Part shown: positions 1 to 64,000 of the stretch, in pieces
Layout of the letters: each line of letters starts with the position of its first letter
How positions within the stretch are numbered: position 1 is the stretch's first letter
Assembly: GCF_028737325.1 (NCBI RefSeq)
Contig: NZ_JAQZCH010000002.1
Coordinates: 372,001-436,000, forward strand
Length of the DNA: 64,000 nucleotides
DNA from: Microbacterium thalli
Lineage (GTDB): Bacteria; Actinomycetota; Actinomycetes; Actinomycetales; Microbacteriaceae
Direction: 5' to 3'
Notes under the pieces: generated by a model
Database searches by the model: none
What the model was told of the DNA's origin: nothing
The model's input: only the letters and a program-made list of their open reading frames with translations
Program-made: the position numbers and the translations under genes

Positions 1-730
1 GGTGCCACACCCGCTCGCCCATCGCAGGACCGAGCGCCCGCTCCAGCACCGAACGAGGGGTGTCCCACACGTCGGCAACGGTCCGGATGCCGCGGGCCAG
101 CAGCGCCTCCGTCGCTTTCGGTCCGACCCCCCACAGGGCGCCGACCGGTCGCGCCCCGAGGAAACGGAGCGTGTCGGCTTCGGCCACGACGAGCAATCCG
201 TCGGGCTTGGAGATGGTGGACGCCATCTTCGCGACATGCTTGGTCGCCGCGACACCGACGCTGCAGGTGAGGCCGGTCTCGTCGAGCACGCGGGCTCGGA
301 TCAGCTGAGCGATCTGGCGCGGGCTCCCCCAGAGTCGCCGAGCGCCGCTCACGTCGAGGAAAGCCTCGTCGATCGAGAGGGGTTCGACGAGCGGCGTGAC
401 GGACCGGAAGACGTCCATGACGCGGCGTGAGAGCTCGGCGTAGCGCTCGAACGTCGTCGGTACCACGATCGCGTGGGGGCACAGCTGCAGCGCCCGGCCC
501 ACGGGCATCGCGGATCGGACGCCGAAGCGGCGCGCCTCGTACGAGGCGCTCGAGACCACCCCTCGCCGCTCGACCCCGCCGACGATGATCGGCTTGCCGG
601 CCAGCGACGGGTCGTCGAGGACGGCCACCGCCGCGTAGAACGCGTCCATGTCGACGTGGAGGATGCGGGTGCCGGTGTCGTCGGCATCCGGTGCCGACAC
701 CAGCCGCCCCGATCCGTCGCCGCGTCCCAT
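1..730 (-). CDS. dinB: DNA polymerase IV (Y-family), 5' part only
   Basis: Translesion DNA polymerase that copies across damaged bases. The minus-strand frame from ATG 730 stays open to the window edge, so about 243 N-terminal residues are visible and the C-terminal little-finger part is missing. The start region reads MGRGDGSGRLVSAP, then the palm motif ILHVDMDAFYAAVAV near residue 25-40 with its first catalytic Asp, then LSIDEAFLDVSG with the second acidic pair, then the helix-hairpin-helix region with GVGPKATEALLARG. GAGAAT lies six bases before the ATG, so the transcript may be leaderless, although a GGGGGAGA run could also serve as a ribosome site. It is transcribed away from the gatCAB operon. 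Family assignment is firm; the end is unknown. Confidence 0.9.
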   Translation of the reverse strand, partial: MGRGDGSGRLVSAPDADDTGTRILHVDMDAFYAAVAVLDDPSLAGKPIIVGGVERRGVVSSASYEARRFGVRSAMPVGRALQLCPHAIVVPTTFERYAELSRRVMDVFRSVTPLVEPLSIDEAFLDVSGARRLWGSPRQIAQLIRARVLDETGLTCSVGVAATKHVAKMASTISKPDGLLVVAEADTLRFLGARPVGALWGVGPKATEALLARGIRTVADVWDTPRSVLERALGPAMGERVWH

Positions 731-771
731 GCGTCCATTCTCCCCCGGACCGCCGACATCCGGCCCGACGA

Positions 772-809
772 CGAACCGCGGAACGGCTGGGCAGCCGGTC
801 CGCGGTTCG
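772..809 (-). terminator. terminator hairpin after gatB
   Basis: Bases 772-782 and 799-809 form an 11-bp perfect inverted repeat. After one mismatch it continues with a 5-bp inner stem and a GGGC loop. It starts 14 bases past the gatB stop and lies between gatB and dinB. There is no T-tract, which is common for terminator hairpins in very GC-rich actinobacteria. The role is inferred from position and stem strength. Confidence 0.6.
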
Positions 810-822
810 CGGGCGTCTGTCG

Positions 823-2340
823 CTACTGAGCGGCGCGTTCGAGGATCAGTTCGCGGACGCGTGCTGCGTCGGCCTGACCCTTCATCGCCTTCATGACCGC
901 ACCGATCACGGCACCGGCGGCCTGCACCTTGCCGTCGCGGATCTTGGCGAGGACATCGGGCTGCGAGGCGAGCGCCTCATCGATCGCCGCGATCAGCGCG
1001 CCGTCGTCCGAGACGACCGCGAGCCCCCGGGCGTCGACGACCTCCTGCGGGGTGCCCTCGCCATCGATCACGCCTTCGAGCACCTGACGCGCGAGCTTGT
1101 CGGTCAGGGTGCCGGCGTCGACGAGCCGCTGCAGCGCCGCGACATCCGCCGGCGCGACCAGAGCCTGCGGTTCCGCGCCGCGGGTGTTCGCGATGCGGGT
1201 GATCTCACCCGTCCACCACTTGCGTGCAGCCGTCGGCGCTGCACCGGCGGCCACCGTGGCCTCGACCTCGGCGAGGAGCCCGCCGTTGACGACATCCTGG
1301 AACTCGAGATCCGTGAAGCCCCAGTCGCCCTGCAGGCGACGACGACGCACGGCCGGCGGCTCGGGCAGAGCCGCGCGCAGCTCTTCGATCAGCTCGATCG
1401 ACGGGGCCACGGGGAGCAGATCGGGCTCGGGGAAATAGCGGTAGTCGTCCGCATCCGACTTCGGGCGTCCCGGCGAGGTCGTGCCGGTGTCCTCGTGCCA
1501 GTGGCGTGTCTCCTGGATGATCGTCCCGCCCTCGGCGAGGATCGCCGCTTGACGCTGGATCTCGTAGCGCACCGCGCGCTCGACCGAACGCATGGAATTG
1601 ACGTTCTTCGTCTCGGTGCGGGTGCCGAGCTTCTGCTGACCCCGGGGGCGCAGCGAGACGTTTGCGTCACACCGCAGGTTGCCGCGCTCGAGGCGCGCCT
1701 CGGAGATACCGAGGCCGATCACGATGTCGCGGATCGTGCGCACGTACGCCTTGGCGATCTCGGGCGCACGGTGCTCGGCGCCGAAGATCGGCTTCGTGAC
1801 GATCTCGACGAGGGGCACCCCGGCCCGGTTGTAGTCGACGAGCGAGAACTCGGCGCCCTGGATGCGGCCGGTGGCACCACCCATGTGGGTGAGCTTGCCC
1901 GCGTCCTCTTCCATATGCGCGCGCTCGATGTCGACGGTCACGGTCGTGCCGTCGGCCAGCTCGACCTCGACCTCGCCCTCGAATGCGATCGGCTCGTCGT
2001 ACTGCGAGATCTGATAGTTCTTGCCGAGGTCGGGGTAGAAGTAGTTCTTGCGCGCGAAGCGGCTCGACGGCGCGATCGAGCAGCCCAGGGCGAGCCCGAG
2101 GCTGATCGACGAACGGATCGCCGTCGCGTTCACGACGGGCAGTGCTCCCGGCAGACCCATGTCCACCGGGGCGACCAGAGTGTTGGGCGCCGCGCCGTGG
2201 TTGTCGGGGTGGGCGGGGTTCGCCGCCGGCGAGAACATCTTGGTGCGCGTGTTCAGCTCGACATGCACCTCGAAGCCGAGCACCGGCTCGAACAGCTCGA
2301 GAGCCTTGTCGAAGTCCATCAGTGCGACCTTGGCAGCCAT
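823..2340 (-). CDS. gatB: Asp-tRNA(Asn)/Glu-tRNA(Gln) amidotransferase subunit B
   Basis: GatB binds mischarged Glu-tRNA(Gln) or Asp-tRNA(Asn), activates the acyl group with ATP and receives ammonia from GatA. The 505-residue product has the family cradle domain with [11 protein letters not shown] near the start, [16 protein letters not shown] around residue 100, the signature [14 protein letters not shown] near 220, and a C-terminal YqeY-like helical tail ending in ELILERAAQ. Length is normal for the family. Its ATG shares one base with the gatA stop, so it is the last gene of a coupled gatC-gatA-gatB operon, followed by a hairpin. The operon implies that this organism makes Gln-tRNA (and possibly Asn-tRNA) by transamidation, as known for Actinobacteria. 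Confidence 0.97.
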
Positions 2341-3851
2341 CAGCGTGCCCCTCCCAGGATCGGTGCGCGGTCGAGCAGCGGGCCGCCCCAGCCGTCGACC
2401 AGAATCGCCTCGAGCGCCGCGCCGACGCGGTACAGCTGCGCGTCCTGGCGGGCCGGAGCGATGAACTGGATGCCGACGGGCAGACCGTCGTCGTCGGACA
2501 GCCCGGACGGGATCGAGATGCCCGGCACACCCGCGAGGTTGACCGGAATGGTCGTCACGTCGTTCAGGTACATCTGCAGCGGATCGTCGATCTGCTCGCC
2601 GAGACGGAAGGCCGTCGTCGGTGCGGACGGCGTCGCGATGACGTCGACCTGAGCGAACGCCTCGTCGAAGTCCCGCTGGATGAGCGTGCGCACCTTCTGG
2701 GCACTGCCGTAGTAGGCGTCGTAGTAACCCGCCGACAGCGCGTACGTGCCGAGGATGATGCGGCGCTTGACCTCGTCGCCGAATCCCGCGTCGCGCGTTG
2801 CCGACATCACGTCCTCGACGGTGCCGCCGGGCACGTCCAGGCGCATGCCGAACCGCACCGAGTCGAACTTCGCGAGGTTGCTCGACGCCTCGGCCGGCAG
2901 GATGAGGTAGTAGGCAGCGACCCCATACTCGAAGTGGGGGGCACTGATCTCGACGATCTCGGCGCCCTGCGCCTCCATCGCGGCGAGCGACGCGCGGAAC
3001 GACGCGCTCACGCCGGGCTGGAAGCCCACGTCGGCGAGCTCGCGGATGACGCCGACCTTGAGCCCGCGCAGGACATCACCGCGCGCGCCCTCGCGAGCAG
3101 CGGCCGCGAACGACGGCCACTGCTCGGCCAGCGACGTCGAGTCGTGCGGGTCGTGCCCGCCGATGACGTCGTGGAGCAGCGCGGAGTCGAGGACCGTGCG
3201 CGAGACCGGACCGACCTGATCGAGGCTCGAGGCGAGCGCGATCGATCCGTAGCGGCTCACGCCGCCGTAGGTGGGCTTGACCCCCACCGTGCCCGTGACG
3301 TGGGCGGGCTGGCGAATCGATCCACCGGTGTCGGAGCCGAGGGCGATCGGGGCTTCGAAGGCCGCGACGGCGGCGGCGGATCCGCCGCCGGAGCCGCCCG
3401 GGATCCGGTCGAGGTCCCACGGGTTGCGCGTGGGCCCGTAAGCGGAGTGCTCGGTGGAGGAGCCCATGGCGAACTCGTCCATGTTCGTCTTGCCCAGCGG
3501 CACGAGCCCCGCCGCACGGGCGCGGGCGACCACTGTCGCGTCGTACGGCGACATGAAGCCCTCGAGGATCTTCGACCCGCTGGTCGAGGGCATGTCGGTC
3601 GTGACCAGGACGTCCTTGATGGCGAGCGGCACGCCCGCCAGCTCGCCGAGCTGCTCACCGGCGGCACGGCGGGCGTCCACGTCGGCCGCGACGTCGAGGG
3701 CATGGTCGGACACATGCAGGAACGCATGAACGTCGCCGTCGACGGCGGCGATGCGATCGAGGTGCGCACGCGTGGCCTCGACGCTCGTGATGCTGCCATC
3801 AGTCAGGCGGGCCGCCAGTTCGGCGGCGGTCAGGCGGGTGAGATCGCTCAC
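2340..3851 (-). CDS. gatA: Asp-tRNA(Asn)/Glu-tRNA(Gln) amidotransferase subunit A
   Basis: Amidase subunit that hydrolyses glutamine and channels ammonia to GatB. The 503-residue protein shows the amidase-signature triad: Lys79 in [10 protein letters not shown], Ser154 in PGGSGGGS, and nucleophile Ser178 in [11 protein letters not shown]. These positions coincide with those known for the Staphylococcus aureus enzyme. The glycine-rich core and the C-terminal [11 protein letters not shown] segment are intact. The start is ATG 3851, which overlaps the gatC stop by four bases; the gene ends in a one-base overlap with gatB. It is the middle gene of the gatCAB operon and probably depends on translational coupling and on the gatC promoter. 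Confidence 0.97.
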
Positions 3852-4147
3852 TGCTCCTCCCCCAGGATCGCGGTGACACGGAACCGGTCCTCGGTGCGCT
3901 CGGGAGCGTTCTGGAGCACCTGCTCGAGGCTGAGCATGTCGCCGGGAACGTCCTCGCGGAAGACGTTCTCGAGCGGGATCGGGTGGCTGGTCGCGGGCAC
4001 GTCGGGCGTGGCCACCTCCGCAACCTTCGCGATGTTGTCGACGATCGCGTCGAGCTGACCGGTGAGGCGCTCGACCTCCTCGTCGCTCAGCTGGATCCGG
4101 GCGAGCACGCCGAGATGGCGCACGAGATCGGGGGTGATTTCAGACAC
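3848..4147 (-). CDS. gatC: Asp-tRNA(Asn)/Glu-tRNA(Gln) amidotransferase subunit C
   Basis: Small 99-residue subunit that wraps around GatA and stabilises the GatA-GatB complex. It shows the expected N-terminal helix ([20 protein letters not shown]), a middle linker rich in Pro, and the conserved LREDVP-like [10 protein letters not shown] followed by [14 protein letters not shown]. The start is GTG 4147. No Shine-Dalgarno sequence precedes it, and TAGAAT ends six bases upstream, so a leaderless start is likely. It is the first gene of gatCAB and divergent from the acyl-CoA synthetase gene. Confidence 0.95.
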
Positions 4148-4153
4148 CCGTCG

Positions 4154-4193
4154 ATTCTAGTTGGGGCAGGCGGAACCCCGAGACCCGTAGGGT
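4154..4193. promoter_or_regulatory. divergent -10 elements of gatC and fadD-like gene
   Basis: On the minus strand TAGAAT (4159-4154) lies exactly six bases before the gatC GTG. On the plus strand TAGGGT (4188-4193) lies exactly six bases before the GTG at 4200. Both match the TANNNT -10 pattern, with the predicted start of transcription at the start codon. No convincing -35 was found for either. Leaderless expression is inferred from spacing. Confidence 0.55.
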
Positions 4194-4199
4194 GTTGCC

Positions 4200-5897
4200 G
4201 TGACGACCTACGACCCGCCGCGTCCCTGGATCGCCAGCTACGCCGAAGGGGTCCCCCAGGACCTGCCACCCATCGAAGGCTCGCTCGTCGACATCGTCGC
4301 GACCTCGGCCCGCGAGCATCCCGACGCACCGGCTCTCGAGTTCTTCGGACGCACGATGTCGTACCGGCAGATGCAGGAGCGCATCGACCGTGCCGCGGCG
4401 TATCTGCGTGACGCCGGCGTGCGGCGCGGCGACCGCGTTGCGATCGTGCTGCCCAACTGTCCGCAGCACATCGTCGCCTTCTACGCCGTGCTGCGCCTGG
4501 GCGCGGTCGTGATCGAGCACAACCCGCTCTACACCCCGCGCGAGATGCGCAAGCAGTTCGAGGATCACGGGGCGAAGGTCGCCATCGTGTGGAGCAAGCT
4601 CGTCTCGGTGCTCCTCGACTTCCCCGACGACCTCGCGCTCAGTGCCGTCATCGCCGTCGACATCACCACAGCCATGCCCGTGCGCATGCGCGCCGCGCTG
4701 CGCCTGCCGATCGCGAAGGCACGCGCCTCGCGCGACGCACTCACGGCTCCTGTCCCCCGCAACCGCGTGCACGGATTGTGGTCCGATGCCGAGCGCCACG
4801 ACCCGCTACCGGCGAGTCACGTCGGGCCGACCACGGGCGATCTGGCACTCATCCAATACACCAGCGGCACCACCGGCAACCCCAAGGGCGCGGCACTCAC
4901 GCACCGCAATCTGCTCGCCAATGCCGCCCAGGCTCAGGCGTGGGTCCCCACGATCGAGCGCGGCGCGGGATGCGTCGTCTACGCCGTCCTCCCGATGTTC
5001 CACGCCTACGGACTCACGCTGTGCCTCACCTTCGCGATGTCGATGGGCGCACGACTCGTGCTCTTCCCGAAGTTCGACCCGGACCTCGTGCTGGCGGTTC
5101 ACAAGCGTCACCCGGCGACCCTGCTGCCCCTCGTCCCGCCGATCGCGGAGCGCCTCCTCGCCGCCGCGGACGCGGCGGGCGTCTCGCTCGCCGGAACGCA
5201 GGTCGCGATCTCGGGTGCGATGGCGCTGCCCCACGAGCTGGTCGTGCCGTTCGAGGCGTCGACCGGAGGCTACCTCGTCGAGGGCTACGGACTGTCGGAA
5301 TGCTCGCCGGTGCTGATGGCCAACCCGGTCGCGGAGAACCGCGTACCGGGGACCGTCGGCCTGCCTCTTCCCGGGACCGAGTGCCGCGTCGTGGATCCCG
5401 ACGAGCCGACCCGCGACGTCGAGCCCGGCGCCCGCGGCGAGCTGCTCGTGCGCGGACCGCAGGTCTTCGGCGGCTACTACGGCAAGCCGGAGGAGACCGA
5501 GAAGGTCTTCGTCGACGGATGGTTCCGCACCGGCGACATCGTCAAGATCGATGAGGGCGGATTCGTGCGCATCGTCGACCGCATCAAAGAGCTCATCATC
5601 ACCGGCGGATTCAACGTGGCCCCCACGGAGGTCGAGATCGCGCTGCGGCAACACCCGCAGATCGCGGATGCGGCCGTCGTCGGCCTGCCGAGCGAGCACT
5701 CCGGCGAGGATGTCGTCGCTGCCGTGGTGCCCGCACCCGGCGCGACGATCGACGAAGGCGACGTCCGCGATTTCTGCCGCGGCATCCTCACCGCCTACAA
5801 GGTGCCGCGCCGGATCGTCGTCGTGGACGAGCTGCCGAAGTCGATGATCGGCAAGGTTCTGCGCCGCCAGGTGCGCGACCGGCTGCTCGCCGACTGA
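4200..5897 (+). CDS. long-chain fatty acid--CoA ligase family protein (acyl-CoA synthetase)
   Basis: AMP-forming ligase expected to convert a fatty acid, ATP and CoA to acyl-CoA. The 565-residue product carries the P-loop YTSGTTGNPKG at residues 220-230, the VEGYGLSECSP motif, the WFRTGDI motif, and the C-terminal PKSMIGKVLRR whose Lys552 is the expected catalytic lysine. All ANL-superfamily motifs are intact. A transport or other substrate-specific domain is absent, so chain length cannot be read from the sequence. The start is GTG 4200, chosen because a -10-like TAGGGT lies six bases upstream and MTTYDPPRPW resembles family starts. It is a stand-alone gene divergent from gatC. Confidence 0.88.
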   Translation: MTTYDPPRPWIASYAEGVPQDLPPIEGSLVDIVATSAREHPDAPALEFFGRTMSYRQMQERIDRAAAYLRDAGVRRGDRVAIVLPNCPQHIVAFYAVLRLGAVVIEHNPLYTPREMRKQFEDHGAKVAIVWSKLVSVLLDFPDDLALSAVIAVDITTAMPVRMRAALRLPIAKARASRDALTAPVPRNRVHGLWSDAERHDPLPASHVGPTTGDLALIQYTSGTTGNPKGAALTHRNLLANAAQAQAWVPTIERGAGCVVYAVLPMFHAYGLTLCLTFAMSMGARLVLFPKFDPDLVLAVHKRHPATLLPLVPPIAERLLAAADAAGVSLAGTQVAISGAMALPHELVVPFEASTGGYLVEGYGLSECSPVLMANPVAENRVPGTVGLPLPGTECRVVDPDEPTRDVEPGARGELLVRGPQVFGGYYGKPEETEKVFVDGWFRTGDIVKIDEGGFVRIVDRIKELIITGGFNVAPTEVEIALRQHPQIADAAVVGLPSEHSGEDVVAAVVPAPGATIDEGDVRDFCRGILTAYKVPRRIVVVDELPKSMIGKVLRRQVRDRLLAD

Positions 5898-5910
5898 CCC
5901 GGCCGCCCGC

Positions 5911-6210
5911 TCAGGCCCGGAAGCTGCCCGGCTCCGACTGCAGCCCGCACGTGCGCGACGACGTCGGTGATGAGAGCGCCGGCGTTGCCATCGCTGAGCC
6001 CGGACACGAGGACCTCGGGATGGCGAGGCCGAACAAGCCGATCGAGGAGGCGAAGCTCGGTTCACGCCGCTCCGGGTCGCCGATCACATTCTCGGCGGCG
6101 ATTACGCACCGCCGAATCGTCTCGGCAACCCGACGGCGCTCCTGGTCGAGCCAGGCGATCTCCTGCGGGTGAGCTGATCCGACGCGCGACCTTCTCGTGA
6201 CGGTCGGCAC
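5911..6210 (-). pseudogene. decayed DUF4262-like gene
   Basis: The 395-base gap between the acyl-CoA synthetase and ligA holds no intact gene. On the minus strand, a frame with IAWLDQERRRVAETIRR and GDPERREPSFASSIGLFGLAIP closely resembles the actinobacterial DUF4262 pattern (WLD...VAETIRR...EPxFAYTVGLFGLxHPE). It then breaks near 6017-6019. Adding one G to that run (plus strand) would continue as EVLVSGLSDGNAGALITDVVAHVRA, as expected for the family. A second shift would be needed to reach GLQSEPGSFRA and the TGA at 5911. The usual C-terminal third (WPHxVxVxE) is absent. No convincing start codon or ribosome site is seen. I read it as a truncated, frameshifted remnant; a sequencing error could explain only one of the shifts. 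Confidence 0.5.
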
Positions 6211-6292
6211 CCGAGATCACGTCACGGGCACCGGACAGGAGTTGTCCCCAGCTGGGCCCGCCTGACGCACCCACGGTGCTGCGCGAGAGGTT

Positions 6293-8614
<2,322 letters not shown>

Positions 8615-8617
<3 letters not shown>

Positions 8618-9286
8618 GGCAGGGGGTACGACGCCGGCAGAGGGGTTTCCGACGGCCGACTGGATGCGGTACGTGAACGAGCCCCGGTAACGGAAGATCT
8701 CGCCCACCGGCCACATGCTCACCCGCCCATCGACGCGTTGCCGGGCCGGGTCGACGCGGTCGACCCGCTCATCCACCACCACGGAGGCCATCGGGGGAAG
8801 CGGGAGCCGGAGCCGGCCCGCGCGGAGGGCGAGCGCGACCGAACGGAGCCGCATTCCGCCTCGCGTGACCTCCGGCCGCAGCCGCACCTCGAGCAGGCCG
8901 CCCCGCCCGACGCGGTCGACCACCTCGCCCCCGCGCGACGCCGTCATGGCGTCGACCATGCGCCGCGCCCGATTCGGGAAGCGAAAGAGGCGCACGCCGC
9001 GCAGGCTCGTGCCCGGCCCGGGCGTGTTCTCCACCGTGAACGGCACGTTCGACGCGGCGTCCGGGAACATCACCTCCGCTGCGGCGAAGATGACCATCAG
9101 GGGTCGCAGCCACCGCGGACCGCGGTAGCCCGCGTGCTCGAAGACGCCGTGCCCGACCCCGGTCGATCCGGGCGGCACGGGGCCGAAGTAGCGCTGCAGG
9201 AGCGGGTCGAGCAGCACGAACCGCGCACCCAGCGCGCGCTGATAGACCGATAGCCCGTCCCCCTCCTGCGCGCGCTTACTGAACAT
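8615..9286 (-). CDS. DUF4166 domain-containing protein
   Basis: Uncharacterised 223-residue protein of the DUF4166 type found in actinobacteria. Recognisable parts are SVYQRALGARFVLLDPLLQRYFGP near the N-terminus, the middle PFTVENTPGPGTSLRGVRLFRFPNR, and a C-terminal segment ending in GEIFRYRGSFTYRI. There is no signal peptide or obvious catalytic motif. In some genomes this domain sits beside, or is fused to, NAD-binding epimerase-like proteins, which fits its divergent partner here (TIGR01777 family). The start ATG 9286 lies inside a 14-bp palindrome and follows TAGTTT by six bases, so expression is probably leaderless and operator-controlled. The molecular role is unknown. Confidence 0.75.
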
Positions 9287-9305
9287 GTTCAGAAACTACT
9301 ACGAT
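9276..9305. promoter_or_regulatory. divergent promoter with TetR-type palindromic operator
   Basis: CTGAACATGTTCAG (9279-9292) is a perfect 14-bp palindrome between the DUF4166 and TIGR01777 genes. On the plus strand TTACTG (9276-9281), an 18-base spacer and TACGAT (9300-9305) precede ATG 9312 by six bases. On the minus strand TAGTTT (9298-9293) precedes ATG 9286 by six bases. The palindrome lies between the plus-strand -35 and -10 and covers the minus-strand start, so one dimeric repressor could shut off both genes. No regulator gene is adjacent. The shape suggests a TetR-family site; this is inference. Confidence 0.6.
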
Positions 9306-9311
9306 GACGTC

Positions 9312-10328
9312 ATGGACGGAACACCACCTCGCGCTGTCGTCGCCGGCGCGTCCGGGCTCATCGGGGCGGCCGTCGTCGAGGCGCTCACCACGGACGGCTA
9401 TGCCGTGACCACGATCGGGCGACGAACGGCCACCCGGTGGCACGACCACGCCGCGATCGATGCCGCCGTCGACGGCGCCGCTCTGCTGGTCAACCTGGCC
9501 GGCAAGTCGGTCGACTGCCGCTACACCGATCGCAACCGGGACGAGATCCTCCGGTCGCGTGTGGAGACCACCCGCACCCTCGCGGCATCCGTCGCCCGCT
9601 CGCAGCATCCGCCGCGACTCTGGGTCAACGCGTCGACCGGGACCATCTACCGGCACACCACCGACCGACCGCACACGGAGACGGACGGGGATCTGGGCAC
9701 CGGCTTCTCGGTAGACGTCGCGCGGGCGTGGGAGGAGGCGTTCTTCGCCGACGATCTGCCGGCCACCCGCCGCGTCGCGCTGCGCATGGCGATCGTGTTC
9801 GGCGCCGGGCCCGCCACGGCGATGCTGCTGACGCTCGCGCGCATCGGACTGGGCGGCCCGCAGATCGACGGCCCCATCATCCCCCACCGCCGCTATCGCG
9901 GCATCGGCGCGCATCCGACCCCGAGCGGACCCGCGTGGCACCGCACCCGCGGCCGGCAGCGCTTCAGCTGGGTGCACGTCGACGACGTGGTCGGCGTGCT
10001 GCGGTTCGTGCGCGACCACGACGACATCGCCGGAGTCGTGAACGTCGCGGCGCCGAGCGCGTCCGACAACCGAACGCTCATGCGCACGCTTCGTTCGATC
10101 GCACGCATGCCGGTCGGGATGCCGTCCTGGCGCTGGATGCTCGAACCGGCGATGTGGCTGCTGCGGACGGAGCCGGAACTGATTCTGAAGAGCCGTTGGG
10201 TCGCTCCCGGACGCCTTCTCGAGGCGGGGTACCGTTTCCGCTACACCGACCTGCGGGACGCGCTCGAAGCCGCGGACGCGGCTATCAGGCGTCGACCGGA
10301 ACGGCCGAGACGGTCCGGTCGATCGTGA
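9312..10328 (+). CDS. TIGR01777-type NAD(P)-binding oxidoreductase/epimerase
   Basis: Short-chain dehydrogenase-like protein of the TIGR01777 group (YfcH/SULA-like). From ATG 9312 it has 338 residues: the Rossmann motif [14 protein letters not shown] at the start, [14 protein letters not shown] around residue 60, the family segment [14 protein letters not shown] near 110, the [15 protein letters not shown] motif and the C-terminal [17 protein letters not shown]. Substrate is unknown. An in-frame ATG at 9285 exists but lies inside the palindromic operator and would add nine residues unlike the family; ATG 9312 is six bases after TACGAT. The 3' end overlaps mnmA by 44 bases on the opposite strand. 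Confidence 0.82.
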
Positions 10329-11382
10329 ACTGGCCGATGACCCGGGTGCCGTCGTAGATGACCGCGGTCTGCCCCGGAGCAACACCGTCGAAGGGTGTCT
10401 CGGGGATGACGACGATCTCGTCGTCGGCGAGCACGGCGCGCGCCGGCACGGGGTCGGCGTGGGCGCGGATCTGCGCCTCGCAGGCGAAGACGCCCTCGCG
10501 CGGGGCCCGACCCGCCCACGTGAAGCGACCGCCGGCGATCTCCGCCGTGGCCAACGCTTCCTTCGGGCCCACGACGACCCGATTGTCGACGGGGCGCACC
10601 TCGAGCACGAACCGGGGCTTCCCGTCGGGAGCGGGGACGCCCAACTGCAGGCCACGGCGCTGCCCCACGGTGAAAGCGTGGGCGCCCTCGTGGCGGCCGA
10701 CGACCGCCCCGGTTCGGTCGACGATCTCGCCCGTCTCCGCGCCGACCTTGTCGGCGAGCCACCCGCGGGTGTCCCCATCCGGAATGAAGCAGATGTCGTG
10801 ACTGTCGGGCTTCTGCGCCACCGTCAGTCCGCGTTCGGCTGCCTCGGCGCGAACCTGGGCCTTCGACGGCGTCGCGCCGAGCGGGAAGTACGTGTGCGCC
10901 AGCTGCTGGGCCGTCAGCACACCGAGGACGTACGACTGATCCTTCGCCGCATCCGAGGCGCGGTGCAGCTCGCGCCCGTCGGGGCCATCGACCAGCAGCG
11001 CGTAGTGTCCGGTGCATACCGCGTCGAACCCGAGCTCGAGCGCGCGCTCGAGAAGTGCCGCGAACTTGATCTTCTCGTTGCAGCGCATGCACGGGTTGGG
11101 TGTCCGTCCGGCGCGGTACTCCGACACGAAATCGTCGATGACGTCGTCGCGGAAACGCTCTGAGAAGTCCCACACGTAGAACGGGATGCCGAGCCGGTCG
11201 GCGGCACGACGCGCATCCATCGCATCCTCGATCGTGCAGCAGCCACGGCTTCCCGCGCGCAGCGTGCCGCCGGCGCGCGAGAGGGCGAGGTGCACTCCGA
11301 CGACGTCGTGTCCGGCATCGACGGCCCGCGCCGCGGCGACCGCCGAGTCGACGCCGCCGCTCATCGCCGCCAATACTCGCAT
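10285..11382 (-). CDS. mnmA: tRNA 2-thiouridylase MnmA
   Basis: Thiolates uridine 34 of tRNA(Lys/Glu/Gln) using ATP and a persulfide relay. The 365-residue product has the PP-loop [10 protein letters not shown] at residues 6-15, the catalytic Cys98 in TPNPCMRCN and the partner Cys198 in [10 protein letters not shown], matching Cys102 and Cys199 of the Escherichia coli enzyme, plus TVGQRRGL and the C-terminal beta-barrel. The cysteine desulfurase gene lies directly upstream with nine bases between, which suggests a local sulfur donor. TAGACT ends six bases before the ATG and begins with the TAG stop of that upstream gene, so an internal promoter is possible. Confidence 0.96.
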
Positions 11383-11388
11383 CGCTTC

Positions 11389-11394
11389 AGTCTA
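11389..11394 (-). promoter_or_regulatory. -10 element of mnmA overlapping the upstream stop codon
   Basis: TAGACT on the minus strand ends six bases before the mnmA ATG. Its TAG (11394-11392) is the stop codon of the cysteine desulfurase gene. The arrangement repeats that seen at ligA. It would allow mnmA to be transcribed as a leaderless message separately from the desulfurase. Inferred from spacing. Confidence 0.45.
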
Positions 11395-12573
11395 CGGGCG
11401 GCCGAGACGGGCGGCTCGGGCCGCGAGCCCGCGGCGGTGCACCTCGGGCAGGGCCGCAAGGAACGCGTCGACATCGTCGACCGTGCTCGTGCGTCCCAGG
11501 GTCAGGCGCAGAACGGCGCGGGCGTCGTCGGCGTCGCGTCCCAGGGCGAGCACGACGTGGGAGGGCTCGGTGACCCCGGCCTGACACGCCGAGCCGGTCG
11601 AGACTGCGATCCCCGCCGTGTCGAAGAGGAACAACAGCGTCTCGCCGATCGTGCCCGGAAAAAGCACATGGACGTTGCCCGGCAATCGGTCGCGCGGGTC
11701 GCCGAGGATGACGGCGGAGGGAACGATCGACCGGATGCCGCTGACGAGCCGGTCGCGCAAAGCCTCCTGTCGCGCGCTCTCGACCTCGCGTTCGGTCTCG
11801 GCGGCGGCGAGCGCCGCGGCGAAGGCGGCGGCCCCGGCGACATCCGGTGTGCCCGCGCGCAGGCCGCGCTGCTGCCCGCCGCCGTGCGCGAGCGGAGTGA
11901 GTTGCGCGTGACGCGAGACGACCAGCGCTCCGGTGCCGACGGGCGCACCCACTTTGTGGCCCGAGACCGACAGAGCGGCCAAGCCCCCGGCGCTCGCACC
12001 CGCGCCGCGCCAGCCGGCGAAGTCGAGCGGGACGGACCCGAGCGCCGCGACCGCGTCGAGGTGCAGCGGCACCCCGGCATCCCGCGCCGCGGCTGCCAGC
12101 GTCGTCGGGTCGTTACGCGTGCCGACCTCGTTGTTCGCTACAAGGGCGGTGGCGAGCCCTGCGCCGGGGAGCGCCGCAGCGAAGGCGTCGGCGTCGATCC
12201 GGCCGAGCCCGTCGAGCGGGACGGGCCGCACGGCGGCGTGCCATCGCGAGGCGAGCCAGGCCACGGCGTCCATCGTGGCGTGGTGCTCGCCGTCGGGCAG
12301 CACGATCGGTGCCCCCTCCTTGCCGGCAAGCCACAGTCCCTTCACGGCGAGATTGATCGCTTCGGTCCCGCCCGAGGTGAAGACGACCTCGATCGGCTCG
12401 CACCCCAGGCTCAGCGCGACGACGTCTCGCGCATCCTCGAGCAGTCGCCGTGCGGCCTGCCCGGCGCCGTGGACCGAGGACGCGTTGCCGACGACCTCCT
12501 GAGCGGCCAGCCAGGCGTCGCGAGCCTCGGGGCGAAGGGGCGTCGTCGCTGCGTGATCGAGGTAGACGACCAT
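11392..12573 (-). CDS. cysteine desulfurase (NifS/IscS-like)
   Basis: PLP enzyme that converts cysteine to alanine and an enzyme-bound persulfide. The 393-residue protein has YLDHAATTPLRPEA at the N-terminus, the EHHAT motif with PLP-stacking His near residue 97, PLP Lys207 in SGHKVGAP, the RAGTPDVAG motif, and catalytic Cys330 in STGSACQAG. No scaffold (IscU/SufU) gene is nearby, while mnmA follows immediately, so the main role is probably tRNA thiolation; other sulfur acceptors cannot be excluded. The start ATG 12573 has GGGAGGATCGA in front, a good ribosome site, unlike the leaderless starts around it. It is divergent from glgX. Confidence 0.9.
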   Translation of the reverse strand: MVVYLDHAATTPLRPEARDAWLAAQEVVGNASSVHGAGQAARRLLEDARDVVALSLGCEPIEVVFTSGGTEAINLAVKGLWLAGKEGAPIVLPDGEHHATMDAVAWLASRWHAAVRPVPLDGLGRIDADAFAAALPGAGLATALVANNEVGTRNDPTTLAAAARDAGVPLHLDAVAALGSVPLDFAGWRGAGASAGGLAALSVSGHKVGAPVGTGALVVSRHAQLTPLAHGGGQQRGLRAGTPDVAGAAAFAAALAAAETEREVESARQEALRDRLVSGIRSIVPSAVILGDPRDRLPGNVHVLFPGTIGETLLFLFDTAGIAVSTGSACQAGVTEPSHVVLALGRDADDARAVLRLTLGRTSTVDDVDAFLAALPEVHRRGLAARAARLGRP

Positions 12574-12605
12574 TCGATCCTCCCGAAGCGTTCACCGTCG
12601 CTCAT

Positions 12606-12611
12606 TACTGT
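12606..12611 (+). promoter_or_regulatory. -10 element of glgX (also reads as -10 on the other strand)
   Basis: TACTGT (12606-12611) ends seven bases before the glgX ATG 12619, consistent with a leaderless message. Its reverse complement, TACAGT, is also a TANNNT hexamer pointing toward the cysteine desulfurase gene, 32 bases from its ATG. The two divergent promoters may therefore overlap face to face. No clear -35 was found. Confidence 0.4.
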
Positions 12612-12618
12612 AGATCGC

Positions 12619-14688
12619 ATGCCCGACAGCACGCGCCCGGCCGGACTGCACGACGCCCGTTTCGCCGACCTCGGCGTGACGCTCCACGACGGCGGCGGCA
12701 CGCTGCGGGTCTGGTCCGATCGAGCCGACGCGATCTCGGTCGTCCTCTTCGACGACGACGACCTGGACTGGGCCGTGGACGAGCGTTCCCTCGCCCTCGT
12801 CGGCGATGGCATCTGGGAGGCGCGGATCGACGCGCTGCGCCCCGGTGTCCGCTACGCCCTGCGCGTGGACGGCCCCCCGGGGCCCGGCAACGTCTTCAAC
12901 CCGCAGACTCTCCTGCTCGACCCATACGCCCGCGGCCTCGTCTCGGGCGGGCCCGGCGACCACCGGTCCGTCGTCGTCGACACCGCCTTCGATTGGCGCG
13001 GCGTGCGCAAGCCCCGCGTGGCGCAGGACCGCACCGTCATCTACGAGGCGCATCTCAAGGGCCTGACCAAACGGCATCCCGACATCCCGCCCGCGCTGCA
13101 CGGCACCTACGCCGGCCTCGGGGACCCCGCGATGATCGAGCACCTCGTCTCGCTCGGGGTCACCAGCGTCGAGCTGCTGCCGATCCACGCGTTCGACAGC
13201 GAGCCGCGCCTGCTCGCCCTCGGACTCACGAACTACTGGGGGTACAACTCCCTCGGGTTCTTCGCGCCGCACCCCGCCTACGCGACCGAGGAGGCCCGCC
13301 GCGCCGGGCCGACGGCGGTGCTGAACGAGCTGAAGACGGCTGTTCGCGCCCTGCACGCAGCGGGGCTCGAGGTGCTCCTCGACGTCGTGTACAACCACAC
13401 CGCCGAGCTCGAGCTGGGCGGTCCGCGCTCGAGCTTCCGGGGCATCGACAACCGTGCGTACTACCGCCAGCAGGACGACGGCGCCTACGTCGACGTGACG
13501 GGATGCGGCAACGCGGTCGACACCTCCCAGGAAGGCGTTGCACGGCTCGTGCTCGACTCGCTGCGCTACTGGAGCACCGAGGTGCAGATCGACGGTTTCC
13601 GCTTCGACCTCGCCGTCACCCTCGGGCGCGGCGCCCATCACGCATTCGACCCGGAGCACCCGCTGTTGCGCGCGATCATCGACGACCCGGTCCTGCAGGG
13701 CGACAAGATGATCGCCGAGCCGTGGGACATCGGGCTCGGGGGCTGGCACACCGGCGGCTTCGGCGACGGATGGCAGGAGTGGAACGATCGCTACCGCGAC
13801 GGCATCCGCAACTTCTGGCTGAGCGACATCGATTACCTGCGCCGGGCGGGCACCTCGCCCGCGGGCGTCGGCGGCCTCGCGACGAACCTCGCGGGCTCGG
13901 CGCCGTTGTTCGGATCCGAGCGCGGGCCGGTGGCGAGCGTCAACTTCATCACCGCGCACGACGGTTTCACCCTGCGCGATCTCGTGTCGTACGACGTCAA
14001 GCACAACGATGCCAACGGTGAGCACGGCCGGGACGGCGCCGACACGAATCGTTCGTTCAACCACGGGGCGGAAGGCGAGACCGACCTCGAGCACATCGCG
14101 TCGTCCCGGCGCCGATCGATCCGCAACCTCGCGGGCACGCTGCTGCTCTCCGCCGGCACCCCGATGCTGACCGCCGGAGACGAGCTCGGCCGCACGCAGC
14201 TCGGCAACAACAACGCCTACTGCCACGACAGCGCCCTCACCTGGATGGACTGGCAGCTGGCCGATTGGCAGGTCGACATCCTCGAGCACATCCGGACGCT
14301 GACGCGCCTGCGCGCCGAGAACCCCGCCCTCCGGCCCGTCCGGTACGCCGACCCCGCTGATGACGTGCCCGAGGCCTCGGTCATGCACTGGTTCGACGGG
14401 AACGGTGAGGGGATGACGCAGGCGCAGTGGACCGACCCGGAGCAGCGCACCCTGCAGTACCTCGCGACATCCACCCCGGCTCACGAGGCGCCGAACCGCG
14501 TCCTGCTCGTCGTGCACGGTCGGGAAGACGACACGGAGGTCACGCTCCCCGTCGTCGCCGGGGTGCGCTCCTTCGTCTCGCTCTGGTCGAGCGAGGACGA
14601 ACGGCCGCGCGCCGGCGGTGCACGCTTCGCCTCCGGCGACCGGATCCCCGTCTCGGGTCCGACGCTCCATTTGCTCAGAGCGGACTGA
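12619..14688 (+). CDS. glgX: glycogen debranching enzyme GlgX
   Basis: GH13 enzyme hydrolysing alpha-1,6 branch points of glycogen-like glucan. The 689-residue product has an N-terminal CBM48-like domain, YEAHLKGLTKRHPDIP, the barrel motifs VLLDVVYNHT, DGFRFDLAV with nucleophile Asp330, MIAEPWD with acid/base Glu367, and ITAHDGFTLRDLVSYD, then LLSAGTPMLTAGDELGRTQ. The upstream open frame continues far back on this strand but is antisense to the desulfurase gene; ATG 12619 fits the family N-terminus and the -10 spacing. It precedes glgE and glgB on the same strand but has its own probable promoter. Confidence 0.95.
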   Translation: MPDSTRPAGLHDARFADLGVTLHDGGGTLRVWSDRADAISVVLFDDDDLDWAVDERSLALVGDGIWEARIDALRPGVRYALRVDGPPGPGNVFNPQTLLLDPYARGLVSGGPGDHRSVVVDTAFDWRGVRKPRVAQDRTVIYEAHLKGLTKRHPDIPPALHGTYAGLGDPAMIEHLVSLGVTSVELLPIHAFDSEPRLLALGLTNYWGYNSLGFFAPHPAYATEEARRAGPTAVLNELKTAVRALHAAGLEVLLDVVYNHTAELELGGPRSSFRGIDNRAYYRQQDDGAYVDVTGCGNAVDTSQEGVARLVLDSLRYWSTEVQIDGFRFDLAVTLGRGAHHAFDPEHPLLRAIIDDPVLQGDKMIAEPWDIGLGGWHTGGFGDGWQEWNDRYRDGIRNFWLSDIDYLRRAGTSPAGVGGLATNLAGSAPLFGSERGPVASVNFITAHDGFTLRDLVSYDVKHNDANGEHGRDGADTNRSFNHGAEGETDLEHIASSRRRSIRNLAGTLLLSAGTPMLTAGDELGRTQLGNNNAYCHDSALTWMDWQLADWQVDILEHIRTLTRLRAENPALRPVRYADPADDVPEASVMHWFDGNGEGMTQAQWTDPEQRTLQYLATSTPAHEAPNRVLLVVHGREDDTEVTLPVVAGVRSFVSLWSSEDERPRAGGARFASGDRIPVSGPTLHLLRAD

Positions 14689-14723
14689 GGCGCAAGCCCG
14701 TTTTTCGAACCGGGCCTCCGCGA

Positions 14724-14729
14724 TAGGTT
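14724..14729 (+). promoter_or_regulatory. -10 element of glgE
   Basis: TAGGTT ends six bases before the GTG at 14736. A weak TTTTTC at 14701-14706 lies 17 bases upstream of it. It gives glgE-glgB a promoter separate from glgX. A leaderless start is inferred. Confidence 0.45.
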
Positions 14730-14735
14730 CGAGCC

Positions 14736-16820
14736 GTGGCATCACTGACGCGCACGACCGCATCCGTCCCGTTCCGCAGCACCGCCGAGATCCCGGCCCG
14801 GTCCGCCGAGCCCGCCTCCTGGGCGGGAGACACCGTGACGGGACGCATCCCGTTGCAGCGACCAGCCCCGTCGGTACCCGGCGACCTCTTCCGGCCCTCG
14901 GCGTTCGCCGGTGAGGCCGTGCCGTTCCGGGTGACGGCCTTCCGCGAGGGGCACGACGTTATCGGCGTGCACCTGCGGCTGACCTCCCCCGCCGGTGCCG
15001 AGTCGCTGCATCGCCTCACGCCCCTGAACGACGGGTTCGACCGGTGGTCGGTTCTCGTGGCACCCCTCACCGAGGGGGTCTGGCGGTTCCGCTACGAGGC
15101 GTTCGGAGACGACTTCGCGACGTGGCAGCACGCCGCTGCCATCAAGATCGCCGCCGGCATCGACGTCGACCTCATGCGCGAGTCCGGCGCGCTGCTGCTG
15201 AAGCAGGCGGCCGGCGACAAGGCTCGCCCCGCGGCCGAGCGCAAGCTCCTGGATGCCGCGGCGGCGCGTCTGCGCGATGCGGCAGCCGACGCCGTCGACG
15301 CACTCGAGGTGGTGCGCGACGCCGACCTGGCGCGCATCTTCGCGGAGCGGCCGTTGCAGTCGCTGCTCACCCTCGGCGACGAGCGCGAGCTGCTCGTCGA
15401 GCGCGAGCGCGCGGGCGTCGGCGCCTGGTACGAGTTCTTCCCCCGGTCCGAGGGGGCCGAGTTGCTTTCCGACGGCACCGTCCGCAGCGGCACCTTCGTG
15501 ACCGCTCGCGACCGCCTCGCCGGTGTCGCAGCCATGGGCTTCGACGTGCTCTATCTGCCGCCGATCCACCCGATCGGACGCGCCCACCGCAAGGGCCCCA
15601 ACAACACCCTCACAGCCGGACCGAACGACCCGGGCTCGCCGTGGGCGATCGGCAGCCCCGAGGGCGGCCACGACGCGGTCCACCCCGACCTCGGCACACT
15701 CCAAGATTTCCGAGACTTCCTGGCGGCGGCATCCGACGCCGGACTGGAGGTCGCGCTCGACCTCGCCCTGCAGGCCTCCCCCGACCACCCCTGGGTCGCG
15801 GAGCACCCGGAATGGTTCACGACGCTCCCGGACGGCTCCATCGCCTATGCAGAGAACCCGCCGAAGAAGTACCAGGACATCTACCCCATTAACTTCGACA
15901 ACGATCCCGCCGGGATCCGCGCCGAGGTGCTGCGGGTCGTCCGCCACTGGATCACGCAGGGGGTGCGGATCTTCCGAGTCGACAACCCTCACACCAAGCC
16001 GCTGCAGTTCTGGGAGTGGCTGATCGCGACGATCGCGGACGAAACGCCGGGCGTCGTCTTCCTCGCCGAAGCGTTCACCCGCCCCGCCCCCATGCAGGGT
16101 CTGGCCATGGCCGGTTTCCAGCAGAGCTACTCGTACTTCACCTGGCGCAACACGAAGGACGAGCTCGAGGAGTTCCTCACCTCGGTCGCTCACGACACGG
16201 CGGACTTTATGCGTCCGAACCTCTTCGTGAACACCCCCGACATCCTCACGGAGTACCTGCAGTACGGCGGCCGCCCCGCCTACAAGATCCGCGCTGCGAT
16301 CGCCGCAACGGCTGGCGCGTCGTACGGTGTGTACGCCGGATACGAGCTCGTCGAGAACGTCGCACGTCCGGGCTCCGAAGAGAACATCGACAACGAGAAG
16401 TACGAGTACAAGCTGCGCGACTGGGCCGGCGCCGAGGAACGGGGCGAGTCCCTCGCACCGTTCCTCACTCGGCTCAACGAGATCCGACGCGCCCACCCTG
16501 CGCTGCGTCAGCTCCGGAACCTCTCGTTCCACTGGTCGGACGACGAGGCCATCGTCGTGTTCTCGAAGCACCTGCCCGCGGAGCTGACCGCCGACGGCAT
16601 CGCCGACACGATCCTGGTCGTCGTGAACGTCGACGCCCACTCCGCCCGTGAGACGACCGTCCACCTCGACACCACGGTCTGGGGCGTCGCGCCCGGAGAC
16701 GCGTACGAGGTCGAGGATCTCCTCAGCGGAGCGGTCTGGACCTGGAACGACCACAACTATGTGCGCCTCGACGCCTTCGTCGAACCGGTGCACATCCTGC
16801 ACGTGAAGGAACGCCGATGA
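14736..16820 (+). CDS. glgE: alpha-1,4-glucan:maltose-1-phosphate maltosyltransferase GlgE
   Basis: Adds maltosyl units from maltose-1-phosphate to growing alpha-1,4-glucan. The 694-residue protein shows the GH13_3 pattern: N-terminal domain with [10 protein letters not shown] and TAFREGHDV, a long helical insert rich in Ala and Glu (about 135-225), [29 protein letters not shown] with nucleophile Asp416 and [11 protein letters not shown] with acid/base Glu445. The spacing of 29 residues between these equals that in the Streptomyces enzyme. The start is GTG 14736 on -10 spacing; a GTG about 100 bases later (before TGRIPL) is an alternative. Its stop overlaps the glgB ATG by four bases. No maltokinase or trehalose synthase gene is in the window, so the donor pathway must be encoded elsewhere. 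Confidence 0.95.
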
Positions 16821-18952
16821 ACGCCCTCGCAGACCACGTCCTCGACTCGGTCGCCACCGGCTCGTACCACGCGCCGCACGACGTGCTCGGCGTGCACGAG
16901 ACCGCCGACGGGTGGGTCCTCCGCGCACGGCGCCCCCTCGCTAGCGCGGTCACCGCCGTGTTCGCGAATCAGCCCGAGGCGTCGTTCCGACACCTGCGCA
17001 GCGGCGTGTGGGAGGCGGCGCTCGAGGCCCGTCCCGAGGCCTACCGCATCGTCGCGACGTACGACGGCGCGCCCGCGTGGGTCGCCGACGATCCCTACCG
17101 CCACCTGCCGACGATCGGCGAGGTCGACCTGCACCTGATCCGCGAGGGACGCCACGAGGAGCTGTGGCGCGTCCTCGGCGCCCACGTTCGTGTGCACAGC
17201 GGGGTGCCCGGCGTGTCGTTCGCGGTGTGGGCACCGAATGCGCGGGCCGTTCGCGTGATCGGGGACTTCAACGGCTGGGACGGCCAGGGCCACGCACTGC
17301 GCTCGATGGGCGACTCCGGAGTGTGGGAGCTGTTCGTCCCCGGCCTGACCGCCGGTGCCGTCTACAAGTTCCAGATCCTCACCGCCGACGGAGCGTGGAT
17401 CGACAAGGCCGACCCGATGGCCCGCCGCTCCGAGGTGCCGCCGGCGACGGCATCCATCGTCACCGAGAGCTCGTACGAGTGGCAGGATGCCGCGTGGCTC
17501 GAGCACCGCGGCACGTCGACCCCGGTCTCGCAGCCGATGTCGGTCTACGAGGTGCATCTCGGCTCGTGGCGCGCGGGGCTCGGCTATCGCGAGGCCGCTG
17601 ACCAGCTGATCGACTACGTCGCTGCGCAGGGATTCACGCACGTCGAATTCCTGCCGCTCGCCGAGCATCCGTTCGGCGGCTCATGGGGTTACCAGGTCTC
17701 GGGCTACTACTCGCCGACCAGCCGGTTCGGCTCGCCCGACGACCTGCGCTACCTGATCGACCGCCTGCATCAAGCCGACATCGGCGTCATCATGGACTGG
17801 GTACCGGGGCACTTCCCCAAGGACGCGTTCGCGCTGGCTCAGTTCGACGGCCGCCCCCTGTACGAGCACCCCGACCCCCGTCGCGGCGAGCACCGCGACT
17901 GGGGCACGCTCATCTTCGACTACGGCCGCAATGAAGTGCGCAACTTCCTCGTCGCCAACGCGCTCTACTGGTTCGAGGAGTTCCACGTCGACGGGCTGCG
18001 CGTCGACGCCGTCGCCTCGATGCTCTACCTCGACTACTCGCGCGAGGAAGGCCAGTGGGAGCCGAACATCCACGGCGGACGCGAGAACCTCGAAGCGGTG
18101 TCGTTCCTGCAGGAGGTCAACGCGACCGCCTACAAGCGGTACCCCGGCATCGCGATGATCGCTGAGGAGTCCACGAGCTTCCCCGGTGTCACGGCACCGA
18201 CGGAGCACGGTGGCCTGGGCTTCGGGTTCAAGTGGAACATGGGCTGGATGAACGACTCGCTGCAGTACATCCAGCGCGACCCGATGTACCGGAGCCACCA
18301 CGAGGGCGAGCTGGCGTTCTCCTTCGTGTACGCCTTCAGCGAGAACTTCGTCCTGCCGATCAGCCACGACGAGGTCGTGCACGGCAAGGGCAGTCTCTTC
18401 ACACGCATGCCGGGCGACCACTGGCAGAAGCTGGCGAACATGCGCGCCTACCTCGCCTACATGTGGGGGCACCCGGGCAAGCAGCTGCTGTTCATGGGGC
18501 AGGAGTTCGGTCAGATGTCGGAGTGGTCCGAAGCTCGCGAACTGGACTGGTGGATACTGGACCAGCCCGCTCATCGAGGACTGCACGACTTCGTCGCCGA
18601 CATGAACCGCGTCTACCGCGACGAGTCGGCGCTGTGGTCACGCGACTCCGAGGGTGAGGCGTTCACCCGCTTCGGTGCGCCGCACTGGAACACCAACGTG
18701 ATGGCGTTCGCCCGCCGTGACAACCATGGCAACACGGTCGCCGTCATCTGCAACTTCTCGGGCGCTCCGTTGCACGATTTCACGCTCGAGCTGCCCGAGG
18801 ACGGCGCGTGGCTCGAGGTGCTCAACAGCGACGCCGAGGCCTACGGCGGCTCGGGAGTCGGGAACTTCGGCACCGTCGAGGCGATCGACGGACGCGCGAC
18901 CATGGTGCTGCCGCCGCTCGGCGTGCTCTGGCTGCGGAACCCGGCCCGCTGA
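16817..18952 (+). CDS. glgB: 1,4-alpha-glucan branching enzyme
   Basis: Transfers glucan segments to alpha-1,6 positions, creating branches. The 711-residue product has two N-terminal beta-sandwich modules (the second with [22 protein letters not shown]), [10 protein letters not shown], the barrel motifs [26 protein letters not shown] with nucleophile Asp397, IAEEST with acid/base Glu450 and [14 protein letters not shown], then a C-terminal all-beta domain. Length and motifs are complete. It is translationally coupled to glgE (ATGA overlap), which fits joint elongation and branching of the same polymer. A strong hairpin terminator follows eight bases after the stop. Confidence 0.97.
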
Positions 18953-18960
18953 CACACGGG

Positions 18961-19004
18961 AACGACGAAGGGCCGGTACCTCCGGGTGCCGGCCCTTCGT
19001 CGTT
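18961..19004. terminator. bidirectional terminator between glgB and thioredoxin-TPR gene
   Basis: Bases 18961-18976 and 18989-19004 form a 16-bp perfect inverted repeat with a 12-base loop. It ends in AA and TT runs on the two sides. It sits between converging stops at 18952 and 19007, so it can stop transcription from both directions. Confidence 0.8.
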
Positions 19005-19006
19005 GC

Positions 19007-19960
19007 TCAGAAGAGCAGCGACGCGAGACGTCCGCGCGCCGCGATGACGCGCGGGTCGGTGTCGCCGACGAGACCGAACAGCTCCAGCAGACGAGCGCGG
19101 ACCGTCGCACGATCGTCATCCTGCGTCGCCGAGAACAGGTCGAGCAGACGCCCGAAGGCGTCCTCGACATGTCCACCGGCGATGTCGAGATCGGCGACGA
19201 GGAGCTGCGCCGCGATATCGGTCGGCGCGCCGGCGGCCGCCGCGCGGGCAGCGGTCAGATCGACATCCTGCACCCGGGCGAGCAGCTTGACCTGGCCGAG
19301 ACCGGCGGCCGCGTCCGCATCGCGTGGATTCTCGGCGAGGGCCTGCTCGTAGGCCGCGACGGCGCGGGGGTAATCGCCCGCCTCGATCGCCGCGAACGCC
19401 TCGGCGTGCAGCGGCGGCAGAGGCGACTCTTCCGGCTCCGCCTCGCCACCGGCGGCGTCCTCGCCCACAGGCACGGTGCCGGTGACACCGTGCTGCGCCG
19501 CCAGTTGCAGCAGCTGCGCGAACACATCGCGCACCTGCTGCTCGGGCACGGCGCCGGTGAACAGCGGGACCGGCTGGCCGGCGACGAGCGCGACGACCAT
19601 CGGGATCGACTGCGCACGGAACCCCTGTGCGAGCTGCGGGTTGGCGTCGACATCGACCTTGGCGAGCACGACGCGACCGGCCAGTTCGGTCACGACCTTC
19701 TCCAGCACGGGGCTGAGCTGCTTGCACGGCCCGCACCACTCGGCCCAGAGATCGACGACGATCGGCACCGTGCGCGACAGTTCGAGAACCTCGCCGAAGC
19801 TCTCATCCGTCACATCGAAGATGAGTCGCGACGGTGCACCGGCGCCATCGGCGGCCGGGGAAGCTGCCGGTGCAGCGCCGGCGGCCGGAGCCGGACGGTT
19901 ACGCAGCGTCGAGAGGTCGACGGCGCCGCGGAGCACAGCGCTGGAGGTGGGATCGCTCAT
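19007..19960 (-). CDS. thioredoxin-TPR co-chaperone-like protein (CnoX/YbbN family)
   Basis: The 317-residue protein joins a thioredoxin fold (about residues 45-155) with a C-terminal TPR-like helical region, the CnoX/YbbN layout. It keeps the redox motif WAEWCGPCK, with Cys76 and Cys79, and cis-Pro in SIPMVV. The first 40 residues are Ala/Pro rich and probably disordered. There is no signal peptide, so it is cytoplasmic. In other bacteria relatives protect proteins from oxidative over-reaction and hand them to chaperones; whether this one acts as chaperone or reductase cannot be read. Its ATG directly follows the TGA of the upstream membrane protein gene (TGAATG), so the two are coupled. Confidence 0.85.
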   Translation of the reverse strand: MSDPTSSAVLRGAVDLSTLRNRPAPAAGAAPAASPAADGAGAPSRLIFDVTDESFGEVLELSRTVPIVVDLWAEWCGPCKQLSPVLEKVVTELAGRVVLAKVDVDANPQLAQGFRAQSIPMVVALVAGQPVPLFTGAVPEQQVRDVFAQLLQLAAQHGVTGTVPVGEDAAGGEAEPEESPLPPLHAEAFAAIEAGDYPRAVAAYEQALAENPRDADAAAGLGQVKLLARVQDVDLTAARAAAAGAPTDIAAQLLVADLDIAGGHVEDAFGRLLDLFSATQDDDRATVRARLLELFGLVGDTDPRVIAARGRLASLLF

Positions 19961-21745
19961 TCAGACAACCTTCGCGGAGAGGACGTTGGACCGGTACCCG
20001 AGGAACTGGATCGGCTCGGAGGATCCGGCACCGGGGACGAAGAAGAACAGCTGGTCGGCGTACGTCGTGGTGAAGCCGGTCGAGGACTGCGAGACGCCGG
20101 TGAGCGCGCTCGCCACCGGGTTCGTGTCGGGCACGTTGATCACCGCGTCGGGGTTGCTCGGCGTGAACGTGTGATCCTCGGTGATCGTGACGGCGACGAT
20201 GGCGCCGCTCTCGAGGGTCTGCAACGCGATCGGCGCCTGATTGCCGGCTTGCGTCGTGAACGACACCGAGCCGGTCTCGGCGCCGGTCTGATTGAAGTCG
20301 TTCGTGATCTGCTCGCGGTTCGCCGTCACGCCGTCACGGAATGCGTCGCCCTCCGCCTCGAACAGCTGCGCATACGGGCTCGCATCGCCGTTGGTCAGCA
20401 GGTCCGCGTACGCGGCCGCCAGGTCCTGAGGAGCCAGCACCAGGAACGGCGAATCCGGGGCGACCTGCGCCGCGCCGAGGTAGGACGGGGCGAGCTCGGG
20501 GAACGTGTTGGTCGCCAACTCGGCGATGTAGCCGAGCTTGTAGTTGGACCACGGATCCTGCTGGCTGACGGTCATGATGGTGTCGGCCGCGCCGTCGCTG
20601 CCTTCGACCACCGCGAGGAACGTCCGGGGCCACTGCTCGAACGTCTCGGGAAGCAGGATCTCGAGCGGCTCGGCCGGGATCGGCGGCAGCGGGGCCCGAT
20701 CCGTGATCTTCGAGCGAAGGGTGTAGTTGGTCTCGCGCTCCGCGAGGGCAGGCCCGCTCAGCCGGGTCGCCGCGAGGGCGGCATCCGCCGAACCGTCGGC
20801 CGTCGAGACGTCCTCGGCGATGCGTGTGAGGATGCGTTCGGCCTGCTTCTCGGTCACGGCGGGCGGAGCCTGGTCGGGGTCCGCGACGACCGTCGCCGTC
20901 GGCGACGGGGTCGCCGTGGGCGCGAGCTGCGGCCACGCGTCTGCGGAGCACCCGGACAGCGCGACGATCGAGACGAGCGGAAGAGCGACGAGCGCCTGCC
21001 GCCCGCGGGTTAGCTTCCGACGCGGCGGACGCGCGGAGATGACACCCTTGGCCTCGTTCTCGATGGAGATGTCGATCGGCTGGGTCTCGGTCATCGGGAT
21101 GCCCTTGCGGCGGGGACCGCGCGAACGGCGGAGGTGCCGCCACCCGAGCGCGTACATGACGATGCCGAACAGCAGGAGCACACCGCCGAGGACGATCAGC
21201 GGACCGGCCCACGGCGTGTTCGACTCGATGGGCCAGGTCACCTCGATGTCGGCAGGAGCGGGCGCCGCGCCGTCCGATGCGATGACGAGGCTCATCTCTT
21301 CGGGCAGCTGAAACGACGTCTGCAGGGCGTCCTCCTGCTGGAACTCCTCGAGCCACAGGTCCGATCCGACCGGTGAGGGCATCGGGGCGGCCGTGCCGTC
21401 TTCGTTCGGGGCCGGAGTCGCCGTCGCCGCAACTTCCGAGACCGTGGCCTCGCCGTCCTCGCCGACCGAGATCCGGTTGTGCTCGGTGCGCGAGAGCCAC
21501 GCCTCGACGTCCGCGGTCCGGCCGTAGGCGGCGAAGACGGTGCCCTCGCCGCGGATGCTGAGGGTCTGCGACCCCGCACGCGACGTGAGCACATCGCCTT
21601 CCAGCAGCGTGAACGGCGCGTCCCCGGCGACGGCAACGGACTCGCTCACCGTCTCCGGTCCGCGGAGGATCGTCCGCTGGGCGATGCCCGCCCCGATCAT
21701 GACGGTCGCCAACACGAACGCGACGACAGCCCACACGAAACGCAC
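19961..21745 (-). CDS. uncharacterised membrane protein with internal lipobox
   Basis: Unrecognised function; the type is known to me only from Microbacteriaceae, where relatives are sometimes labelled glycosyltransferase without motif support. Numbered from GTG 21745 (594 residues): a membrane segment at about 5-21, an outer domain, a second membrane segment at about 179-203 (WAGPLIVLGGVLLLFGIVMY), a basic stretch, and a third hydrophobic segment ending in LVSIVALSGC at Cys266, a perfect lipobox in mid-protein. It is followed by a Thr/Pro-rich linker and a C-terminal domain of about 310 residues. GTG 21745 is preferred over the GTG six codons earlier because GGAGAGG precedes it. An internal ATG (Met218, 21094) could start a separate lipoprotein. 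It is coupled to the thioredoxin-TPR gene. Confidence 0.7.
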   Translation of the reverse strand: MRFVWAVVAFVLATVMIGAGIAQRTILRGPETVSESVAVAGDAPFTLLEGDVLTSRAGSQTLSIRGEGTVFAAYGRTADVEAWLSRTEHNRISVGEDGEATVSEVAATATPAPNEDGTAAPMPSPVGSDLWLEEFQQEDALQTSFQLPEEMSLVIASDGAAPAPADIEVTWPIESNTPWAGPLIVLGGVLLLFGIVMYALGWRHLRRSRGPRRKGIPMTETQPIDISIENEAKGVISARPPRRKLTRGRQALVALPLVSIVALSGCSADAWPQLAPTATPSPTATVVADPDQAPPAVTEKQAERILTRIAEDVSTADGSADAALAATRLSGPALAERETNYTLRSKITDRAPLPPIPAEPLEILLPETFEQWPRTFLAVVEGSDGAADTIMTVSQQDPWSNYKLGYIAELATNTFPELAPSYLGAAQVAPDSPFLVLAPQDLAAAYADLLTNGDASPYAQLFEAEGDAFRDGVTANREQITNDFNQTGAETGSVSFTTQAGNQAPIALQTLESGAIVAVTITEDHTFTPSNPDAVINVPDTNPVASALTGVSQSSTGFTTTYADQLFFFVPGAGSSEPIQFLGYRSNVLSAKVV

Positions 21746-21869
21746 GAAGAAACACCTCTCCACATCCGGAACGGGACCACCGAACGCTTGATCGACGTTT
21801 CAGACTATCGAAAATGACCTGAAAGCGTCGTGAGAGGGGCGCCTGGCGGGCAACATCCGCTTCTGATCG

Positions 21870-21875
21870 TAGGGT
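21870..21875 (+). promoter_or_regulatory. -10 element of the AI-2E-type permease gene
   Basis: TAGGGT, with transcription expected to begin near 21882. The short leader then carries GGGAGG six bases before GTG 21903. This placement makes the upstream ATG at 21879 unlikely as the start. The 139-base gap 21764-21902 holds nothing else I can support. Confidence 0.4.
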
Positions 21876-21902
21876 GAGATGATCCGACCCCGGGAGGCGT
21901 CC

Positions 21903-22973
21903 GTGAAGTTGCAGAACCCGTTCCGCACGGCGCTCATCGCCACGCTCGGCGTCGGCGTCGGAATCCTGATCATCGGCGGCATCCAGACGCTGTCGACGAT
22001 CCTGCTCTATGTCGGCACCGCGCTCTTCCTGGCGCTCGGACTCGACCCGGTGGTGTCGTGGCTCGAGCGACGCAAGCTTCCCCGCTGGGCGGCGCTCCTG
22101 ATCACCTTCGCCGCGCTGCTCGCCGCCTTCGCGGGCATCATCCTCATGGTGATCCCGATCATCGTGACGCAGATCTCGCAGCTGGTCGCCGCTATCCAGG
22201 ATCTCGTGACCGGCGGCCAGTGGGATCCCGTCACCGCGATCAAGGACTGGCTGACCACGACGTTCCCGCAGCTCGACGTCGACGAGCTGTTCCAGTACCT
22301 CTCCGACTGGTACGCCTCACTCGACATCGGCGCGATCGGCGGCTCGATCACCGAGTCGCTCATCACCATCGGCGGAACGATCATCAGCGGCTTCACCGGG
22401 GCGGTCATCGTCCTGATCCTCACGATCTACTTCACCGCGTCGACGCCGAGCCTCAAGGCCGCCGTCTACCAGCTCGTGCCGGCGTCGCGTCGCCCCCGCT
22501 TCATCGGGTTGTCCGAGCAGATCACCGCGTCGGTGGGCTTCTACGTCATGGGGCAGGTCTCGCTGGGCGTCATCAACGGTGTCCTCAGCGCCGTCTTCCT
22601 CAGCGTGATCGGTGCACCGTTCCCGGCGGTCCTCGCTGTGATCGCGTTCTTCTTCTCGCTGATCCCGTTGGTCGGAACGTTGACCGGCTCGGCGATCATC
22701 GTGCTCACGTGCCTGATCCCCGGACTGTCCGAACCGCAGACGGCCCTGTGGGCGGCGATCTGGTACATCGTGTACATGCAGGTCGAGGCGTACTTCATCT
22801 CGCCGCGCATCATGAACCGCGCCGTCTCGATCCCCGGCGCCGTCGTCGTGATCGCGGCACTCGCCGGAGCGGCGCTCGGGCAGCTGCTCGGCGCTCTCGT
22901 GGCGATCCCCGTCGCCGCGAGCATCCTGATCATCTACCGCCAGGTGGTCATCCCCCGGCAGAACGAGCGGTGA
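21903..22973 (+). CDS. AI-2E family transporter (permease)
   Basis: Polytopic inner-membrane protein of the AI-2E exporter/YdiK/PerM family. The 356-residue product has about eight hydrophobic segments, the family segment LGLDPVVSWLERRKLPRWAALL near residue 45, a soluble middle part (about 110-160), and the C-terminal YFISPRIMNRAVSIPGAVVVIAALAG region that defines the family. Transported substrate is unknown; members include autoinducer-2 exporters and Na+/H+ antiporters. GTG 21903 is chosen because GGGAGG precedes it; an in-frame ATG at 21879 has no ribosome site. Its TGA and the stop of the facing hydrolase gene abut as TGATCA. Confidence 0.85.
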   Translation: MKLQNPFRTALIATLGVGVGILIIGGIQTLSTILLYVGTALFLALGLDPVVSWLERRKLPRWAALLITFAALLAAFAGIILMVIPIIVTQISQLVAAIQDLVTGGQWDPVTAIKDWLTTTFPQLDVDELFQYLSDWYASLDIGAIGGSITESLITIGGTIISGFTGAVIVLILTIYFTASTPSLKAAVYQLVPASRRPRFIGLSEQITASVGFYVMGQVSLGVINGVLSAVFLSVIGAPFPAVLAVIAFFFSLIPLVGTLTGSAIIVLTCLIPGLSEPQTALWAAIWYIVYMQVEAYFISPRIMNRAVSIPGAVVVIAALAGAALGQLLGALVAIPVAASILIIYRQVVIPRQNER

Positions 22974-23693
22974 TCAGGCGCTCGGCCACTCGTCGGCGAG
23001 CGGCAGGGCGTCGGGGTTCACCGCCGCGACGATCTCGGTCAGCACGCGTCGCGTCTGGTTCTCGCCCACCCACAGGTGCTTGCCGCCCTCCACGGCGATG
23101 AGAGTGGCCTGCGGGATCGACGCGAATCGCTCGCGCGCCTCGGCGGGGCGCAGGTAGTCGTCGAACTCGGGCACGACGATGACCACTCGGCGTGCGTCGC
23201 CCGCCCACGCGGCAACCTCGGCCGCGCTCGCGCGGTGCAGCGGCGGCGACAGGAGGATGATGCCCACCACGTCGTGGTCGCGGCCGTACTTCAGCGCCAG
23301 CTCGGTGCCGAAGGACCACCCCACCAGCCACGGACGCGGCAGGCCGCGCTCACGGACGAAGTCCATTGCGGCGGCGACGTCGAACGCTTCCGCGACTCCC
23401 CCGTCGAACGCGCCGTCGCTCGTGCCGCGCGGCGAGGTCGTGCCCCGGGTGTTGAACCGCAGCACGGCGAGGTCGGCGAGGGCGGGAAGCCGCCCCGCGG
23501 CCTTGCGCAGGATGTGCGAGTCCATGAAGCCGCCCGCGGTCGGAAGCGGATGCAGCGTCACCAGCGTCGCAGCCGGAGCCACACCCTCGGGGAGCGCGAG
23601 CTCGCCCACGAGGCGCAAGCCGTCTCTCGTGCGCAGTTCGATGTCTTCACGGTGAGCGGGCAGTTGCACGGGCCCGCGGATCTCGATCGTCAT
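22974..23693 (-). CDS. alpha/beta hydrolase
   Basis: The 239-residue protein belongs to the small alpha/beta hydrolases related to the YpfH and dienelactone-hydrolase-like group. It shows LHPLPTAGGFMDSH near residue 50, the nucleophile elbow GWSFG with Ser127, a probable acidic residue in VPEFDDY, and His206 in GGKHLW, followed by IVAAVNP. There is no signal peptide. Substrate is unknown. ATG 23693 is selected because IEIRGPVQLPAHREDIEL is the first conserved segment; the open frame continues upstream only as read-through of other genes. Its ATG overlaps the stop of the zinc-ribbon gene by four bases, so it is the last gene of a small operon. Confidence 0.85.
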   Translation of the reverse strand: MTIEIRGPVQLPAHREDIELRTRDGLRLVGELALPEGVAPAATLVTLHPLPTAGGFMDSHILRKAAGRLPALADLAVLRFNTRGTTSPRGTSDGAFDGGVAEAFDVAAAMDFVRERGLPRPWLVGWSFGTELALKYGRDHDVVGIILLSPPLHRASAAEVAAWAGDARRVVIVVPEFDDYLRPAEARERFASIPQATLIAVEGGKHLWVGENQTRRVLTEIVAAVNPDALPLADEWPSA

Positions 23694-23971
23694 GCGATCC
23701 TCCAACATGCTGAGTGCCAGTGTCGGCGAGCCGCCAGGTCGGCGGCATCTCCGAGGACGCCATCGGCGCGCCAGGCCACCAGGTGCGCGACACCCACGCC
23801 GATCTGCCGACCGCATCCGGGGCATACGTACGTCTTCTGAGCCTGAACCGCCGAGATCGGCTGGACCGTCCACTCGGCGCCGCGGCGCGTCTCGCTGCGC
23901 TTCCAGCCACTGAGCAGGCGCTCGAGCGAGTCGTCCGGCGGGTCGGGACGGCGGCGGTGGGACCGGGGCAT
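23690..23971 (-). CDS. small zinc-ribbon-like conserved protein
   Basis: A 93-residue protein of unknown function, often labelled ATP/GTP-binding protein in actinobacterial annotations, though I see no P-loop. The N-terminal 45 residues are basic and polar. The C-terminal half holds a likely metal site: Cys50 and Cys53 in TYVCPGCGRQI, then His84, His86 and Cys89 in RRHWHSACW. The layout CxxC...HxHxxC suggests a structural zinc ion. ATG 23971 is chosen as the first start before the conserved part. It lies between the transglycosylase-like gene (11 bases upstream) and the hydrolase (4-base overlap). Confidence 0.7.
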   Translation of the reverse strand: MPRSHRRRPDPPDDSLERLLSGWKRSETRRGAEWTVQPISAVQAQKTYVCPGCGRQIGVGVAHLVAWRADGVLGDAADLAARRHWHSACWRIA

Positions 23972-23982
23972 GAGAAGCCGGG

Positions 23983-24672
23983 TCACCACCAGTGATTGCT
24001 GGTCCAGAACGCGTGGGCGGCCGCCCAGCTCCCGTACCGCCCGACCGCGTAGCCGTTCGCCCACTGCAGGTTGTCGACCGGGTTGTAGCCGCTGCCCGGG
24101 ACCTTGCTGCAGGGATATGCCTGCACGAGACCGCATGCCCCGGATGACGCGTTCGTCGCGTTGGGATTCCAGCCGCTCTCGCGCGAGACGATGTAGTCGA
24201 CGTAGCCCCAGTCGCTCTCAGGGATGCCGGCGGCAGTCAGCCATTCGGTCGACGAGCCGCCACCCGAGTACCGCACGGAGGCTGAGGGCGCCGCGCCGGC
24301 ACCGTCGCTCTCACCCTCCGGGGTGGGCGTCGGGGTCGGTGTCGGCGTCGGCTTCGGGGTGACGTAGACGGTGAACCCGCTGCGGTCGAGGGCGACGGCG
24401 GCATCCGGTTGCGCGGCGTTCGGAAGCGCCTGCGCGTCGCCGCGCGACGCGGCCCAGAGCGAGACCACCTCCGCCGGCTTCTCCTGCGCGACTGCCAGGC
24501 TCGACCCGAGCGGCGCGAGCGCTCCGCCCGCCATGCCGGCCGCGGCGAGAGCGGCGAAGACCGCCACGACGCCCCGGCGGCGCGACCAGCGCGGACCGGC
24601 ACCGGCGGCACGGGCGCTCTGACGGGCGACCTCGGTCGAGGTGCGCTGAGTCAGTTCGGAGCCCGGAGTCAC
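23983..24672 (-). CDS. secreted or anchored lytic transglycosylase-like protein
   Basis: A 229-residue envelope protein. It has a cytoplasmic basic region, one hydrophobic segment (about residues 35-60, VVAVFAALAAAGMAGGALAPL) that is a signal or anchor, a Pro-Thr repeat linker (PKPTPTPTPTPTPEG) that may span the wall, and a C-terminal SLT-type domain with YIVSRESGWNPNATN and GACGLVQAYPCSKVP. The Glu in SRESGW is the expected catalytic residue for cutting peptidoglycan. The start is GTG 24672, with GAGGA four to five bases upstream and TAAACT before that. Many actinobacterial proteins of this build are called transglycosylases by homology only. Confidence 0.82.
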   Translation of the reverse strand: MTPGSELTQRTSTEVARQSARAAGAGPRWSRRRGVVAVFAALAAAGMAGGALAPLGSSLAVAQEKPAEVVSLWAASRGDAQALPNAAQPDAAVALDRSGFTVYVTPKPTPTPTPTPTPEGESDGAGAAPSASVRYSGGGSSTEWLTAAGIPESDWGYVDYIVSRESGWNPNATNASSGACGLVQAYPCSKVPGSGYNPVDNLQWANGYAVGRYGSWAAAHAFWTSNHWW

Positions 24673-24718
24673 AATGTCCTCGAGTTTAGCGACCGGGTCG
24701 CGTTGTCTCCATCCGGCA

Positions 24719-25291
24719 TCACCCGATGGCGAGGATGACCGACACGACGGCGTCCAGAACGGCATCCACCTGCGCCTCGCGGTAGCCGCCGCGCTGCATG
24801 CGGAAAGCCACTGTGCGCACCTGCTCGACCGTCAGGGTCTCACCGGATTCCAGGTAGCGCGCGATGCGGTCGGCCACCTTGTCGACCTCGTCGATCCGGT
24901 ATCCGTACGACAGAGCACCGACGCGGTCGAACCGCTCTCGCTCGGGGCGCGACAGCCGGTCGAGGACTTCTTGCGCCAGATTGCGCGAGCGACCGACCCA
25001 GGCGCGCGCACCGGCACGCGACAGCGCATACTCGCGTTCCCGGGCAGCGAAGGCATCCTCGATACGGCCGACGGCGGCGTCGACCGCGGAGATCGCGTAC
25101 CCACCGCGAACCACGGGAAAGGCGGTGCGCCGGATCTCGGCCGAGTCGAGGTCGCTGTCATCGGGCGAGGCCTCGAAGGCGCCGCGGGCGCGCTCCAGGA
25201 AGGCATCCACGGCCTCGCGGTCGTAGCCCTTGCTGCGTCCCGGAGCGTCCGGGAAAGGAGTCGAGGCGACAGCCGTCTCGGTCGAGGTCAT
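24719..25291 (-). CDS. DivIVA domain repeat protein
   Basis: A 190-residue protein made of short DivIVA-like repeats. Four copies of a G-Y-x(4)-V-D pattern are visible: KGYDREAVDAFL (21-32), GGYAISAVDAAV (63-74), YGYRIDEVDKVA (129-140) and GGYREAQVDAVL (168-179). This matches the actinobacterial DivIVA-repeat family; DivIVA-type motifs bind curved membrane at poles and septa. A long coiled coil, typical of full DivIVA/Wag31, is missing. The ATG overlaps the cdsA stop by four bases, so it is made together with the phospholipid enzyme CdsA. Function is not established; a role linking membrane synthesis with polar growth is only an inference. Confidence 0.75.
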   Translation of the reverse strand: MTSTETAVASTPFPDAPGRSKGYDREAVDAFLERARGAFEASPDDSDLDSAEIRRTAFPVVRGGYAISAVDAAVGRIEDAFAAREREYALSRAGARAWVGRSRNLAQEVLDRLSRPERERFDRVGALSYGYRIDEVDKVADRIARYLESGETLTVEQVRTVAFRMQRGGYREAQVDAVLDAVVSVILAIG

Positions 25292-26298
25292 GACACCACC
25301 CAGGGAGAGAGCACGTGGAACAGGATGAGCGCGACGACGGAGGAAGGCAGAATCGAATCGAGCCGATCGAGCACGCCGCCATGCCCCGGCAGCCACGAGC
25401 TCATGTCCTTGATGCCCAGATCGCGCTTGATCATGGATTCGGCGAGATCGCCGACGGTCGCCGACCCGAGGATCAAGAGGCCCATCACGACGCCGGTCCA
25501 GATGGGCAGGTCGAGAAGCAGCCAGGCGAAACCGACCGCGACGGCCACCGCCACGACCGCGGCACCGACGAGGCCTTCCCAGGTCTTCTTCGGGCTGATG
25601 CGCGGCGCCATCGGGTGCTTTCCGAAAGCGAGCCCGGCGGCGTAAGCGCCGGTGTCGGCGCCCACGACGATCGCGATCATCGCAAGCACCCAGAACTCGC
25701 CGCCATCTTGGCGGAGCAGGATCAGCAGCAGACTTCCGAGGAACGGCACGTAGAGCTGCACGAATCCGCTGATGAGCACGTCGCTCAGCACATCGCCGTA
25801 GCGGCGCGACTCCGCCGAGGCCATCTGCGCGAGCAGACGCCACACGATGACGACGACGACGGCGGCGAAGACGACCACCCAGTGCGTGCCGGGGTCGAGG
25901 AAATATCCGGTGGCCAGCACCGCCGCGCCCGCCACGAGCTGCGGCACGACGTCTACGCGGCGCCCAGCCGCCTGCAACGCACGGACGAACTCGAAGACGG
26001 CCAGCAACGCCACCGGCACCGCGAAAAGCAGGAACACCCACTTCACGAAGATGAGCGACCCCACCACAACGGCGCCGATCGCGAGCCCGATGAGGATCGC
26101 GAGGAACAGGTTGCGGCCCGTCCGCGCGTTGATGCGCTCGTTCGCCTGCTCGAAGTCGGCGCGGGCACGACCGATCTGCTGCTCGAACTCGGAGCGCGCC
26201 GCGCGCACCTGGTTGTGGAACGCCGAATCGCCGTGCTCCCGCGAGCGGTGTCGCTCGCGTTCGGAAGCCGGCGGGACGTCGTCACCCGGTACGCTCAT
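25288..26298 (-). CDS. cdsA: phosphatidate cytidylyltransferase
   Basis: Makes CDP-diacylglycerol from phosphatidic acid and CTP, the branch point of phospholipid synthesis. The 336-residue membrane protein has a soluble, charged N-terminal extension of about 60 residues, then roughly eight membrane segments, ISPKKTWEGLVG, and the C-terminal CDS signature SATVGDLAESMIKRDLGIKD with GHGGVLDRLDS. The signature is complete. It follows frr with five bases between and precedes the DivIVA-repeat gene with an ATGA overlap. The order rpsB-tsf-pyrH-frr-cdsA is the classic bacterial one. Confidence 0.94.
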   Translation of the reverse strand: MSVPGDDVPPASERERHRSREHGDSAFHNQVRAARSEFEQQIGRARADFEQANERINARTGRNLFLAILIGLAIGAVVVGSLIFVKWVFLLFAVPVALLAVFEFVRALQAAGRRVDVVPQLVAGAAVLATGYFLDPGTHWVVVFAAVVVVIVWRLLAQMASAESRRYGDVLSDVLISGFVQLYVPFLGSLLLILLRQDGGEFWVLAMIAIVVGADTGAYAAGLAFGKHPMAPRISPKKTWEGLVGAAVVAVAVAVGFAWLLLDLPIWTGVVMGLLILGSATVGDLAESMIKRDLGIKDMSSWLPGHGGVLDRLDSILPSSVVALILFHVLSPWVVS

Positions 26299-26303
26299 GC
26301 GGC

Positions 26304-26858
26304 TCAGACCTCGAGAAGCTCGGCCTCTTTGCGCTTGAGAGCCTCGTCGATCAGGTCGACGTGTGCTCGCGTGAGAACGTCGAGCTCCTTCTCGGCGCGC
26401 ACCAGCTCGTCCTCGCCGACGTCGCTCTTGAGCGCGTCGAGCTCGTCCTTGGACTTCCGACGGATGCCGCGCAGGTGGACCTTGTGGTCCTCCCCCTTCG
26501 ACCGCACGAGCTTGACGTACTCCTTGCGGCGCTCCTCCGTCAGCTCGGGCATCGTGACGCGCACGAGGTTGCCGTCGTTGGTGGGGTTCACGCCCAGGTT
26601 CGGGGTGTCGCGGATGGCCTGCTCGATCGCCTTCAGCGCCGACTTGTCGTAGGGCGTCACGATGATCGTGCGCGCCTCCGGGTTGTTCAGCGACGCCAGC
26701 TGCGCGAGCGGCGTCGGCGAGCCGTAGTAGTCGACGAGGATCTTCTGAAACAGCGCCGTGTTCGCGCGTCCGGTGCGAACGGTGGAGAAGTCCTCCTTCG
26801 CCGCCTCGACAGCGCGCTGCATGCGGGTTTTCGTGTCAGCGAGGATCTCGGGGATCAC
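26304..26858 (-). CDS. frr: ribosome recycling factor
   Basis: Splits the post-termination ribosome together with EF-G. The 184-residue product shows the three-helix bundle with [38 protein letters not shown], and IPELT-like [16 protein letters not shown]. Start choice: GTG 26858 is used, as GGAG lies five bases before it and VIPEIL aligns with family N-termini; a GTG two codons earlier lacks that spacing. TAGACT at 26896-26891 on the minus strand could serve as its own -10, giving a leader of about 26 bases. Upstream is pyrH and downstream cdsA. Confidence 0.95.
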
Positions 26859-26890
26859 CGTCACTCCAATTCGTCGGTACGTCCGGTCAA

Positions 26891-26896
26891 GTCTAG
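26891..26896 (-). promoter_or_regulatory. possible -10 element of frr
   Basis: TAGACT in the 56-base gap between pyrH and frr. Transcription would begin near 26884, followed by a short leader with a GGAG site. It is the same hexamer seen before ligA, mnmA and recG. Confidence 0.35.
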
Positions 26897-26914
26897 TCTG
26901 CGGTGCGTCGGAGC

Positions 26915-27634
26915 TCAGACGCTCACGAGCGTGCCGATGGAATCCCCCAGCAGCGCGCGCGTCACGTTGCCGCGCGGCTCCATGCCGAACACCCGCATGT
27001 CGATGCCGTTGTCCATGCACAGGCTGAACGCGGTCGAGTCGACCACCTTGAGGCCGCGCTGCAGCGCTTCGCCGTAGGTGATCGCGTCGATGCGCTCGGC
27101 GGTCGGGTCGATCTTCGGGTCGGCGGTGTAGACGGCGTCGACGCCGTTCTTGGCCACCAGCACCTCGTCGGCCTTGATCTCGAGGGCGCGCTGCGCGGCG
27201 ACAGTGTCGGTGGAGAAGTAGGGCAGGCCGGCACCGGCACCGAAGATGACGACGCGGCCCTTCTCCATGTGGCGCTCGGCGCGCCGCGGGATGTAGGGCT
27301 CGGCGACCTGCGTCATCGAGATGGCGGACTGCACGCGCGTGGCGGCACCGGCCTGCTCCAGGAAGTCCTGTAGAGCCAGAGCGTTCATGACGGTGCCGAG
27401 CATGCCCATGTAGTCGGCGCGCCCACGGTCCATTCCGCGCTGGCTGAGCTCGGCGCCGCGGAAGAAGTTGCCGCCGCCGACGACGATCGCGATCTCGACA
27501 CGATCGACGGCCTCAGCGATCTCACGGGCGATCTGGCCGACGACGTCGGGGTTCACCCCGAGCTGGCCCGCGCCGAACGCCTCGCCCGACAGCTTCAGCA
27601 GGACGCGACGGCGCCCGGTCTTCTCGTTGTTCAT
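26915..27634 (-). CDS. pyrH: UMP kinase
   Basis: Phosphorylates UMP to UDP in pyrimidine nucleotide synthesis. The 239-residue amino-acid-kinase fold protein has [14 protein letters not shown] at the N-terminus, [11 protein letters not shown], the [17 protein letters not shown] segment, [14 protein letters not shown] and the [14 protein letters not shown] motif that binds nucleotide. Length is standard. GAGAGGGAC precedes ATG 27634 at suitable distance. A terminator hairpin lies just upstream, between tsf and pyrH, so pyrH-frr-cdsA may be partly uncoupled from rpsB-tsf. Confidence 0.96.
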
Positions 27635-27682
27635 CGTGTCCCTCTCGTCGCTGTGTTGCAGAGTATCGCCCGCTCGGGCATG

Positions 27683-27716
27683 GAAAAGGCCCGCATCCGT
27701 GGATGCGGGCCTTTTC
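27683..27716 (-). terminator. rho-independent terminator after tsf
   Basis: Bases 27683-27698 and 27701-27716 form a 16-bp perfect inverted repeat with a two-base centre. It ends in TTTTC on the minus strand. It starts six bases after the tsf stop and lies before pyrH, so it limits read-through from rpsB-tsf. Confidence 0.8.
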
Positions 27717-27721
27717 GGTGA

Positions 27722-28549
27722 TTACGCGCCGACCTTGAAGCGGGCGAAATCGGTGATCGTGATGCCGGCGTCCTTCGCGACCTGGGCGACGGACTGCTTG
27801 TTGTCCTTCGCGTAGTCCTGGTCGAGCAGAGCGACCTGCTTGAAGAACGCGCCGACGCGGCCTTCGACGATCTTCGGGAGCGCGGCCTCGGGCTTGCCCT
27901 CGTTGCGGGAGATCTCCGTGACGATCTCGCGCTCCTTCTCGACGTCGGCCTCGGGCACGTCCTCGCGCGAGAGGTAGCTCGGGTTCGCGAACGAGATGTG
28001 CTGCGCGATCGAGCGAGCGGTCTCGGCGTCCGAGCCCGAGTACGCCACCACGACACCGATCTGCGGGGGCAGGTCCTTGCTGGTCTTGTGGAGGTAGATC
28101 TCGAACGCGTCGCCGGTGAGCGTGCGCACGCGGCGGAGCTCGACCTTCTCGCCGATGATGGCGGCCTCATCGTTGATGAGCTGCTCGATGGTCTGGCCCG
28201 ACGCGTCAGCGGCGAGAGCGGCCTCGACCGAGTCGGCGGATGCCGCAGCGGCGGCGTCGGCGACCTTGTCGGCCAGCGCGATGAAACGGTCGTTCTTCGC
28301 GACGAAGTCGGTCTCGCACGCGAGCTCGACGAGGGTGACCTTTCCGTCCTGCTCGCGGGCGACGATGAGGCCCTCGCTCGTGGAGCGGTCGGCGCGCTTG
28401 GCGTTGCCCTTCGCACCCTTCAGGCGCAGGATCTCGACGGCCTTCTCGACGTCGCCGTCGGCCTCTTCGAGAGCCTTCTTGGTGTCGACCATTCCGGTGC
28501 CGAGCTGCTCGCGCAGAGCCTTGATGTCGGCGATGGTGAAGTTTGCCAT
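27722..28549 (-). CDS. tsf: translation elongation factor EF-Ts
   Basis: Nucleotide exchange factor for EF-Tu. The 275-residue product has the N-terminal UBA-like part with IKALREQLGTGMVDTKKALEEADGD, the key TDFVAKN motif near residue 82 that displaces Mg2+ from EF-Tu, and the core and dimerisation regions ending in ARFKVGA. GAAGGAG precedes the ATG. It follows rpsB, with a 14-bp hairpin in the gap, and is closed by a strong terminator. Confidence 0.97.
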   Translation of the reverse strand: MANFTIADIKALREQLGTGMVDTKKALEEADGDVEKAVEILRLKGAKGNAKRADRSTSEGLIVAREQDGKVTLVELACETDFVAKNDRFIALADKVADAAAAASADSVEAALAADASGQTIEQLINDEAAIIGEKVELRRVRTLTGDAFEIYLHKTSKDLPPQIGVVVAYSGSDAETARSIAQHISFANPSYLSREDVPEADVEKEREIVTEISRNEGKPEAALPKIVEGRVGAFFKQVALLDQDYAKDNKQSVAQVAKDAGITITDFARFKVGA

Positions 28550-28590
28550 GAGTGGCGGCTCCTTCTGTCTCTGGGAAATCTCGTGGATGC

Positions 28591-28630
28591 CGATCGGCGC
28601 GGCCGGGCTCAGCCGCGGCCGCGCCGATCG
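28591..28630 (-). other. hairpin between rpsB and tsf (possible attenuator)
   Basis: Bases 28591-28604 and 28617-28630 pair perfectly over 14 bp around a 12-base loop. The hairpin lies in the 105-base gap between rpsB and tsf, has no T-tract, and leaves about 40 bases before the tsf ATG. It could lower tsf relative to rpsB, or act as a processing site. The role is inferred from position. Confidence 0.5.
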
Positions 28631-28654
28631 TAGCGGGTCAAGAAGACGCGCTGA

Positions 28655-29569
28655 TTACTTCTCGGTCGCCTCGGCGGCGTCGGCCTCGGCCGGAGCCTCG
28701 GTCTCGGCCTGAGCCTCGGCACCGGCCTCGTCGGCGGGCGTCTCGGTGGCGGCCACCTCGGCGGCAGCACCCTCGACAGCAGCGACCTCGGCGGCAGCAC
28801 CCTCGGCGGGAGCGGTCTCGAGCAGCTCGCGCTCCCAGTCCGCCAGCGGCTCGGCCTCGGCCGACTCGTCGGACGGCTGGTGGCGCTGGATCAGGCCCTC
28901 AGCGGCGGCGTCGGCGACGATGCGCGTGAGCAGGCTCACCGAGCGGATGGCGTCGTCGTTGCCGGGGATCGGGTACTGGAACTCGTCGGGGTCGGCGTTC
29001 GTGTCGAGGATGCCGATCACGGGGATGCCGAGCTTCTTGGCCTCGTCGATGGCGAGGTGCTCGCGCTTGGCGTCGACGACCCAGATAGCCGAGGGCGTCT
29101 TCTGGAGGTTGCGGATGCCGCCGAGCGACTTGTGCAGCTTGTCGAGCTCGCGCTTCTTGAGCAGCAGCTCCTTCTTCGTGAAGCCGCTCGCAGCGGGGTT
29201 CTCGAAGTCGAGTTCCTCGAGCTCCTTCATGCGGGCGAGTCGCTTCGACACCGTCTGGAAGTTGGTCAGCAGACCACCGAGCCAGCGCTGGTTCACGTAG
29301 GGCTGGCCGACGCGCGTCGCCTGCTCGGCGATGACTTCCTGGGCCTGCTTCTTGGTGCCGACGAAGAGGATGGTGCCGCCGTGGGCGACCGTCTCCTTGA
29401 CGTACTCGTAGGCACGGTCGATGTACGACAGCGACTGCTGCAGGTCGATGATGTGGATGCCCGAGCGCTCGGTCAGGATGAAGCGCTTGACTTTCGGGTT
29501 CCAACGGCGGGTCTGGTGCCCGAAGTGGACGCCGCTGTCGAGCAGCTGGCGAATGGTGACGACGGCCAT
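28655..29569 (-). CDS. rpsB: 30S ribosomal protein S2
   Basis: Late-binding protein of the small ribosomal subunit. From ATG 29569 it has 304 residues. The S2 core is complete: [18 protein letters not shown], the coiled-coil helices, [32 protein letters not shown] and [12 protein letters not shown]. The last 60-70 residues are an acidic Ala/Glu-rich tail typical of actinobacterial S2. It contains two copies of a 21-bp direct repeat (28755-28775 and 28785-28805) encoding an Ala-Glu-Val-rich unit. AGGAGA lies well placed before the ATG; an upstream open frame is leader sequence, not coding. Confidence 0.96.
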
Positions 29570-29746
29570 GGCCGTTCTCCTTCTGTTTCGGTTGCTGTCC
29601 GGGCCGACGGCCCGGTGTCCTGGCGCCCGACGCACTTCCGCTCGCCGCCGGAGCGGGAGACCTGGGGAAGATGCGCCATGATCCGGTGAGCCGGTCACTG
29701 TGGGCACGCGTAGTCACCCCGACGAGCGAGGTGCCGTCCCAGTGTA
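29570..29746 (-). promoter_or_regulatory. rpsB promoter and long 5' leader
   Basis: TACACT (29746-29741, minus strand) preceded by TGC forms an extended -10. Transcription would start near 29734, giving a leader of about 165 bases. The leader can fold three hairpins: one around GTGACCGGCTCACCGG, a 6-bp stem CCGCTC/GAGCGG, and a 7-bp stem pairing 29599-29605 with 29609-29615, about 30 bases before the start. S2 leaders that bind S2 are known elsewhere; whether this one does is not shown. The rest of the gap up to 29846 shows nothing else except the -10 of the M23 gene. Confidence 0.4.
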
Positions 29747-29846
29747 GCAGTCACGACCCTCCTCCCCCGGCGAGGGCGAAGCCTCAGTCGTCCACCGATC
29801 TCCGCTGCGCAGAACACCATCTCGGCGCCGCGGCCAGACTCGCCCC

Positions 29847-30365
29847 GTGACCTCCCTTCGCCGCCGCCTCGTCGCTCTCGGCGTCCTGCTGCTGACGCTG
29901 AGCGCGGGCCCACCCGCCGCCGAGGCTCGGGATGACGCGGGCGACGGCGTCCACACATCCGCTCGCTGGGAGTATCCGCTCGCCGGCGCGGCGCTCATCC
30001 GAGGGTTCGAAGCGCCGGCTCACGAGTACGGACCCGGTCACCGCGGAATCGATCTGCGTTCCGGCGGCGGCGACGTCGTCATCGCTCCCGCAGCCGGGAC
30101 GATCGCATTCGCGGGCCCCGTCGCCGGACGCCCGGTTGTGACGATCGATCACGGCGGTGGGCTGGTCTCCAGCCTCGAGCCGGTCGAGACGACGCTCACG
30201 CCGGGCAGTGCAGTCGCCACCGGCGACCCGATCGGCACGCTTTCACCCGAGGGTCACACCGGTCCCGGCACGCTCCACCTCGGCGCGCGCCTCGACGGCG
30301 CCTACATCAACCCGCTGCTGCTGCTCGCCGAGGTGCCGCGCCCGATCCTCCTGCCGTGCTGCTGA
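29847..30365 (+). CDS. M23-family (LytM-like) peptidase domain protein, probably exported
   Basis: A 172-residue protein with a signal peptide (basic start, hydrophobic LVALGVLLLTLSA, cleavage near AEA) and one LytM domain. The first zinc motif is intact: His65 and Asp69 in GHRGIDL. The second reads GTLHLGARLDG, with His144 as ligand but Thr142 where active LytM enzymes have the first His of HxH. The GTIAFAGPVAGRPVVTIDHGGGL segment is typical. Catalysis is therefore doubtful; it may bind rather than cut peptidoglycan or act as an activator. GTG 29847 follows CAGACT (29835-29840) by six bases, so a leaderless start is likely. It converges on the DUF3060 gene. Confidence 0.8.
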   Translation: MTSLRRRLVALGVLLLTLSAGPPAAEARDDAGDGVHTSARWEYPLAGAALIRGFEAPAHEYGPGHRGIDLRSGGGDVVIAPAAGTIAFAGPVAGRPVVTIDHGGGLVSSLEPVETTLTPGSAVATGDPIGTLSPEGHTGPGTLHLGARLDGAYINPLLLLAEVPRPILLPCC

Positions 30366-30367
30366 CG

Positions 30368-30940
30368 TCAGTCGGGACGGATGTCGTTGCGATCGCCGGC
30401 CTGTTCGACCGAGCCCAGCCGGTCGGCGTGCACCCGGTTGTCGTTGCCCGCCACCGACACCGCGCTGATCTCGTCCCCATCGATGGCGTTGCGGTCGCCC
30501 GCCACGCTGAGCGAGCCGATCACGTCGGCGTCGATGTCGGCGGCTTGGCCCGTGATCTCGAGGGTGTTCACGTCGGCGAGATCGACCTCGACCCGGTCGC
30601 CGCGCACGACCACCGTCGTGACTCGGGCGTCCGACAGATCGACATCGAGACCCGCGCCCTCGATCTCCACCCGATCGCACTCGCCGGTGAACGAAAGATC
30701 GATGTCGGAGCCGCGCAGGGCCACGACGCCGGCGATGCACATGGACAGGTCGGACCCGCCTGTCGACGGCGAGGAGGACGGCGTTGCCGGTTGCGGGCTC
30801 ACCGGGGCTGGCGCCGTCGCCGACGCGTCCGACGGTGCACTCGGCCGGACCACGCGGTCCGGTGCATCATCCGCCGGGACGCAGGCGGTCAGGGCGAACA
30901 CGACGCCGACGGCGCCGAACCAGACGAGCGCTCTTCTCAT
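30368..30940 (-). CDS. DUF3060 lipoprotein
   Basis: A 190-residue exported lipoprotein. The signal peptide MRRALVWFGAVGVVFALTAC ends in lipobox LTAC with Cys20. A Ser/Pro/Ala linker (about 25-60) follows, then a DUF3060-type domain. Its short repeating strands (SFTGECDRVEIEG, VVRGDRVEVDLADV, SVAGDRNAIDGDEIS, SVAGNDNRVHADR) suggest a small right-handed beta-solenoid. Function is unknown. TAGCGT (30952-30947) ends six bases before ATG 30940, so a leaderless transcript is probable. The xerC gene ends 52 bases upstream on the same strand. Confidence 0.8.
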   Translation of the reverse strand: MRRALVWFGAVGVVFALTACVPADDAPDRVVRPSAPSDASATAPAPVSPQPATPSSSPSTGGSDLSMCIAGVVALRGSDIDLSFTGECDRVEIEGAGLDVDLSDARVTTVVVRGDRVEVDLADVNTLEITGQAADIDADVIGSLSVAGDRNAIDGDEISAVSVAGNDNRVHADRLGSVEQAGDRNDIRPD

Positions 30941-30992
30941 GCCTCCACGCTAGGCCCGCGGCGACACGTCGCGCCATCCGGCGCTGGCCACA

Positions 30993-31907
30993 TCAGGCTC
31001 GCGGGTGCGCTTGACGGTATGCGGCGGCGAGACGCTCGCCCGAGACGTGGGTGTAGATCTGGGTGGTGCCGAGACTGGCGTGTCCCAGGATCTCCTGAAC
31101 GGCGCGGAGGTCCGCGCCGCCGTCGAGCAGGTGAGTGGCGGCCGAATGCCGCAGCGTGTGCGGCCCCGCGGTCTCTGCCCCTAAGGCGGGCGCGACGCGT
31201 TCGGCGACGACCGCGTAGACCGCGCGGGGCCCGAGGCGGCCGCCTCGAGCACCGAGGAAGAGGGCGGCCGCCTCGGATATCGGGCGCTCGGGCGCGCGTG
31301 CCGCCAGCACCGGGCGCCCGCGGACGAGGTATGCCTGCAGGGCGGCGAACGCCGGCCCGCCGACGGGAACGATGCGTTCCCGGTCGCCCTTCCCCGTCAC
31401 CCGGGCCGTGCGCCGGCCGTCGTCGACGTCGTCGACATCGAGCCCGCACAGCTCCGACACCCGGATGCCGCTGGCATAGAGCACCTCGAGGACTGCATGG
31501 TCTCGGAGCAGGATCGGGTCGCCGTTCGCCGCGCCCGCCCGGAGGGCGTCGAGGACGCCGGCGAGGGCATCGGCGGTGGCGACCCGGGGAAGCGTCCGCC
31601 CCTTCTTGGGCGATGCCAACCGCAGGGCGGGGTCGGCGCCGAGCATGCCGCGCTCGGTCGCCCAGGCGAAGAAGCCGCGGGCAGTCGCCGTCCGGCGTGC
31701 CAACGTCGAGCGCGCGTCGCCCCGTTCGCTCGCCCGCCAGATCCAGTCGCGCAGAGTGTCGATGTCCACCTCGGCGAGATCGATATCACCCGCCGCATCC
31801 GAGAGATCGGCGAGGTCCGACAGATACGCGCGCACCGTGTGCTCGGACAGGCGACGCACACGCGAGAGGTGCTCGCCGTAGGCCGACGCCGCCGCGGAGA
31901 TGCGCAT
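30993..31907 (-). CDS. xerC: site-specific tyrosine recombinase XerC-like
   Basis: Tyrosine recombinase expected to resolve chromosome dimers at dif together with XerD. From ATG 31907 it has 304 residues: an N-terminal SAM-like core-binding domain (SEHTVRAYLSDLADL) and a catalytic domain with all active residues: Arg149 (ASGIRVSEL), Lys173 (TGKGDRE), His250 and Arg253 (HTLRHSAATH), His276 (LGHASLG) and Tyr285 (TQIYTHVS). Size and position beside dprA-comM-rnhB are those of chromosomal XerC, not of a phage integrase. No dif site was searched for by alignment. Confidence 0.92.
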   Translation of the reverse strand: MRISAAASAYGEHLSRVRRLSEHTVRAYLSDLADLSDAAGDIDLAEVDIDTLRDWIWRASERGDARSTLARRTATARGFFAWATERGMLGADPALRLASPKKGRTLPRVATADALAGVLDALRAGAANGDPILLRDHAVLEVLYASGIRVSELCGLDVDDVDDGRRTARVTGKGDRERIVPVGGPAFAALQAYLVRGRPVLAARAPERPISEAAALFLGARGGRLGPRAVYAVVAERVAPALGAETAGPHTLRHSAATHLLDGGADLRAVQEILGHASLGTTQIYTHVSGERLAAAYRQAHPRA

Positions 31908-31965
31908 GCCACCAGCATGACGGAAGGCTCGATCGCGACGCCGGAATGGTGCGGTGCGCCGTCGC

Positions 31966-33144
31966 TCAGGGCATCCCGCGTCGCCAGCCGCGCGCATCGG
32001 AGACGACGCGGCCGTCAAGCGCAAGCAGACCGAGCAGGGAGCTCACCCGGTCGGCTTCGACGCCCGAGCGACGAGCCACCTCGGCGACGTCGCGGGGTGA
32101 GCGCGGGCTGAGCGCGTCGATGACCCGCGTGGTGTCGTCGGTCCGGTCCATCGGAGTTTCCATCGTCTTTGCTGCGACATCCCACCCCACGAGCTCTCGG
32201 ACGTCGTCGGCGCTGGTGATGCAGCGGCCGTCGTAGTCGCGCAGGATCCGGTGGCATCCCGCCGATGCGGCCGACGTCACCGGACCCGGCACGGCGCCGA
32301 GCGGCCGGCCGAGCGCTGCAGCATGTCCCGCCGTGTTCAGCGACCCCGAGCGCCACCCCGCCTCGACCACGACCGTGGCGTCTGCGAGGGCGGCGATCAG
32401 CCGGTTGCGCTGCAAGAACCGCCACTTCGTGGGGGCCGTGCCGCAGGGCACCTCGCTCAGGACGACGCCCTGCCGCGACAGGTTCGCCAGCAGATCGGCG
32501 TGACCGGCGGGGTAGGACTTCTCGACCCCGCCCGCGAGTACCGCGATACCGCGGCCCTCCACCGCGACGCACGCGCGGTGCGCGGCCGCGTCGATGCCCA
32601 CCGCGGCACCCGACACGATGGTCGCTCCCCCGGCGGCAAGCTCTCCCGCCAGTTCGGCCGCGACGCGCACGCCGTACGCCGTGGCGGCTCGGGCGCCCAC
32701 GAGCGCCACCGCCGCGGCTGCCTCCGGTAGTGCGTCGAGCCGGCCGCGGACCCACAGCGCGGGTGGAGCGTGCACCCCGAGGTCATCGAGCCGGACCGGC
32801 CACGCCTCGTCGCCGGGCACCACCAACTGCGCCCCGATACGGCGCGCGAGTTCGAGCGGGTACGGGTGGTCGTCGCGCCGCGGTAGCCACCGCGCACGCG
32901 CTCGACGCCAGTCCCGTTCGGACAGCTCGGGGATGTCCGGCACGGAGCCGTCGCTGAGCGCGAGGTCGAGGGCCGCCGCCGCGCCCCGTCGAGCAATCAC
33001 CAGCCCCGCCACGCCGTCTCCCGGTTCGGTGAGCACCGACCATCGCGCACGCGCATACCGCTCCACCTCGTCGGCGCCGGCTCCTGATGCCGGCGCGAGG
33101 GCAGCCACCACCTCGCGCGCCCGCTGCCCCAGAGACGAGGTCAT
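31966..33144 (-). CDS. dprA: DNA-processing protein DprA
   Basis: Rossmann-fold protein that loads RecA on incoming single-stranded DNA during uptake. The 392-residue protein has YPLELARRIGAQLVVPGDEAWPVRLDDL, ALWVRGRLD, VALVGARAATAYG, the GAAVGIDAAAHRACVA motif, VLAGGVEKSYPAGHADL, RFLQRNRLIAALADATVVVEA and SLNTAGHAAALGRPLGAVPGP, all signature segments, followed by a C-terminal winged-helix-like tail. ATG 33144 overlaps the comM stop by four bases. Actinobacteria keep dprA although natural competence is rarely shown. Confidence 0.93.
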   Translation of the reverse strand: MTSSLGQRAREVVAALAPASGAGADEVERYARARWSVLTEPGDGVAGLVIARRGAAAALDLALSDGSVPDIPELSERDWRRARARWLPRRDDHPYPLELARRIGAQLVVPGDEAWPVRLDDLGVHAPPALWVRGRLDALPEAAAAVALVGARAATAYGVRVAAELAGELAAGGATIVSGAAVGIDAAAHRACVAVEGRGIAVLAGGVEKSYPAGHADLLANLSRQGVVLSEVPCGTAPTKWRFLQRNRLIAALADATVVVEAGWRSGSLNTAGHAAALGRPLGAVPGPVTSAASAGCHRILRDYDGRCITSADDVRELVGWDVAAKTMETPMDRTDDTTRVIDALSPRSPRDVAEVARRSGVEADRVSSLLGLLALDGRVVSDARGWRRGMP

Positions 33145-34679
33145 CGATCGACCCCCTTCTTGAGGAACAGCGCACGGCCGACATCGTCGAGGGTGAGCCG
33201 ATCGTGACCGGCGAGGTCGGCGACCGACCATGCAACCCGTAGCACCCGGTCGTAGCCGCGCAATGTCAGTGCACCGCGATGCAAGGCGGCATCCAGCGGC
33301 GCTCGAACGTCGCGTGCGGGTGCGAGCGGTCCGTCGCGCAACCACGATCCGGCGACCTGCGCGTTCGTGCGCCATGGGGTGGCGCGCAACCGCTCGGCGG
33401 CGCGGAGTCGCGCACCTGCGACCTGTTCGCGGGCTGCGGAGGAGGACAGCCCGCCGGTTCCGGCGGTGGCGAGGTCGGCCAGCGAGACCCGGTTCAGCGC
33501 GAGTTCGATGTCGATGCGGTCGAGGAGCGGGCCGGAAAGACGCCCGAGGTATCGGCGGATCGCGAGCGACGGGCACGAGCAGCTTCCGCCTCGAACACCG
33601 TACTGTCCGCACGGGCACGGGTTCGTGGCGAGCACCAGCTGGAATCGCGCCGGAAGCGTCGCGCGGAACCCCGCCCGATGGATCTCGATCGCACCCGACT
33701 CGAGCGGTTGCCGCAACGAGTCGAGCGCGTGAGCGCCGTACTCTCCCGCCTCATCGAGGAAGAGCACACCGCCACTCGCGCGGGCGATCGCTCCCGGGCG
33801 CAGCATGCGGCTTCCGCCCCCGACGAGCGCGGCAACACTGACGCTGTGGTGCGGCGCCTCGAACGGGGGCACGCGGCTGAGGTGATCGACGGCCGAGCCC
33901 GACAACGAGCGGATCGACGCCACCTGCAGCGCGGTCTCGTCGTCGAGCGGCGGCAGGATGCCCGGCAGACGACGCGCGAGCATCGTCTTGCCGGCGCCGG
34001 GAGGCCCGGTCATGAGCAGGTGGTGCCCGCCGGCCGCCGCGACCACGACGGCCGCGACCGCTTCCTCCTGACCGCGGATGTCCGCGAGGTCCGCGGCCGG
34101 AGGCTCCTCTTCCGGCGGCGGCGGGACGGCGGTGTCGCTGCTCTCGGCTACGTCGTCGACGTCGATGTCGAGCCCGTGCCAGCGCGCGACCGCGCCGAGG
34201 GACCGGCATCCGACCACGCGGATGCCGTCGACCAGCGCGGCTTCGCGGCGGCAGGCCTCGGGAACGATGACCGTCCGGTGGCCCGCACGGGCCGCCGCGA
34301 TGACGGCGGGCAGCACTCCCGGCACGGGGCGCAGCCGTCCATCCAGCGCGAGCTCGCCGATGTGGACCGTGCCGGCCAGGGATGCGGCATCCAGGGGCAG
34401 TTCGGTCGCGAGCGCGGCGATCGCGATGGCGAGGTCGAATCCCGATCCCTGCTTGGGCAGGCTGGCAGGCGACAGGTTCACCGTCACGCGCCGACGCGAC
34501 AGCGGCAGACCGCTGTTCGCACACGCGTTGTGCACGCGCTGCTGCGCCTCGGCGAGGGCGCGGTCGGCGAGCCCGACGATGCGGAACGCGGGCGTCTGGT
34601 TGGACAGGTCGGCCTCCACCTCGACGAGATCGCCGACCAGGCCGGTCAACGCGACCGCCCAGGTGCGTCCGACGCTCAT
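33141..34679 (-). CDS. comM: YifB/ComM-type Mg-chelatase-like AAA+ ATPase
   Basis: Helicase-like AAA+ ATPase that promotes branch migration of recombination intermediates (ComM). The 512-residue protein begins with the Lon-like domain (VEADLSNQTPAFRIVGLAD, FDLAIAIAALA), then the ATPase core with Walker A TGPPGAGKTMLAR, Walker B GGVLFLDEAGEY, the four-Cys segment NPCPCGQYG...CSCP, and a C-terminal Mg-chelatase lid with RGYDRVLRVAWSVADLAG. Start ATG 34679 overlaps the yraN stop by four bases. It is part of the yraN-comM-dprA block conserved in many bacteria. Confidence 0.93.
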   Translation of the reverse strand: MSVGRTWAVALTGLVGDLVEVEADLSNQTPAFRIVGLADRALAEAQQRVHNACANSGLPLSRRRVTVNLSPASLPKQGSGFDLAIAIAALATELPLDAASLAGTVHIGELALDGRLRPVPGVLPAVIAAARAGHRTVIVPEACRREAALVDGIRVVGCRSLGAVARWHGLDIDVDDVAESSDTAVPPPPEEEPPAADLADIRGQEEAVAAVVVAAAGGHHLLMTGPPGAGKTMLARRLPGILPPLDDETALQVASIRSLSGSAVDHLSRVPPFEAPHHSVSVAALVGGGSRMLRPGAIARASGGVLFLDEAGEYGAHALDSLRQPLESGAIEIHRAGFRATLPARFQLVLATNPCPCGQYGVRGGSCSCPSLAIRRYLGRLSGPLLDRIDIELALNRVSLADLATAGTGGLSSSAAREQVAGARLRAAERLRATPWRTNAQVAGSWLRDGPLAPARDVRAPLDAALHRGALTLRGYDRVLRVAWSVADLAGHDRLTLDDVGRALFLKKGVDR

Positions 34680-35038
34680 CGGAGGTCCTCGAGATGCTCC
34701 ACACGGGCCGTCGCGACGTCTTCGCCGGTGATGCCGATGACGTCCAGTCGCACCCGGCGCCCTCGGACGCGCTCCGGATACGCCGCGATCCACGCGCATG
34801 CCAGCCGCCACAGCCGGTCCTTCTTGCGGTCATCCACCGCCTCGAACGGGTGACCGAAGCCGTCGCTGCGCCGGGTCTTCACCTCGACGATCACCAGCTC
34901 ATCACGCGTTCCCGCGACGATGTCGATCTCACCCTGCCGATGTCGCCAGTTGCGATCGAGGATGTCGTACCCGCGGTCGGTCAGATGGCGCGCGGCGCGT
35001 TCCTCGCCCGCGCGGCCCCGTTCGTCCTTCGCTGCCAT
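34676..35038 (-). CDS. YraN family (UPF0102) nuclease-like protein
   Basis: A 120-residue protein of the UPF0102 family with a Holliday-junction-resolvase-like fold. The conserved acidic residues are in RQGEIDIVAGTRDELVIVEVKTR, matching the E-D-ExK nuclease pattern, and the AARHLTDRGYDILDRNWR segment precedes them. Biochemical function is unproven in most bacteria. It starts the yraN-comM-dprA series, coupled to comM by an ATGA overlap. The 94 bases between it and the DUF2469 gene contain no feature I can support. Confidence 0.88.
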   Translation of the reverse strand: MAAKDERGRAGEERAARHLTDRGYDILDRNWRHRQGEIDIVAGTRDELVIVEVKTRRSDGFGHPFEAVDDRKKDRLWRLACAWIAAYPERVRGRRVRLDVIGITGEDVATARVEHLEDLR

Positions 35039-35132
35039 GCCAGCACTCTGGCGTGCCGACGGTCGGCGCCTGTGTCGTCCTCAGCCGATCGGGGAGCGAT
35101 CGCCGCGGGACGTCACTGGGGAGGAGCCGCGC

Positions 35133-35456
35133 TCAGCTGTCGAGCGACAGCTCGTCGGGCAGCTCGAAATCGCGCCGCTGCAGCTCTTCGACGTTCACGT
35201 CCTTGAAGGTCAGCACACGGACGGACTTCACGAAGCGATCGGCGCGGTAGATGTCCCACACCCACACGTCCTTCATGGTGAGCTCGAAGTAGAAGTCGTG
35301 CTCGGTGTCGCGGCGGACGACATTGACGTCGTTGGCGAGGTAGAAGCGGCGCTCGGTCTCGATCACGTACTGGAACTGCGACACGACGTCGCGATACTCC
35401 TTGTAGAGCGCCAGCTCCAGTTCGCGGTCGTAGTCTTCGAAGACTTCGTCATCCAT
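35133..35456 (-). CDS. DUF2469 conserved actinobacterial protein
   Basis: A 107-residue acidic protein of the DUF2469 family, nearly universal in Actinobacteria and usually found between rnhB and yraN, as here. It opens with MDDEVFEDYDRELELALYKEYRDVV and shows VIETERRFYLANDVNVV, FYFELTMKDVWVWDIYR and SVRVLTFKDVNVEEL. No catalytic motif or membrane segment is seen and the function is unknown. GGAGG precedes the ATG, and TAGGAT (35471-35466) nine bases upstream may be its -10, giving a very short leader. Confidence 0.88.
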   Translation of the reverse strand: MDDEVFEDYDRELELALYKEYRDVVSQFQYVIETERRFYLANDVNVVRRDTEHDFYFELTMKDVWVWDIYRADRFVKSVRVLTFKDVNVEELQRRDFELPDELSLDS

Positions 35457-35496
35457 GGTCCCTCCATCCTAGGCGGCGCCGGAGGGCGGACGAGCC

Positions 35497-36156
35497 TCAG
35501 AACAGCGTCGGAGCATCAGCGATCGCCCACGACGCACGGTGATGACCGCTCAGCCCGTGCGAACGGATCGCCTCGCGGTGCACCGCGCTGGCGTAGCCCT
35601 TGTTGCGGGCCCATTCGTACACGGGGGTCTCGTCGTGGAGCGCGGTCATGTGCGCGTCGCGAGCCACCTTCGCGATGACCGAGGCAGCCGCCGCGCTCGC
35701 GCAGTCGCGGTCGGCCTTCACGATCGTCTGGATCGTCAGGCCGGGTCCGGCGACCGGTGAGACGTAGTCGTGGTTGCCGTCGAGGATGACCACGGCGTCC
35801 GAGGCCATCGGGTCGACGCCGGTGAGTCCCGCGAGCGCGCGAACGGCGGCGAGCCCGAGAGCCCGGATGATCCCGCGCTCGTCGATCTCCGCCGGGGTGG
35901 CCCACCCCACCGCGGAGTCCACGACCCAGCCCGCCGCACGCTCCGCCAGCGCCGGGCGACGCAGCTCGGTCACCAGTTTCGAGTCGCGCAACCCGTCGGG
36001 GATGCGGCGTCGCGCACAACGCGCGTCCAGCACCGCGGCACCCACCGCGACCGGCCCGGCCAGTGCTCCGCGGCCGACCTCGTCGAGGGCGATGACGAAC
36101 GCGTGCTCACGCAGCAGCCGTCGCTCGACGGTCAGCCGAGGAGCGACGACGGTCAT
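35497..36156 (-). CDS. rnhB: ribonuclease HII
   Basis: Cuts RNA-DNA hybrids and removes misincorporated ribonucleotides. The 219-residue protein has the catalytic start FVIALDEVGRGALAGPV with the DE pair, RDSKLVTELRRPAL, ILDGNHDYVSP with a further Asp, and IVKADRDCASAAAASVIAKVARD with the last acidic residue. Motifs are complete. ATG 36156 overlaps the lepB stop by four bases, so it is translated after lepB. The N-terminus LTVERRLLREHAF is usual for actinobacterial RNase HII. Confidence 0.94.
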   Translation of the reverse strand: MTVVAPRLTVERRLLREHAFVIALDEVGRGALAGPVAVGAAVLDARCARRRIPDGLRDSKLVTELRRPALAERAAGWVVDSAVGWATPAEIDERGIIRALGLAAVRALAGLTGVDPMASDAVVILDGNHDYVSPVAGPGLTIQTIVKADRDCASAAAASVIAKVARDAHMTALHDETPVYEWARNKGYASAVHREAIRSHGLSGHHRASWAIADAPTLF

Positions 36157-36896
36157 CGGGCGTCGGGGGCCGGAACGCCGGCGAACACGTCGTGATGGAA
36201 ATCGATGCCGCCGAAACGGTCGAGGGGCCATGTGATGAGGAACGCACGGCCGACGACGTTGTCGAGGGGCACGAACCCTTGCGAGGGCTGGTCCTGGTTG
36301 TAGCGCGAGTCACGCGAGTGATCGCGGTTGTCGCCGAGGACCCACAGCGAGTCGTCGGGCACCACGACGTCGAAAGGGACTTCCTGCGGCGCCGACTGTC
36401 CATCGGCGAGAGCGACGTAGGGCCGCTCGTCGACGGGGACGCCGTTGACGGTGATCTGCCCGACCGCGTTGCAGCAGACGACGTGGTCACCCGGCATCCC
36501 GATGATGCGCTTGATCAGGTGGTCCTTGCTATCGGGCGCCGACAGCCCGACCACCGACAGTACCCAGTCCACGCCCTCGACGACGGGCGGACGGACCGGC
36601 TCGACGGTCGGCGGAAGCCACCCGCCCGGATCGCGGAAGACGACCACGTCGCCCCGCTCGTAGCCGCCGAATCGCGGGGTGAGCTGATCGACGAGGATCC
36701 GGTCGTCCTCGCGCAGAGTCTGTTCCATCGAGCCGGAGGGGATGTAGAACGATCGGACGAGGAACGTTTTGACCAGGAACGACACGACGAGCGCGATCGC
36801 GACGATGACGAGCACGTCGCGGACCAGCAGCCACAGCCGACGCGAACGCGAACGCGCGGGCGCCGGTGCCGACGCGGCAAGGTCATCGGTGGTCAT
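36153..36896 (-). CDS. lepB: signal peptidase I
   Basis: Membrane protease that removes signal peptides on the outer face of the membrane. The 247-residue protein has a polar N-terminus, one membrane segment (about 22-45), catalytic Ser56 in YIPSGSMEQTL, and general base Lys129 in HLIKRIIGMPGD, then the box-E region VLGDNRDHSRDSR and a C-terminal VVGRAFLITWPLDRFGG. An insertion with GDVVVFRDPGGWLPP and WVLSVVGLS precedes the Lys, as in many actinobacteria. It lies downstream of rplS, separated by a terminator hairpin, and is coupled to rnhB. Confidence 0.94.
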   Translation of the reverse strand: MTTDDLAASAPAPARSRSRRLWLLVRDVLVIVAIALVVSFLVKTFLVRSFYIPSGSMEQTLREDDRILVDQLTPRFGGYERGDVVVFRDPGGWLPPTVEPVRPPVVEGVDWVLSVVGLSAPDSKDHLIKRIIGMPGDHVVCCNAVGQITVNGVPVDERPYVALADGQSAPQEVPFDVVVPDDSLWVLGDNRDHSRDSRYNQDQPSQGFVPLDNVVGRAFLITWPLDRFGGIDFHHDVFAGVPAPDAR

Positions 36897-36986
36897 ACTC
36901 GCCTCTCATCCGACTCACCCGCCGGGGAGCCCATCCCAGGGTCGCACATTCCGTGCGTTTCACCGTCCGCCGCGCGACGGAACGAC

Positions 36987-37016
36987 GGATGCCCCGAGCC
37001 TGAGCCCGGGGCATCC
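36987..37016 (-). terminator. terminator hairpin after rplS
   Basis: Bases 36987-36996 and 37007-37016 form a 10-bp perfect stem with a 10-base loop that can pair further. It begins 18 bases past the rplS stop and stands before lepB. No T-tract is present. It probably reduces read-through from rplS into lepB. Confidence 0.6.
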
Positions 37017-37034
37017 AGAGAACACGTCGCTGGG

Positions 37035-37382
37035 TCAGCGGTCGCGCTTCTCCTTGATCTTCGCCTTCTTGCCGCGGAGGTTGCGCAGGTAGTAGAGCTT
37101 CGCGCGACGGACGTCACCGCGGGTGACGACCTCGATGTGGTCGATCGCGGGGCTGTGGACCGGGAAGGTGCGCTCGACGCCGACCTGGAAGCTGATCTTC
37201 CGGACGGTGAAGGTCTCGCGCACACCGTCGCCGGAGCGGCCGATGACGACGCCCTGGAACACCTGGATACGCGAGCGGTTGCCCTCGGTGATGTTGACGT
37301 GCACCTTGACGGTGTCGCCGGGGGCGAAAGCGGGGATGTCGTTACGCAGCGATGCTGCGTCGACGGAGTCGAGGATCTGCAT
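37035..37382 (-). CDS. rplS: 50S ribosomal protein L19
   Basis: Large-subunit protein at the subunit interface. From ATG 37382 it has 115 residues with [33 protein letters not shown], the family core, [23 protein letters not shown] and the basic end. GGAAG lies upstream at suitable distance. An in-frame GTG 12 codons earlier would start inside the leader and is not used by the family. Transcription probably starts from the promoter at 37505-37533, with a structured leader of about 116 bases. It is single-gene or leads weakly into lepB. Confidence 0.95.
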
Positions 37383-37533
37383 GATCTTTTCTTCCTGCGA
37401 CCGCCTCAGGTCGACCACGAGAGAGTTGAATAAGGATGCGGTGCCCCGGGCGCCCGCCGGGCGCCGCTCCCCTGAGGCAGAGATCTGTCAGGGCACAAGT
37501 GTTCATTCTGCCATGGCTGCGGAGTCCCGCCAA
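37383..37533 (-). promoter_or_regulatory. rplS promoter and folded 5' leader
   Basis: On the minus strand TTGGCG (37533-37528), a 17-base spacer and CAGAAT (37510-37505) make a good promoter, starting near 37498. The first 60 bases of the RNA can fold as nested stems: 37491-37496 with 37441-37446 (outer), 37488-37493 with 37470-37475, and a 7-bp stem pairing 37459-37465 with 37449-37455. The outer and second stems share three bases, so they exclude each other, as in regulated leaders. L19 autoregulatory leaders are known in other phyla; this one is not recognised. Confidence 0.5.
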
Positions 37534-37537
37534 ACCG

Positions 37538-38026
37538 TCACCGCTCCCGGTGCGGCGCTTCCTCGACGACGAAGACCTCGGTCGAGTCGGGCTCGCGACG
37601 CGCCCGACCGCCGTCGAGGAACGCCGAGTCCATCGGCATCCGGAACAGCGACACCGGACGGGCCTCGCGGAAGAGCTGCCAGAGCGAGACCCAGAACACC
37701 CCGAGGAAGGCGGCGGTCGCCGCGAACAGGAGCGGCCAGAACGCGCCGGCCGGGTAGAAGCCGGTCGCGATGATCAGACCGTGCCAGACCGCGAACACCA
37801 GGACGTCCCACCACGACAGGGCGCGGGAGTGGCGAACGGTGCCGCGGGCCCGCACGAGGAAGGTCACGATCAGCTGACCGATCAGCACGGCGGGGACCGC
37901 GATGAAGAGCACCCAGAGGAAGACCCAGCCGCTCGCGCCCGAGACCGCCCAGCCCACGACGAGCCAGAGCGGAAGCACCAGCGCTGCCGGCAGGAGCCAA
38001 GAGAAGAGCGCGCGTCGCAGCCACAT
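37538..38026 (-). CDS. small membrane protein, about four segments
   Basis: Unrecognised 162-residue integral membrane protein, sometimes labelled MFS permease in Microbacterium, but far too short for a full transporter. Hydrophobic segments lie at about 8-30 (FSWLLPAALVLPLWLVVGW), 36-60, 80-105 and 112-135. A basic loop (RARGTVRHSRALSWWD) lies between the second and third, and the tail is soluble (GRARREPDSTEVFVVEE). Homologous proteins beside map/lepB are common in Microbacteriaceae as far as I recall. TAGCAT (38039-38034) ends seven bases before ATG 38026, so a leaderless start is likely. The rplS promoter begins right after its stop. Confidence 0.65.
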   Translation of the reverse strand: MWLRRALFSWLLPAALVLPLWLVVGWAVSGASGWVFLWVLFIAVPAVLIGQLIVTFLVRARGTVRHSRALSWWDVLVFAVWHGLIIATGFYPAGAFWPLLFAATAAFLGVFWVSLWQLFREARPVSLFRMPMDSAFLDGGRARREPDSTEVFVVEEAPHRER

Positions 38027-38078
38027 GCTCCCGATGCTACGCCGGTCCGGCAGGATAGAAGCTGAAGAGAGGATCACG

Positions 38079-38861
38079 ATGATCGAGCTGCGTACCCCTG
38101 CCGAGATCGAAGCGATGCGTCCCGCCGGGCGGTTCGTCGCCGAGGTTCTGGCCACCCTCCGCGACGAGACGAAGGTCGGTACGAACCTGCTGTCCATCGA
38201 TCGGCGGGCGCACGAGATGATCCGCAAGGCGGGCGCCGAGTCCTGCTACATCGACTACCACCCCTCCTTCGGAGCGAGCCCGTTCGGCAAGGTCATCTGC
38301 ACCTCGATCAACGACGCCGTGCTCCACGGCCTCCCCCACGACTACGCTCTGCGCGACGGCGACCTCGTCACCCTCGACTTCGCCGTCGCGGTCGACGGCT
38401 GGGTCGCCGACTCCGCCGTGTCATTCGTCGTCGGTACGCCGCGGGACGAGGACCTCGCACTCATCGACACGTCCGAGCGGGCTCTCGACGCGGCGATCGG
38501 CGCCGCGGTAGTCGGCAACAAGATCGGCGACATCTCGCACGCCGTGGCTCAGGTCGCGCGGGCCGAGGGCCTGTCGATCAACACCGACTTCGGCGGGCAC
38601 GGGGTCGGGCGCGAGATGCACGGCGACCCGCACGTCCCCAACGACGGCAAGCCGGGGCGCGGGTACCCGCTGCGTGCCGGCCTCGTCGTCGCGCTCGAGC
38701 CGTGGTTCCTGCAGAGCACCGACAAGCTCGTCACCGATGCCGACGGCTGGACGCTGCGGAGCGCCGACGGTTCGCGCGGAGCCCACTCCGAGCACACGGT
38801 CGCGGTCACCGAGGCCGGACCGATCATCCTCACCGACCGGTCGTTCCTCGGCGTCGACTGA
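38079..38861 (+). CDS. map: type I methionine aminopeptidase
   Basis: Removes the N-terminal Met from nascent proteins. The 260-residue product has all five metal ligands: Asp100 (VTLDFAVAVDG), Asp111 (VADSAVSF), His174 (GGHGVGREMH), Glu207 (VALEPWF) and Glu238 (AHSEHTV), with substrate His in VLHGLPHD. Spacing equals that of known MetAPs. ATG 38079 has AGAGAGGA in front, a leadered start. It is alone on the plus strand among minus-strand genes and converges on trmD with six bases between the stops. Confidence 0.95.
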   Translation: MIELRTPAEIEAMRPAGRFVAEVLATLRDETKVGTNLLSIDRRAHEMIRKAGAESCYIDYHPSFGASPFGKVICTSINDAVLHGLPHDYALRDGDLVTLDFAVAVDGWVADSAVSFVVGTPRDEDLALIDTSERALDAAIGAAVVGNKIGDISHAVAQVARAEGLSINTDFGGHGVGREMHGDPHVPNDGKPGRGYPLRAGLVVALEPWFLQSTDKLVTDADGWTLRSADGSRGAHSEHTVAVTEAGPIILTDRSFLGVD

Positions 38862-38867
38862 GGCCGG

Positions 38868-39569
38868 TCAGGCGCTCGGGTCGGACGGCAACAGGTCCGG
38901 GCGGCGTTCACGGGTGCGTGCGACCCGCTGGTCTCGACGCCAGTCCGCCACGCGCCCGTGGTGTCCGCTCAGCAGGACATCGGGAACGTCGTACCCGCGC
39001 CACGCGGCGGGCTTGGTGTACGAGGGGTACTCGAGCAGACCGTCCTCGTGCGACTCCTCGACGAGGCTCTCGGGATTGCCGACCACCCCGGGGATGAGCC
39101 GGCCGATCGCTTCGATCATCGCCATCGAGGCGACCTCCCCGCCGTTGAGCACGTAATCGCCGAGGCTCATCAGCCGAACGTCGCCGAGTGTGGCGGCATA
39201 CGCGAACACGCGCTCGTCGATGCCCTCGTAGCGCCCGCATCCGAACACCAGGTGCGGGGCGACGCTCAGCTCGCGCGCAGTCGCCTGCGTGAACAGCTCA
39301 CCCGCCGGCGACGGGAAGATGAAGGTCGGACGGGATGCCGCATCCGCCACGATCGCGTCGAGCGCGGCGCCCCACGGCTCAGGCTTCATCACCATGCCCG
39401 CTCCCCCGCCGTACGGGGTGTCATCGACGGTGCGATGGCGGTCGGTGGTGTACTCGCGCAGGTCGTGGACGCGCACGTCGAGGAGGCCGGCTCCGCGCGC
39501 CTTGCCGAGAAGGGAGACCTCGAGGACGTCGAAGAATGCGGGGAAGATCGTGACGACGTCGACGCGCAC
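38868..39569 (-). CDS. trmD: tRNA (guanine37-N1)-methyltransferase
   Basis: SPOUT methyltransferase that makes m1G37 in tRNAs and prevents frameshifting. The 233-residue product shows [13 protein letters not shown], the [17 protein letters not shown] motif, [17 protein letters not shown], the knot residues [15 protein letters not shown] and [20 protein letters not shown], and the C-terminal [20 protein letters not shown] 39569 is separated from the rimM stop by a single base (TGA C GTG). It ends the rpsP-KH-rimM-trmD operon. Confidence 0.96.
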
Positions 39570-39570
39570 G

Positions 39571-40185
39571 TCAGTCCTCGGTCGTCGCGGCGTCGCCGTC
39601 CTGCTGCGCCGCGATGTCGCCGGTCGCCTCTTCGTCCGACGGCAGCTCTTCGAAGAGCCCGGCGGGCGGGGTCACGATGACCCGACCGCCCGCGACGTCG
39701 ACCTCGGGCACGATCGCCTTCACGAACGGAACGAGGATCTCGGCGTCGTCGCCGTCGCGCTGGACGATCAGCAGGTCCTGAGCCGGCAGATGATCGACGC
39801 GGGCGATCCGGCCGACACGCTCGCCGTCGCGCACCACGTCCAGGCCCACGAGCTGGTGGTCGAACCAGGCGTCGTCCTCGGCCGGGGACTCCGCATCCTG
39901 GTCGATCCAGAGGATCGCCTTCACGAGGGTTTCGGCTGCGTCACGGTCGTTGACGTCCTCGACGAAGAGGACGGGGTGCGAGTTCATCCACCGGAACTCC
40001 CGGACGGTCACGGTCTTGCCGTGCCACGGCGATTCCTCGGGCACCTGCAGAGTGAAGGTGGCGCCGGGGACGAAACGCCCGTCGGGATCGTCGGTGTAGA
40101 GCTCGAGCTTGAGGGCTCCCTTGAGGCCATGCGCCTTGACAAGACGCCCGACACGGAGCTGCGTGCCCGCGGGATTGGTCCCCAC
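39571..40185 (-). CDS. rimM: 16S rRNA processing protein RimM
   Basis: Assembly factor for the 30S head domain; binds S19. The 204-residue product has [24 protein letters not shown] at the start, [21 protein letters not shown], a PRC-barrel domain with [21 protein letters not shown] and [28 protein letters not shown], and an acidic tail. GTG 40185 is chosen: it follows the KH gene stop by one base in the same TGA-C-GTG arrangement as rimM-trmD, and leaves about nine residues before the conserved core. ATG 40203 or GTG 40215 would overlap the KH gene and are alternatives. Confidence 0.93.
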
Positions 40186-40186
40186 G

Positions 40187-40417
40187 TCAGTCGTCCGCGA
40201 CATCGACGCGGACACGGGTGCCGTCGGCCAGCGCGGTGATGAGGGTGCGCAGGGCCTTGGCGGTGCGCCCGCCGCGCCCGATCACCCGTCCTCGGTCGTC
40301 GGGGTGCACGCGCACCTCGAGGACCTCGCCGCGAGGCGACGTGGAGGAACGGATGACGACGTCGTCGGGGTGATCGACGATCCCCTTGACGACGTGCTCG
40401 AGCGCGGCGGACAGCAA
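40187..40417 (-). CDS. KH domain RNA-binding protein (KhpA-like, UPF0109)
   Basis: A 76-residue KH-domain protein that binds RNA, of the KhpA/YlqC type found between rpsP and rimM in Gram-positive bacteria. It shows LEHVVKGIVDHPDDVVIR, LEVRVHPDDRGRVIGRGGRTAKALRTLI with the GxxG loop as GRGG, and a C-terminal VRVDV strand. The start is TTG 40417, four bases after the rpsP stop; no ATG or GTG exists in that part of the frame, and LSAALEHVV is the family N-terminus. The weak start codon probably relies on coupling to rpsP. Confidence 0.9.
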   Translation of the reverse strand: MLSAALEHVVKGIVDHPDDVVIRSSTSPRGEVLEVRVHPDDRGRVIGRGGRTAKALRTLITALADGTRVRVDVADD

Positions 40418-40421
40418 CGGA

Positions 40422-40847
40422 TTACTCCGAGTCGGTCGCGTCGGCGGCCGGCGCCTCGTCGGCCGGAGCCTCGGCGGCGGGCTCGTCGGCCTTCTTGGCG
40501 GCCTGCGGCTTGATGACCGACTTCTTGGACGCGTCGGCGACGAAGTCACCCTTGGCCTCGGCCGTGCGAACGGTCGAGACGGCGTTCTTGTCGCCCTTGA
40601 ACTTGCCCCAGTCGCCCGTGAGCTTCAGCAGCGCGGCGACCTGCTCGGTGGGCTGAGCGCCGACCGAGAGCCAGTACTGGGCACGCTCGGAGTCGACCTT
40701 GATGACCGAGGGCTCCTCGGTCGGGTGGTACTGGCCGATCTCTTCGATCACGCGGCCGTCGCGCTTGGTGCGCGAGTCGGCGACGACGATGCGGTAGTAG
40801 GGCGCGCGGATCTTTCCGAGGCGCTTGAGACGGATCTTGACAGCCAC
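40422..40847 (-). CDS. rpsP: 30S ribosomal protein S16
   Basis: Small-subunit protein bound to the 5' domain of 16S rRNA. The 141-residue product has [44 protein letters not shown] and the [21 protein letters not shown] segment, then a basic and finally acidic Ala-rich tail (about 30 residues) seen in actinobacterial S16. GTG 40847 is preceded by AGGAGAATT, a strong ribosome site. It leads the rpsP-KH-rimM-trmD operon. A long in-frame upstream reading is antisense to the ligase gene. Confidence 0.95.
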
Positions 40848-40904
40848 AATTCTCCTGAGTGGTGTGATGTGAAGTGAACGTCGCCTGGAGCGTGGGGTGC
40901 ACAC

Positions 40905-40939
40905 CCGGCGGGAGCTCTGAGGGCGGACCTTCCCGCCGG
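40905..40939. other. inverted repeat in the rpsP upstream region
   Basis: Bases 40905-40913 and 40931-40939 pair perfectly over 9 bp around a 17-base loop, in the 183-base gap between rpsP and the YbdK-type ligase gene. On the minus strand it would lie in the rpsP leader if transcription starts near the TTGGAC at 40964-40959. I could not settle the promoter; it may be a leader hairpin of the ribosomal operon. Confidence 0.35.
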
Positions 40940-41018
40940 ATAGAGGGTCGAGCAGGCGGTCCAACGGTCTATTTTGCCAGATGAACCGGGCTGTCGCGAA
41001 CCGCGCCGCGCCGCATGT

Positions 41019-41024
41019 CAGACT
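41019..41024 (+). promoter_or_regulatory. -10 element of YbdK-type ligase gene
   Basis: CAGACT ends exactly six bases before ATG 41031, the same hexamer and spacing as in front of the M23-like gene. A leaderless transcript is inferred; no clear -35 is seen. Confidence 0.4.
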
Positions 41025-41030
41025 GTGGCC

Positions 41031-42200
41031 ATGACGGTCCCCTTCGCCACGTCTGCCCGCTCGTCCGTAGGCATCGAGTGGGAGCTGATGCTCGCCGACC
41101 GCGAGAGCGGCGATCTGGCCCCCCGTGCTCCGGAAGTGCTGGCGGCGGTCGAGGAAGCCTCGGCCCTCGAGCGGTACACGATCACCGGCGAGCTGCTCAC
41201 GAACACCATCGAGGTCACCAGCGGCGTCGGCGACACGGTCGCGGCAGCCGTCGATGACATCGACGACGCCATCCAGCGCGTCCGGGAGTTCGCCGCACCG
41301 CGGGGTCTGGAGATGCTGTGCGCGGGCAGCCACCCGTTCGCGCGCTGGTACGAGCAGCAGATCACCGACAAGACCCGCTACCACAAGCTCATCGAGCGCA
41401 CGCAGTGGTGGGGCCGCAACATGATGATCTGGGGCATCCACATCCACGTCGGCGTCGAGGACGTCAATAAGGTGTTCCCGCTCATCAACGCGCTCTCGCT
41501 CTACCTCCCCCACCTGCAGGCGCTGTCGGCGTCGAGCCCGTTCTGGGCAGGCGAACGCACGGGCTACGCCTCGAACCGCGCCCTGGTGTTCCAGCAGTTG
41601 CCGACGGCGGGATTGCCGTGGAGCTTCACGGAGTGGCGCGACTTCGAGAACTACCTCGACGGCATGGTCGGCACCGGCGTCATGGAGGACGCCTCCGAGG
41701 TGCGCTGGGACATCCGCCCCGCGCCGAAGTGGGGCACGATCGAGATCCGCGCGTGCGACGGCATGTCGACCCTCCCGGAGCTCGCGGCCGTGGCCGCGCT
41801 CGTTCAGGTGCTCACCGAATACCTCTCCCGCGAGCTCGACGCGGGCCGTCCGCTGCCGGTCATCCCGCCGTGGTTCGTCCGAGAGAACAAGTGGCGTGCG
41901 GCGCGTTACGGGCTCGACGCGCGCGTCATCGTCGATGCCGACGGCACCCAACGCCCGGTCACCGAGCATCTGCGCGAGACGATGGAGATGCTCGAGCCCA
42001 TCGCCGTCGAACTCCACTGCGGGCGCGAGTTCCGTGGCCTGCGCACCATCCTCGACCAGGGCGCGAGCTACCTGCGGCAGACGCGCGTCGCCGACGCCGC
42101 GGACGGCGATCTGCGCGAGGTCGTGCAGCACCTCATCCGCGAGTTCCGCGACGGCCCGACGCTGCGAGAGCATCTCGCCCAGCCCGACACCGGGCGCTGA
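41031..42200 (+). CDS. YbdK-type glutamate--cysteine ligase (carboxylate-amine ligase)
   Basis: ATP-dependent ligase of the GCS2/YbdK family. The 389-residue protein has [20 protein letters not shown] with the metal-binding Glu cluster, [50 protein letters not shown] and [20 protein letters not shown]. Many members couple glutamate and cysteine weakly, and the true substrate in mycothiol-making actinobacteria is uncertain. ATG 41031 follows CAGACT by six bases. It is a single gene divergent from rpsP and converging with ffh. Confidence 0.87.
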
Positions 42201-42221
42201 GCCGGAGCCCGCGCCGCGGGA

Positions 42222-43772
42222 TCAGCGCTTACCGAAGAGCTTCTGGATCTCAGCGAGGTCGGCTTCGCTCGGCTGCGCCTGAGCGCCACCGAGACCGAAC
42301 CCGGAGCCCGTCGGCGCGGTGGCCGTCGCGATCCCCGCGTTCTCCGCGGCGCGCTTCGCCGGGTTGCCCGATCGCGAACCGCTCGTGCTCTTGGCCTGCT
42401 TGCCCCGCTTGCTCGAGGCGCCGGGCTTGCCGCCCACCGGCCCCATGCCGGGGATGTTGGGCACACCGCCGCGCGCGACGGTCTTCATCATCTTGGCCGC
42501 CTGGTCGAAGCGCTGCACGAGCTGGTTCACATCGGTCACGGTCATGCCCGACCCCCGGGCGATGCGCAGGCGCCGCGAGCCGTTGAGGACCTTCGGGTTG
42601 CGCCGCTCGGCCGGCGTCATCGAGCGGATGATCGCCTCGGTGCGGTCGATCTCGCGTTCGTCGAACTGCTCGAGCTGCTGCTTCATCTGGCCCATGCCCG
42701 GCAGCATGCCGAGCATCTTCTTCATCGAGCCCATCTTCTTCATCTGCTGAAGCTGGCCGAGGAAGTCCTCGAGTGTGAACTGCTCGTTCGCGAGCTTCTC
42801 CGCGACCGCGAGGGCCTCCTCCTCGTCGAAGGCCTGCTGAGCCTGTTCGATGAGGGTCAGGATGTCGCCGAGGTCGAGGATCCGGCTCGCCATGCGGTCC
42901 GGGTAGAAGGGCTCGAGGTCTTCGAGGCCCTCACCCGTCGACGCGAAGATGATCGGGCGCTGCGTGACCGAAGCCACCGACAGCGCGGCACCGCCGCGGG
43001 CGTCGCCGTCGAGCTTCGACAGGACAACGCCGGTGAAGTCGACACCCTCCTGGAACGCCTTGGCCGTGTTGACGGCATCCTGTCCGACCATCGCGTCGAT
43101 GACGAACAAGACCTCATCGGGATCGGTCGCCTTGCGGATGTCGGCAGCCTGCTTCATCAGCTCGGCGTCGACGCCGAGGCGTCCGGCGGTGTCGATGATG
43201 ACGATGTCGTGCTGCTGACGGCGCGCGTACTCCACGCCGTCGCGCGCGACCCGAACCGGGTCGCCGACGCCGTTGCCCGGCTCGGGCGCGAACACGGCCG
43301 CGCCGGCACGCTCGGCCACGACCTGGAGCTGGTTCACGGCGTTCGGGCGCTGCAGGTCGCACGCGACGAGGATCGGCGTGTGGCCGTCCTTCTCGAGCTG
43401 CTTCGCGAGCTTGCCGGCGAACGTCGTCTTACCCGATCCCTGCAGGCCGGCGAGCATGATGACCGTCGGCGGGTTCTTCGCGAACTGCAGGCGGCGCTGC
43501 TCACCGCCGAGGATGCCCACGAGCTCCTCGTTGACGATCTGCACGACCTGCTGCGCCGGGTTCAGTGCTCGGTTGACCTCGTCGCCGAGGGCGCGTTCGC
43601 GCACCTTCGCCGTGAACTCCTTGACGACCACGAGCGCGACGTCGGCGTCGAGCAGCGCCCGGCGGATCTCGCGGACCGTCTGGTCGACGTCAGCCGCGCT
43701 GAGCTTTCCCTTGGTGCGGAGATTCCGGAAGGTCTCGGTAAGACGGTCGGAGAGCGTGCCGAAAGTTGCCAT
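42222..43772 (-). CDS. ffh: signal recognition particle protein Ffh
   Basis: GTPase that binds signal sequences of nascent membrane proteins with SRP RNA and docks at FtsY. The 516-residue protein has the N domain, the G domain with GLQGSGKTTFAGKLA (109-121), DTAGRLGVD, and a TKLDG-type motif seen as SKLDGDARGGAAL, and the Met-rich M domain with MKKMLGMLPGMGQM and RIARGSGMTVTDVNQLV that contacts RNA. A Gly/Ser/Lys-rich tail follows. TAGAAT (43787-43782) lies nine bases before the ATG, so the leader is very short. No SRP RNA gene was recognised in the window. Confidence 0.97.
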   Translation of the reverse strand: MATFGTLSDRLTETFRNLRTKGKLSAADVDQTVREIRRALLDADVALVVVKEFTAKVRERALGDEVNRALNPAQQVVQIVNEELVGILGGEQRRLQFAKNPPTVIMLAGLQGSGKTTFAGKLAKQLEKDGHTPILVACDLQRPNAVNQLQVVAERAGAAVFAPEPGNGVGDPVRVARDGVEYARRQQHDIVIIDTAGRLGVDAELMKQAADIRKATDPDEVLFVIDAMVGQDAVNTAKAFQEGVDFTGVVLSKLDGDARGGAALSVASVTQRPIIFASTGEGLEDLEPFYPDRMASRILDLGDILTLIEQAQQAFDEEEALAVAEKLANEQFTLEDFLGQLQQMKKMGSMKKMLGMLPGMGQMKQQLEQFDEREIDRTEAIIRSMTPAERRNPKVLNGSRRLRIARGSGMTVTDVNQLVQRFDQAAKMMKTVARGGVPNIPGMGPVGGKPGASSKRGKQAKSTSGSRSGNPAKRAAENAGIATATAPTGSGFGLGGAQAQPSEADLAEIQKLFGKR

Positions 43773-43820
43773 GATCCCTCGATTCTATGCGAGCGACCGG
43801 CTGCCCCAGCGCCCGGGATC

Positions 43821-44387
43821 TCAGGCGTCCCGCGCGATCCGCGCGGCCCGTGCCACCGTCGACGCCAGCTCGGAGCGTCCGGCACCGTCCCGGGCCCACG
43901 CCGCGACCGCCGCAAGCACCGCCCCGCCCCACGCCGCGGCCCGGACGTCTGCCTCGAGCTGGTCCGCGCCGCCGCGCACCAGCGCCGTCGACACCGCCCG
44001 GGCGATGCGCGCACTGCGCAGCGCGGCCTCGCGGGCCAGCTCGTCCGCGACGCCCATCGCGGCGTCGTTGACGATTGCGAGCGCCAGCGCGTCCGGCGCG
44101 AAATCTCGCGCCAGCTCCGCGACCGCGACCTCGACGGCCGCGGCGCCTGCGGCGTCGTCGAGCCCACCCTCGAGGAGAGCGATGCGCTCATCGAGCCCGG
44201 ACCACAGAACGGCCGACTTCGAGGTGAAGTAGTTGAAGAAGCTCGACCGACTCACACCGGCCCGGGTGGTGATGTCCGCGACCGTCGTTGCTTCGTAGCC
44301 GCGCTCGAGGAAGAGCTCGCAGGCGGCTTCGGCGAGTGTCTCGCGCGACGACACGCGAGGACGGCCGGCTCGACTCTCGGAGGTCAC
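43821..44387 (-). CDS. TetR family transcriptional regulator
   Basis: A 188-residue repressor-type protein. The N-terminal HTH spans about residues 15-60: RETLAEAACELFLERGYEATTVADITTRAGVSRSSFFNYF. The C-terminal ligand domain is Ala-rich (about 70-185) and gives no hint of the effector. Start is GTG 44387. It is divergent from lipB, and a 6-1-6 inverted repeat lies in the 57-base gap, so it probably regulates itself and perhaps lipB-lipA. Control of other targets is equally possible. Confidence 0.88.
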   Translation of the reverse strand: MTSESRAGRPRVSSRETLAEAACELFLERGYEATTVADITTRAGVSRSSFFNYFTSKSAVLWSGLDERIALLEGGLDDAAGAAAVEVAVAELARDFAPDALALAIVNDAAMGVADELAREAALRSARIARAVSTALVRGGADQLEADVRAAAWGGAVLAAVAAWARDGAGRSELASTVARAARIARDA

Positions 44388-44414
44388 CGTGACAGCCTAG
44401 GCGTAGCGTATTGT

Positions 44415-44427
44415 TGGACGCCGTCCA
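44415..44427. promoter_or_regulatory. probable TetR operator between the regulator and lipB
   Basis: TGGACG-C-CGTCCA is a perfect 6-1-6 inverted repeat in the divergent gap between the TetR gene and lipB. It lies 17 bases before the lipB GTG. Such repeats near TetR genes are usual autoregulatory sites. It overlaps the expected promoter region of lipB. Confidence 0.6.
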
Positions 44428-44444
44428 GATACTGAGGAGGCACC

Positions 44445-45083
44445 GTGCTCGATGTGCGGATCGTGGGTCTGAGCCCTGACTACGTCCCCTACCGCGAGGG
44501 GTGGGATCTGCAGCGGCGGGTGCACGACGAGGTCGTGGCCGGCGCGCCCGACGCCCTCCTCCTCCTCGAGCACGCGGCGGTCTTCACGGCCGGCGCTCGT
44601 ACGGCGCCGCACGAGCGTCCCGCCGACGGCACGCCCGTCGTCGACGTCGACCGCGGGGGCAAGATCACGTGGCACGGCCCCGGTCAGCTCGTCGGCTACC
44701 CGATCGTCCGCCTTCCTGAGCCGGTGGATGTCGTCCAGCACGTGCGTCGTCTCGAGGTGCTCCTCATCGCGGCTCTCGCCGACCTCGGCGTCACGGGACG
44801 CCAGGTGCGCGGCCGCAGCGGCGTCTGGGTCGCCGCGGACGGACGCGACGCGAAGATCGCCGCGATCGGTGTGCGGGTGCAGCGGGGCGTCACGATGCAC
44901 GGCTTCGCGCTCAACTGCAGCAACGACCTCGCGCCCTTCGCGCAGATCATCCCCTGCGGCATCCCGGACGCCGACGTCACGACCGTCTCAGAGGTGCTCG
45001 GCCGCATGCTGACGCCCGTCGACGCCGTCGATGCCGTCCGGCGGCATGTCGCCGCAGATCTCGCGACGGCGGTCGCCGCATGA
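44445..45083 (+). CDS. lipB: lipoyl(octanoyl) transferase
   Basis: Moves the octanoyl group from acyl carrier protein to lipoyl domains, first step of lipoate synthesis. The 212-residue product has [38 protein letters not shown], the SGVWV motif, catalytic Lys137 in AKIAAIGV and Cys171 in IIPCGIPD, with [14 protein letters not shown] between them. GTG 44445 has AGGAGG five bases upstream. The stop overlaps the lipA ATG by four bases, so both are made together. A TetR operator lies in its promoter region. Confidence 0.96.
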
Positions 45084-46102
45084 CCGGCTGCGCCGCACCC
45101 GCGGGCACCCCGGCCGCCGGTGGACCGGGCGGACGCAAGCTCCTGCGCCTCGAGATCCGCAACGCGCAGACGCCCATCGAGCGCAAGCCCGAATGGATCA
45201 AGACGAAGGCGAGCATGGGCCAGGAGTACCGTGCCCTGCACGACCTGGTCCGCGAGGAGGGCCTGCACACCGTCTGCCAGGAGGCGGGGTGCCCGAACAT
45301 CTACGAATGCTGGGAAGACCGCGAGGCGACGTTCCTGATCGGCGGCTCGCAGTGCACGCGCCGGTGCGACTTCTGCCAGATCGACACCGGCAAGCCGGCC
45401 GACTACGACACCGACGAACCGCGTCGCGTCGCCGAGAGCGTCACCCGGATGCAGCTGCGCTACGCGACCGTCACGGGTGTGGCTCGCGACGATCTGCCCG
45501 ACGGCGGCGCCTGGTTGCATGCCGAAACGGTCCGCCGCATCCACGCCGAGAACCCGACGACCGGGGTCGAGATCCTGGCGACCGACTTCAACGGCGACCC
45601 GGCGCAGCTCGACGAGGTGTTCGCGTCACGACCGGAGGTGTTCGCTCACAACGTCGAGACGGTGCCGCGCATCTTCAAGCGCATCCGCCCTGCGTTCCGT
45701 TACGAGCGGTCGCTCGGCGTGCTGACGCGGGCGCGCGCGGCGGGGCTCATCACGAAATCGAACCTCATCCTCGGCATGGGCGAGACACCCGACGAGGTCG
45801 TGCAGGCACTCCAGGACCTCCATGACGCGGGCACCGACATCGTGACGATCACGCAGTACCTGCGGCCGACGCCCCGCCATCTGCCGGTGGACCGGTGGGT
45901 CAAGCCCGACGAGTTCGTGGCCTTCCGCGAGGAAGCCGAACGCATCGGTTTCCTCGGCGTGCTCGCGGGCCCGCTCGTGCGATCGTCGTATCGCGCCGGA
46001 CGCCTGTGGGCGCAGTCCATGACGGCGAAGGGCCGGACCATCCCCGCGCACCTCGCGCACCTGTCGGAGTCCGGCGCGGCCGGCTTCGCACAGGCCGTCT
46101 GA
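45080..46102 (+). CDS. lipA: lipoyl synthase
   Basis: Radical SAM enzyme that inserts two sulfurs into octanoyl groups. The 340-residue protein has both clusters: Cys66, Cys71 and Cys77 ([13 protein letters not shown]) for the auxiliary cluster, and the CxxxCxxC motif Cys92, Cys96 and Cys99 (CTRRCDFCQ) for the radical cluster, plus the C-terminal VRSSYRAG Ser ligand. The ending [11 protein letters not shown] is the usual one for actinobacteria. It is coupled to lipB. Together they lipoylate pyruvate and 2-oxoglutarate dehydrogenases and the glycine cleavage H protein. Confidence 0.97.
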
Positions 46103-46116
46103 ACCGGCGCGGAAGC

Positions 46117-46560
46117 TCAGGCAGCGGTCGGGTCGGGCGGCCAGACGTAAGGCAGGTCGTCGGGTACGTCGCCGAACCGCGGCCGGTAGAACTCGGGATC
46201 CTTCCGTACGAGGTTCGAGCGGTGCGATAGGTGCAACGCCTCGTCGCCGAGCCACGGCGGCAGCTCGAGGTCGTCCTGCGCGAGGCCGTCCACCTCGGGG
46301 GCGAACGCCACGAGCTGGGGACGGACGGTGTCAGCGTGACCCGCCGCGATCCAGGCATCCGTCATCGCGAGCCCGTACGAGACGAGCGCCGGCAGGTAGC
46401 CGCGCCACATCTTCGCGGCGGGATGATGACGCCAGCCGTAGTCCGGCACCGTGTTGGCGCGCAGCAGCTGCAGGGTCTCGACGCGCTGTTTACCCAGCCG
46501 CGGCGAGTCGAGCGCCGCGGCGGAGTCCGCGAACGACGCGTAGGGAAGGAAGGTCTGCAC
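46117..46560 (-). CDS. MSMEG_6728-type conserved protein (endonuclease V-like fold)
   Basis: A 147-residue protein of a family common in Actinobacteria. It opens with MQTFLPYASFADSAAALDSPRLGKQRVETLQLLRA, followed by GWRHHPAAKMWRGYLPALVSYG and a C-terminal SHRSNLVRKDPEFYRPRF and DDLPYVWP. The N-terminus and HHP motif recall pyrimidine-dimer DNA glycosylase/endonuclease V relatives, so a DNA-repair role is possible but not shown. GTG 46560 lies two bases after the stop of the DUF2004-like gene, which suggests coupling. It converges on lipA. Confidence 0.72.
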   Translation of the reverse strand: MQTFLPYASFADSAAALDSPRLGKQRVETLQLLRANTVPDYGWRHHPAAKMWRGYLPALVSYGLAMTDAWIAAGHADTVRPQLVAFAPEVDGLAQDDLELPPWLGDEALHLSHRSNLVRKDPEFYRPRFGDVPDDLPYVWPPDPTAA

Positions 46561-46562
46561 GA

Positions 46563-47063
46563 TCAGTCGGCGCTGGTGACCGACTGGATGCTGCCGTCGC
46601 TCGTGAGGTTGACCAGGAGCACCTCGTCGGTCGAGTCGGGGTCGAGCGCGTATTCCAGCACGGCGAACGGGTCGGAGCCCCCGTGCTCGTCGGCGAGAAT
46701 CGTCATGCTGATGAGCTGCAACGAGCGGATGACGTCCATGTGGGTGTCGCCCGAGACGTCGACGAGGAACGACTCGATGTCCTCTCCCAGCTCCTCCTGC
46801 TGCTGCAGGATGAACTCCGTCACCTCGCTCGTGCGGTCGCTGATCTCGGAGACCATCGCGTTGCGGGCGGAGAGGTCGATCGTCTCGATCGACGAGATCA
46901 TCGCGGCGGCCACGTCGAGGGCAGCCGGGGAGACATCCTCCTGGTCGGGTGCCGTGAGGTCGACGGTCACCGTCTGGTCGCCGATCTCGACCTGATCCGA
47001 CCAGAAGATCGATCCGTCCGGACCGGACTCCAGGAGTCCGAAGTAGTCGTGCTCGATCGCCAT
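46563..47063 (-). CDS. DUF2004-like small acidic protein
   Basis: A strongly acidic 166-residue protein that resembles the DUF2004 family. MAIEHDYFGLLESGPDGSIFWSDQVEIGDQTVTVDLTAPD forms the N-terminal half-domain; a helical part with EISDRTSEVTEFILQQQEELGED follows, then DPFAVLEYALDPDSTDEVLLVNLTSDG. No signal peptide or catalytic motif. Relatives occur in immunity and housekeeping contexts; nothing here points to a toxin partner. It lies between ftsY (60 bases upstream) and the MSMEG_6728-type gene (2 bases downstream). Function unknown. Confidence 0.65.
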   Translation of the reverse strand: MAIEHDYFGLLESGPDGSIFWSDQVEIGDQTVTVDLTAPDQEDVSPAALDVAAAMISSIETIDLSARNAMVSEISDRTSEVTEFILQQQEELGEDIESFLVDVSGDTHMDVIRSLQLISMTILADEHGGSDPFAVLEYALDPDSTDEVLLVNLTSDGSIQSVTSAD

Positions 47064-47123
47064 GTGTTTATGAAACCAGCCGTGAGGGTGCGGGGGAAGT
47101 GGCGCCGCGGCGCGGCGCAGGAC

Positions 47124-47996
<873 letters not shown>

Positions 47997-48000
47997 GCTC

Positions 48001-51000
48001 TCAGCCTACGGCGCTCGCGCGCTCGCGCACGCGCTGACCCACGACGGCCGACACGCCGTCCTGCCGCATCGAGACGCCGTAGAGCGCGTCGGCGATCTCC
48101 ATCGTGCGCTTCTGGTGCGTGATGACGATGAGCTGGCTCGATGTACGCAGTTGCTCGAACACGCCCAGCAGGCGCCCGAGGTTCGCGTCGTCGAGGGCCG
48201 CCTCCACCTCGTCGAGGATGTAGAAGGGGCTCGGGCGTGCCTTGAATATGGCGGTCAGCAACGCGACGGCCGCGAGCGAGCGCTCGCCACCCGAAAGCAG
48301 CGACAACCGCTCGATCTTCTTCCCGACCGGGCGCACCGAGACCTCGATGCCCGTCGTCAGCGGGTGGTCGGGATCCGTCAGCGAGATGCTGCCGGTGCCG
48401 CCCGGGAACAGGATCGGGAAGACCTCGCCGAAGGCGATCTTCGTGTCTTCGAACGCGGCGAGGAAGATCGTCTGCATCCGCTCGTCGAGCTCCTCGATGA
48501 TCGTGAGGAGGTCGGCGCGGGTCTGCGTCAGATCGGCGAGCTGCTCGGTGAGGAAGGCGTGGCGTTGCTCGAGCGCGGAGAACTCCTCAAGCGCGAGCGG
48601 GTTCACGCGGCCGAGCTGAGCGAGCTTGCGCTCCGCCTCGGCCAAGCGTCGACGCTGCTGGCCGCGCTCGAACGGCACGGGGTCGCCGTCAACGTCGGGA
48701 ACAGGCTGGTCGGGGCCGTATTCGGCGACGAGGATGCTCTCGTCGAGGCCGAGCTCGGACGAGACGCGCTCGAGCAGGCTGGTCACGTGCAGCTTCTTCT
48801 CGTGCATCTGCATCTCGAGGCCGTGCACGGACTCGGTCAGGGCCGCCAGGCGACCGCGAGCAGCCTGGTCCCGCTGCCGGAGCTCGGACAGCTCGGCCGA
48901 GATCTCGCTGCGCGACTGCTCGGCGCGTCCCAGTTCGACGCGCGCCTGCGCGACCGAACGGTCGATCGACTCGATCAGCGGCGGCAGCTGACTCGCGACC
49001 GCATCCGCGATCTCGCGCTGCCGGCGGCGGATGACGGCGCGTCGTGCGGCCTCGGCCGCGGCGGCCTTCTCGCGCTCGCGCTGCCGCTCGAGCTGCGCGA
49101 CGCGCGCTTCGCCGGCACGCACGCGCTCACGCAGCGTCTCGACGTCCAGCCGCGCCCGCATCTCGCGCTCACGCGAACGTTCGAGCGCGTCCAGCAGACC
49201 GTCCCGGGCTGAGGCATCGAGGATCGGCCGCGGTGCCGCCGTCGCTGCCGCAAGCGCGTCGTCGGCCTCGCGAGCCGCGGCCTCAGCGTCGACGACGGCC
49301 GCCGTCGCCGGTGCGAGACCGGCCTCGAGCCGGTCGCACTCGGCGACCGCGGCCTCGAACCGGACCGTCGCGCGATTGAACTTCTCGGCGTCGGCCGCGA
49401 GAGCGGCGTCGTGCGCGCGCAGGGTCTCGAGCGTCGTCCGGGTGCGGGTGCGGGCCTCGTTCCACGCGGCCTGGGCGTCGGTCAGCGATTCGCGCAGGGC
49501 GTCGACGACGACGGTCAGCTCCGAAAGCCGGTCGGCAGCGGCATCCCGCTCCGCCGCGAGCTCGAGACGCGAGCGTCCGGCGCCGGAGCCCGCACGCAGG
49601 GTGCGCCACGAGACGAGTTCGCCCTGCGTCGTGACGATGACGGCGCGGTCGCGGTCGGCGGCGTCGAGCTGCTCGCGCAGGGTGGTGGCCGCGGCGAGGT
49701 CGTCGACGATGAGGACGGCCGACAGCTGCCCGAGCACGCCGGCGGGTCCGGCCGTGACGTCGACGGCGCGGACCGCGCCCGACGACACGGCGATGGGCTC
49801 TCCCCCCGCCGCGTCGGCGAGCACGATGTCGACGACTCCCAGGTCGTCGGCGCGCGCGACGTCCGCGGCGGACACGGCGGCAGCGACGTCGTCCACGAGG
49901 ACGCCCTCGGCCAGCGCACCCAGGGCGGCCGCCACGGCGGCCTCGTACCCCGGCTCGACCTTGACCGCGTCCGAGACCAGCGATCGCACGCCCGCGGCCC
50001 CGCGGTGGAGCAGGTCGGCGGCAGCGTTGCGGATCTCGAGGGCGCGTCCGAGCGCCGCGGTCTGAGCCGTCAGCGACTCCGCCTCGCGCTCGGCGGCGTG
50101 CAGCCGTTCGCGGATGCCCGAGACTTCCGCTTCGGCGTCGGCGGCGTCGCGCTGTGCGCGCTCGTACGCCGCCGTGTGCTCGGCCGAGCTCGCCTCCGGG
50201 CTCGCCTCGGTCTGCACCGCCGCGAGAGCCTCCTCGGCCTCAGCGCGCCGGGCCCGCGCGGCATCCAGCCCGCGCTGCTGCCGCTCCACGGCGGCGCGCA
50301 GCGCTTCGAGCCGGGATGCCGCGGCGTCGGCCCGGCCGCGCAGCTTCGTCAGCCGCATATCGTGCTCCGACACCAGGGCGCTCTGCGCGGCGATATCGGA
50401 GTCGAGCGCGTCGAGCTCTGCCCGCGACCGGATGACATCGCGGGAGGCCGCGGCGGCGACATCCTGGGCATCCCCGACGCCGGCCGCGATCTCGTCGACC
50501 TCGTTCCGCGCCTCGTCGATCGTCGCCTGACCGACCGTGGCGACGTCGACGGCGAGCTGTCCGTCGTCCTCGAGCAGCGCGCGGCGCTGCGCCGTGAGAG
50601 TGTGCAGGCCACGCACGCGCTCCTGCACCTGTTCGAGCGCGAATGCGGTCGCTCGAGCTCGATCGACGGCCTCCGAGCGCTGCTCGGCCTCGAGCGCATC
50701 GATGCGCTGCTTGACGCTGTCGAGCTGATCCTGCAAGACGACACGTTCGGCGTGCCGTTCGTGCTCGGCCCGCGCGTGATCGGCCAACTGCGTCCGCAGC
50801 GACACGAGGTCGTCGGCGAAGAGACGCGCTTTCGCGTCGCGGACCACCGCCGCGATCGTGGCGGCCTCGCGCGCGACCTCCGCCTGCTTGCCGAGGGGCT
50901 TCAGCTGCCGCCGCAGCTCGCCTGCGAGATCGCTCAGCCGCGTGAGGTTCGCCTCCATCGCCTCGAGCTTGCGGACGGTCTTCTCTTTGCGGCGCCGATG

Positions 51001-51507
51001 CTTGAGGATGCCGGCGGCCTCCTCGATGAAGCCGCGGCGGTCTTCGGCGCTGGCCTGCAGCACCGTGTCGAGGCGGCCCTGTCCGACGATGACGTGCATC
51101 TCCCGGCCGAGACCCGAGTCGCTCAGCAGCTCCTGGACGTCGAGCAGACGGCACGTCTCGCCGTTGATGGCGTACTCGCTCGCGCCGTTGCGGAACAGGG
51201 TGCGGCTGATCGTGACCTCGGAGTACTCGATGGGCAGCACGCCGTCGTGGTTGTCGATCGTCAGCTGCACCTCGGCACGCCCCAGCGGTCCGCGGGTCGC
51301 GGTGCCGGCGAAGATGACGTCCTCCATCTTGCCGCCGCGCAACGTCTTCGCGCCCTGCTCACCCATGACCCAGGCGAGCGCGTCCACCACATTCGACTTG
51401 CCCGAGCCGTTGGGGCCGACGATGCACGTGACCCCGGGCTCAAGGACGAAGGTTGTCGGCTGGGCGAACGACTTGAAGCCCTTGAGCGTGACGCTCTTCA
51501 GGTGCAT
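48001..51507 (-). CDS. smc: chromosome segregation protein SMC
   Basis: ATP-driven chromosome organiser acting as a long dimeric ring with ScpA/B. The 1168-residue protein shows Walker A GPNGSGKSNVVDAL at 31-44, long coiled coils rich in Ala, Arg and Glu on both sides of a central hinge (about 490-650), the signature LSGGERSLAAVALLTAIF and Walker B FYILDEVEAALDD near the C-terminus. ATG 51507 has GGGAGGG in front and matches the family start HLKSVTLKGFKSF; 11 extra codons upstream are ignored. TAGCGT (51546-51541, minus strand) may be its -10. ftsY follows. Confidence 0.97.
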   Translation of the reverse strand: MHLKSVTLKGFKSFAQPTTFVLEPGVTCIVGPNGSGKSNVVDALAWVMGEQGAKTLRGGKMEDVIFAGTATRGPLGRAEVQLTIDNHDGVLPIEYSEVTISRTLFRNGASEYAINGETCRLLDVQELLSDSGLGREMHVIVGQGRLDTVLQASAEDRRGFIEEAAGILKHRRRKEKTVRKLEAMEANLTRLSDLAGELRRQLKPLGKQAEVAREAATIAAVVRDAKARLFADDLVSLRTQLADHARAEHERHAERVVLQDQLDSVKQRIDALEAEQRSEAVDRARATAFALEQVQERVRGLHTLTAQRRALLEDDGQLAVDVATVGQATIDEARNEVDEIAAGVGDAQDVAAAASRDVIRSRAELDALDSDIAAQSALVSEHDMRLTKLRGRADAAASRLEALRAAVERQQRGLDAARARRAEAEEALAAVQTEASPEASSAEHTAAYERAQRDAADAEAEVSGIRERLHAAEREAESLTAQTAALGRALEIRNAAADLLHRGAAGVRSLVSDAVKVEPGYEAAVAAALGALAEGVLVDDVAAAVSAADVARADDLGVVDIVLADAAGGEPIAVSSGAVRAVDVTAGPAGVLGQLSAVLIVDDLAAATTLREQLDAADRDRAVIVTTQGELVSWRTLRAGSGAGRSRLELAAERDAAADRLSELTVVVDALRESLTDAQAAWNEARTRTRTTLETLRAHDAALAADAEKFNRATVRFEAAVAECDRLEAGLAPATAAVVDAEAAAREADDALAAATAAPRPILDASARDGLLDALERSREREMRARLDVETLRERVRAGEARVAQLERQREREKAAAAEAARRAVIRRRQREIADAVASQLPPLIESIDRSVAQARVELGRAEQSRSEISAELSELRQRDQAARGRLAALTESVHGLEMQMHEKKLHVTSLLERVSSELGLDESILVAEYGPDQPVPDVDGDPVPFERGQQRRRLAEAERKLAQLGRVNPLALEEFSALEQRHAFLTEQLADLTQTRADLLTIIEELDERMQTIFLAAFEDTKIAFGEVFPILFPGGTGSISLTDPDHPLTTGIEVSVRPVGKKIERLSLLSGGERSLAAVALLTAIFKARPSPFYILDEVEAALDDANLGRLLGVFEQLRTSSQLIVITHQKRTMEIADALYGVSMRQDGVSAVVGQRVRERASAVG

Positions 51508-51540
51508 GTCGGGCCCTCCCGGGGGTCGGTGAACGTCCAC

Positions 51541-51597
51541 ACGCTACCGGAGGATGCCGGCCCGGACTTGACGCCGCACCGCGCGGACCGCTAGCGT
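51541..51597. promoter_or_regulatory. divergent promoters of smc and the small-ORF operon
   Basis: On the plus strand TTGACG (51568-51573), an 18-base spacer and TAGCGT (51592-51597) form one of the best promoters in the window, starting near 51604. On the minus strand TAGCGT (51546-51541) points toward smc, with no clear -35. The two -10 hexamers are identical. Confidence 0.55.
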
Positions 51598-51632
51598 CAC
51601 AACCCGCATCCCCGATGGAAGGAGGTTCCCCG

Positions 51633-51743
51633 ATGTTGATCACTGTCACCGCGTTCGCTGTCACCGCTCGTTCCGAGCACCGCGACCGTTTCGACCGCGT
51701 TCTCCGAGGAGCCACCGTCATCGGCGCCCCGCTGAACGCGTAG
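51633..51743 (+). CDS. 36-residue small ORF, probable leader peptide
   Basis: ATG 51633 follows AAGGAGG by six bases, the strongest ribosome site seen here. The frame encodes MLITVTAFAVTARSEHRDRF and 16 more residues to TAG 51741. The N-terminus is hydrophobic, the middle basic. It starts about 28 bases into the transcript from the TTGACG/TAGCGT promoter. A hairpin (51777-51799) and the 82-residue ORF follow. I do not recognise the peptide. Its position suggests a translated leader that controls the genes behind it, but a stand-alone small protein cannot be excluded. Confidence 0.5.
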   Translation: MLITVTAFAVTARSEHRDRFDRVLRGATVIGAPLNA

Positions 51744-51776
51744 GTCTGCGGCTTCCCGCCCCCGTTCCGCCCCTCA

Positions 51777-51799
51777 CCCGGCCCGTCTCCACGGCCGGG
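51777..51799 (+). other. hairpin behind the small ORF
   Basis: Bases 51777-51786 and 51791-51799 form a stem with one bulged base and a four-base loop. It starts 34 bases after the stop of the 36-residue ORF and about 70 bases before the next ATG. No T-tract follows. It could be an attenuator or an RNA-processing site; the role is inferred. Confidence 0.35.
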
Positions 51800-51868
51800 A
51801 CGCAGCTTCTGCTGCACTCCGCGACCACAGCGTCGCTTGCGATTCCGCCCTCATCGAACGAGGACCCC

Positions 51869-52117
51869 ATGAACACCGTCGTCGAACGACATCCCTCCGT
51901 CGCGCCCGTCGCCTCCGCCCATGCGGTGCCGCCGGCGCGCCGCCTCACCCTGACCGAGCGCCTCGCCCTCCGACTGGCCCTGCGCCTGATCGTCTGGAGC
52001 GCACGGCACCGTGCCACGGCTGCCCCGGCCGTGGCACGTGCCCGCGAACAGCTCGCCGCTCGCGAAGCACGGGAGCGTGCCTGGCAACGCTCCTTCTTGC
52101 TCACCACCCACCGTTGA
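51869..52117 (+). CDS. 82-residue uncharacterised basic protein
   Basis: Not recognised beyond a resemblance to small Microbacteriaceae proteins with the same TERLALRL motif. The N-terminal 28 residues are polar and Pro/Ala rich. An amphipathic, hydrophobic helix follows (LTERLALRLALRLIVWSAR, about 29-47), then an Ala/Arg-rich helix (REQLAAREARERAWQRSF). Such a build suggests a membrane-surface or nucleic-acid-binding peptide, but this is inference. GAGGA lies six bases before ATG 51869. A 30-bp palindromic terminator begins two bases after its stop, so the transcript from 51604 probably ends here. Confidence 0.55.
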   Translation: MNTVVERHPSVAPVASAHAVPPARRLTLTERLALRLALRLIVWSARHRATAAPAVARAREQLAAREARERAWQRSFLLTTHR

Positions 52118-52119
52118 TC

Positions 52120-52149
52120 GTGCGGGGGCCCGCCGGCGGGCCCCCGCAC
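52120..52149 (+). terminator. terminator after the 82-residue ORF
   Basis: A perfect 30-bp palindrome with no unpaired centre (52120-52134 against 52135-52149), made almost only of G and C. It lies between the 82-residue ORF and the GNAT gene, whose ATG is 18 bases further, so the GNAT gene either needs read-through or has a promoter within the ORF. Confidence 0.65.
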
Positions 52150-52166
52150 CCTCCGAAAGAGAGATC

Positions 52167-53300
52167 ATGACCGCCCCGCCCCCGCAGCTCGAGCTGCATC
52201 CCCTGCACATCCCGGCACATGTCGACGATGCGGACGCCGCTGACTTCCGCGAGATGACGCATGTCCGCAACATCGTCTACCGCGAGATCACCGGATCGGA
52301 CGACAACGACCTGCGGCCTGACGAGCTGCTCCCCCATTACCGCCCTGCGCCGGACGAGATCCGCCTGATCTGGGTCGCGCGGTGGAACGGCCGCATCGTC
52401 GGCCGCGCCGCGCTGGACCTGCCCCTCGAGCAGGGTTCGGACACGGGAGTGTGGCTGATCGAGCTGCTCGCCGAAGTCCACGGGCACGGCATCGGCACGG
52501 CGGCGTACGCGGTGATCGAAGGGGCCGCTCGCGAGCACGGCCGTCGCACACTGCAAAGCTATGCGGAACACCCGAACGCGCCAGGCCCTCGGATCGCCGC
52601 GCCCACCGGTTTCGGCGACATCCCGCTGGATCGGCGCGCGCGCTTCTTCCTGCGTCAGGGGTACGAGCTGCAGCAGATCGAGCGCAAGAGCGCGCTCGAT
52701 CTGCGGGCTGCATCGGCGACGGTGGACCGCCTGCTCGACGAGGCCCGCGCGGCATCCGGCGGGTATCGCGTCGTGCAGTGGACGGCGCCGACCCCCGCCG
52801 AACACGTCGACGGCTACGCGTGGCTCAAATCGCGCATGTCGACCGACGCCCCCGCGGGAGGCATGGCGATCGACGAGGAGGCCTGGGATGCCGCGCGCGT
52901 GCAGCGTCACGATGCGCGCTACCTTGAGGCCGGCCAGACCCTCTTCGTCACCGCGGCGCAGCACGTCGCCACGGGAGAACTCGTCGCGTTCAACGAACTC
53001 ATGATCGGCTCGGACCGGAGCCGCGCGACGTTCCAGGAGGACACGCTGGTGTCGGCTGCCCACCGCGGGCACCGGCTCGGCCTCCTCGTGAAGTGCGCGG
53101 CACTCGTCGCCTGGCGCGACATCGCGCCCGCCTCACCCCGCGTGATCACCTACAACGCCGAGGAGAATCGGCCGATGCTCGACATCAACGAACGCATCGG
53201 ATTCGCTCCCCTCTCCTACGAGGGAGCATGGCAGAAGGTGCTCGACGCCGTCACCGACGGCGCTGGCACCGCGGGCAGTAGTGCGACGAGCGGTTCGTGA
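52167..53300 (+). CDS. GNAT family protein with two acetyltransferase-like domains
   Basis: A 377-residue protein with two GNAT-like halves. The N-terminal half (about 20-165) has RLIWVARWNGRIVGRAALDL and the acetyl-CoA-like loop LLAEVHGHGIGTAAYAVIEGAARE. The C-terminal half (about 195-370) has VATGELVAFNELMIG, DTLVSAAHRGHRLGLLVKCAALV with the Q/RxxGxG/L-type loop, and NAEENRPMLDINERIGF. The second loop reads HRGHRLGL and looks functional. Tandem GNAT enzymes of actinobacteria include mycothiol synthase, but the match here is only to the fold. ATG 52167 has GAAAGAGAG in front. The end overlaps mutM by 50 bases on the other strand. Confidence 0.78.
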   Translation: MTAPPPQLELHPLHIPAHVDDADAADFREMTHVRNIVYREITGSDDNDLRPDELLPHYRPAPDEIRLIWVARWNGRIVGRAALDLPLEQGSDTGVWLIELLAEVHGHGIGTAAYAVIEGAAREHGRRTLQSYAEHPNAPGPRIAAPTGFGDIPLDRRARFFLRQGYELQQIERKSALDLRAASATVDRLLDEARAASGGYRVVQWTAPTPAEHVDGYAWLKSRMSTDAPAGGMAIDEEAWDAARVQRHDARYLEAGQTLFVTAAQHVATGELVAFNELMIGSDRSRATFQEDTLVSAAHRGHRLGLLVKCAALVAWRDIAPASPRVITYNAEENRPMLDINERIGFAPLSYEGAWQKVLDAVTDGAGTAGSSATSGS

Positions 53301-54144
53301 ACGCGACCCGAACGATCGGCGTGCCGCACCGGGTGCAGGGGGAACCGGTGCGGCCGTACGCCTCGAGCGAATGCGCGAAGTAGCCCGCCTGCCCGTTGAC
53401 GTTGACGTACTGGGCATCGAAGCTCGTCCCGCCCTCGGCGAGAGCCTTGGTCATGACGGCGACGACCGCGTCGAGCAGACGCTGCCGCGCCACGCGTGAC
53501 AGAGACGCAGCGGACGTCTCGGGATGGATGCGGGCGGCCCAGAGCGCCTCGTCGGCGTAGATGTTGCCGATGCCGCTCACGACCGCCTGGTCGAGCAGTA
53601 TGCGCTTGATCGCCGACGTTCGGCGCGCCAGCTCCGCGTGGAACCGGCCCTGGTCGAATGCGGGATCGAGCGGGTCCCGCGCGATGTGCGACACCTGCGT
53701 GGGAACGGTCGCCGCCTCGGTCCCCCGCCCGCCCGCCGCTCCGTCGGGCGTCGGCGCAAGGTCGTCGACCGCGAGCGATCCGAAGGTGCGCTGGTCGACG
53801 AACAGCACCGAGAGCTCGCCGTGCTCGGGATGGACGATGTCCCAGCGGATGCGCTCGTGGCGTTCGGTCGGCGCGCCGGGCTCGCGCAGCAGCATCTGCC
53901 CGCTCATCCCCAGGTGCGCGACGACGGCACGGTCGCTACCGCGCAGGGGAAACCAGAGGAACTTGCCGCGCCGCGCGGCGGCATCGATGGAGCCGCCCGT
54001 CAGCTCCTGCTCGAACGACGCCGGCGACCCCGCATGGCGGGTGAGGGCACGGGCGTCGAGCACCGTGCAGGCCTCGATGCGTGCGCCGACGACGGCGGGC
54101 GCGAGCCCGGCGCGGACGACTTCGACTTCGGGGAGTTCAGGCAC
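53251..54144 (-). CDS. mutM: formamidopyrimidine-DNA glycosylase
   Basis: Removes 8-oxoguanine and formamidopyrimidines and cuts the abasic site. The 297-residue protein keeps Pro2 and Glu3 (PELPEVEVV), Lys61 in RRGKFLWFPL, VVAHLGMSGQM, GIGNIYADEALW and a C-terminal zinc finger CTRCGTPIVRVAFTNRSSHYCPRC. An insertion of about 25 residues rich in Gly and Ala (APTPDGAAGGRGTEAATVP) lies in the middle, as in other actinobacterial enzymes. GTG 54144 overlaps the rnc stop by eight bases. Confidence 0.95.
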   Translation of the reverse strand: MPELPEVEVVRAGLAPAVVGARIEACTVLDARALTRHAGSPASFEQELTGGSIDAAARRGKFLWFPLRGSDRAVVAHLGMSGQMLLREPGAPTERHERIRWDIVHPEHGELSVLFVDQRTFGSLAVDDLAPTPDGAAGGRGTEAATVPTQVSHIARDPLDPAFDQGRFHAELARRTSAIKRILLDQAVVSGIGNIYADEALWAARIHPETSAASLSRVARQRLLDAVVAVMTKALAEGGTSFDAQYVNVNGQAGYFAHSLEAYGRTGSPCTRCGTPIVRVAFTNRSSHYCPRCQRRR

Positions 54145-54829
54145 GGTCCGACAGCACGCGCCACACCGCGAGCGCCGCGGCCATCTCGGCCTGCTTCTTG
54201 CTCGAGCCAACGCCCTGGCGCGAGACGTCACCGACGGTGACGGTCGCGGTGAACACGCGGTGGTGGTCGGGCCCGGAGGCGTCGACGCGGTAGACCGGCG
54301 GCGCGAGCTCGAGGTGCGCGGCGAGTTCCTGCAGCGACGTCTTGGGATCCATCGCCGCGCCGTAGCGGGCCGGGTCCGCCAGCAGCGGCGCCACGAGCCG
54401 CAGCACGAGCGCCTGCGTCGCTTCCTGTCCCGCCGACAGGAAGGCCGCACCGATCACGGCTTCCATCGCATCGGCGAGGATCGAGTCCTTGTCGCGGCCA
54501 CCGGTCTGAGTCTCCCCGCGCCCGAGCAGGATGTGCTGGCCGAGGCCGATCGTGCGCGCGACCTCCGCGAGAGCGACGGTCGACACGACGCTGGCGCGAC
54601 GCTTGGCGAGCGACCCTTCGTCGAGGTCGGGGTGGGTGCGGAACAGGTGCACCGTCACCGCCTGGCCGAGGATCGAGTCACCGAGGAACTCGAGCCGCTC
54701 GTTGTGCGGCGTACCGCCGTTCTCGTACGCGTAGGAGCGATGCGTGAGCGCCAGCGACAGAAGCTCGGGGTCGATATCGACCCCGAGCTTGTCGGTGAGC
54801 GCGGCGCGCTCCATCAGAGTGTCAGTCAC
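54137..54829 (-). CDS. rnc: ribonuclease III
   Basis: Cuts double-stranded RNA, including rRNA precursors. The 230-residue product has ALTHRSYAYENGG, the signature NERLEFLGDSILG at 43-55, DKDSILADAMEAVIGAAFL with the second acidic cluster, and a C-terminal dsRNA-binding domain (DPKTSLQELAAHLELAPPVYRV ... GSSKKQAEMAAALAVW). GTG 54829 is taken as start, 11 bases after the rpmF stop; ATG 54814 five codons later is possible. It lies in a yceD-rpmF-rnc-mutM series, the standard order. Confidence 0.95.
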   Translation of the reverse strand: MTDTLMERAALTDKLGVDIDPELLSLALTHRSYAYENGGTPHNERLEFLGDSILGQAVTVHLFRTHPDLDEGSLAKRRASVVSTVALAEVARTIGLGQHILLGRGETQTGGRDKDSILADAMEAVIGAAFLSAGQEATQALVLRLVAPLLADPARYGAAMDPKTSLQELAAHLELAPPVYRVDASGPDHHRVFTATVTVGDVSRQGVGSSKKQAEMAAALAVWRVLSDRA

Positions 54830-54840
54830 GACGCTCGACG

Positions 54841-55050
54841 TCAGACGTCGGCGACCTTGCGACCCTTGTACTCGAGGAACAGCTCGGTGCCCTGCGAGTC
54901 GGTGACGACCTTCGCCTGGTGGGGGCGGCTGTAAACGACCTTGCCGTTCTCGATGGTCTTGACGAGGGCGGGCGCCTCAGCCTTCCACTGCGCACGACGC
55001 GAACGCGTGTTGGAGCGGGAGACCTTCCGCTTCGGGGGGTTACCTGCCAT
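54841..55050 (-). CDS. rpmF: 50S ribosomal protein L32
   Basis: A 69-residue ribosomal protein with PPKRKVSRSNTRSRRAQWKA at the start and SRPHQAKVVTDSQGTELFLEYKGRKVADV at the end. The four zinc-binding cysteines of the CXXC form are absent; the protein contains no Cys at all, so it is the zinc-free type. It lies two bases after yceD and before rnc. The order yceD-rpmF is conserved in most bacteria. Confidence 0.95.
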   Translation of the reverse strand: MAGNPPKRKVSRSNTRSRRAQWKAEAPALVKTIENGKVVYSRPHQAKVVTDSQGTELFLEYKGRKVADV

Positions 55051-55052
55051 GG

Positions 55053-55616
55053 CTAGCTCTTCTCTGTGTCGGGGGCGACGCGGTTCTCTGCGCCGTCGTG
55101 GTCTGGGGTGTAGGCCGTCAGCGCGGCCCAGCGCGGATCGATCTCCTGCTCGGCAGGCTGCGTTCCCGGCGCCAACTTCTCACCCGTATCCGGGTCGAGC
55201 CCGGGGCAGTCCGGCTGACACACCGGCTGGAACGGAAGCGCCAGGACGATCGAATCCCTGACCGGAGTTTCAAGATCCACGTGGTCGTCTTGAACCTCGA
55301 AGTCGGACGCTTCGTCCCCAGAATACCCGAAGAGCTCCTGAAACTCGATTCGGAGGGGGCGTGTCAGCTCGGTGAGGCATCGACCGCACACACCTTCGTA
55401 GACGGTATCGGCCTCGGCGGTCACGAGAATGCCCTCATGGACCGATTCCAGGCGCACCGCCATGTCGATCGGCTGCGCCGCGGCGACGAAGACGAGGCCT
55501 TCGCCCCACTTCTCGGGCGCGGGCACGCTGAAGGCGAACTCGCGCATCTCCCCCGGCTGGTGCACGATGTCGCGCACAGGGATGACGAATGGTCCGGTGA
55601 CGTGCTTTCTACCCAC
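55053..55616 (-). CDS. YceD family protein (DUF177)
   Basis: A 187-residue conserved protein linked to 23S rRNA accumulation in other organisms and nearly always found before rpmF. It has the N-terminal RDIVHQPGEMREFAFSVPAP, the Cys77/Cys80 pair in VCGRCLTEL, FQELFGY, and a second pair Cys133/Cys137 in PVCQPDCPGL, probably a metal site, then DPRWAAL. GTG 55616 is used; TACCAT (55629-55624) eight bases upstream may be its -10, in the 35-base gap after coaD. Confidence 0.88.
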   Translation of the reverse strand: MGRKHVTGPFVIPVRDIVHQPGEMREFAFSVPAPEKWGEGLVFVAAAQPIDMAVRLESVHEGILVTAEADTVYEGVCGRCLTELTRPLRIEFQELFGYSGDEASDFEVQDDHVDLETPVRDSIVLALPFQPVCQPDCPGLDPDTGEKLAPGTQPAEQEIDPRWAALTAYTPDHDGAENRVAPDTEKS

Positions 55617-55651
55617 GATCGTCCATGGTAGTCGCCGCGGCGGAGACGGTC

Positions 55652-56149
55652 TCAGATACCGCGCGATCCGGTGTCGAGGAAACGGGCGACGGGGCCGGGG
55701 ACGAACGGCGAGACGTCACCGCCGAGCGAGGCGACCTGCCGCACGAGCGAGCTCGACACGAGCGCGTGCGCCGGGTCGGGCAGCAGGAACACCGTTTCAA
55801 TCTGGGCGAGGTGGCGGTTCACGATCGCCATCGGGGTCTCGTAGGCCACATCGACCTGGGAACGGATGCCCTTGACCAGGATCCCGGCGCCCACGTCCGT
55901 CGCATAATCGACGAGAAGTCCCATGCTCCAGGCGGCGACGATGATCTCGCCCTCGATCCCCGCGTCTTCGATCGATTGCTCGAGGAGCGCCTGGCGCTGC
56001 GCGATGGGGAGCATCGCCTCTTTGCCGGGGTTGTGCACGACGAGGACGTGCAGCTGGTCGTAGAGACCGGCAGCGCGGCGGATGACGTCCAAGTGGCCGA
56101 GGGTCGGCGGATCGAAGGAGCCGGGCACGACCGCGATCCGGTTGCTCAT
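55652..56149 (-). CDS. coaD: phosphopantetheine adenylyltransferase
   Basis: Penultimate step of coenzyme A synthesis: joins 4'-phosphopantetheine and ATP to dephospho-CoA. The 165-residue protein has the nucleotidyltransferase motif [15 protein letters not shown] at 9-23 with His19, [20 protein letters not shown], and [21 protein letters not shown] with the ISSS-like motif. Length is standard. It follows recG with nine bases between, as often in actinobacteria. Confidence 0.96.
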
Positions 56150-56158
56150 GGCACGAGC

Positions 56159-58318
56159 CTAGTTCCTGTGCAGCGCGCTGCGCTCATCCTCGCCCAGGCG
56201 TCGGGCGATCGCGCTCGCGAGACCGGGATGCCGCGACAGGTCGGGGTCGTCACGCAGCACCTGCGCCGCCTCGTCGCGGGCCTGCGCGATGAGGTCGGCA
56301 TCCGCGACGACGCGCAGCAGGCGCAGCGACGACCGCGCCCCCGACTGGGCGTCTCCGAGGACGTCTCCCTCGCCGCGCAGCTCGAGATCCACCTCGGCCA
56401 GCGCGAAGCCGTCGAGTGTCGCGGCGACCGCCTCGACGCGGGAACGGGCCGCGGTGTCGGGATCGGCCTCGGTGACGAGCAGGCACAGCCCGGGCACGCT
56501 GCCGCGGCCGACCCGCCCGCGCAGCTGATGGAGCTGGGAGACGCCGAAGCGCTCGGCCTCGAGGATGACCATCGTCGAGGCGTTCGGCACGTCCACGCCG
56601 ACCTCGACGACCGTCGTCGCCACCAGCACGTCGATCTCGCCCCGCGCGAAGGCCTGCATGACGGCATCCTTCTCGTCCGCCGGCATCTTCCCGTGCAGCG
56701 TCGCGATACGCAGCCCGCGGAAGGAGGGGTGCTCGTCGAGCATCGCCCGCGCCTGCACAACCCCCCACCGCGTACGCGTGCGGGTACCGTCCTCGAGCAT
56801 GCCCGGGTCGTCGGTGTCGTCGACGACCGCTTTCTCGGCATCGATGGCCGCGCAGACGACGAACGCCTGCCGCCCGGCCGCGACCTCTTCGGCGACACGC
56901 TCCCACACGCGGCCGAACCAGCCGGGCTTCTCGGCGAGCGGCGCGACGAAGGTGCTGATGCCGGCGCGGCCGGTGGGCATCGTGCGGATCGTCGACACGT
57001 CGAGGTCTCCGAAGACGGTCATGGCCACCGTGCGCGGGATGGGGGTCGCGGTGAGCACGAGGACGTGCGGCGAGCTGCCCTTGGCCCGCAGCGCCTCGCG
57101 CTGCTCCACGCCGAAACGGTGCTGCTCGTCGACGACGACGAGGCCCAGGTCGGCGAAGGTGGTCGACGCGCTCAGGAGGGCGTGCGTGCCCACGACGATC
57201 CGCGCCTGACCGGATGCCGCCCGGAGCGCCGCCTTGCGACGCTCGGCCGCCGGCTGCGCGCCGGTCAGCAGCGTGGGCATCAGTTCAGGCGCTAGGCGCG
57301 GGCCGAGCATTCGGGCGATCGAGCGGACGTGCTGGGCGGCGAGCACCTCGGTCGGGGCGATGAGCGCGGACTGCCCGCCGGACTGCGCGACCTGCAGCAT
57401 CGCGCGCAGCGCGACGAGCGTCTTGCCCGATCCCACCTCTCCTTGCACGAGGCGGTTCATCGGCCACTCGTTCTGCAGGTCGGCGGCGATCACCTCGCCG
57501 ACGGAGACCTGGTCGGGCGTGCGCTCGAACGGCAGCGCGGCGTCGAAGGTCTCGAGCAGCTCGCCTGCCGGGCGCCCGGTCGCGGCGAGCTGACGCACCT
57601 GGACGCGATGCTGCAGCAGCGCCGCCTGCAGGACGAAGGCCTCGTGCATCCGCAGGGTGGCGAACGCGGGAGCGACGTGCTCGGGGACGACCGGCGTGTG
57701 CGCCTGCACGAGCGCCGTGCGTGCGTCGAGCAGTTGCTCGCGTTGCCGCAGCTCGTCGGGCAACGGGTCGGGCACCGGCCCGAGCTTGGCGATCACATCG
57801 GCGATCACCTTGCGGAGCTGCCAACTCGTGACGGTGCTGGTCGCGGGGTAGATCGGGATGGGCTCCAGGCTGCGGGCCACCGCCGTCACGCGCGCCTCGA
57901 CCTCGTCGTCGAAGAGCTCGTAGTCGGGGTGGGCGAACTGCTGCTTGCCCTTGAACACGCCCACCTTGCCCGAGAAGATCCCCTGGCGGCCGGGACGCAG
58001 CTCCTGCAGCCGCCACTTCTGTCCGAAGAAGGTGAGAGCCGCCGTGCCGACGCCGTCACTGATGACGACCTCGATGAGCGAGCCCTTTCGCTGACGCATC
58101 GGGCGCTCCGACACGGATTGCACCTCGGCAACGATCGTTGCCATCTCGCCGACGGGCAGCGAGGAGATGGGGGTCAGCTCGCCGCGCCGGGCGTACCGGC
58201 GCGGGTAGTGGGCCAGGAGGTCGGCGACGGTCGTCATCTCGAAAGCGCGCGCGAGGGTGGCGGCGACCTTCTCGCCGACGGCATCCACCAGAGGGGTGTC
58301 GAGGGCGAACTGCGGCAT
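56159..58318 (-). CDS. recG: ATP-dependent DNA helicase RecG
   Basis: Reverses stalled replication forks and migrates Holliday junctions. The 719-residue product begins with the wedge/OB domain (LLAHYPRRYARRGELTPI, IFSGKVGVFKGKQQFAHPDY), then helicase motifs QGEVGSGKTLVALRAM (Walker A 293-300), APTEVLAAQH, VVDEQHRFGVEQR (DEQH at 397-400), LVLTATPIPRTVAM and the C-terminal RGRVGRGSVPGLCLL. TAGACT ends seven bases before ATG 58318, so a leaderless start is likely; the longer open frame upstream is not coding. coaD follows. Confidence 0.96.
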   Translation of the reverse strand: MPQFALDTPLVDAVGEKVAATLARAFEMTTVADLLAHYPRRYARRGELTPISSLPVGEMATIVAEVQSVSERPMRQRKGSLIEVVISDGVGTAALTFFGQKWRLQELRPGRQGIFSGKVGVFKGKQQFAHPDYELFDDEVEARVTAVARSLEPIPIYPATSTVTSWQLRKVIADVIAKLGPVPDPLPDELRQREQLLDARTALVQAHTPVVPEHVAPAFATLRMHEAFVLQAALLQHRVQVRQLAATGRPAGELLETFDAALPFERTPDQVSVGEVIAADLQNEWPMNRLVQGEVGSGKTLVALRAMLQVAQSGGQSALIAPTEVLAAQHVRSIARMLGPRLAPELMPTLLTGAQPAAERRKAALRAASGQARIVVGTHALLSASTTFADLGLVVVDEQHRFGVEQREALRAKGSSPHVLVLTATPIPRTVAMTVFGDLDVSTIRTMPTGRAGISTFVAPLAEKPGWFGRVWERVAEEVAAGRQAFVVCAAIDAEKAVVDDTDDPGMLEDGTRTRTRWGVVQARAMLDEHPSFRGLRIATLHGKMPADEKDAVMQAFARGEIDVLVATTVVEVGVDVPNASTMVILEAERFGVSQLHQLRGRVGRGSVPGLCLLVTEADPDTAARSRVEAVAATLDGFALAEVDLELRGEGDVLGDAQSGARSSLRLLRVVADADLIAQARDEAAQVLRDDPDLSRHPGLASAIARRLGEDERSALHRN

Positions 58319-58325
58319 GTCGACG

Positions 58326-58375
58326 AGTCTAGGCAGGACCGCCGACAGTACGCCGCCCCCGGCAGGCTCTACGGT
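58326..58375. promoter_or_regulatory. divergent -10 elements of recG and the acyltransferase gene
   Basis: TAGACT (58331-58326, minus strand) ends seven bases before the recG ATG; TACGGT (58370-58375, plus strand) ends six bases before ATG 58382. Both fit leaderless starts in a 63-base divergent gap. No -35 is clear on either side. Confidence 0.5.
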
Positions 58376-58381
58376 AAGAGG

Positions 58382-58972
58382 ATGCTTCGACGCGCGATCG
58401 CCGGCCTGTTCTGGACGTTCAGCCGCTGGCGCTTGGTCACCACGCCGGCACCGACCCGCCCGACGGTCCTCATCGGCGCGCCTCACACGTCGAACTGGGA
58501 CTTCGTCCTCATGCTCGCCATCGCGTGGCGGCTCGGGATCCCGTTCCGGTGGCTGGGCAAGAAGAGCCTCTTCCGCGGCTGGCGGGGCGGCCCCATGCGC
58601 CGGCTCGGCGGCATCCCGGTCGACCGCGATGATCCCTCGCGCGTCGTGGCCGACGTGCTCGAGAAGATCGCTGCAGGCGAGGTGTTCGGCCTCGTGATCA
58701 CGCCCGACGGCACCCGCTCGTCCCGGTCGGGGTGGAAGTCCGGCTTTTACCGCATCGCCCGCGCCGCCGGCATGCCGGTGACGCTCGGATACGTCGATCG
58801 CACCACCATGACGGCGGGCCTCGGGCCGACGATCGAGCTGACGGGCGATGTCGCGGCCGACATGACCGTGATCCGCGCCTTCTACGCCGACAAGGCGGGC
58901 TTCCGGCCCGAGCTGCGCGGCGAGCCGCGTCTGCGCGACGAGGAGGGCCGCGCCGAGGAGGCCGCGCCGTGA
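58382..58972 (+). CDS. 1-acylglycerol-3-phosphate acyltransferase family protein
   Basis: A 196-residue PlsC-like acyltransferase. The HX4D catalytic motif is His35 to Asp40 in PHTSNWDFVL; the second block GGIPVDRDD and the third FGLVITPDGTRSSRSGWKSGFYRIA are present. It is more similar in build to short acyltransferases of unknown acceptor than to the plsC at the end of the window. The last 25 residues are charged. Its TGA overlaps the rsmD GTG by four bases, giving a two-gene operon divergent from recG. Substrate is uncertain. Confidence 0.82.
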   Translation: MLRRAIAGLFWTFSRWRLVTTPAPTRPTVLIGAPHTSNWDFVLMLAIAWRLGIPFRWLGKKSLFRGWRGGPMRRLGGIPVDRDDPSRVVADVLEKIAAGEVFGLVITPDGTRSSRSGWKSGFYRIARAAGMPVTLGYVDRTTMTAGLGPTIELTGDVAADMTVIRAFYADKAGFRPELRGEPRLRDEEGRAEEAAP

Positions 58973-59565
58973 CGCGCATCATCTCGGGCGCGGCCGGCTC
59001 GCTCGCACTCACGGTCCCCGACCGCGGCACGCGGCCGACGAGCGACCGGGTCCGCGAATCGTTGTTCGGCGGACTGGATGCCGCCGGCGTCCTGCCCGGC
59101 GCTCGCGTCCTCGACCTCTACGCCGGGTCGGGTGCGCTCGGGCTCGAGGCCGTCAGCCGCGGCGCCGCCTCCGCCGACCTCGTCGAGAAGGCCCCTTCCG
59201 CCGCCGCGGTCACCGAGCGGAACGCCCGCACCGTCGGCCGAGCGGTGCCGGGGGCTGCCGTGCGTGTGCACCGGGCGAGCGCCGATGCATTCGTGCAGTC
59301 CACATCGGCGCAATTCGATCTGATCTTCCTGGACCCGCCCTACGACCTCGACGACGAGGCCCTCGCGCTGACGCTCGCCCTCGTCGCGGGCGTGGCCGCG
59401 GACGACGCCCTCGTCATCGTCGAGCGCGCCGCGCGCTCCGCCGAGCCGGCGGTCCCCCCGACTCTGCAGGCGCTGCGCTCGAAGCGCTACGGCGACACCG
59501 CGCTGTGGTGGTACGAGCGAGCCGAGCGCGGCGCTCAGCCGCCCGCGCCGTCCCAGTCGCGGTAG
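58969..59565 (+). CDS. rsmD: 16S rRNA (guanine966-N2)-methyltransferase RsmD
   Basis: Methylates G966 of 16S rRNA. The 198-residue protein has RIISGAAGSLALTVPDRGTRPTSDRVRESLF, the SAM-binding VLDLYAGSGALGLEAVSRGAA and the catalytic FLDPPYDL motif. GTG 58969 is coupled to the preceding acyltransferase by a 4-base overlap (GTGA). The C-terminus overlaps thiL by 31 bases on the opposite strand. The usual partner coaD is not adjacent but lies on the other side of recG. Confidence 0.93.
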   Translation: MTRIISGAAGSLALTVPDRGTRPTSDRVRESLFGGLDAAGVLPGARVLDLYAGSGALGLEAVSRGAASADLVEKAPSAAAVTERNARTVGRAVPGAAVRVHRASADAFVQSTSAQFDLIFLDPPYDLDDEALALTLALVAGVAADDALVIVERAARSAEPAVPPTLQALRSKRYGDTALWWYERAERGAQPPAPSQSR

Positions 59566-60533
59566 GGATCCCATCCCCCCGGCCCGTCTGCCGGGGCCCC
59601 GTCGACCGTGACGGTCGCCTCGCCCGCGTCGCGGACGGCGCCGATCATGCGGAACGGCGCCGGCAACGCGACCTCGGCCGGGAACGTGGCTAGGAGCGCG
59701 TGGTCCTCACCGCCGCGCAGGGCACGCGCACTGTCCGGCTCGAGCGCCGCGCGATGCAGATCGAGCGTGACCCCCGAGGCGCGGGCGAGGCGCCGCGCAT
59801 CGCGGACGAGGCCGTCCGAGACGTCCATCATCGCGGTGGCTCCGGCGGCAGCCGCGTCGACACCCGCGCCGATCGGAGGCCGCGGCCGCAGCTGCCCCGC
59901 GACGGCGGCGCGTTCGTCGTCGCTGAGTGTCGAGGCGTCGATCGCGACCGGTTCGCCCGCGTCGTCGCGGAAGCGCTCGAAGAGGATGTCGAGACCGGCG
60001 GCCGCGACTCCGACGTCACCGGCGACGGCCACCACGTCGCCGACACGCGCACCCGAGCGCAGCACCGGGCGTCGCCCCGCCGTCAGCTCGCCGACCGCGG
60101 TGACCGCGATCGTCAAGGTCTCGGAGATCGTCAGGTCGCCCCCGGCGACGCGGCATCCGGGCGCGAGCTCGTCGCATGCCTCGCGCAGCCCCGCGGCGAG
60201 GTCTTCGACGAAGCCGAGAGTGGTGCTCGGCGGCATCGCGAGCGCCACGAACAGCGCGACCGGCCGCGCCCCCATGGCGGCGATATCGGCGAGGTTGACG
60301 GCGGCCGACTTGGCGCCGAGGTCGCGGCCGCTGGACCAGGCGAGCCGGAAGTCCGGCCCGTGCACGAGGGTGTCGGTGGTGACGACCGCGCGGGCATCCG
60401 CGAGGTCGAGCACAGCGGCGTCGTCCCCTGGCCCGACCGCGACGTCGGCCGGGCCGAGTCGCTCGAGGATCCGCGCCAGGATCACGTCCTCGGAGAGGTC
60501 GCCGACGATCGCGGCGGGATGCAGGTCGGGCAT
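59535..60533 (-). CDS. thiL: thiamine-monophosphate kinase
   Basis: Converts thiamine monophosphate to the active diphosphate. The 332-residue product of the PurM/AIR-synthase fold has VAVGPGDDAAVLDLADARAVVTTDTLVHGPDF, LGAKSAAVNLADIAAMGARPVALFVALAMP, GGDLTISETLTIAVTAVGEL, MMDVSDGLVRDARRLAR and GGEDHALLATF. All metal-binding Asp motifs are kept. TAGCGT (60545-60540) ends six bases before the ATG. It is divergent from the DUF3515 gene and converges on rsmD. Confidence 0.94.
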   Translation of the reverse strand: MPDLHPAAIVGDLSEDVILARILERLGPADVAVGPGDDAAVLDLADARAVVTTDTLVHGPDFRLAWSSGRDLGAKSAAVNLADIAAMGARPVALFVALAMPPSTTLGFVEDLAAGLREACDELAPGCRVAGGDLTISETLTIAVTAVGELTAGRRPVLRSGARVGDVVAVAGDVGVAAAGLDILFERFRDDAGEPVAIDASTLSDDERAAVAGQLRPRPPIGAGVDAAAAGATAMMDVSDGLVRDARRLARASGVTLDLHRAALEPDSARALRGGEDHALLATFPAEVALPAPFRMIGAVRDAGEATVTVDGAPADGPGGWDPYRDWDGAGG

Positions 60534-60539
60534 CCCCTC

Positions 60540-60604
60540 ACGCTACCCCTCCGGCTCGGTGCGGCTGGGCGGCGGGCGGGTCGACACCGCCGGCGCAGTA
60601 CGCT
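60540..60604. promoter_or_regulatory. divergent -10 elements of thiL and the DUF3515 gene
   Basis: TAGCGT (60545-60540, minus strand) lies six bases before the thiL ATG; TACGCT (60599-60604, plus strand) lies six bases before ATG 60611. The 77-base gap thus shows two leaderless-type starts. A GGAGGG directly in front of ATG 60611 is too close to act as a normal ribosome site. Confidence 0.5.
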
Positions 60605-60610
60605 GGAGGG

Positions 60611-61123
60611 ATGCCGCGCCGCCGCACGATCCCCGCTCTCGTCCTGGCTTCGGCGACGCTCGTGCTCGCCGGTTGCGCCGGGACGGTGGCGGTCCCCGCG
60701 GCGCCGCAGGCCAACGCTCCGGAATGCGCCGAGGTCATGGTGCGACTGCCCGACGCCGTGGCCGGCGCCGAACGCCGCTGGACCGACAGCCAGTCCACCG
60801 CGGCCTGGGGCGACCCCACCACCGTGATCTTCTCGTGCGGCGTCGCGACCCCCGGGCCGACGACGCTGCGGTGCGAGTCCGTCGCGGGGGTCGACTGGGT
60901 CATCGATGAGTCCGAGGCGCCGCGATTCCGCGTCACGACCTTCGGACGCGAGCCCGCGGTCGAGCTGTTCTTCGACACCGAGATCTCGGAGGACGTCCAG
61001 GGCGTGTCGAGCCGCGACGTGCTCGAGTCACTCTCCCCCGTCGTCGCGCGCCTGCCGCGCACCGGAGGCGCCTGCGTCGATCGTGTCGAGGCGACGCCGG
61101 TCCCGACGCCCGTCACGCCCTGA
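60611..61123 (+). CDS. DUF3515 lipoprotein
   Basis: A 170-residue exported lipoprotein with lipobox LVLAGC (Cys22) after a short signal. The DUF3515 domain follows: CAEVMVRLPDAVAGAERRW, STAAWGDPTTVIFSCGVATPGPTT, GVDWVIDESEAPRFRVTTFGREPAVELFFD and a final C-x-V region (GGACVDRV). Widespread in Actinobacteria and often found beside thiL or ddl, as here. Function is unknown. Conserved Cys at about 39, 76, 88 and 154 may form disulfides outside the membrane. Confidence 0.87.
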   Translation: MPRRRTIPALVLASATLVLAGCAGTVAVPAAPQANAPECAEVMVRLPDAVAGAERRWTDSQSTAAWGDPTTVIFSCGVATPGPTTLRCESVAGVDWVIDESEAPRFRVTTFGREPAVELFFDTEISEDVQGVSSRDVLESLSPVVARLPRTGGACVDRVEATPVPTPVTP

Positions 61124-61130
61124 CGAGCGC

Positions 61131-61158
61131 CGGGCGAAGCCCGAGCCGAAGCGGGCTC
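61131..61158. terminator. possible hairpins between converging DUF3515 and ddl genes
   Basis: Two short competing stems lie in the 33-base convergent gap: 61131-61135 with 61139-61143, and 61143-61147 with 61154-61158. Each is only 5 bp. They are the only terminator-like structure between these genes; support is weak. Confidence 0.25.
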
Positions 61159-62260
61159 AGCCGGCGACGGTCGCCTCGCGCGCCAGCGCCACCTCGATCA
61201 GCTCGGTGATGAGCTCGCCGTAGCTGACACCCGATGCGATCCAGCACTTGGGGAACATCGAGATCGGCGTGAAGCCGGGCATCGTGTTCAGCTCGTTGAC
61301 GAGCGGGCCGTCCGCGGTCTGGAAGAAGTCGACGCGCGCGAGACCGCGCCCGTCGACCGCCTCGAACGCGGCGACGGCCATCCGCTGCAGCGCGTCGGTC
61401 TCGTCAGCCGTCACATCGGCCGGGCACACGACCTCGGCGCCGTCGCCGCCCAGGTACTTGCCCTCGAAATCGTAGAACTCGCGGGTGGTCAGCACGATCT
61501 CGCCCGGCAGTGACGCACGCGCGGGTGCGTCGCCGCGGCCCTCGAGCACCGCCACCTCGACCTCGCGCCCGACGATCGCGGGCTCGATCAGCACCTTGCG
61601 ATCCTCGGCGAACGCGAGCTCCAGCGCCGCGTCGAGCTCGTCGGCCGCGTGCACCTTCGACACGCCCACGCTCGAGCCCGCTCGGGCGGGCTTGACGAAG
61701 CTCGGCACCCCGAGCGCAGCGGCATCCGCACGCACGCCCTCGGGATCGCGCCGCCAGCGCGCCACGTCCACCGTGACCCACGGGGCGACCGGGATGCCGG
61801 CCGCCTGCAGGACGACCTTCATGAAGTGCTTGTCCATGCACAGGGCCGAGTCGAGGACCCCGCCGCCGGCGTAGGGCAGCTGCAGAGTGTCGAAGAAGCC
61901 CTGGATGGTGCCGTCCTCGCCGTGCGGGCCGTGGAGGATGGGCAGCACCACGTCAATCTCGCCGAGCGTGTCGATGCTGCCGTCCGCCCGGCGGACGCGC
62001 AGCTCACGCCGTCCGCCCGGTTCCGGCCACAGCACCCGCGTGCCGTTGTCGGCGACCTCGGGCATGCGCTCGGGGTCCAGCGCGAACTTCTCGGGGTCGT
62101 CGTCCTCGAGGACGAAGGCACCCGTGCGCGTGATGCCGATCGGGATCACGCGGTAGCGGTCACGGTCGATCGCCCGCAGCACCCCCGCGGCCGTGGCGGA
62201 ACTGATCGAGTGCTCGCTGGAACGCCCGCCGAAAAGCACCGCTACTGCTGTCGTCGCCAT
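61157..62260 (-). CDS. ddl: D-alanine--D-alanine ligase
   Basis: ATP-grasp enzyme that makes the D-Ala-D-Ala end of peptidoglycan precursors. The 367-residue product has VAVLFGGRSSEHSISS, LPILHGPHGEDGTIQGFF, GSSVGVSKVHAADEL, EPAIVGREVEVAVLEG, the RVDFFQTADGPLVNELNTMPGFTPISMFPK region with the metal ligands, and normal length. Its ATG lies 101 bases inside the 3' end of gpsA in a different frame; the start cannot be shortened because VAVLFGGRSSEH is the conserved N-terminus. Confidence 0.95.
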   Translation of the reverse strand: MATTAVAVLFGGRSSEHSISSATAAGVLRAIDRDRYRVIPIGITRTGAFVLEDDDPEKFALDPERMPEVADNGTRVLWPEPGGRRELRVRRADGSIDTLGEIDVVLPILHGPHGEDGTIQGFFDTLQLPYAGGGVLDSALCMDKHFMKVVLQAAGIPVAPWVTVDVARWRRDPEGVRADAAALGVPSFVKPARAGSSVGVSKVHAADELDAALELAFAEDRKVLIEPAIVGREVEVAVLEGRGDAPARASLPGEIVLTTREFYDFEGKYLGGDGAEVVCPADVTADETDALQRMAVAAFEAVDGRGLARVDFFQTADGPLVNELNTMPGFTPISMFPKCWIASGVSYGELITELIEVALAREATVAG

Positions 62261-63296
62261 GGTGGGTCCTCTCGCCGGTCGGCTTGTCGTCGTCGGTGGT
62301 CAGGTGGGGCGCGATGTCGCGGGGATTCATCGTTCCGTCGAGCACCATCTTGACCTGCTCGACGATCGGCATGCGGATGCCGGCCGCGCGGGCCAGCTGC
62401 AGCACGGGCGCGACGGACGCGAGGCCCTCGGCCGTCTGATCCATCTGCTTGACGACATCCTGGAACGAGTAGCCCTGTCCGAGCAGGCGACCCGCGGTGT
62501 TGTTGCGGCTGAGTGGCGACTGGCACGTCGCGATGAGATCGCCGAGGCCCGCGAGGCCCTGCAGCGTCTCGGGCTGGGCGCCCTGCGCGACGGCGAAGTC
62601 GGTCATCTCGACGAGTCCGCGCGTGATGATGGACGCTTTCGTGTTCTCGCCGTAGCCGACACCGTCGACGATGCCGATGGCGACGGCGATGAGGTTCTTC
62701 AGCACGCCGCCGAACTCGGTGCCGATGACGTCGGTGTTCACGAAGGAACGGAAGTACGCGTTGCGCGAGCGCCGGGCCACCGCCTCGGCCGTCTCCTGGC
62801 TCGCAGAGGCGATGACCGCCGCCGTCGGCTGCTGCCGCGCGATCTCGAGCGCGAGGTTCGGCCCTGAGGCGACTGCGATGCGGTTCGGATCGCAGCCGAG
62901 CTCCTGCTCGATGACCTGGCTCATCCGCAGACCCGACCGCTTCTCGACGCCCTTCATGAGCGAGACGACGGGCATCGACCCCTCGGCGAGAAGGGGTCGG
63001 ATGGCCGTCAGGTTCTCGCGGAGGGCTTGGCTCGACACCGCGAGGTACACCTGCTCGGCCCCGTCGAGAGCCTCCGCCAGCTGGTGCGTCGCCGTCATCG
63101 ACCGAGGCAGGTTGATGCCGGGCAGGTACTGGCTGTTGCGCTTGCCCTCACGGATCTCGTGGGCGAGTTCGGCGCGGCGCGCCCACATCGTCACGTGGGC
63201 CCCGCCGTCGGCGAGCACCTTGCCGAACGTGGTGCCCCAGCTGCCCGAGCCGATGACGGCGACGCGCGGAGCGGCGGTGTCGGGCTTACGACTCAA
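62160..63296 (-). CDS. gpsA: glycerol-3-phosphate dehydrogenase [NAD(P)+]
   Basis: Makes glycerol-3-phosphate for phospholipids. The 378-residue protein has the dinucleotide motif VIGSGSWGTTFGKVLA, NSQYLPGINLP, VVSLMKGVE, GPNLALEIA, and the catalytic part FGGVLKNLIAVAIGIVDG and GLAGLGDLIATCQSPLSRN. The start is TTG 63296, overlapping the plsC stop by 11 bases; no better start precedes the core. The C-terminus runs about 40 residues past the usual end and overlaps ddl by 101 bases (FRRAFQRALDQFRHG tail). It lies in a plsC-gpsA-ddl operon. Confidence 0.93.
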   Translation of the reverse strand: MSRKPDTAAPRVAVIGSGSWGTTFGKVLADGGAHVTMWARRAELAHEIREGKRNSQYLPGINLPRSMTATHQLAEALDGAEQVYLAVSSQALRENLTAIRPLLAEGSMPVVSLMKGVEKRSGLRMSQVIEQELGCDPNRIAVASGPNLALEIARQQPTAAVIASASQETAEAVARRSRNAYFRSFVNTDVIGTEFGGVLKNLIAVAIGIVDGVGYGENTKASIITRGLVEMTDFAVAQGAQPETLQGLAGLGDLIATCQSPLSRNNTAGRLLGQGYSFQDVVKQMDQTAEGLASVAPVLQLARAAGIRMPIVEQVKMVLDGTMNPRDIAPHLTTDDDKPTGERTHHGDDSSSGAFRRAFQRALDQFRHGRGGAAGDRP

Positions 63297-64000
63297 GGCG
63301 ACCCGTCTCTCTCTGCCCGTGCTCGCCGGGGTTCCAGCGCTGCGCGGGCGGCTGCTCGTCGCGCAGTTCGCCGAGGAGTCCCGCGATGCGCCCCATGACG
63401 GCATCCGTCCCCGCGACCAGCTGCGCCGGGGCCGGCGTCTGGCCGGCCACGAAGGGCAGCTCGACGCGCGGGCCGAAGCGAACGCGCACGCGCTTGCGCA
63501 GCGGCCACAGGCTGAGCTTGCCGTAGCGCGGCAGGATCGCCTGCACTCCCCAGGTGGCGACGGGGATGATCGGGATGTCGCCGGCGACTGCGACACGCAC
63601 GGCGCCCGACTTCCCGCGCATCGGCCACAGGTCGGGCTCCCGGGTGAGCGAACCCTCCGGGTAGACGATGACACCGCGACCGTCGGCGACGAGCTCGGCC
63701 GCCTGGGCGATCGCCTGCCCCGCGGCGGAGGCGGACGTCGTGCGCGAGACGGGGATCATGCCGAGGCCGCGCAGCACGGTGCCGACGACAGGTACCCGGA
63801 ACAGGCTCTCCTTCGCCATGAACCGAGGGGCGCGCCCCAGACGCCACGTCGCGACCGCGATGATGATCGGGTCGAACTCGCTGTAGTGGTTGGGGGCCAG
63901 CACGTAGGGCCCGTTCTCGGGCAGGTGCTCGCCGCCCTCGATCTCTATCTTGGCGAGCAGACCGACGGCCGGCACCACGACGGCGGCAGCAAGCCAGAAC
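63286..64000 (-). CDS. plsC: 1-acyl-sn-glycerol-3-phosphate acyltransferase, 5' end cut by the window
   Basis: Adds the second fatty acid to lysophosphatidic acid. The frame is open to the window edge; the visible part (about 237 residues) begins FWLAAAVVVPAVG, a hydrophobic segment, so the start lies outside. It has APNHYSEFDP with the HX4D motif, the RFMAKESLFRVPVVG block, the third block VIVYPEGSLTREPDLW and the fourth IIPVATWG. The C-terminal 50 residues are polar. Its TAA overlaps the gpsA start by 11 bases. With gpsA and cdsA it covers early phospholipid synthesis. Confidence 0.92.
   Translation of the reverse strand, partial: FWLAAAVVVPAVGLLAKIEIEGGEHLPENGPYVLAPNHYSEFDPIIIAVATWRLGRAPRFMAKESLFRVPVVGTVLRGLGMIPVSRTTSASAAGQAIAQAAELVADGRGVIVYPEGSLTREPDLWPMRGKSGAVRVAVAGDIPIIPVATWGVQAILPRYGKLSLWPLRKRVRVRFGPRVELPFVAGQTPAPAQLVAGTDAVMGRIAGLLGELRDEQPPAQRWNPGEHGQRETGRLES

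Follow-up and report, generated by a model that had tools for sequence, protein, structure and literature searches.

A leader ORF whose Shine-Dalgarno sequence can pair with its own codons precedes a small basic protein in Microbacterium and may gauge translation initiation

Attenuators built on upstream open reading frames (uORFs) are already known; leader ORFs in bacteria are usually read as encoding peptides that stall on one signal, and in the whiB7 leader the downstream gene is a WhiB regulator. A different logic is described for duf1127_1 of S. meliloti: a uORF of 29 codons begins 30 nt past the transcription start site, the leader has C-rich elements, attenuation needs translation of the uORF, and synonymous changes show that the RNA, not the peptide, matters (PMC12218461). 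The same report describes a structure between the uORF ribosome-binding site (RBS) and uORF codons that masks the first attenuation element, and proposes a monitor of ribosome availability (PMC12218461). Induction by tetracycline or chloramphenicol would be expected of a leader of this type. A limited literature search returned nothing on uORFs in Microbacterium or on Rho-dependent control in Microbacteriaceae, and the available part of PMC11109978 names neither Microbacterium nor Microbacteriaceae.

Here, we describe a compact unit that lies between smc and a GNAT gene in the window (the whole 64,000-nucleotide stretch of Microbacterium thalli DNA that was analyzed). Its features, in window coordinates, are as follows:

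48001 to 51540, minus strand: smc; the unit lies upstream of it
51568 to 51597, plus strand: promoter TTGACG-18-TAGCGT, divergent from smc, seen in the sequence (TTGACG at 51568 to 51573, TAGCGT at 51592 to 51597)
51619 to 51626, plus strand: Shine-Dalgarno sequence (SD) AAGGAGGT of the short ORF, seen in the sequence
51624 to 51629, plus strand: element 1, GGTTCC, the 3' half of the SD, able to pair with element 2 (class-wide covariation)
51633 to 51743, plus strand: short upstream ORF of 36 codons, from ATG at 51633 to a TAG ending at 51743, seen in the sequence; frame-locked with the RNA element
51708 to 51713, plus strand: element 2, GGAGCC, within the short ORF and complementary to element 1 (predicted minimum-energy fold)
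51744 to 51868, plus strand: untranslated gap, C-rich and G-poor, a candidate Rho-loading region (C-G skew)
about 51777 to 51799, plus strand: CCCGGCC/GGCCGGG hairpin in the gap, found by eye
51869 to 52117, plus strand: p82, a basic protein of 82 residues (pN/pS, family HMM, AlphaFold2)
52120 to 52149, plus strand: perfect 30-bp palindrome (15+15) 3' of p82, without a U-tract, seen in the sequence
about 52168 to 53300: GNAT gene (Pfam Acetyltransf_1)

The initial annotation had placed a TTGACG-18-TAGCGT promoter, a 36-codon ORF with an ideal SD, a hairpin and an 82-codon ORF for a basic protein between smc and a GNAT gene; the location agrees with the sequence, the GNAT assignment with Pfam, and all four elements are present, the hairpin by eye. 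To follow the unit across the genus, we used 126 smc-upstream regions, namely, the window, 100 genus genomes and 25 other loci. The 100 genomes were drawn from the best-ranking smc matches among those listed (363 of 366 genomes had an smc match), and for this reason the sample is skewed toward smc-similar genomes; some of the 25 loci come from the same genomes as among the 100, and 2 are metagenome-assembled genomes titled just Microbacteriaceae or Actinomycetota. Queried with its N-terminal 200 residues, smc itself gave a 99% match to M. arborescens. In an automatic search, 109 of the 126 loci had a strong-SD short ORF together with p82; 11 had just the short ORF, 5 just p82 and 1 neither. 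On reinspection, the short ORF precedes p82 in 4 of the 5 p82-only loci (total, 113/126), and in 3 of these 4 the entire unit sits farther away from smc. Across Microbacterium, the unit comprises a short ORF of 20 to 41 codons and a p82 of 79 to 100 residues with a C-rich gap between them, and both the strong-SD ORF and p82 recur at the same location genus-wide. Of 55 loci taken as other genera, none (0/55) has p82 in the roughly 2 kb searched upstream of smc, and two short ORFs upstream of smc in those loci look like chance. The compact unit itself is more than chance.

Dropping BLASTN neighbors of >88% reduced 120 leaders to 74 non-redundant ones. A suitably spaced promoter matching TTG[ACG][ACG]N-15/20-TANNNT precedes the short ORF in all 74 Microbacterium leaders (12 of 1,480 shuffles have one), and every one is TTGACN with a spacer of 17 or 18, so that the window's promoter has a TTGACN-17/18-TANNNT counterpart in 74/74; a generic scan of the window stretch found no sigma-70-type promoter. 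As for the SD, AAGGAGGT-N3-8-ATG occurs at 4 sites in the 3.09-Mb genome (the backwards pattern at 2), and leader SDs agree with up to 11 bases of the complement of the 16S 3' end. Of the other strong-SD sites in this genome, two begin long ORFs (169 and 220 codons) and the third begins a 14-codon ORF overlapping a longer one. The 220-codon ORF near 1040605 (L262, C7), which carries one of the four AAGGAGGT-ATG sites, presumably encodes a ribosome hibernation factor.

Purifying selection on the 82-residue ORF was one of two tests set in advance: pN/pS was 0.30 and substitutions by codon position were 239:183:604 (36 closest equal-length pairs), and because of this low ratio and the third-position excess, p82 is a real protein under purifying selection. 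AlphaFold2 predicts a disordered N-terminus and one helix at residues 28 to 80 (pLDDT 76, pTM 0.33), with a family core of about RxxLxDRxALRxGLxLLxWSxR. A family HMM built from 61 sequences matched 85 of 249 sampled Microbacteriaceae genomes, in 40 of 85 genera. The source genome holds one such place, a second match (E 0.76) having an internal stop. At the order level, 22 of 248 genomes had matches, with weak relatives in other families, and at the class level 12 of 246, all from the same order as the window. These results support a small, basic, helical, lineage-specific product. In L275 and L279, one genus in another family, weak p82 relatives have a strong-SD ORF (MLKLIAF...GGQGLVG) upstream. 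Searches of Pfam and NCBIfam with the 61 members gave just isolated weak matches, each in one member (best, DUF1707 at E 0.0042), and a fold search gave one meaningless PDB match (E 3.6). The core (LxDRxxxxIGL) may resemble DUF1127. Kinship with that family was rejected: neither DUF1127 nor WhiB families were found among the 61 members (Pfam, E 0.1), the PF06568 matches in the source genome lie elsewhere and below the cut-off, and pSymA yielded no DUF1127 match usable for profile building. p82 appears to be a new family of small basic proteins, and no Pfam, NCBIfam or Rfam family fits the unit; our guess is that the protein, basic and built around one helix, acts on RNA, ribosomes or the membrane.

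In the short ORF, pN/pS was 0.72, compared with 0.30 for p82, and substitutions by codon position were 82:125:117 (38 closest equal-length pairs), with no third-position excess; pooled pS was 0.10 versus 0.22 for p82, the pairs differing between the two sets. Indel lengths modulo 3 in the short ORF and gap were too noisy to be informative. By the substitution pattern, the amino acids are hardly constrained; the RNA is. The unit had been read as a leader-peptide-controlled operon; control by a leader ORF is supported, a role for the peptide is not. One alternative is a two-gene operon in which the product of the short ORF is itself a functional small protein, expressed along with p82: the ORF retains its start codon, a strong SD and an open frame, and the pieces GTVSFGA (many Microbacterium) and TAGFVGV (other genera) recur. 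The substitution pattern argues against this, the recurring pieces coincide with the pairing strands described below, and a Phe-to-Ser change is compensated in the partner strand; we regard a functional small protein as very unlikely. An arrest or attenuation peptide of the classical kind (erm, tnaC or trp/ilv type), whose nascent chain or codon run makes the ribosome stall on one signal, would also begin with a leader ORF followed by RNA capable of more than one pairing. It would be hard to square with the near absence of amino-acid constraint, with peptides that by inspection share no codon run in Microbacterium or the other genera, and with a generic scan of the window stretch that found no intrinsic terminator, and we consider it unlikely.

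What is constrained is a helix in which the SD pairs with the ORF that it serves. In Microbacterium leaders (class I), the segment running from the final GG of the SD in the direction of the start codon has its complement within the ORF, with strands as different as GGTCCCCG/CGGGGACC, GGTTACCG/CGGTAACC, GGTCGCC/GGCGACC, GGTTTCCG/CGGAAACC and GGTCACAGC/GCTGTGACC. Over 109 distinct leaders, the mean SD-ORF pairing score was 19.6, compared with 14.9 ± 0.34 when partners were exchanged (maximum among 200, 15.8) and 13.4 ± 0.24 with shuffled ORFs. At least 6 contiguous pairs occur in 96 of the 109 leaders, as 38 different helices, and are missing in 13. An unguided scan of 64 leaders (15 permutations) ranked the SD-ORF pairing first (Z 7.5), and RNAalifold recovered the stem separately in three leader alignments (36, 12 and 11 leaders), groups that were picked by eye and in which all or nearly all of the SD side is missing in 1 row (group of 12) or 2 rows (group of 11). 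In the 36-leader group, the helix has 13 pairs with 96.6% of cells paired (slid controls, 31 to 61%, all below the real helix), double changes in 7 pairs, and covariation of 0.170 versus 0.090; on each of the five measures, 0 of 500 shuffles did as well and every slid version fell short. Conservation of the short ORF's frame, the second test set in advance, is indicated by the helix itself: in 93 of 96 leaders the ORF strand occupies frame 0, even though its spacing to the ATG has 13 different values, and selection would thus have kept both the pairing and the reading frame. Because the leaders are related, these helix and frame counts are not independent events.

The window's own copy of the helix is a weak example: 6 bp with one G-U (GGUUCC/GGAGCC), albeit part of the predicted minimum-energy fold. 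The folding energy of the window leader (z 0.08) was no better than that of shuffles; five other leaders gave z values of -1.1 to -2.4. Predicted SD pairing was 0.79 in class I, compared with 0.81 for codon-shuffled ORFs (higher in 33/74), and 0.82 versus 0.75 in other genera (higher in 29/46). Since these values lie near the codon-shuffled controls, thermodynamics lends little support, and covariation was relied upon because single-sequence folding was no better than controls.

A conserved helix covering the SD, with a C-rich gap after the ORF, would also suit an RNA thermometer or a ligand-binding riboswitch by which the short-ORF SD is hidden and p82 controlled through translation-coupled Rho termination, as in the M. 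tuberculosis pe20 M-box (PMC12810186). Here, the loop closed by the helix differs among leaders in both length and sequence and shows no obvious conserved aptamer-like core, and the 7 class I loci searched had no Rfam match (E up to 1), so that this too seems an improbable explanation. More broadly, when 7 class I loci and 9 others were compared with Rfam 15 at E up to 1, no match within a leader reached a gathering score; in the 9 others, the matches were two tRNAs lying outside the leader and a microRNA far below threshold. Another possibility is that there is no switch at all: a strong SD at the 5' end would protect the mRNA or prime re-initiation, and the helix would fix the level of ORF translation. 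The short 5' leader and the near-perfect SD of most leaders would suit this, but it leaves unexplained a frame-locked helix, the post-stop helix of other genera and a C-rich gap of 124 to 248 nt; we give the absence of a switch very little credence.

The other genera supply a second form of the leader. From other Microbacteriaceae genera, 58 p82 loci were taken (18 + 40), and a lenient rule (at least 6 SD bases, 10 to 60 codons) placed a strong-SD short ORF upstream of p82 in 46 of them; 41 of the 46 ORFs have 18 to 30 codons, many end like TAGFVGVxTA, and a few with long gaps may be there by chance. AAAGGAG is present in 41 of these leaders, of which 7 were dropped by eye, their post-stop RNA being unlike that of the others (the dropped L209, L211 and L226 have the ORF motif without an obvious partner); the class II counts therefore rest on a chosen set of 34. 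In these 34 leaders, the ORF strand GGCUUCGUCGGCGUC...ACCGCC pairs with post-stop RNA GGUGGUGACGCUCUCGAAGCC, forming 19 pairs with 91% of cells paired (slid controls, 27 to 63%). Double-change cells numbered 13 versus 2.5 expected (0/500 shuffles), and covariation was 0.143 versus 0.101 (0/500 shuffles); double changes fell in 5 of the 19 pairs versus 2.2, a value equaled by 16 of 500 shuffles. The support sits in the first two helices, the third being without a double change. In three related leaders, UUC → UCC (Phe to Ser) is matched by GAA → GGA in the partner. RNAalifold, unaided, predicts part of the helix, an unguided scan of the other genera gave it a Z of 2.5, behind local hairpins, and 31 of 33 leaders have the ORF strand in frame 0. 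The class II SD hexamer can pair fully with an ORF hexamer in 29 of the 34, and neither this SD helix nor the hairpin of the post-stop strand alone has covariation support in class II. Given that unsupported SD helix, and since a search for a class I partner of the ORF strand after the stop codon found none, one shared mechanism with three mutually exclusive elements is unproven.

The other-genus loci also bear on the neighborhood. By tblastn (E 0.01; some regions incomplete), 106 of 126 Microbacterium loci have a GNAT after the unit, yet relatives of smc or GNAT were found in 0 of the 58 other-genus loci (2.5 to 3.2 kb each). The leader thus accompanies p82, not smc or GNAT, and membership of GNAT in the unit is not supported. 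The GNAT start lies only 50 nt past the p82 stop in the window, where transcripts may thus read through into GNAT. Under strict tblastx, 7 of the 58 loci (L199, L201, L208, L209, L217, L218 and L242) share the window stretch near 55 kb, about 4 kb from p82, where we take the gene to be coaD; the p82 neighborhood thus seems partly shared across genera, in a minority of loci. Some other-genus loci have a neighbor in common (e.g., L201 and L205), and tRNA genes lie close to the unit in L216 and L237. Grouping these loci by similar flanks (tblastx) was too loose and was abandoned.

The gap between the short ORF and p82 (124 to 248 nt in 109 loci) holds more C than G in 110 of 110 leaders (class I, 64/64; other genera, 46/46). 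In the window, C-G skew over 51744 to 51854 is 0.325, a value reached by none of 1,727 segments of 110 nt sampled every 37 bases along the 64 kb. The class I gap is clearly more C-skewed (C/G, 1.69) than the short ORF (about 1.37) or p82 (about 1.39). In other genera, the ratios are 1.44, 1.44 and 1.28, respectively; gap and ORF being equal, the gap is not special there. A C-rich, G-poor composition is that of Rho-loading sites, the genome has a Rho family match, and base composition thus hints that Rho may act in the gap. Two further motifs occur in it. A hairpin core GTGCTGCGGCA with a UNCG-type loop lies 58 to 84 nt before p82 in 26 of 64 non-redundant leaders (e.g., L114 and L143), and by pattern an SD-like motif resembling GGAGRACTCYGCC lies 7 to 13 nt past the short-ORF stop in 23 of 64 Microbacterium leaders. 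Beyond p82, stems of at least 9 bp follow in 87 of 113 Microbacterium loci, and at least 4 T in the next 8 nt in 2 of 113. The palindrome first described as a terminator is indeed perfect over its 30 bp; the near absence of T-runs after the stems leaves its role as a terminator unsupported, and the GC hairpin may be a terminator, a processing site or a stabilizer.

We give an even chance to the proposal that p82 is controlled by a translation-coupled attenuator, perhaps dependent on Rho, with the unit acting as a gauge of translation initiation. A strong promoter would drive a short leader in which a near-perfect SD serves a short ORF, apparently translated, whose peptide would be irrelevant. 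RNA of the ORF would pair with the SD in front of it (class I) or with the post-stop RNA (class II), and ribosome loading and folding would therefore compete. Under efficient translation, the ORF strand would be held open and the C-rich post-stop RNA left bare, and transcription would end before p82, probably via Rho, with p82 off; slow or blocked initiation (ribosome shortage, drugs or stress) would allow the fold to form, transcription to continue and p82 to be made. This direction, translation on and p82 off, is borrowed by analogy from S. meliloti duf1127_1; the sign may instead be opposite, with the SD helix keeping the ORF untranslated, more Rho action and p82 off. The link to translation sensing made in the initial annotation is the best reading. 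A narrower form of the attenuator proposal, about which we are somewhat more doubtful than hopeful, makes the SD itself the sensor: an SD of maximal strength would compete for the ribosome with a helix of its own ORF while the peptide drifts, giving a Microbacteriaceae-wide gauge that drives the p82 family, convergent with duf1127_1, in which other genera would have re-used the ORF strand for post-stop pairing. Selection in most Microbacterium loci examined acts on SD strength, frame and base pairing and hardly on the peptide. If the proposal is true, Actinobacteria would have a general sensor of translation status that comes with ready natural compensatory mutants, and failing translation would switch on synthesis of the p82 family, which has matches in 85 of the 249 Microbacteriaceae genomes searched.

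Several described leaders share parts of this arrangement. In Rfam, Pfam, NCBIfam and the limited literature search, we found nothing that corresponds to this lineage, to a covarying SD-covering helix whose peptide is free to vary, to the second class of leader or to the p82 family. Like the M. tuberculosis pe20 M-box, ours is an actinobacterial leader, and control there of a small uORF is coupled to Rho termination; pe20 has a Mg2+ aptamer, whereas no Rfam aptamer was found here (PMC12810186). The whiB7 uORF, likewise in an actinobacterial leader, is linked to starvation and to drugs that target ribosomes (PMC12121999); the present unit differs in its downstream protein, the 61 p82 members having no WhiB Pfam match. 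E. coli toiL-topAI combines a uORF that senses translation stress with a uORF hairpin and Rho-dependent termination; its hairpin hides the RBS of the main gene, in contrast to the uORF's own SD here (PMC12121999). The likeness to duf1127_1 (PMC12218461) extends to a transcription start site 30 nt ahead of a short uORF, a post-stop region with more C than G, a small protein (arginine-rich there, basic here), an effect of the RNA and not of the peptide, a proposed gauge of ribosome availability, and pairing of the uORF RBS with uORF codons, which we see in Microbacterium. That system belongs to an Alphaproteobacterium, and p82 is no DUF1127 (PF06568) by Pfam; we therefore claim likeness of working and not membership. 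The paired codons are 3 to 10 in duf1127_1 (PMC12218461) and late in the ORF here, where the helix is supported by covariation and known from sequence alone, and where a second class of leader pairs its ORF strand with post-stop RNA.
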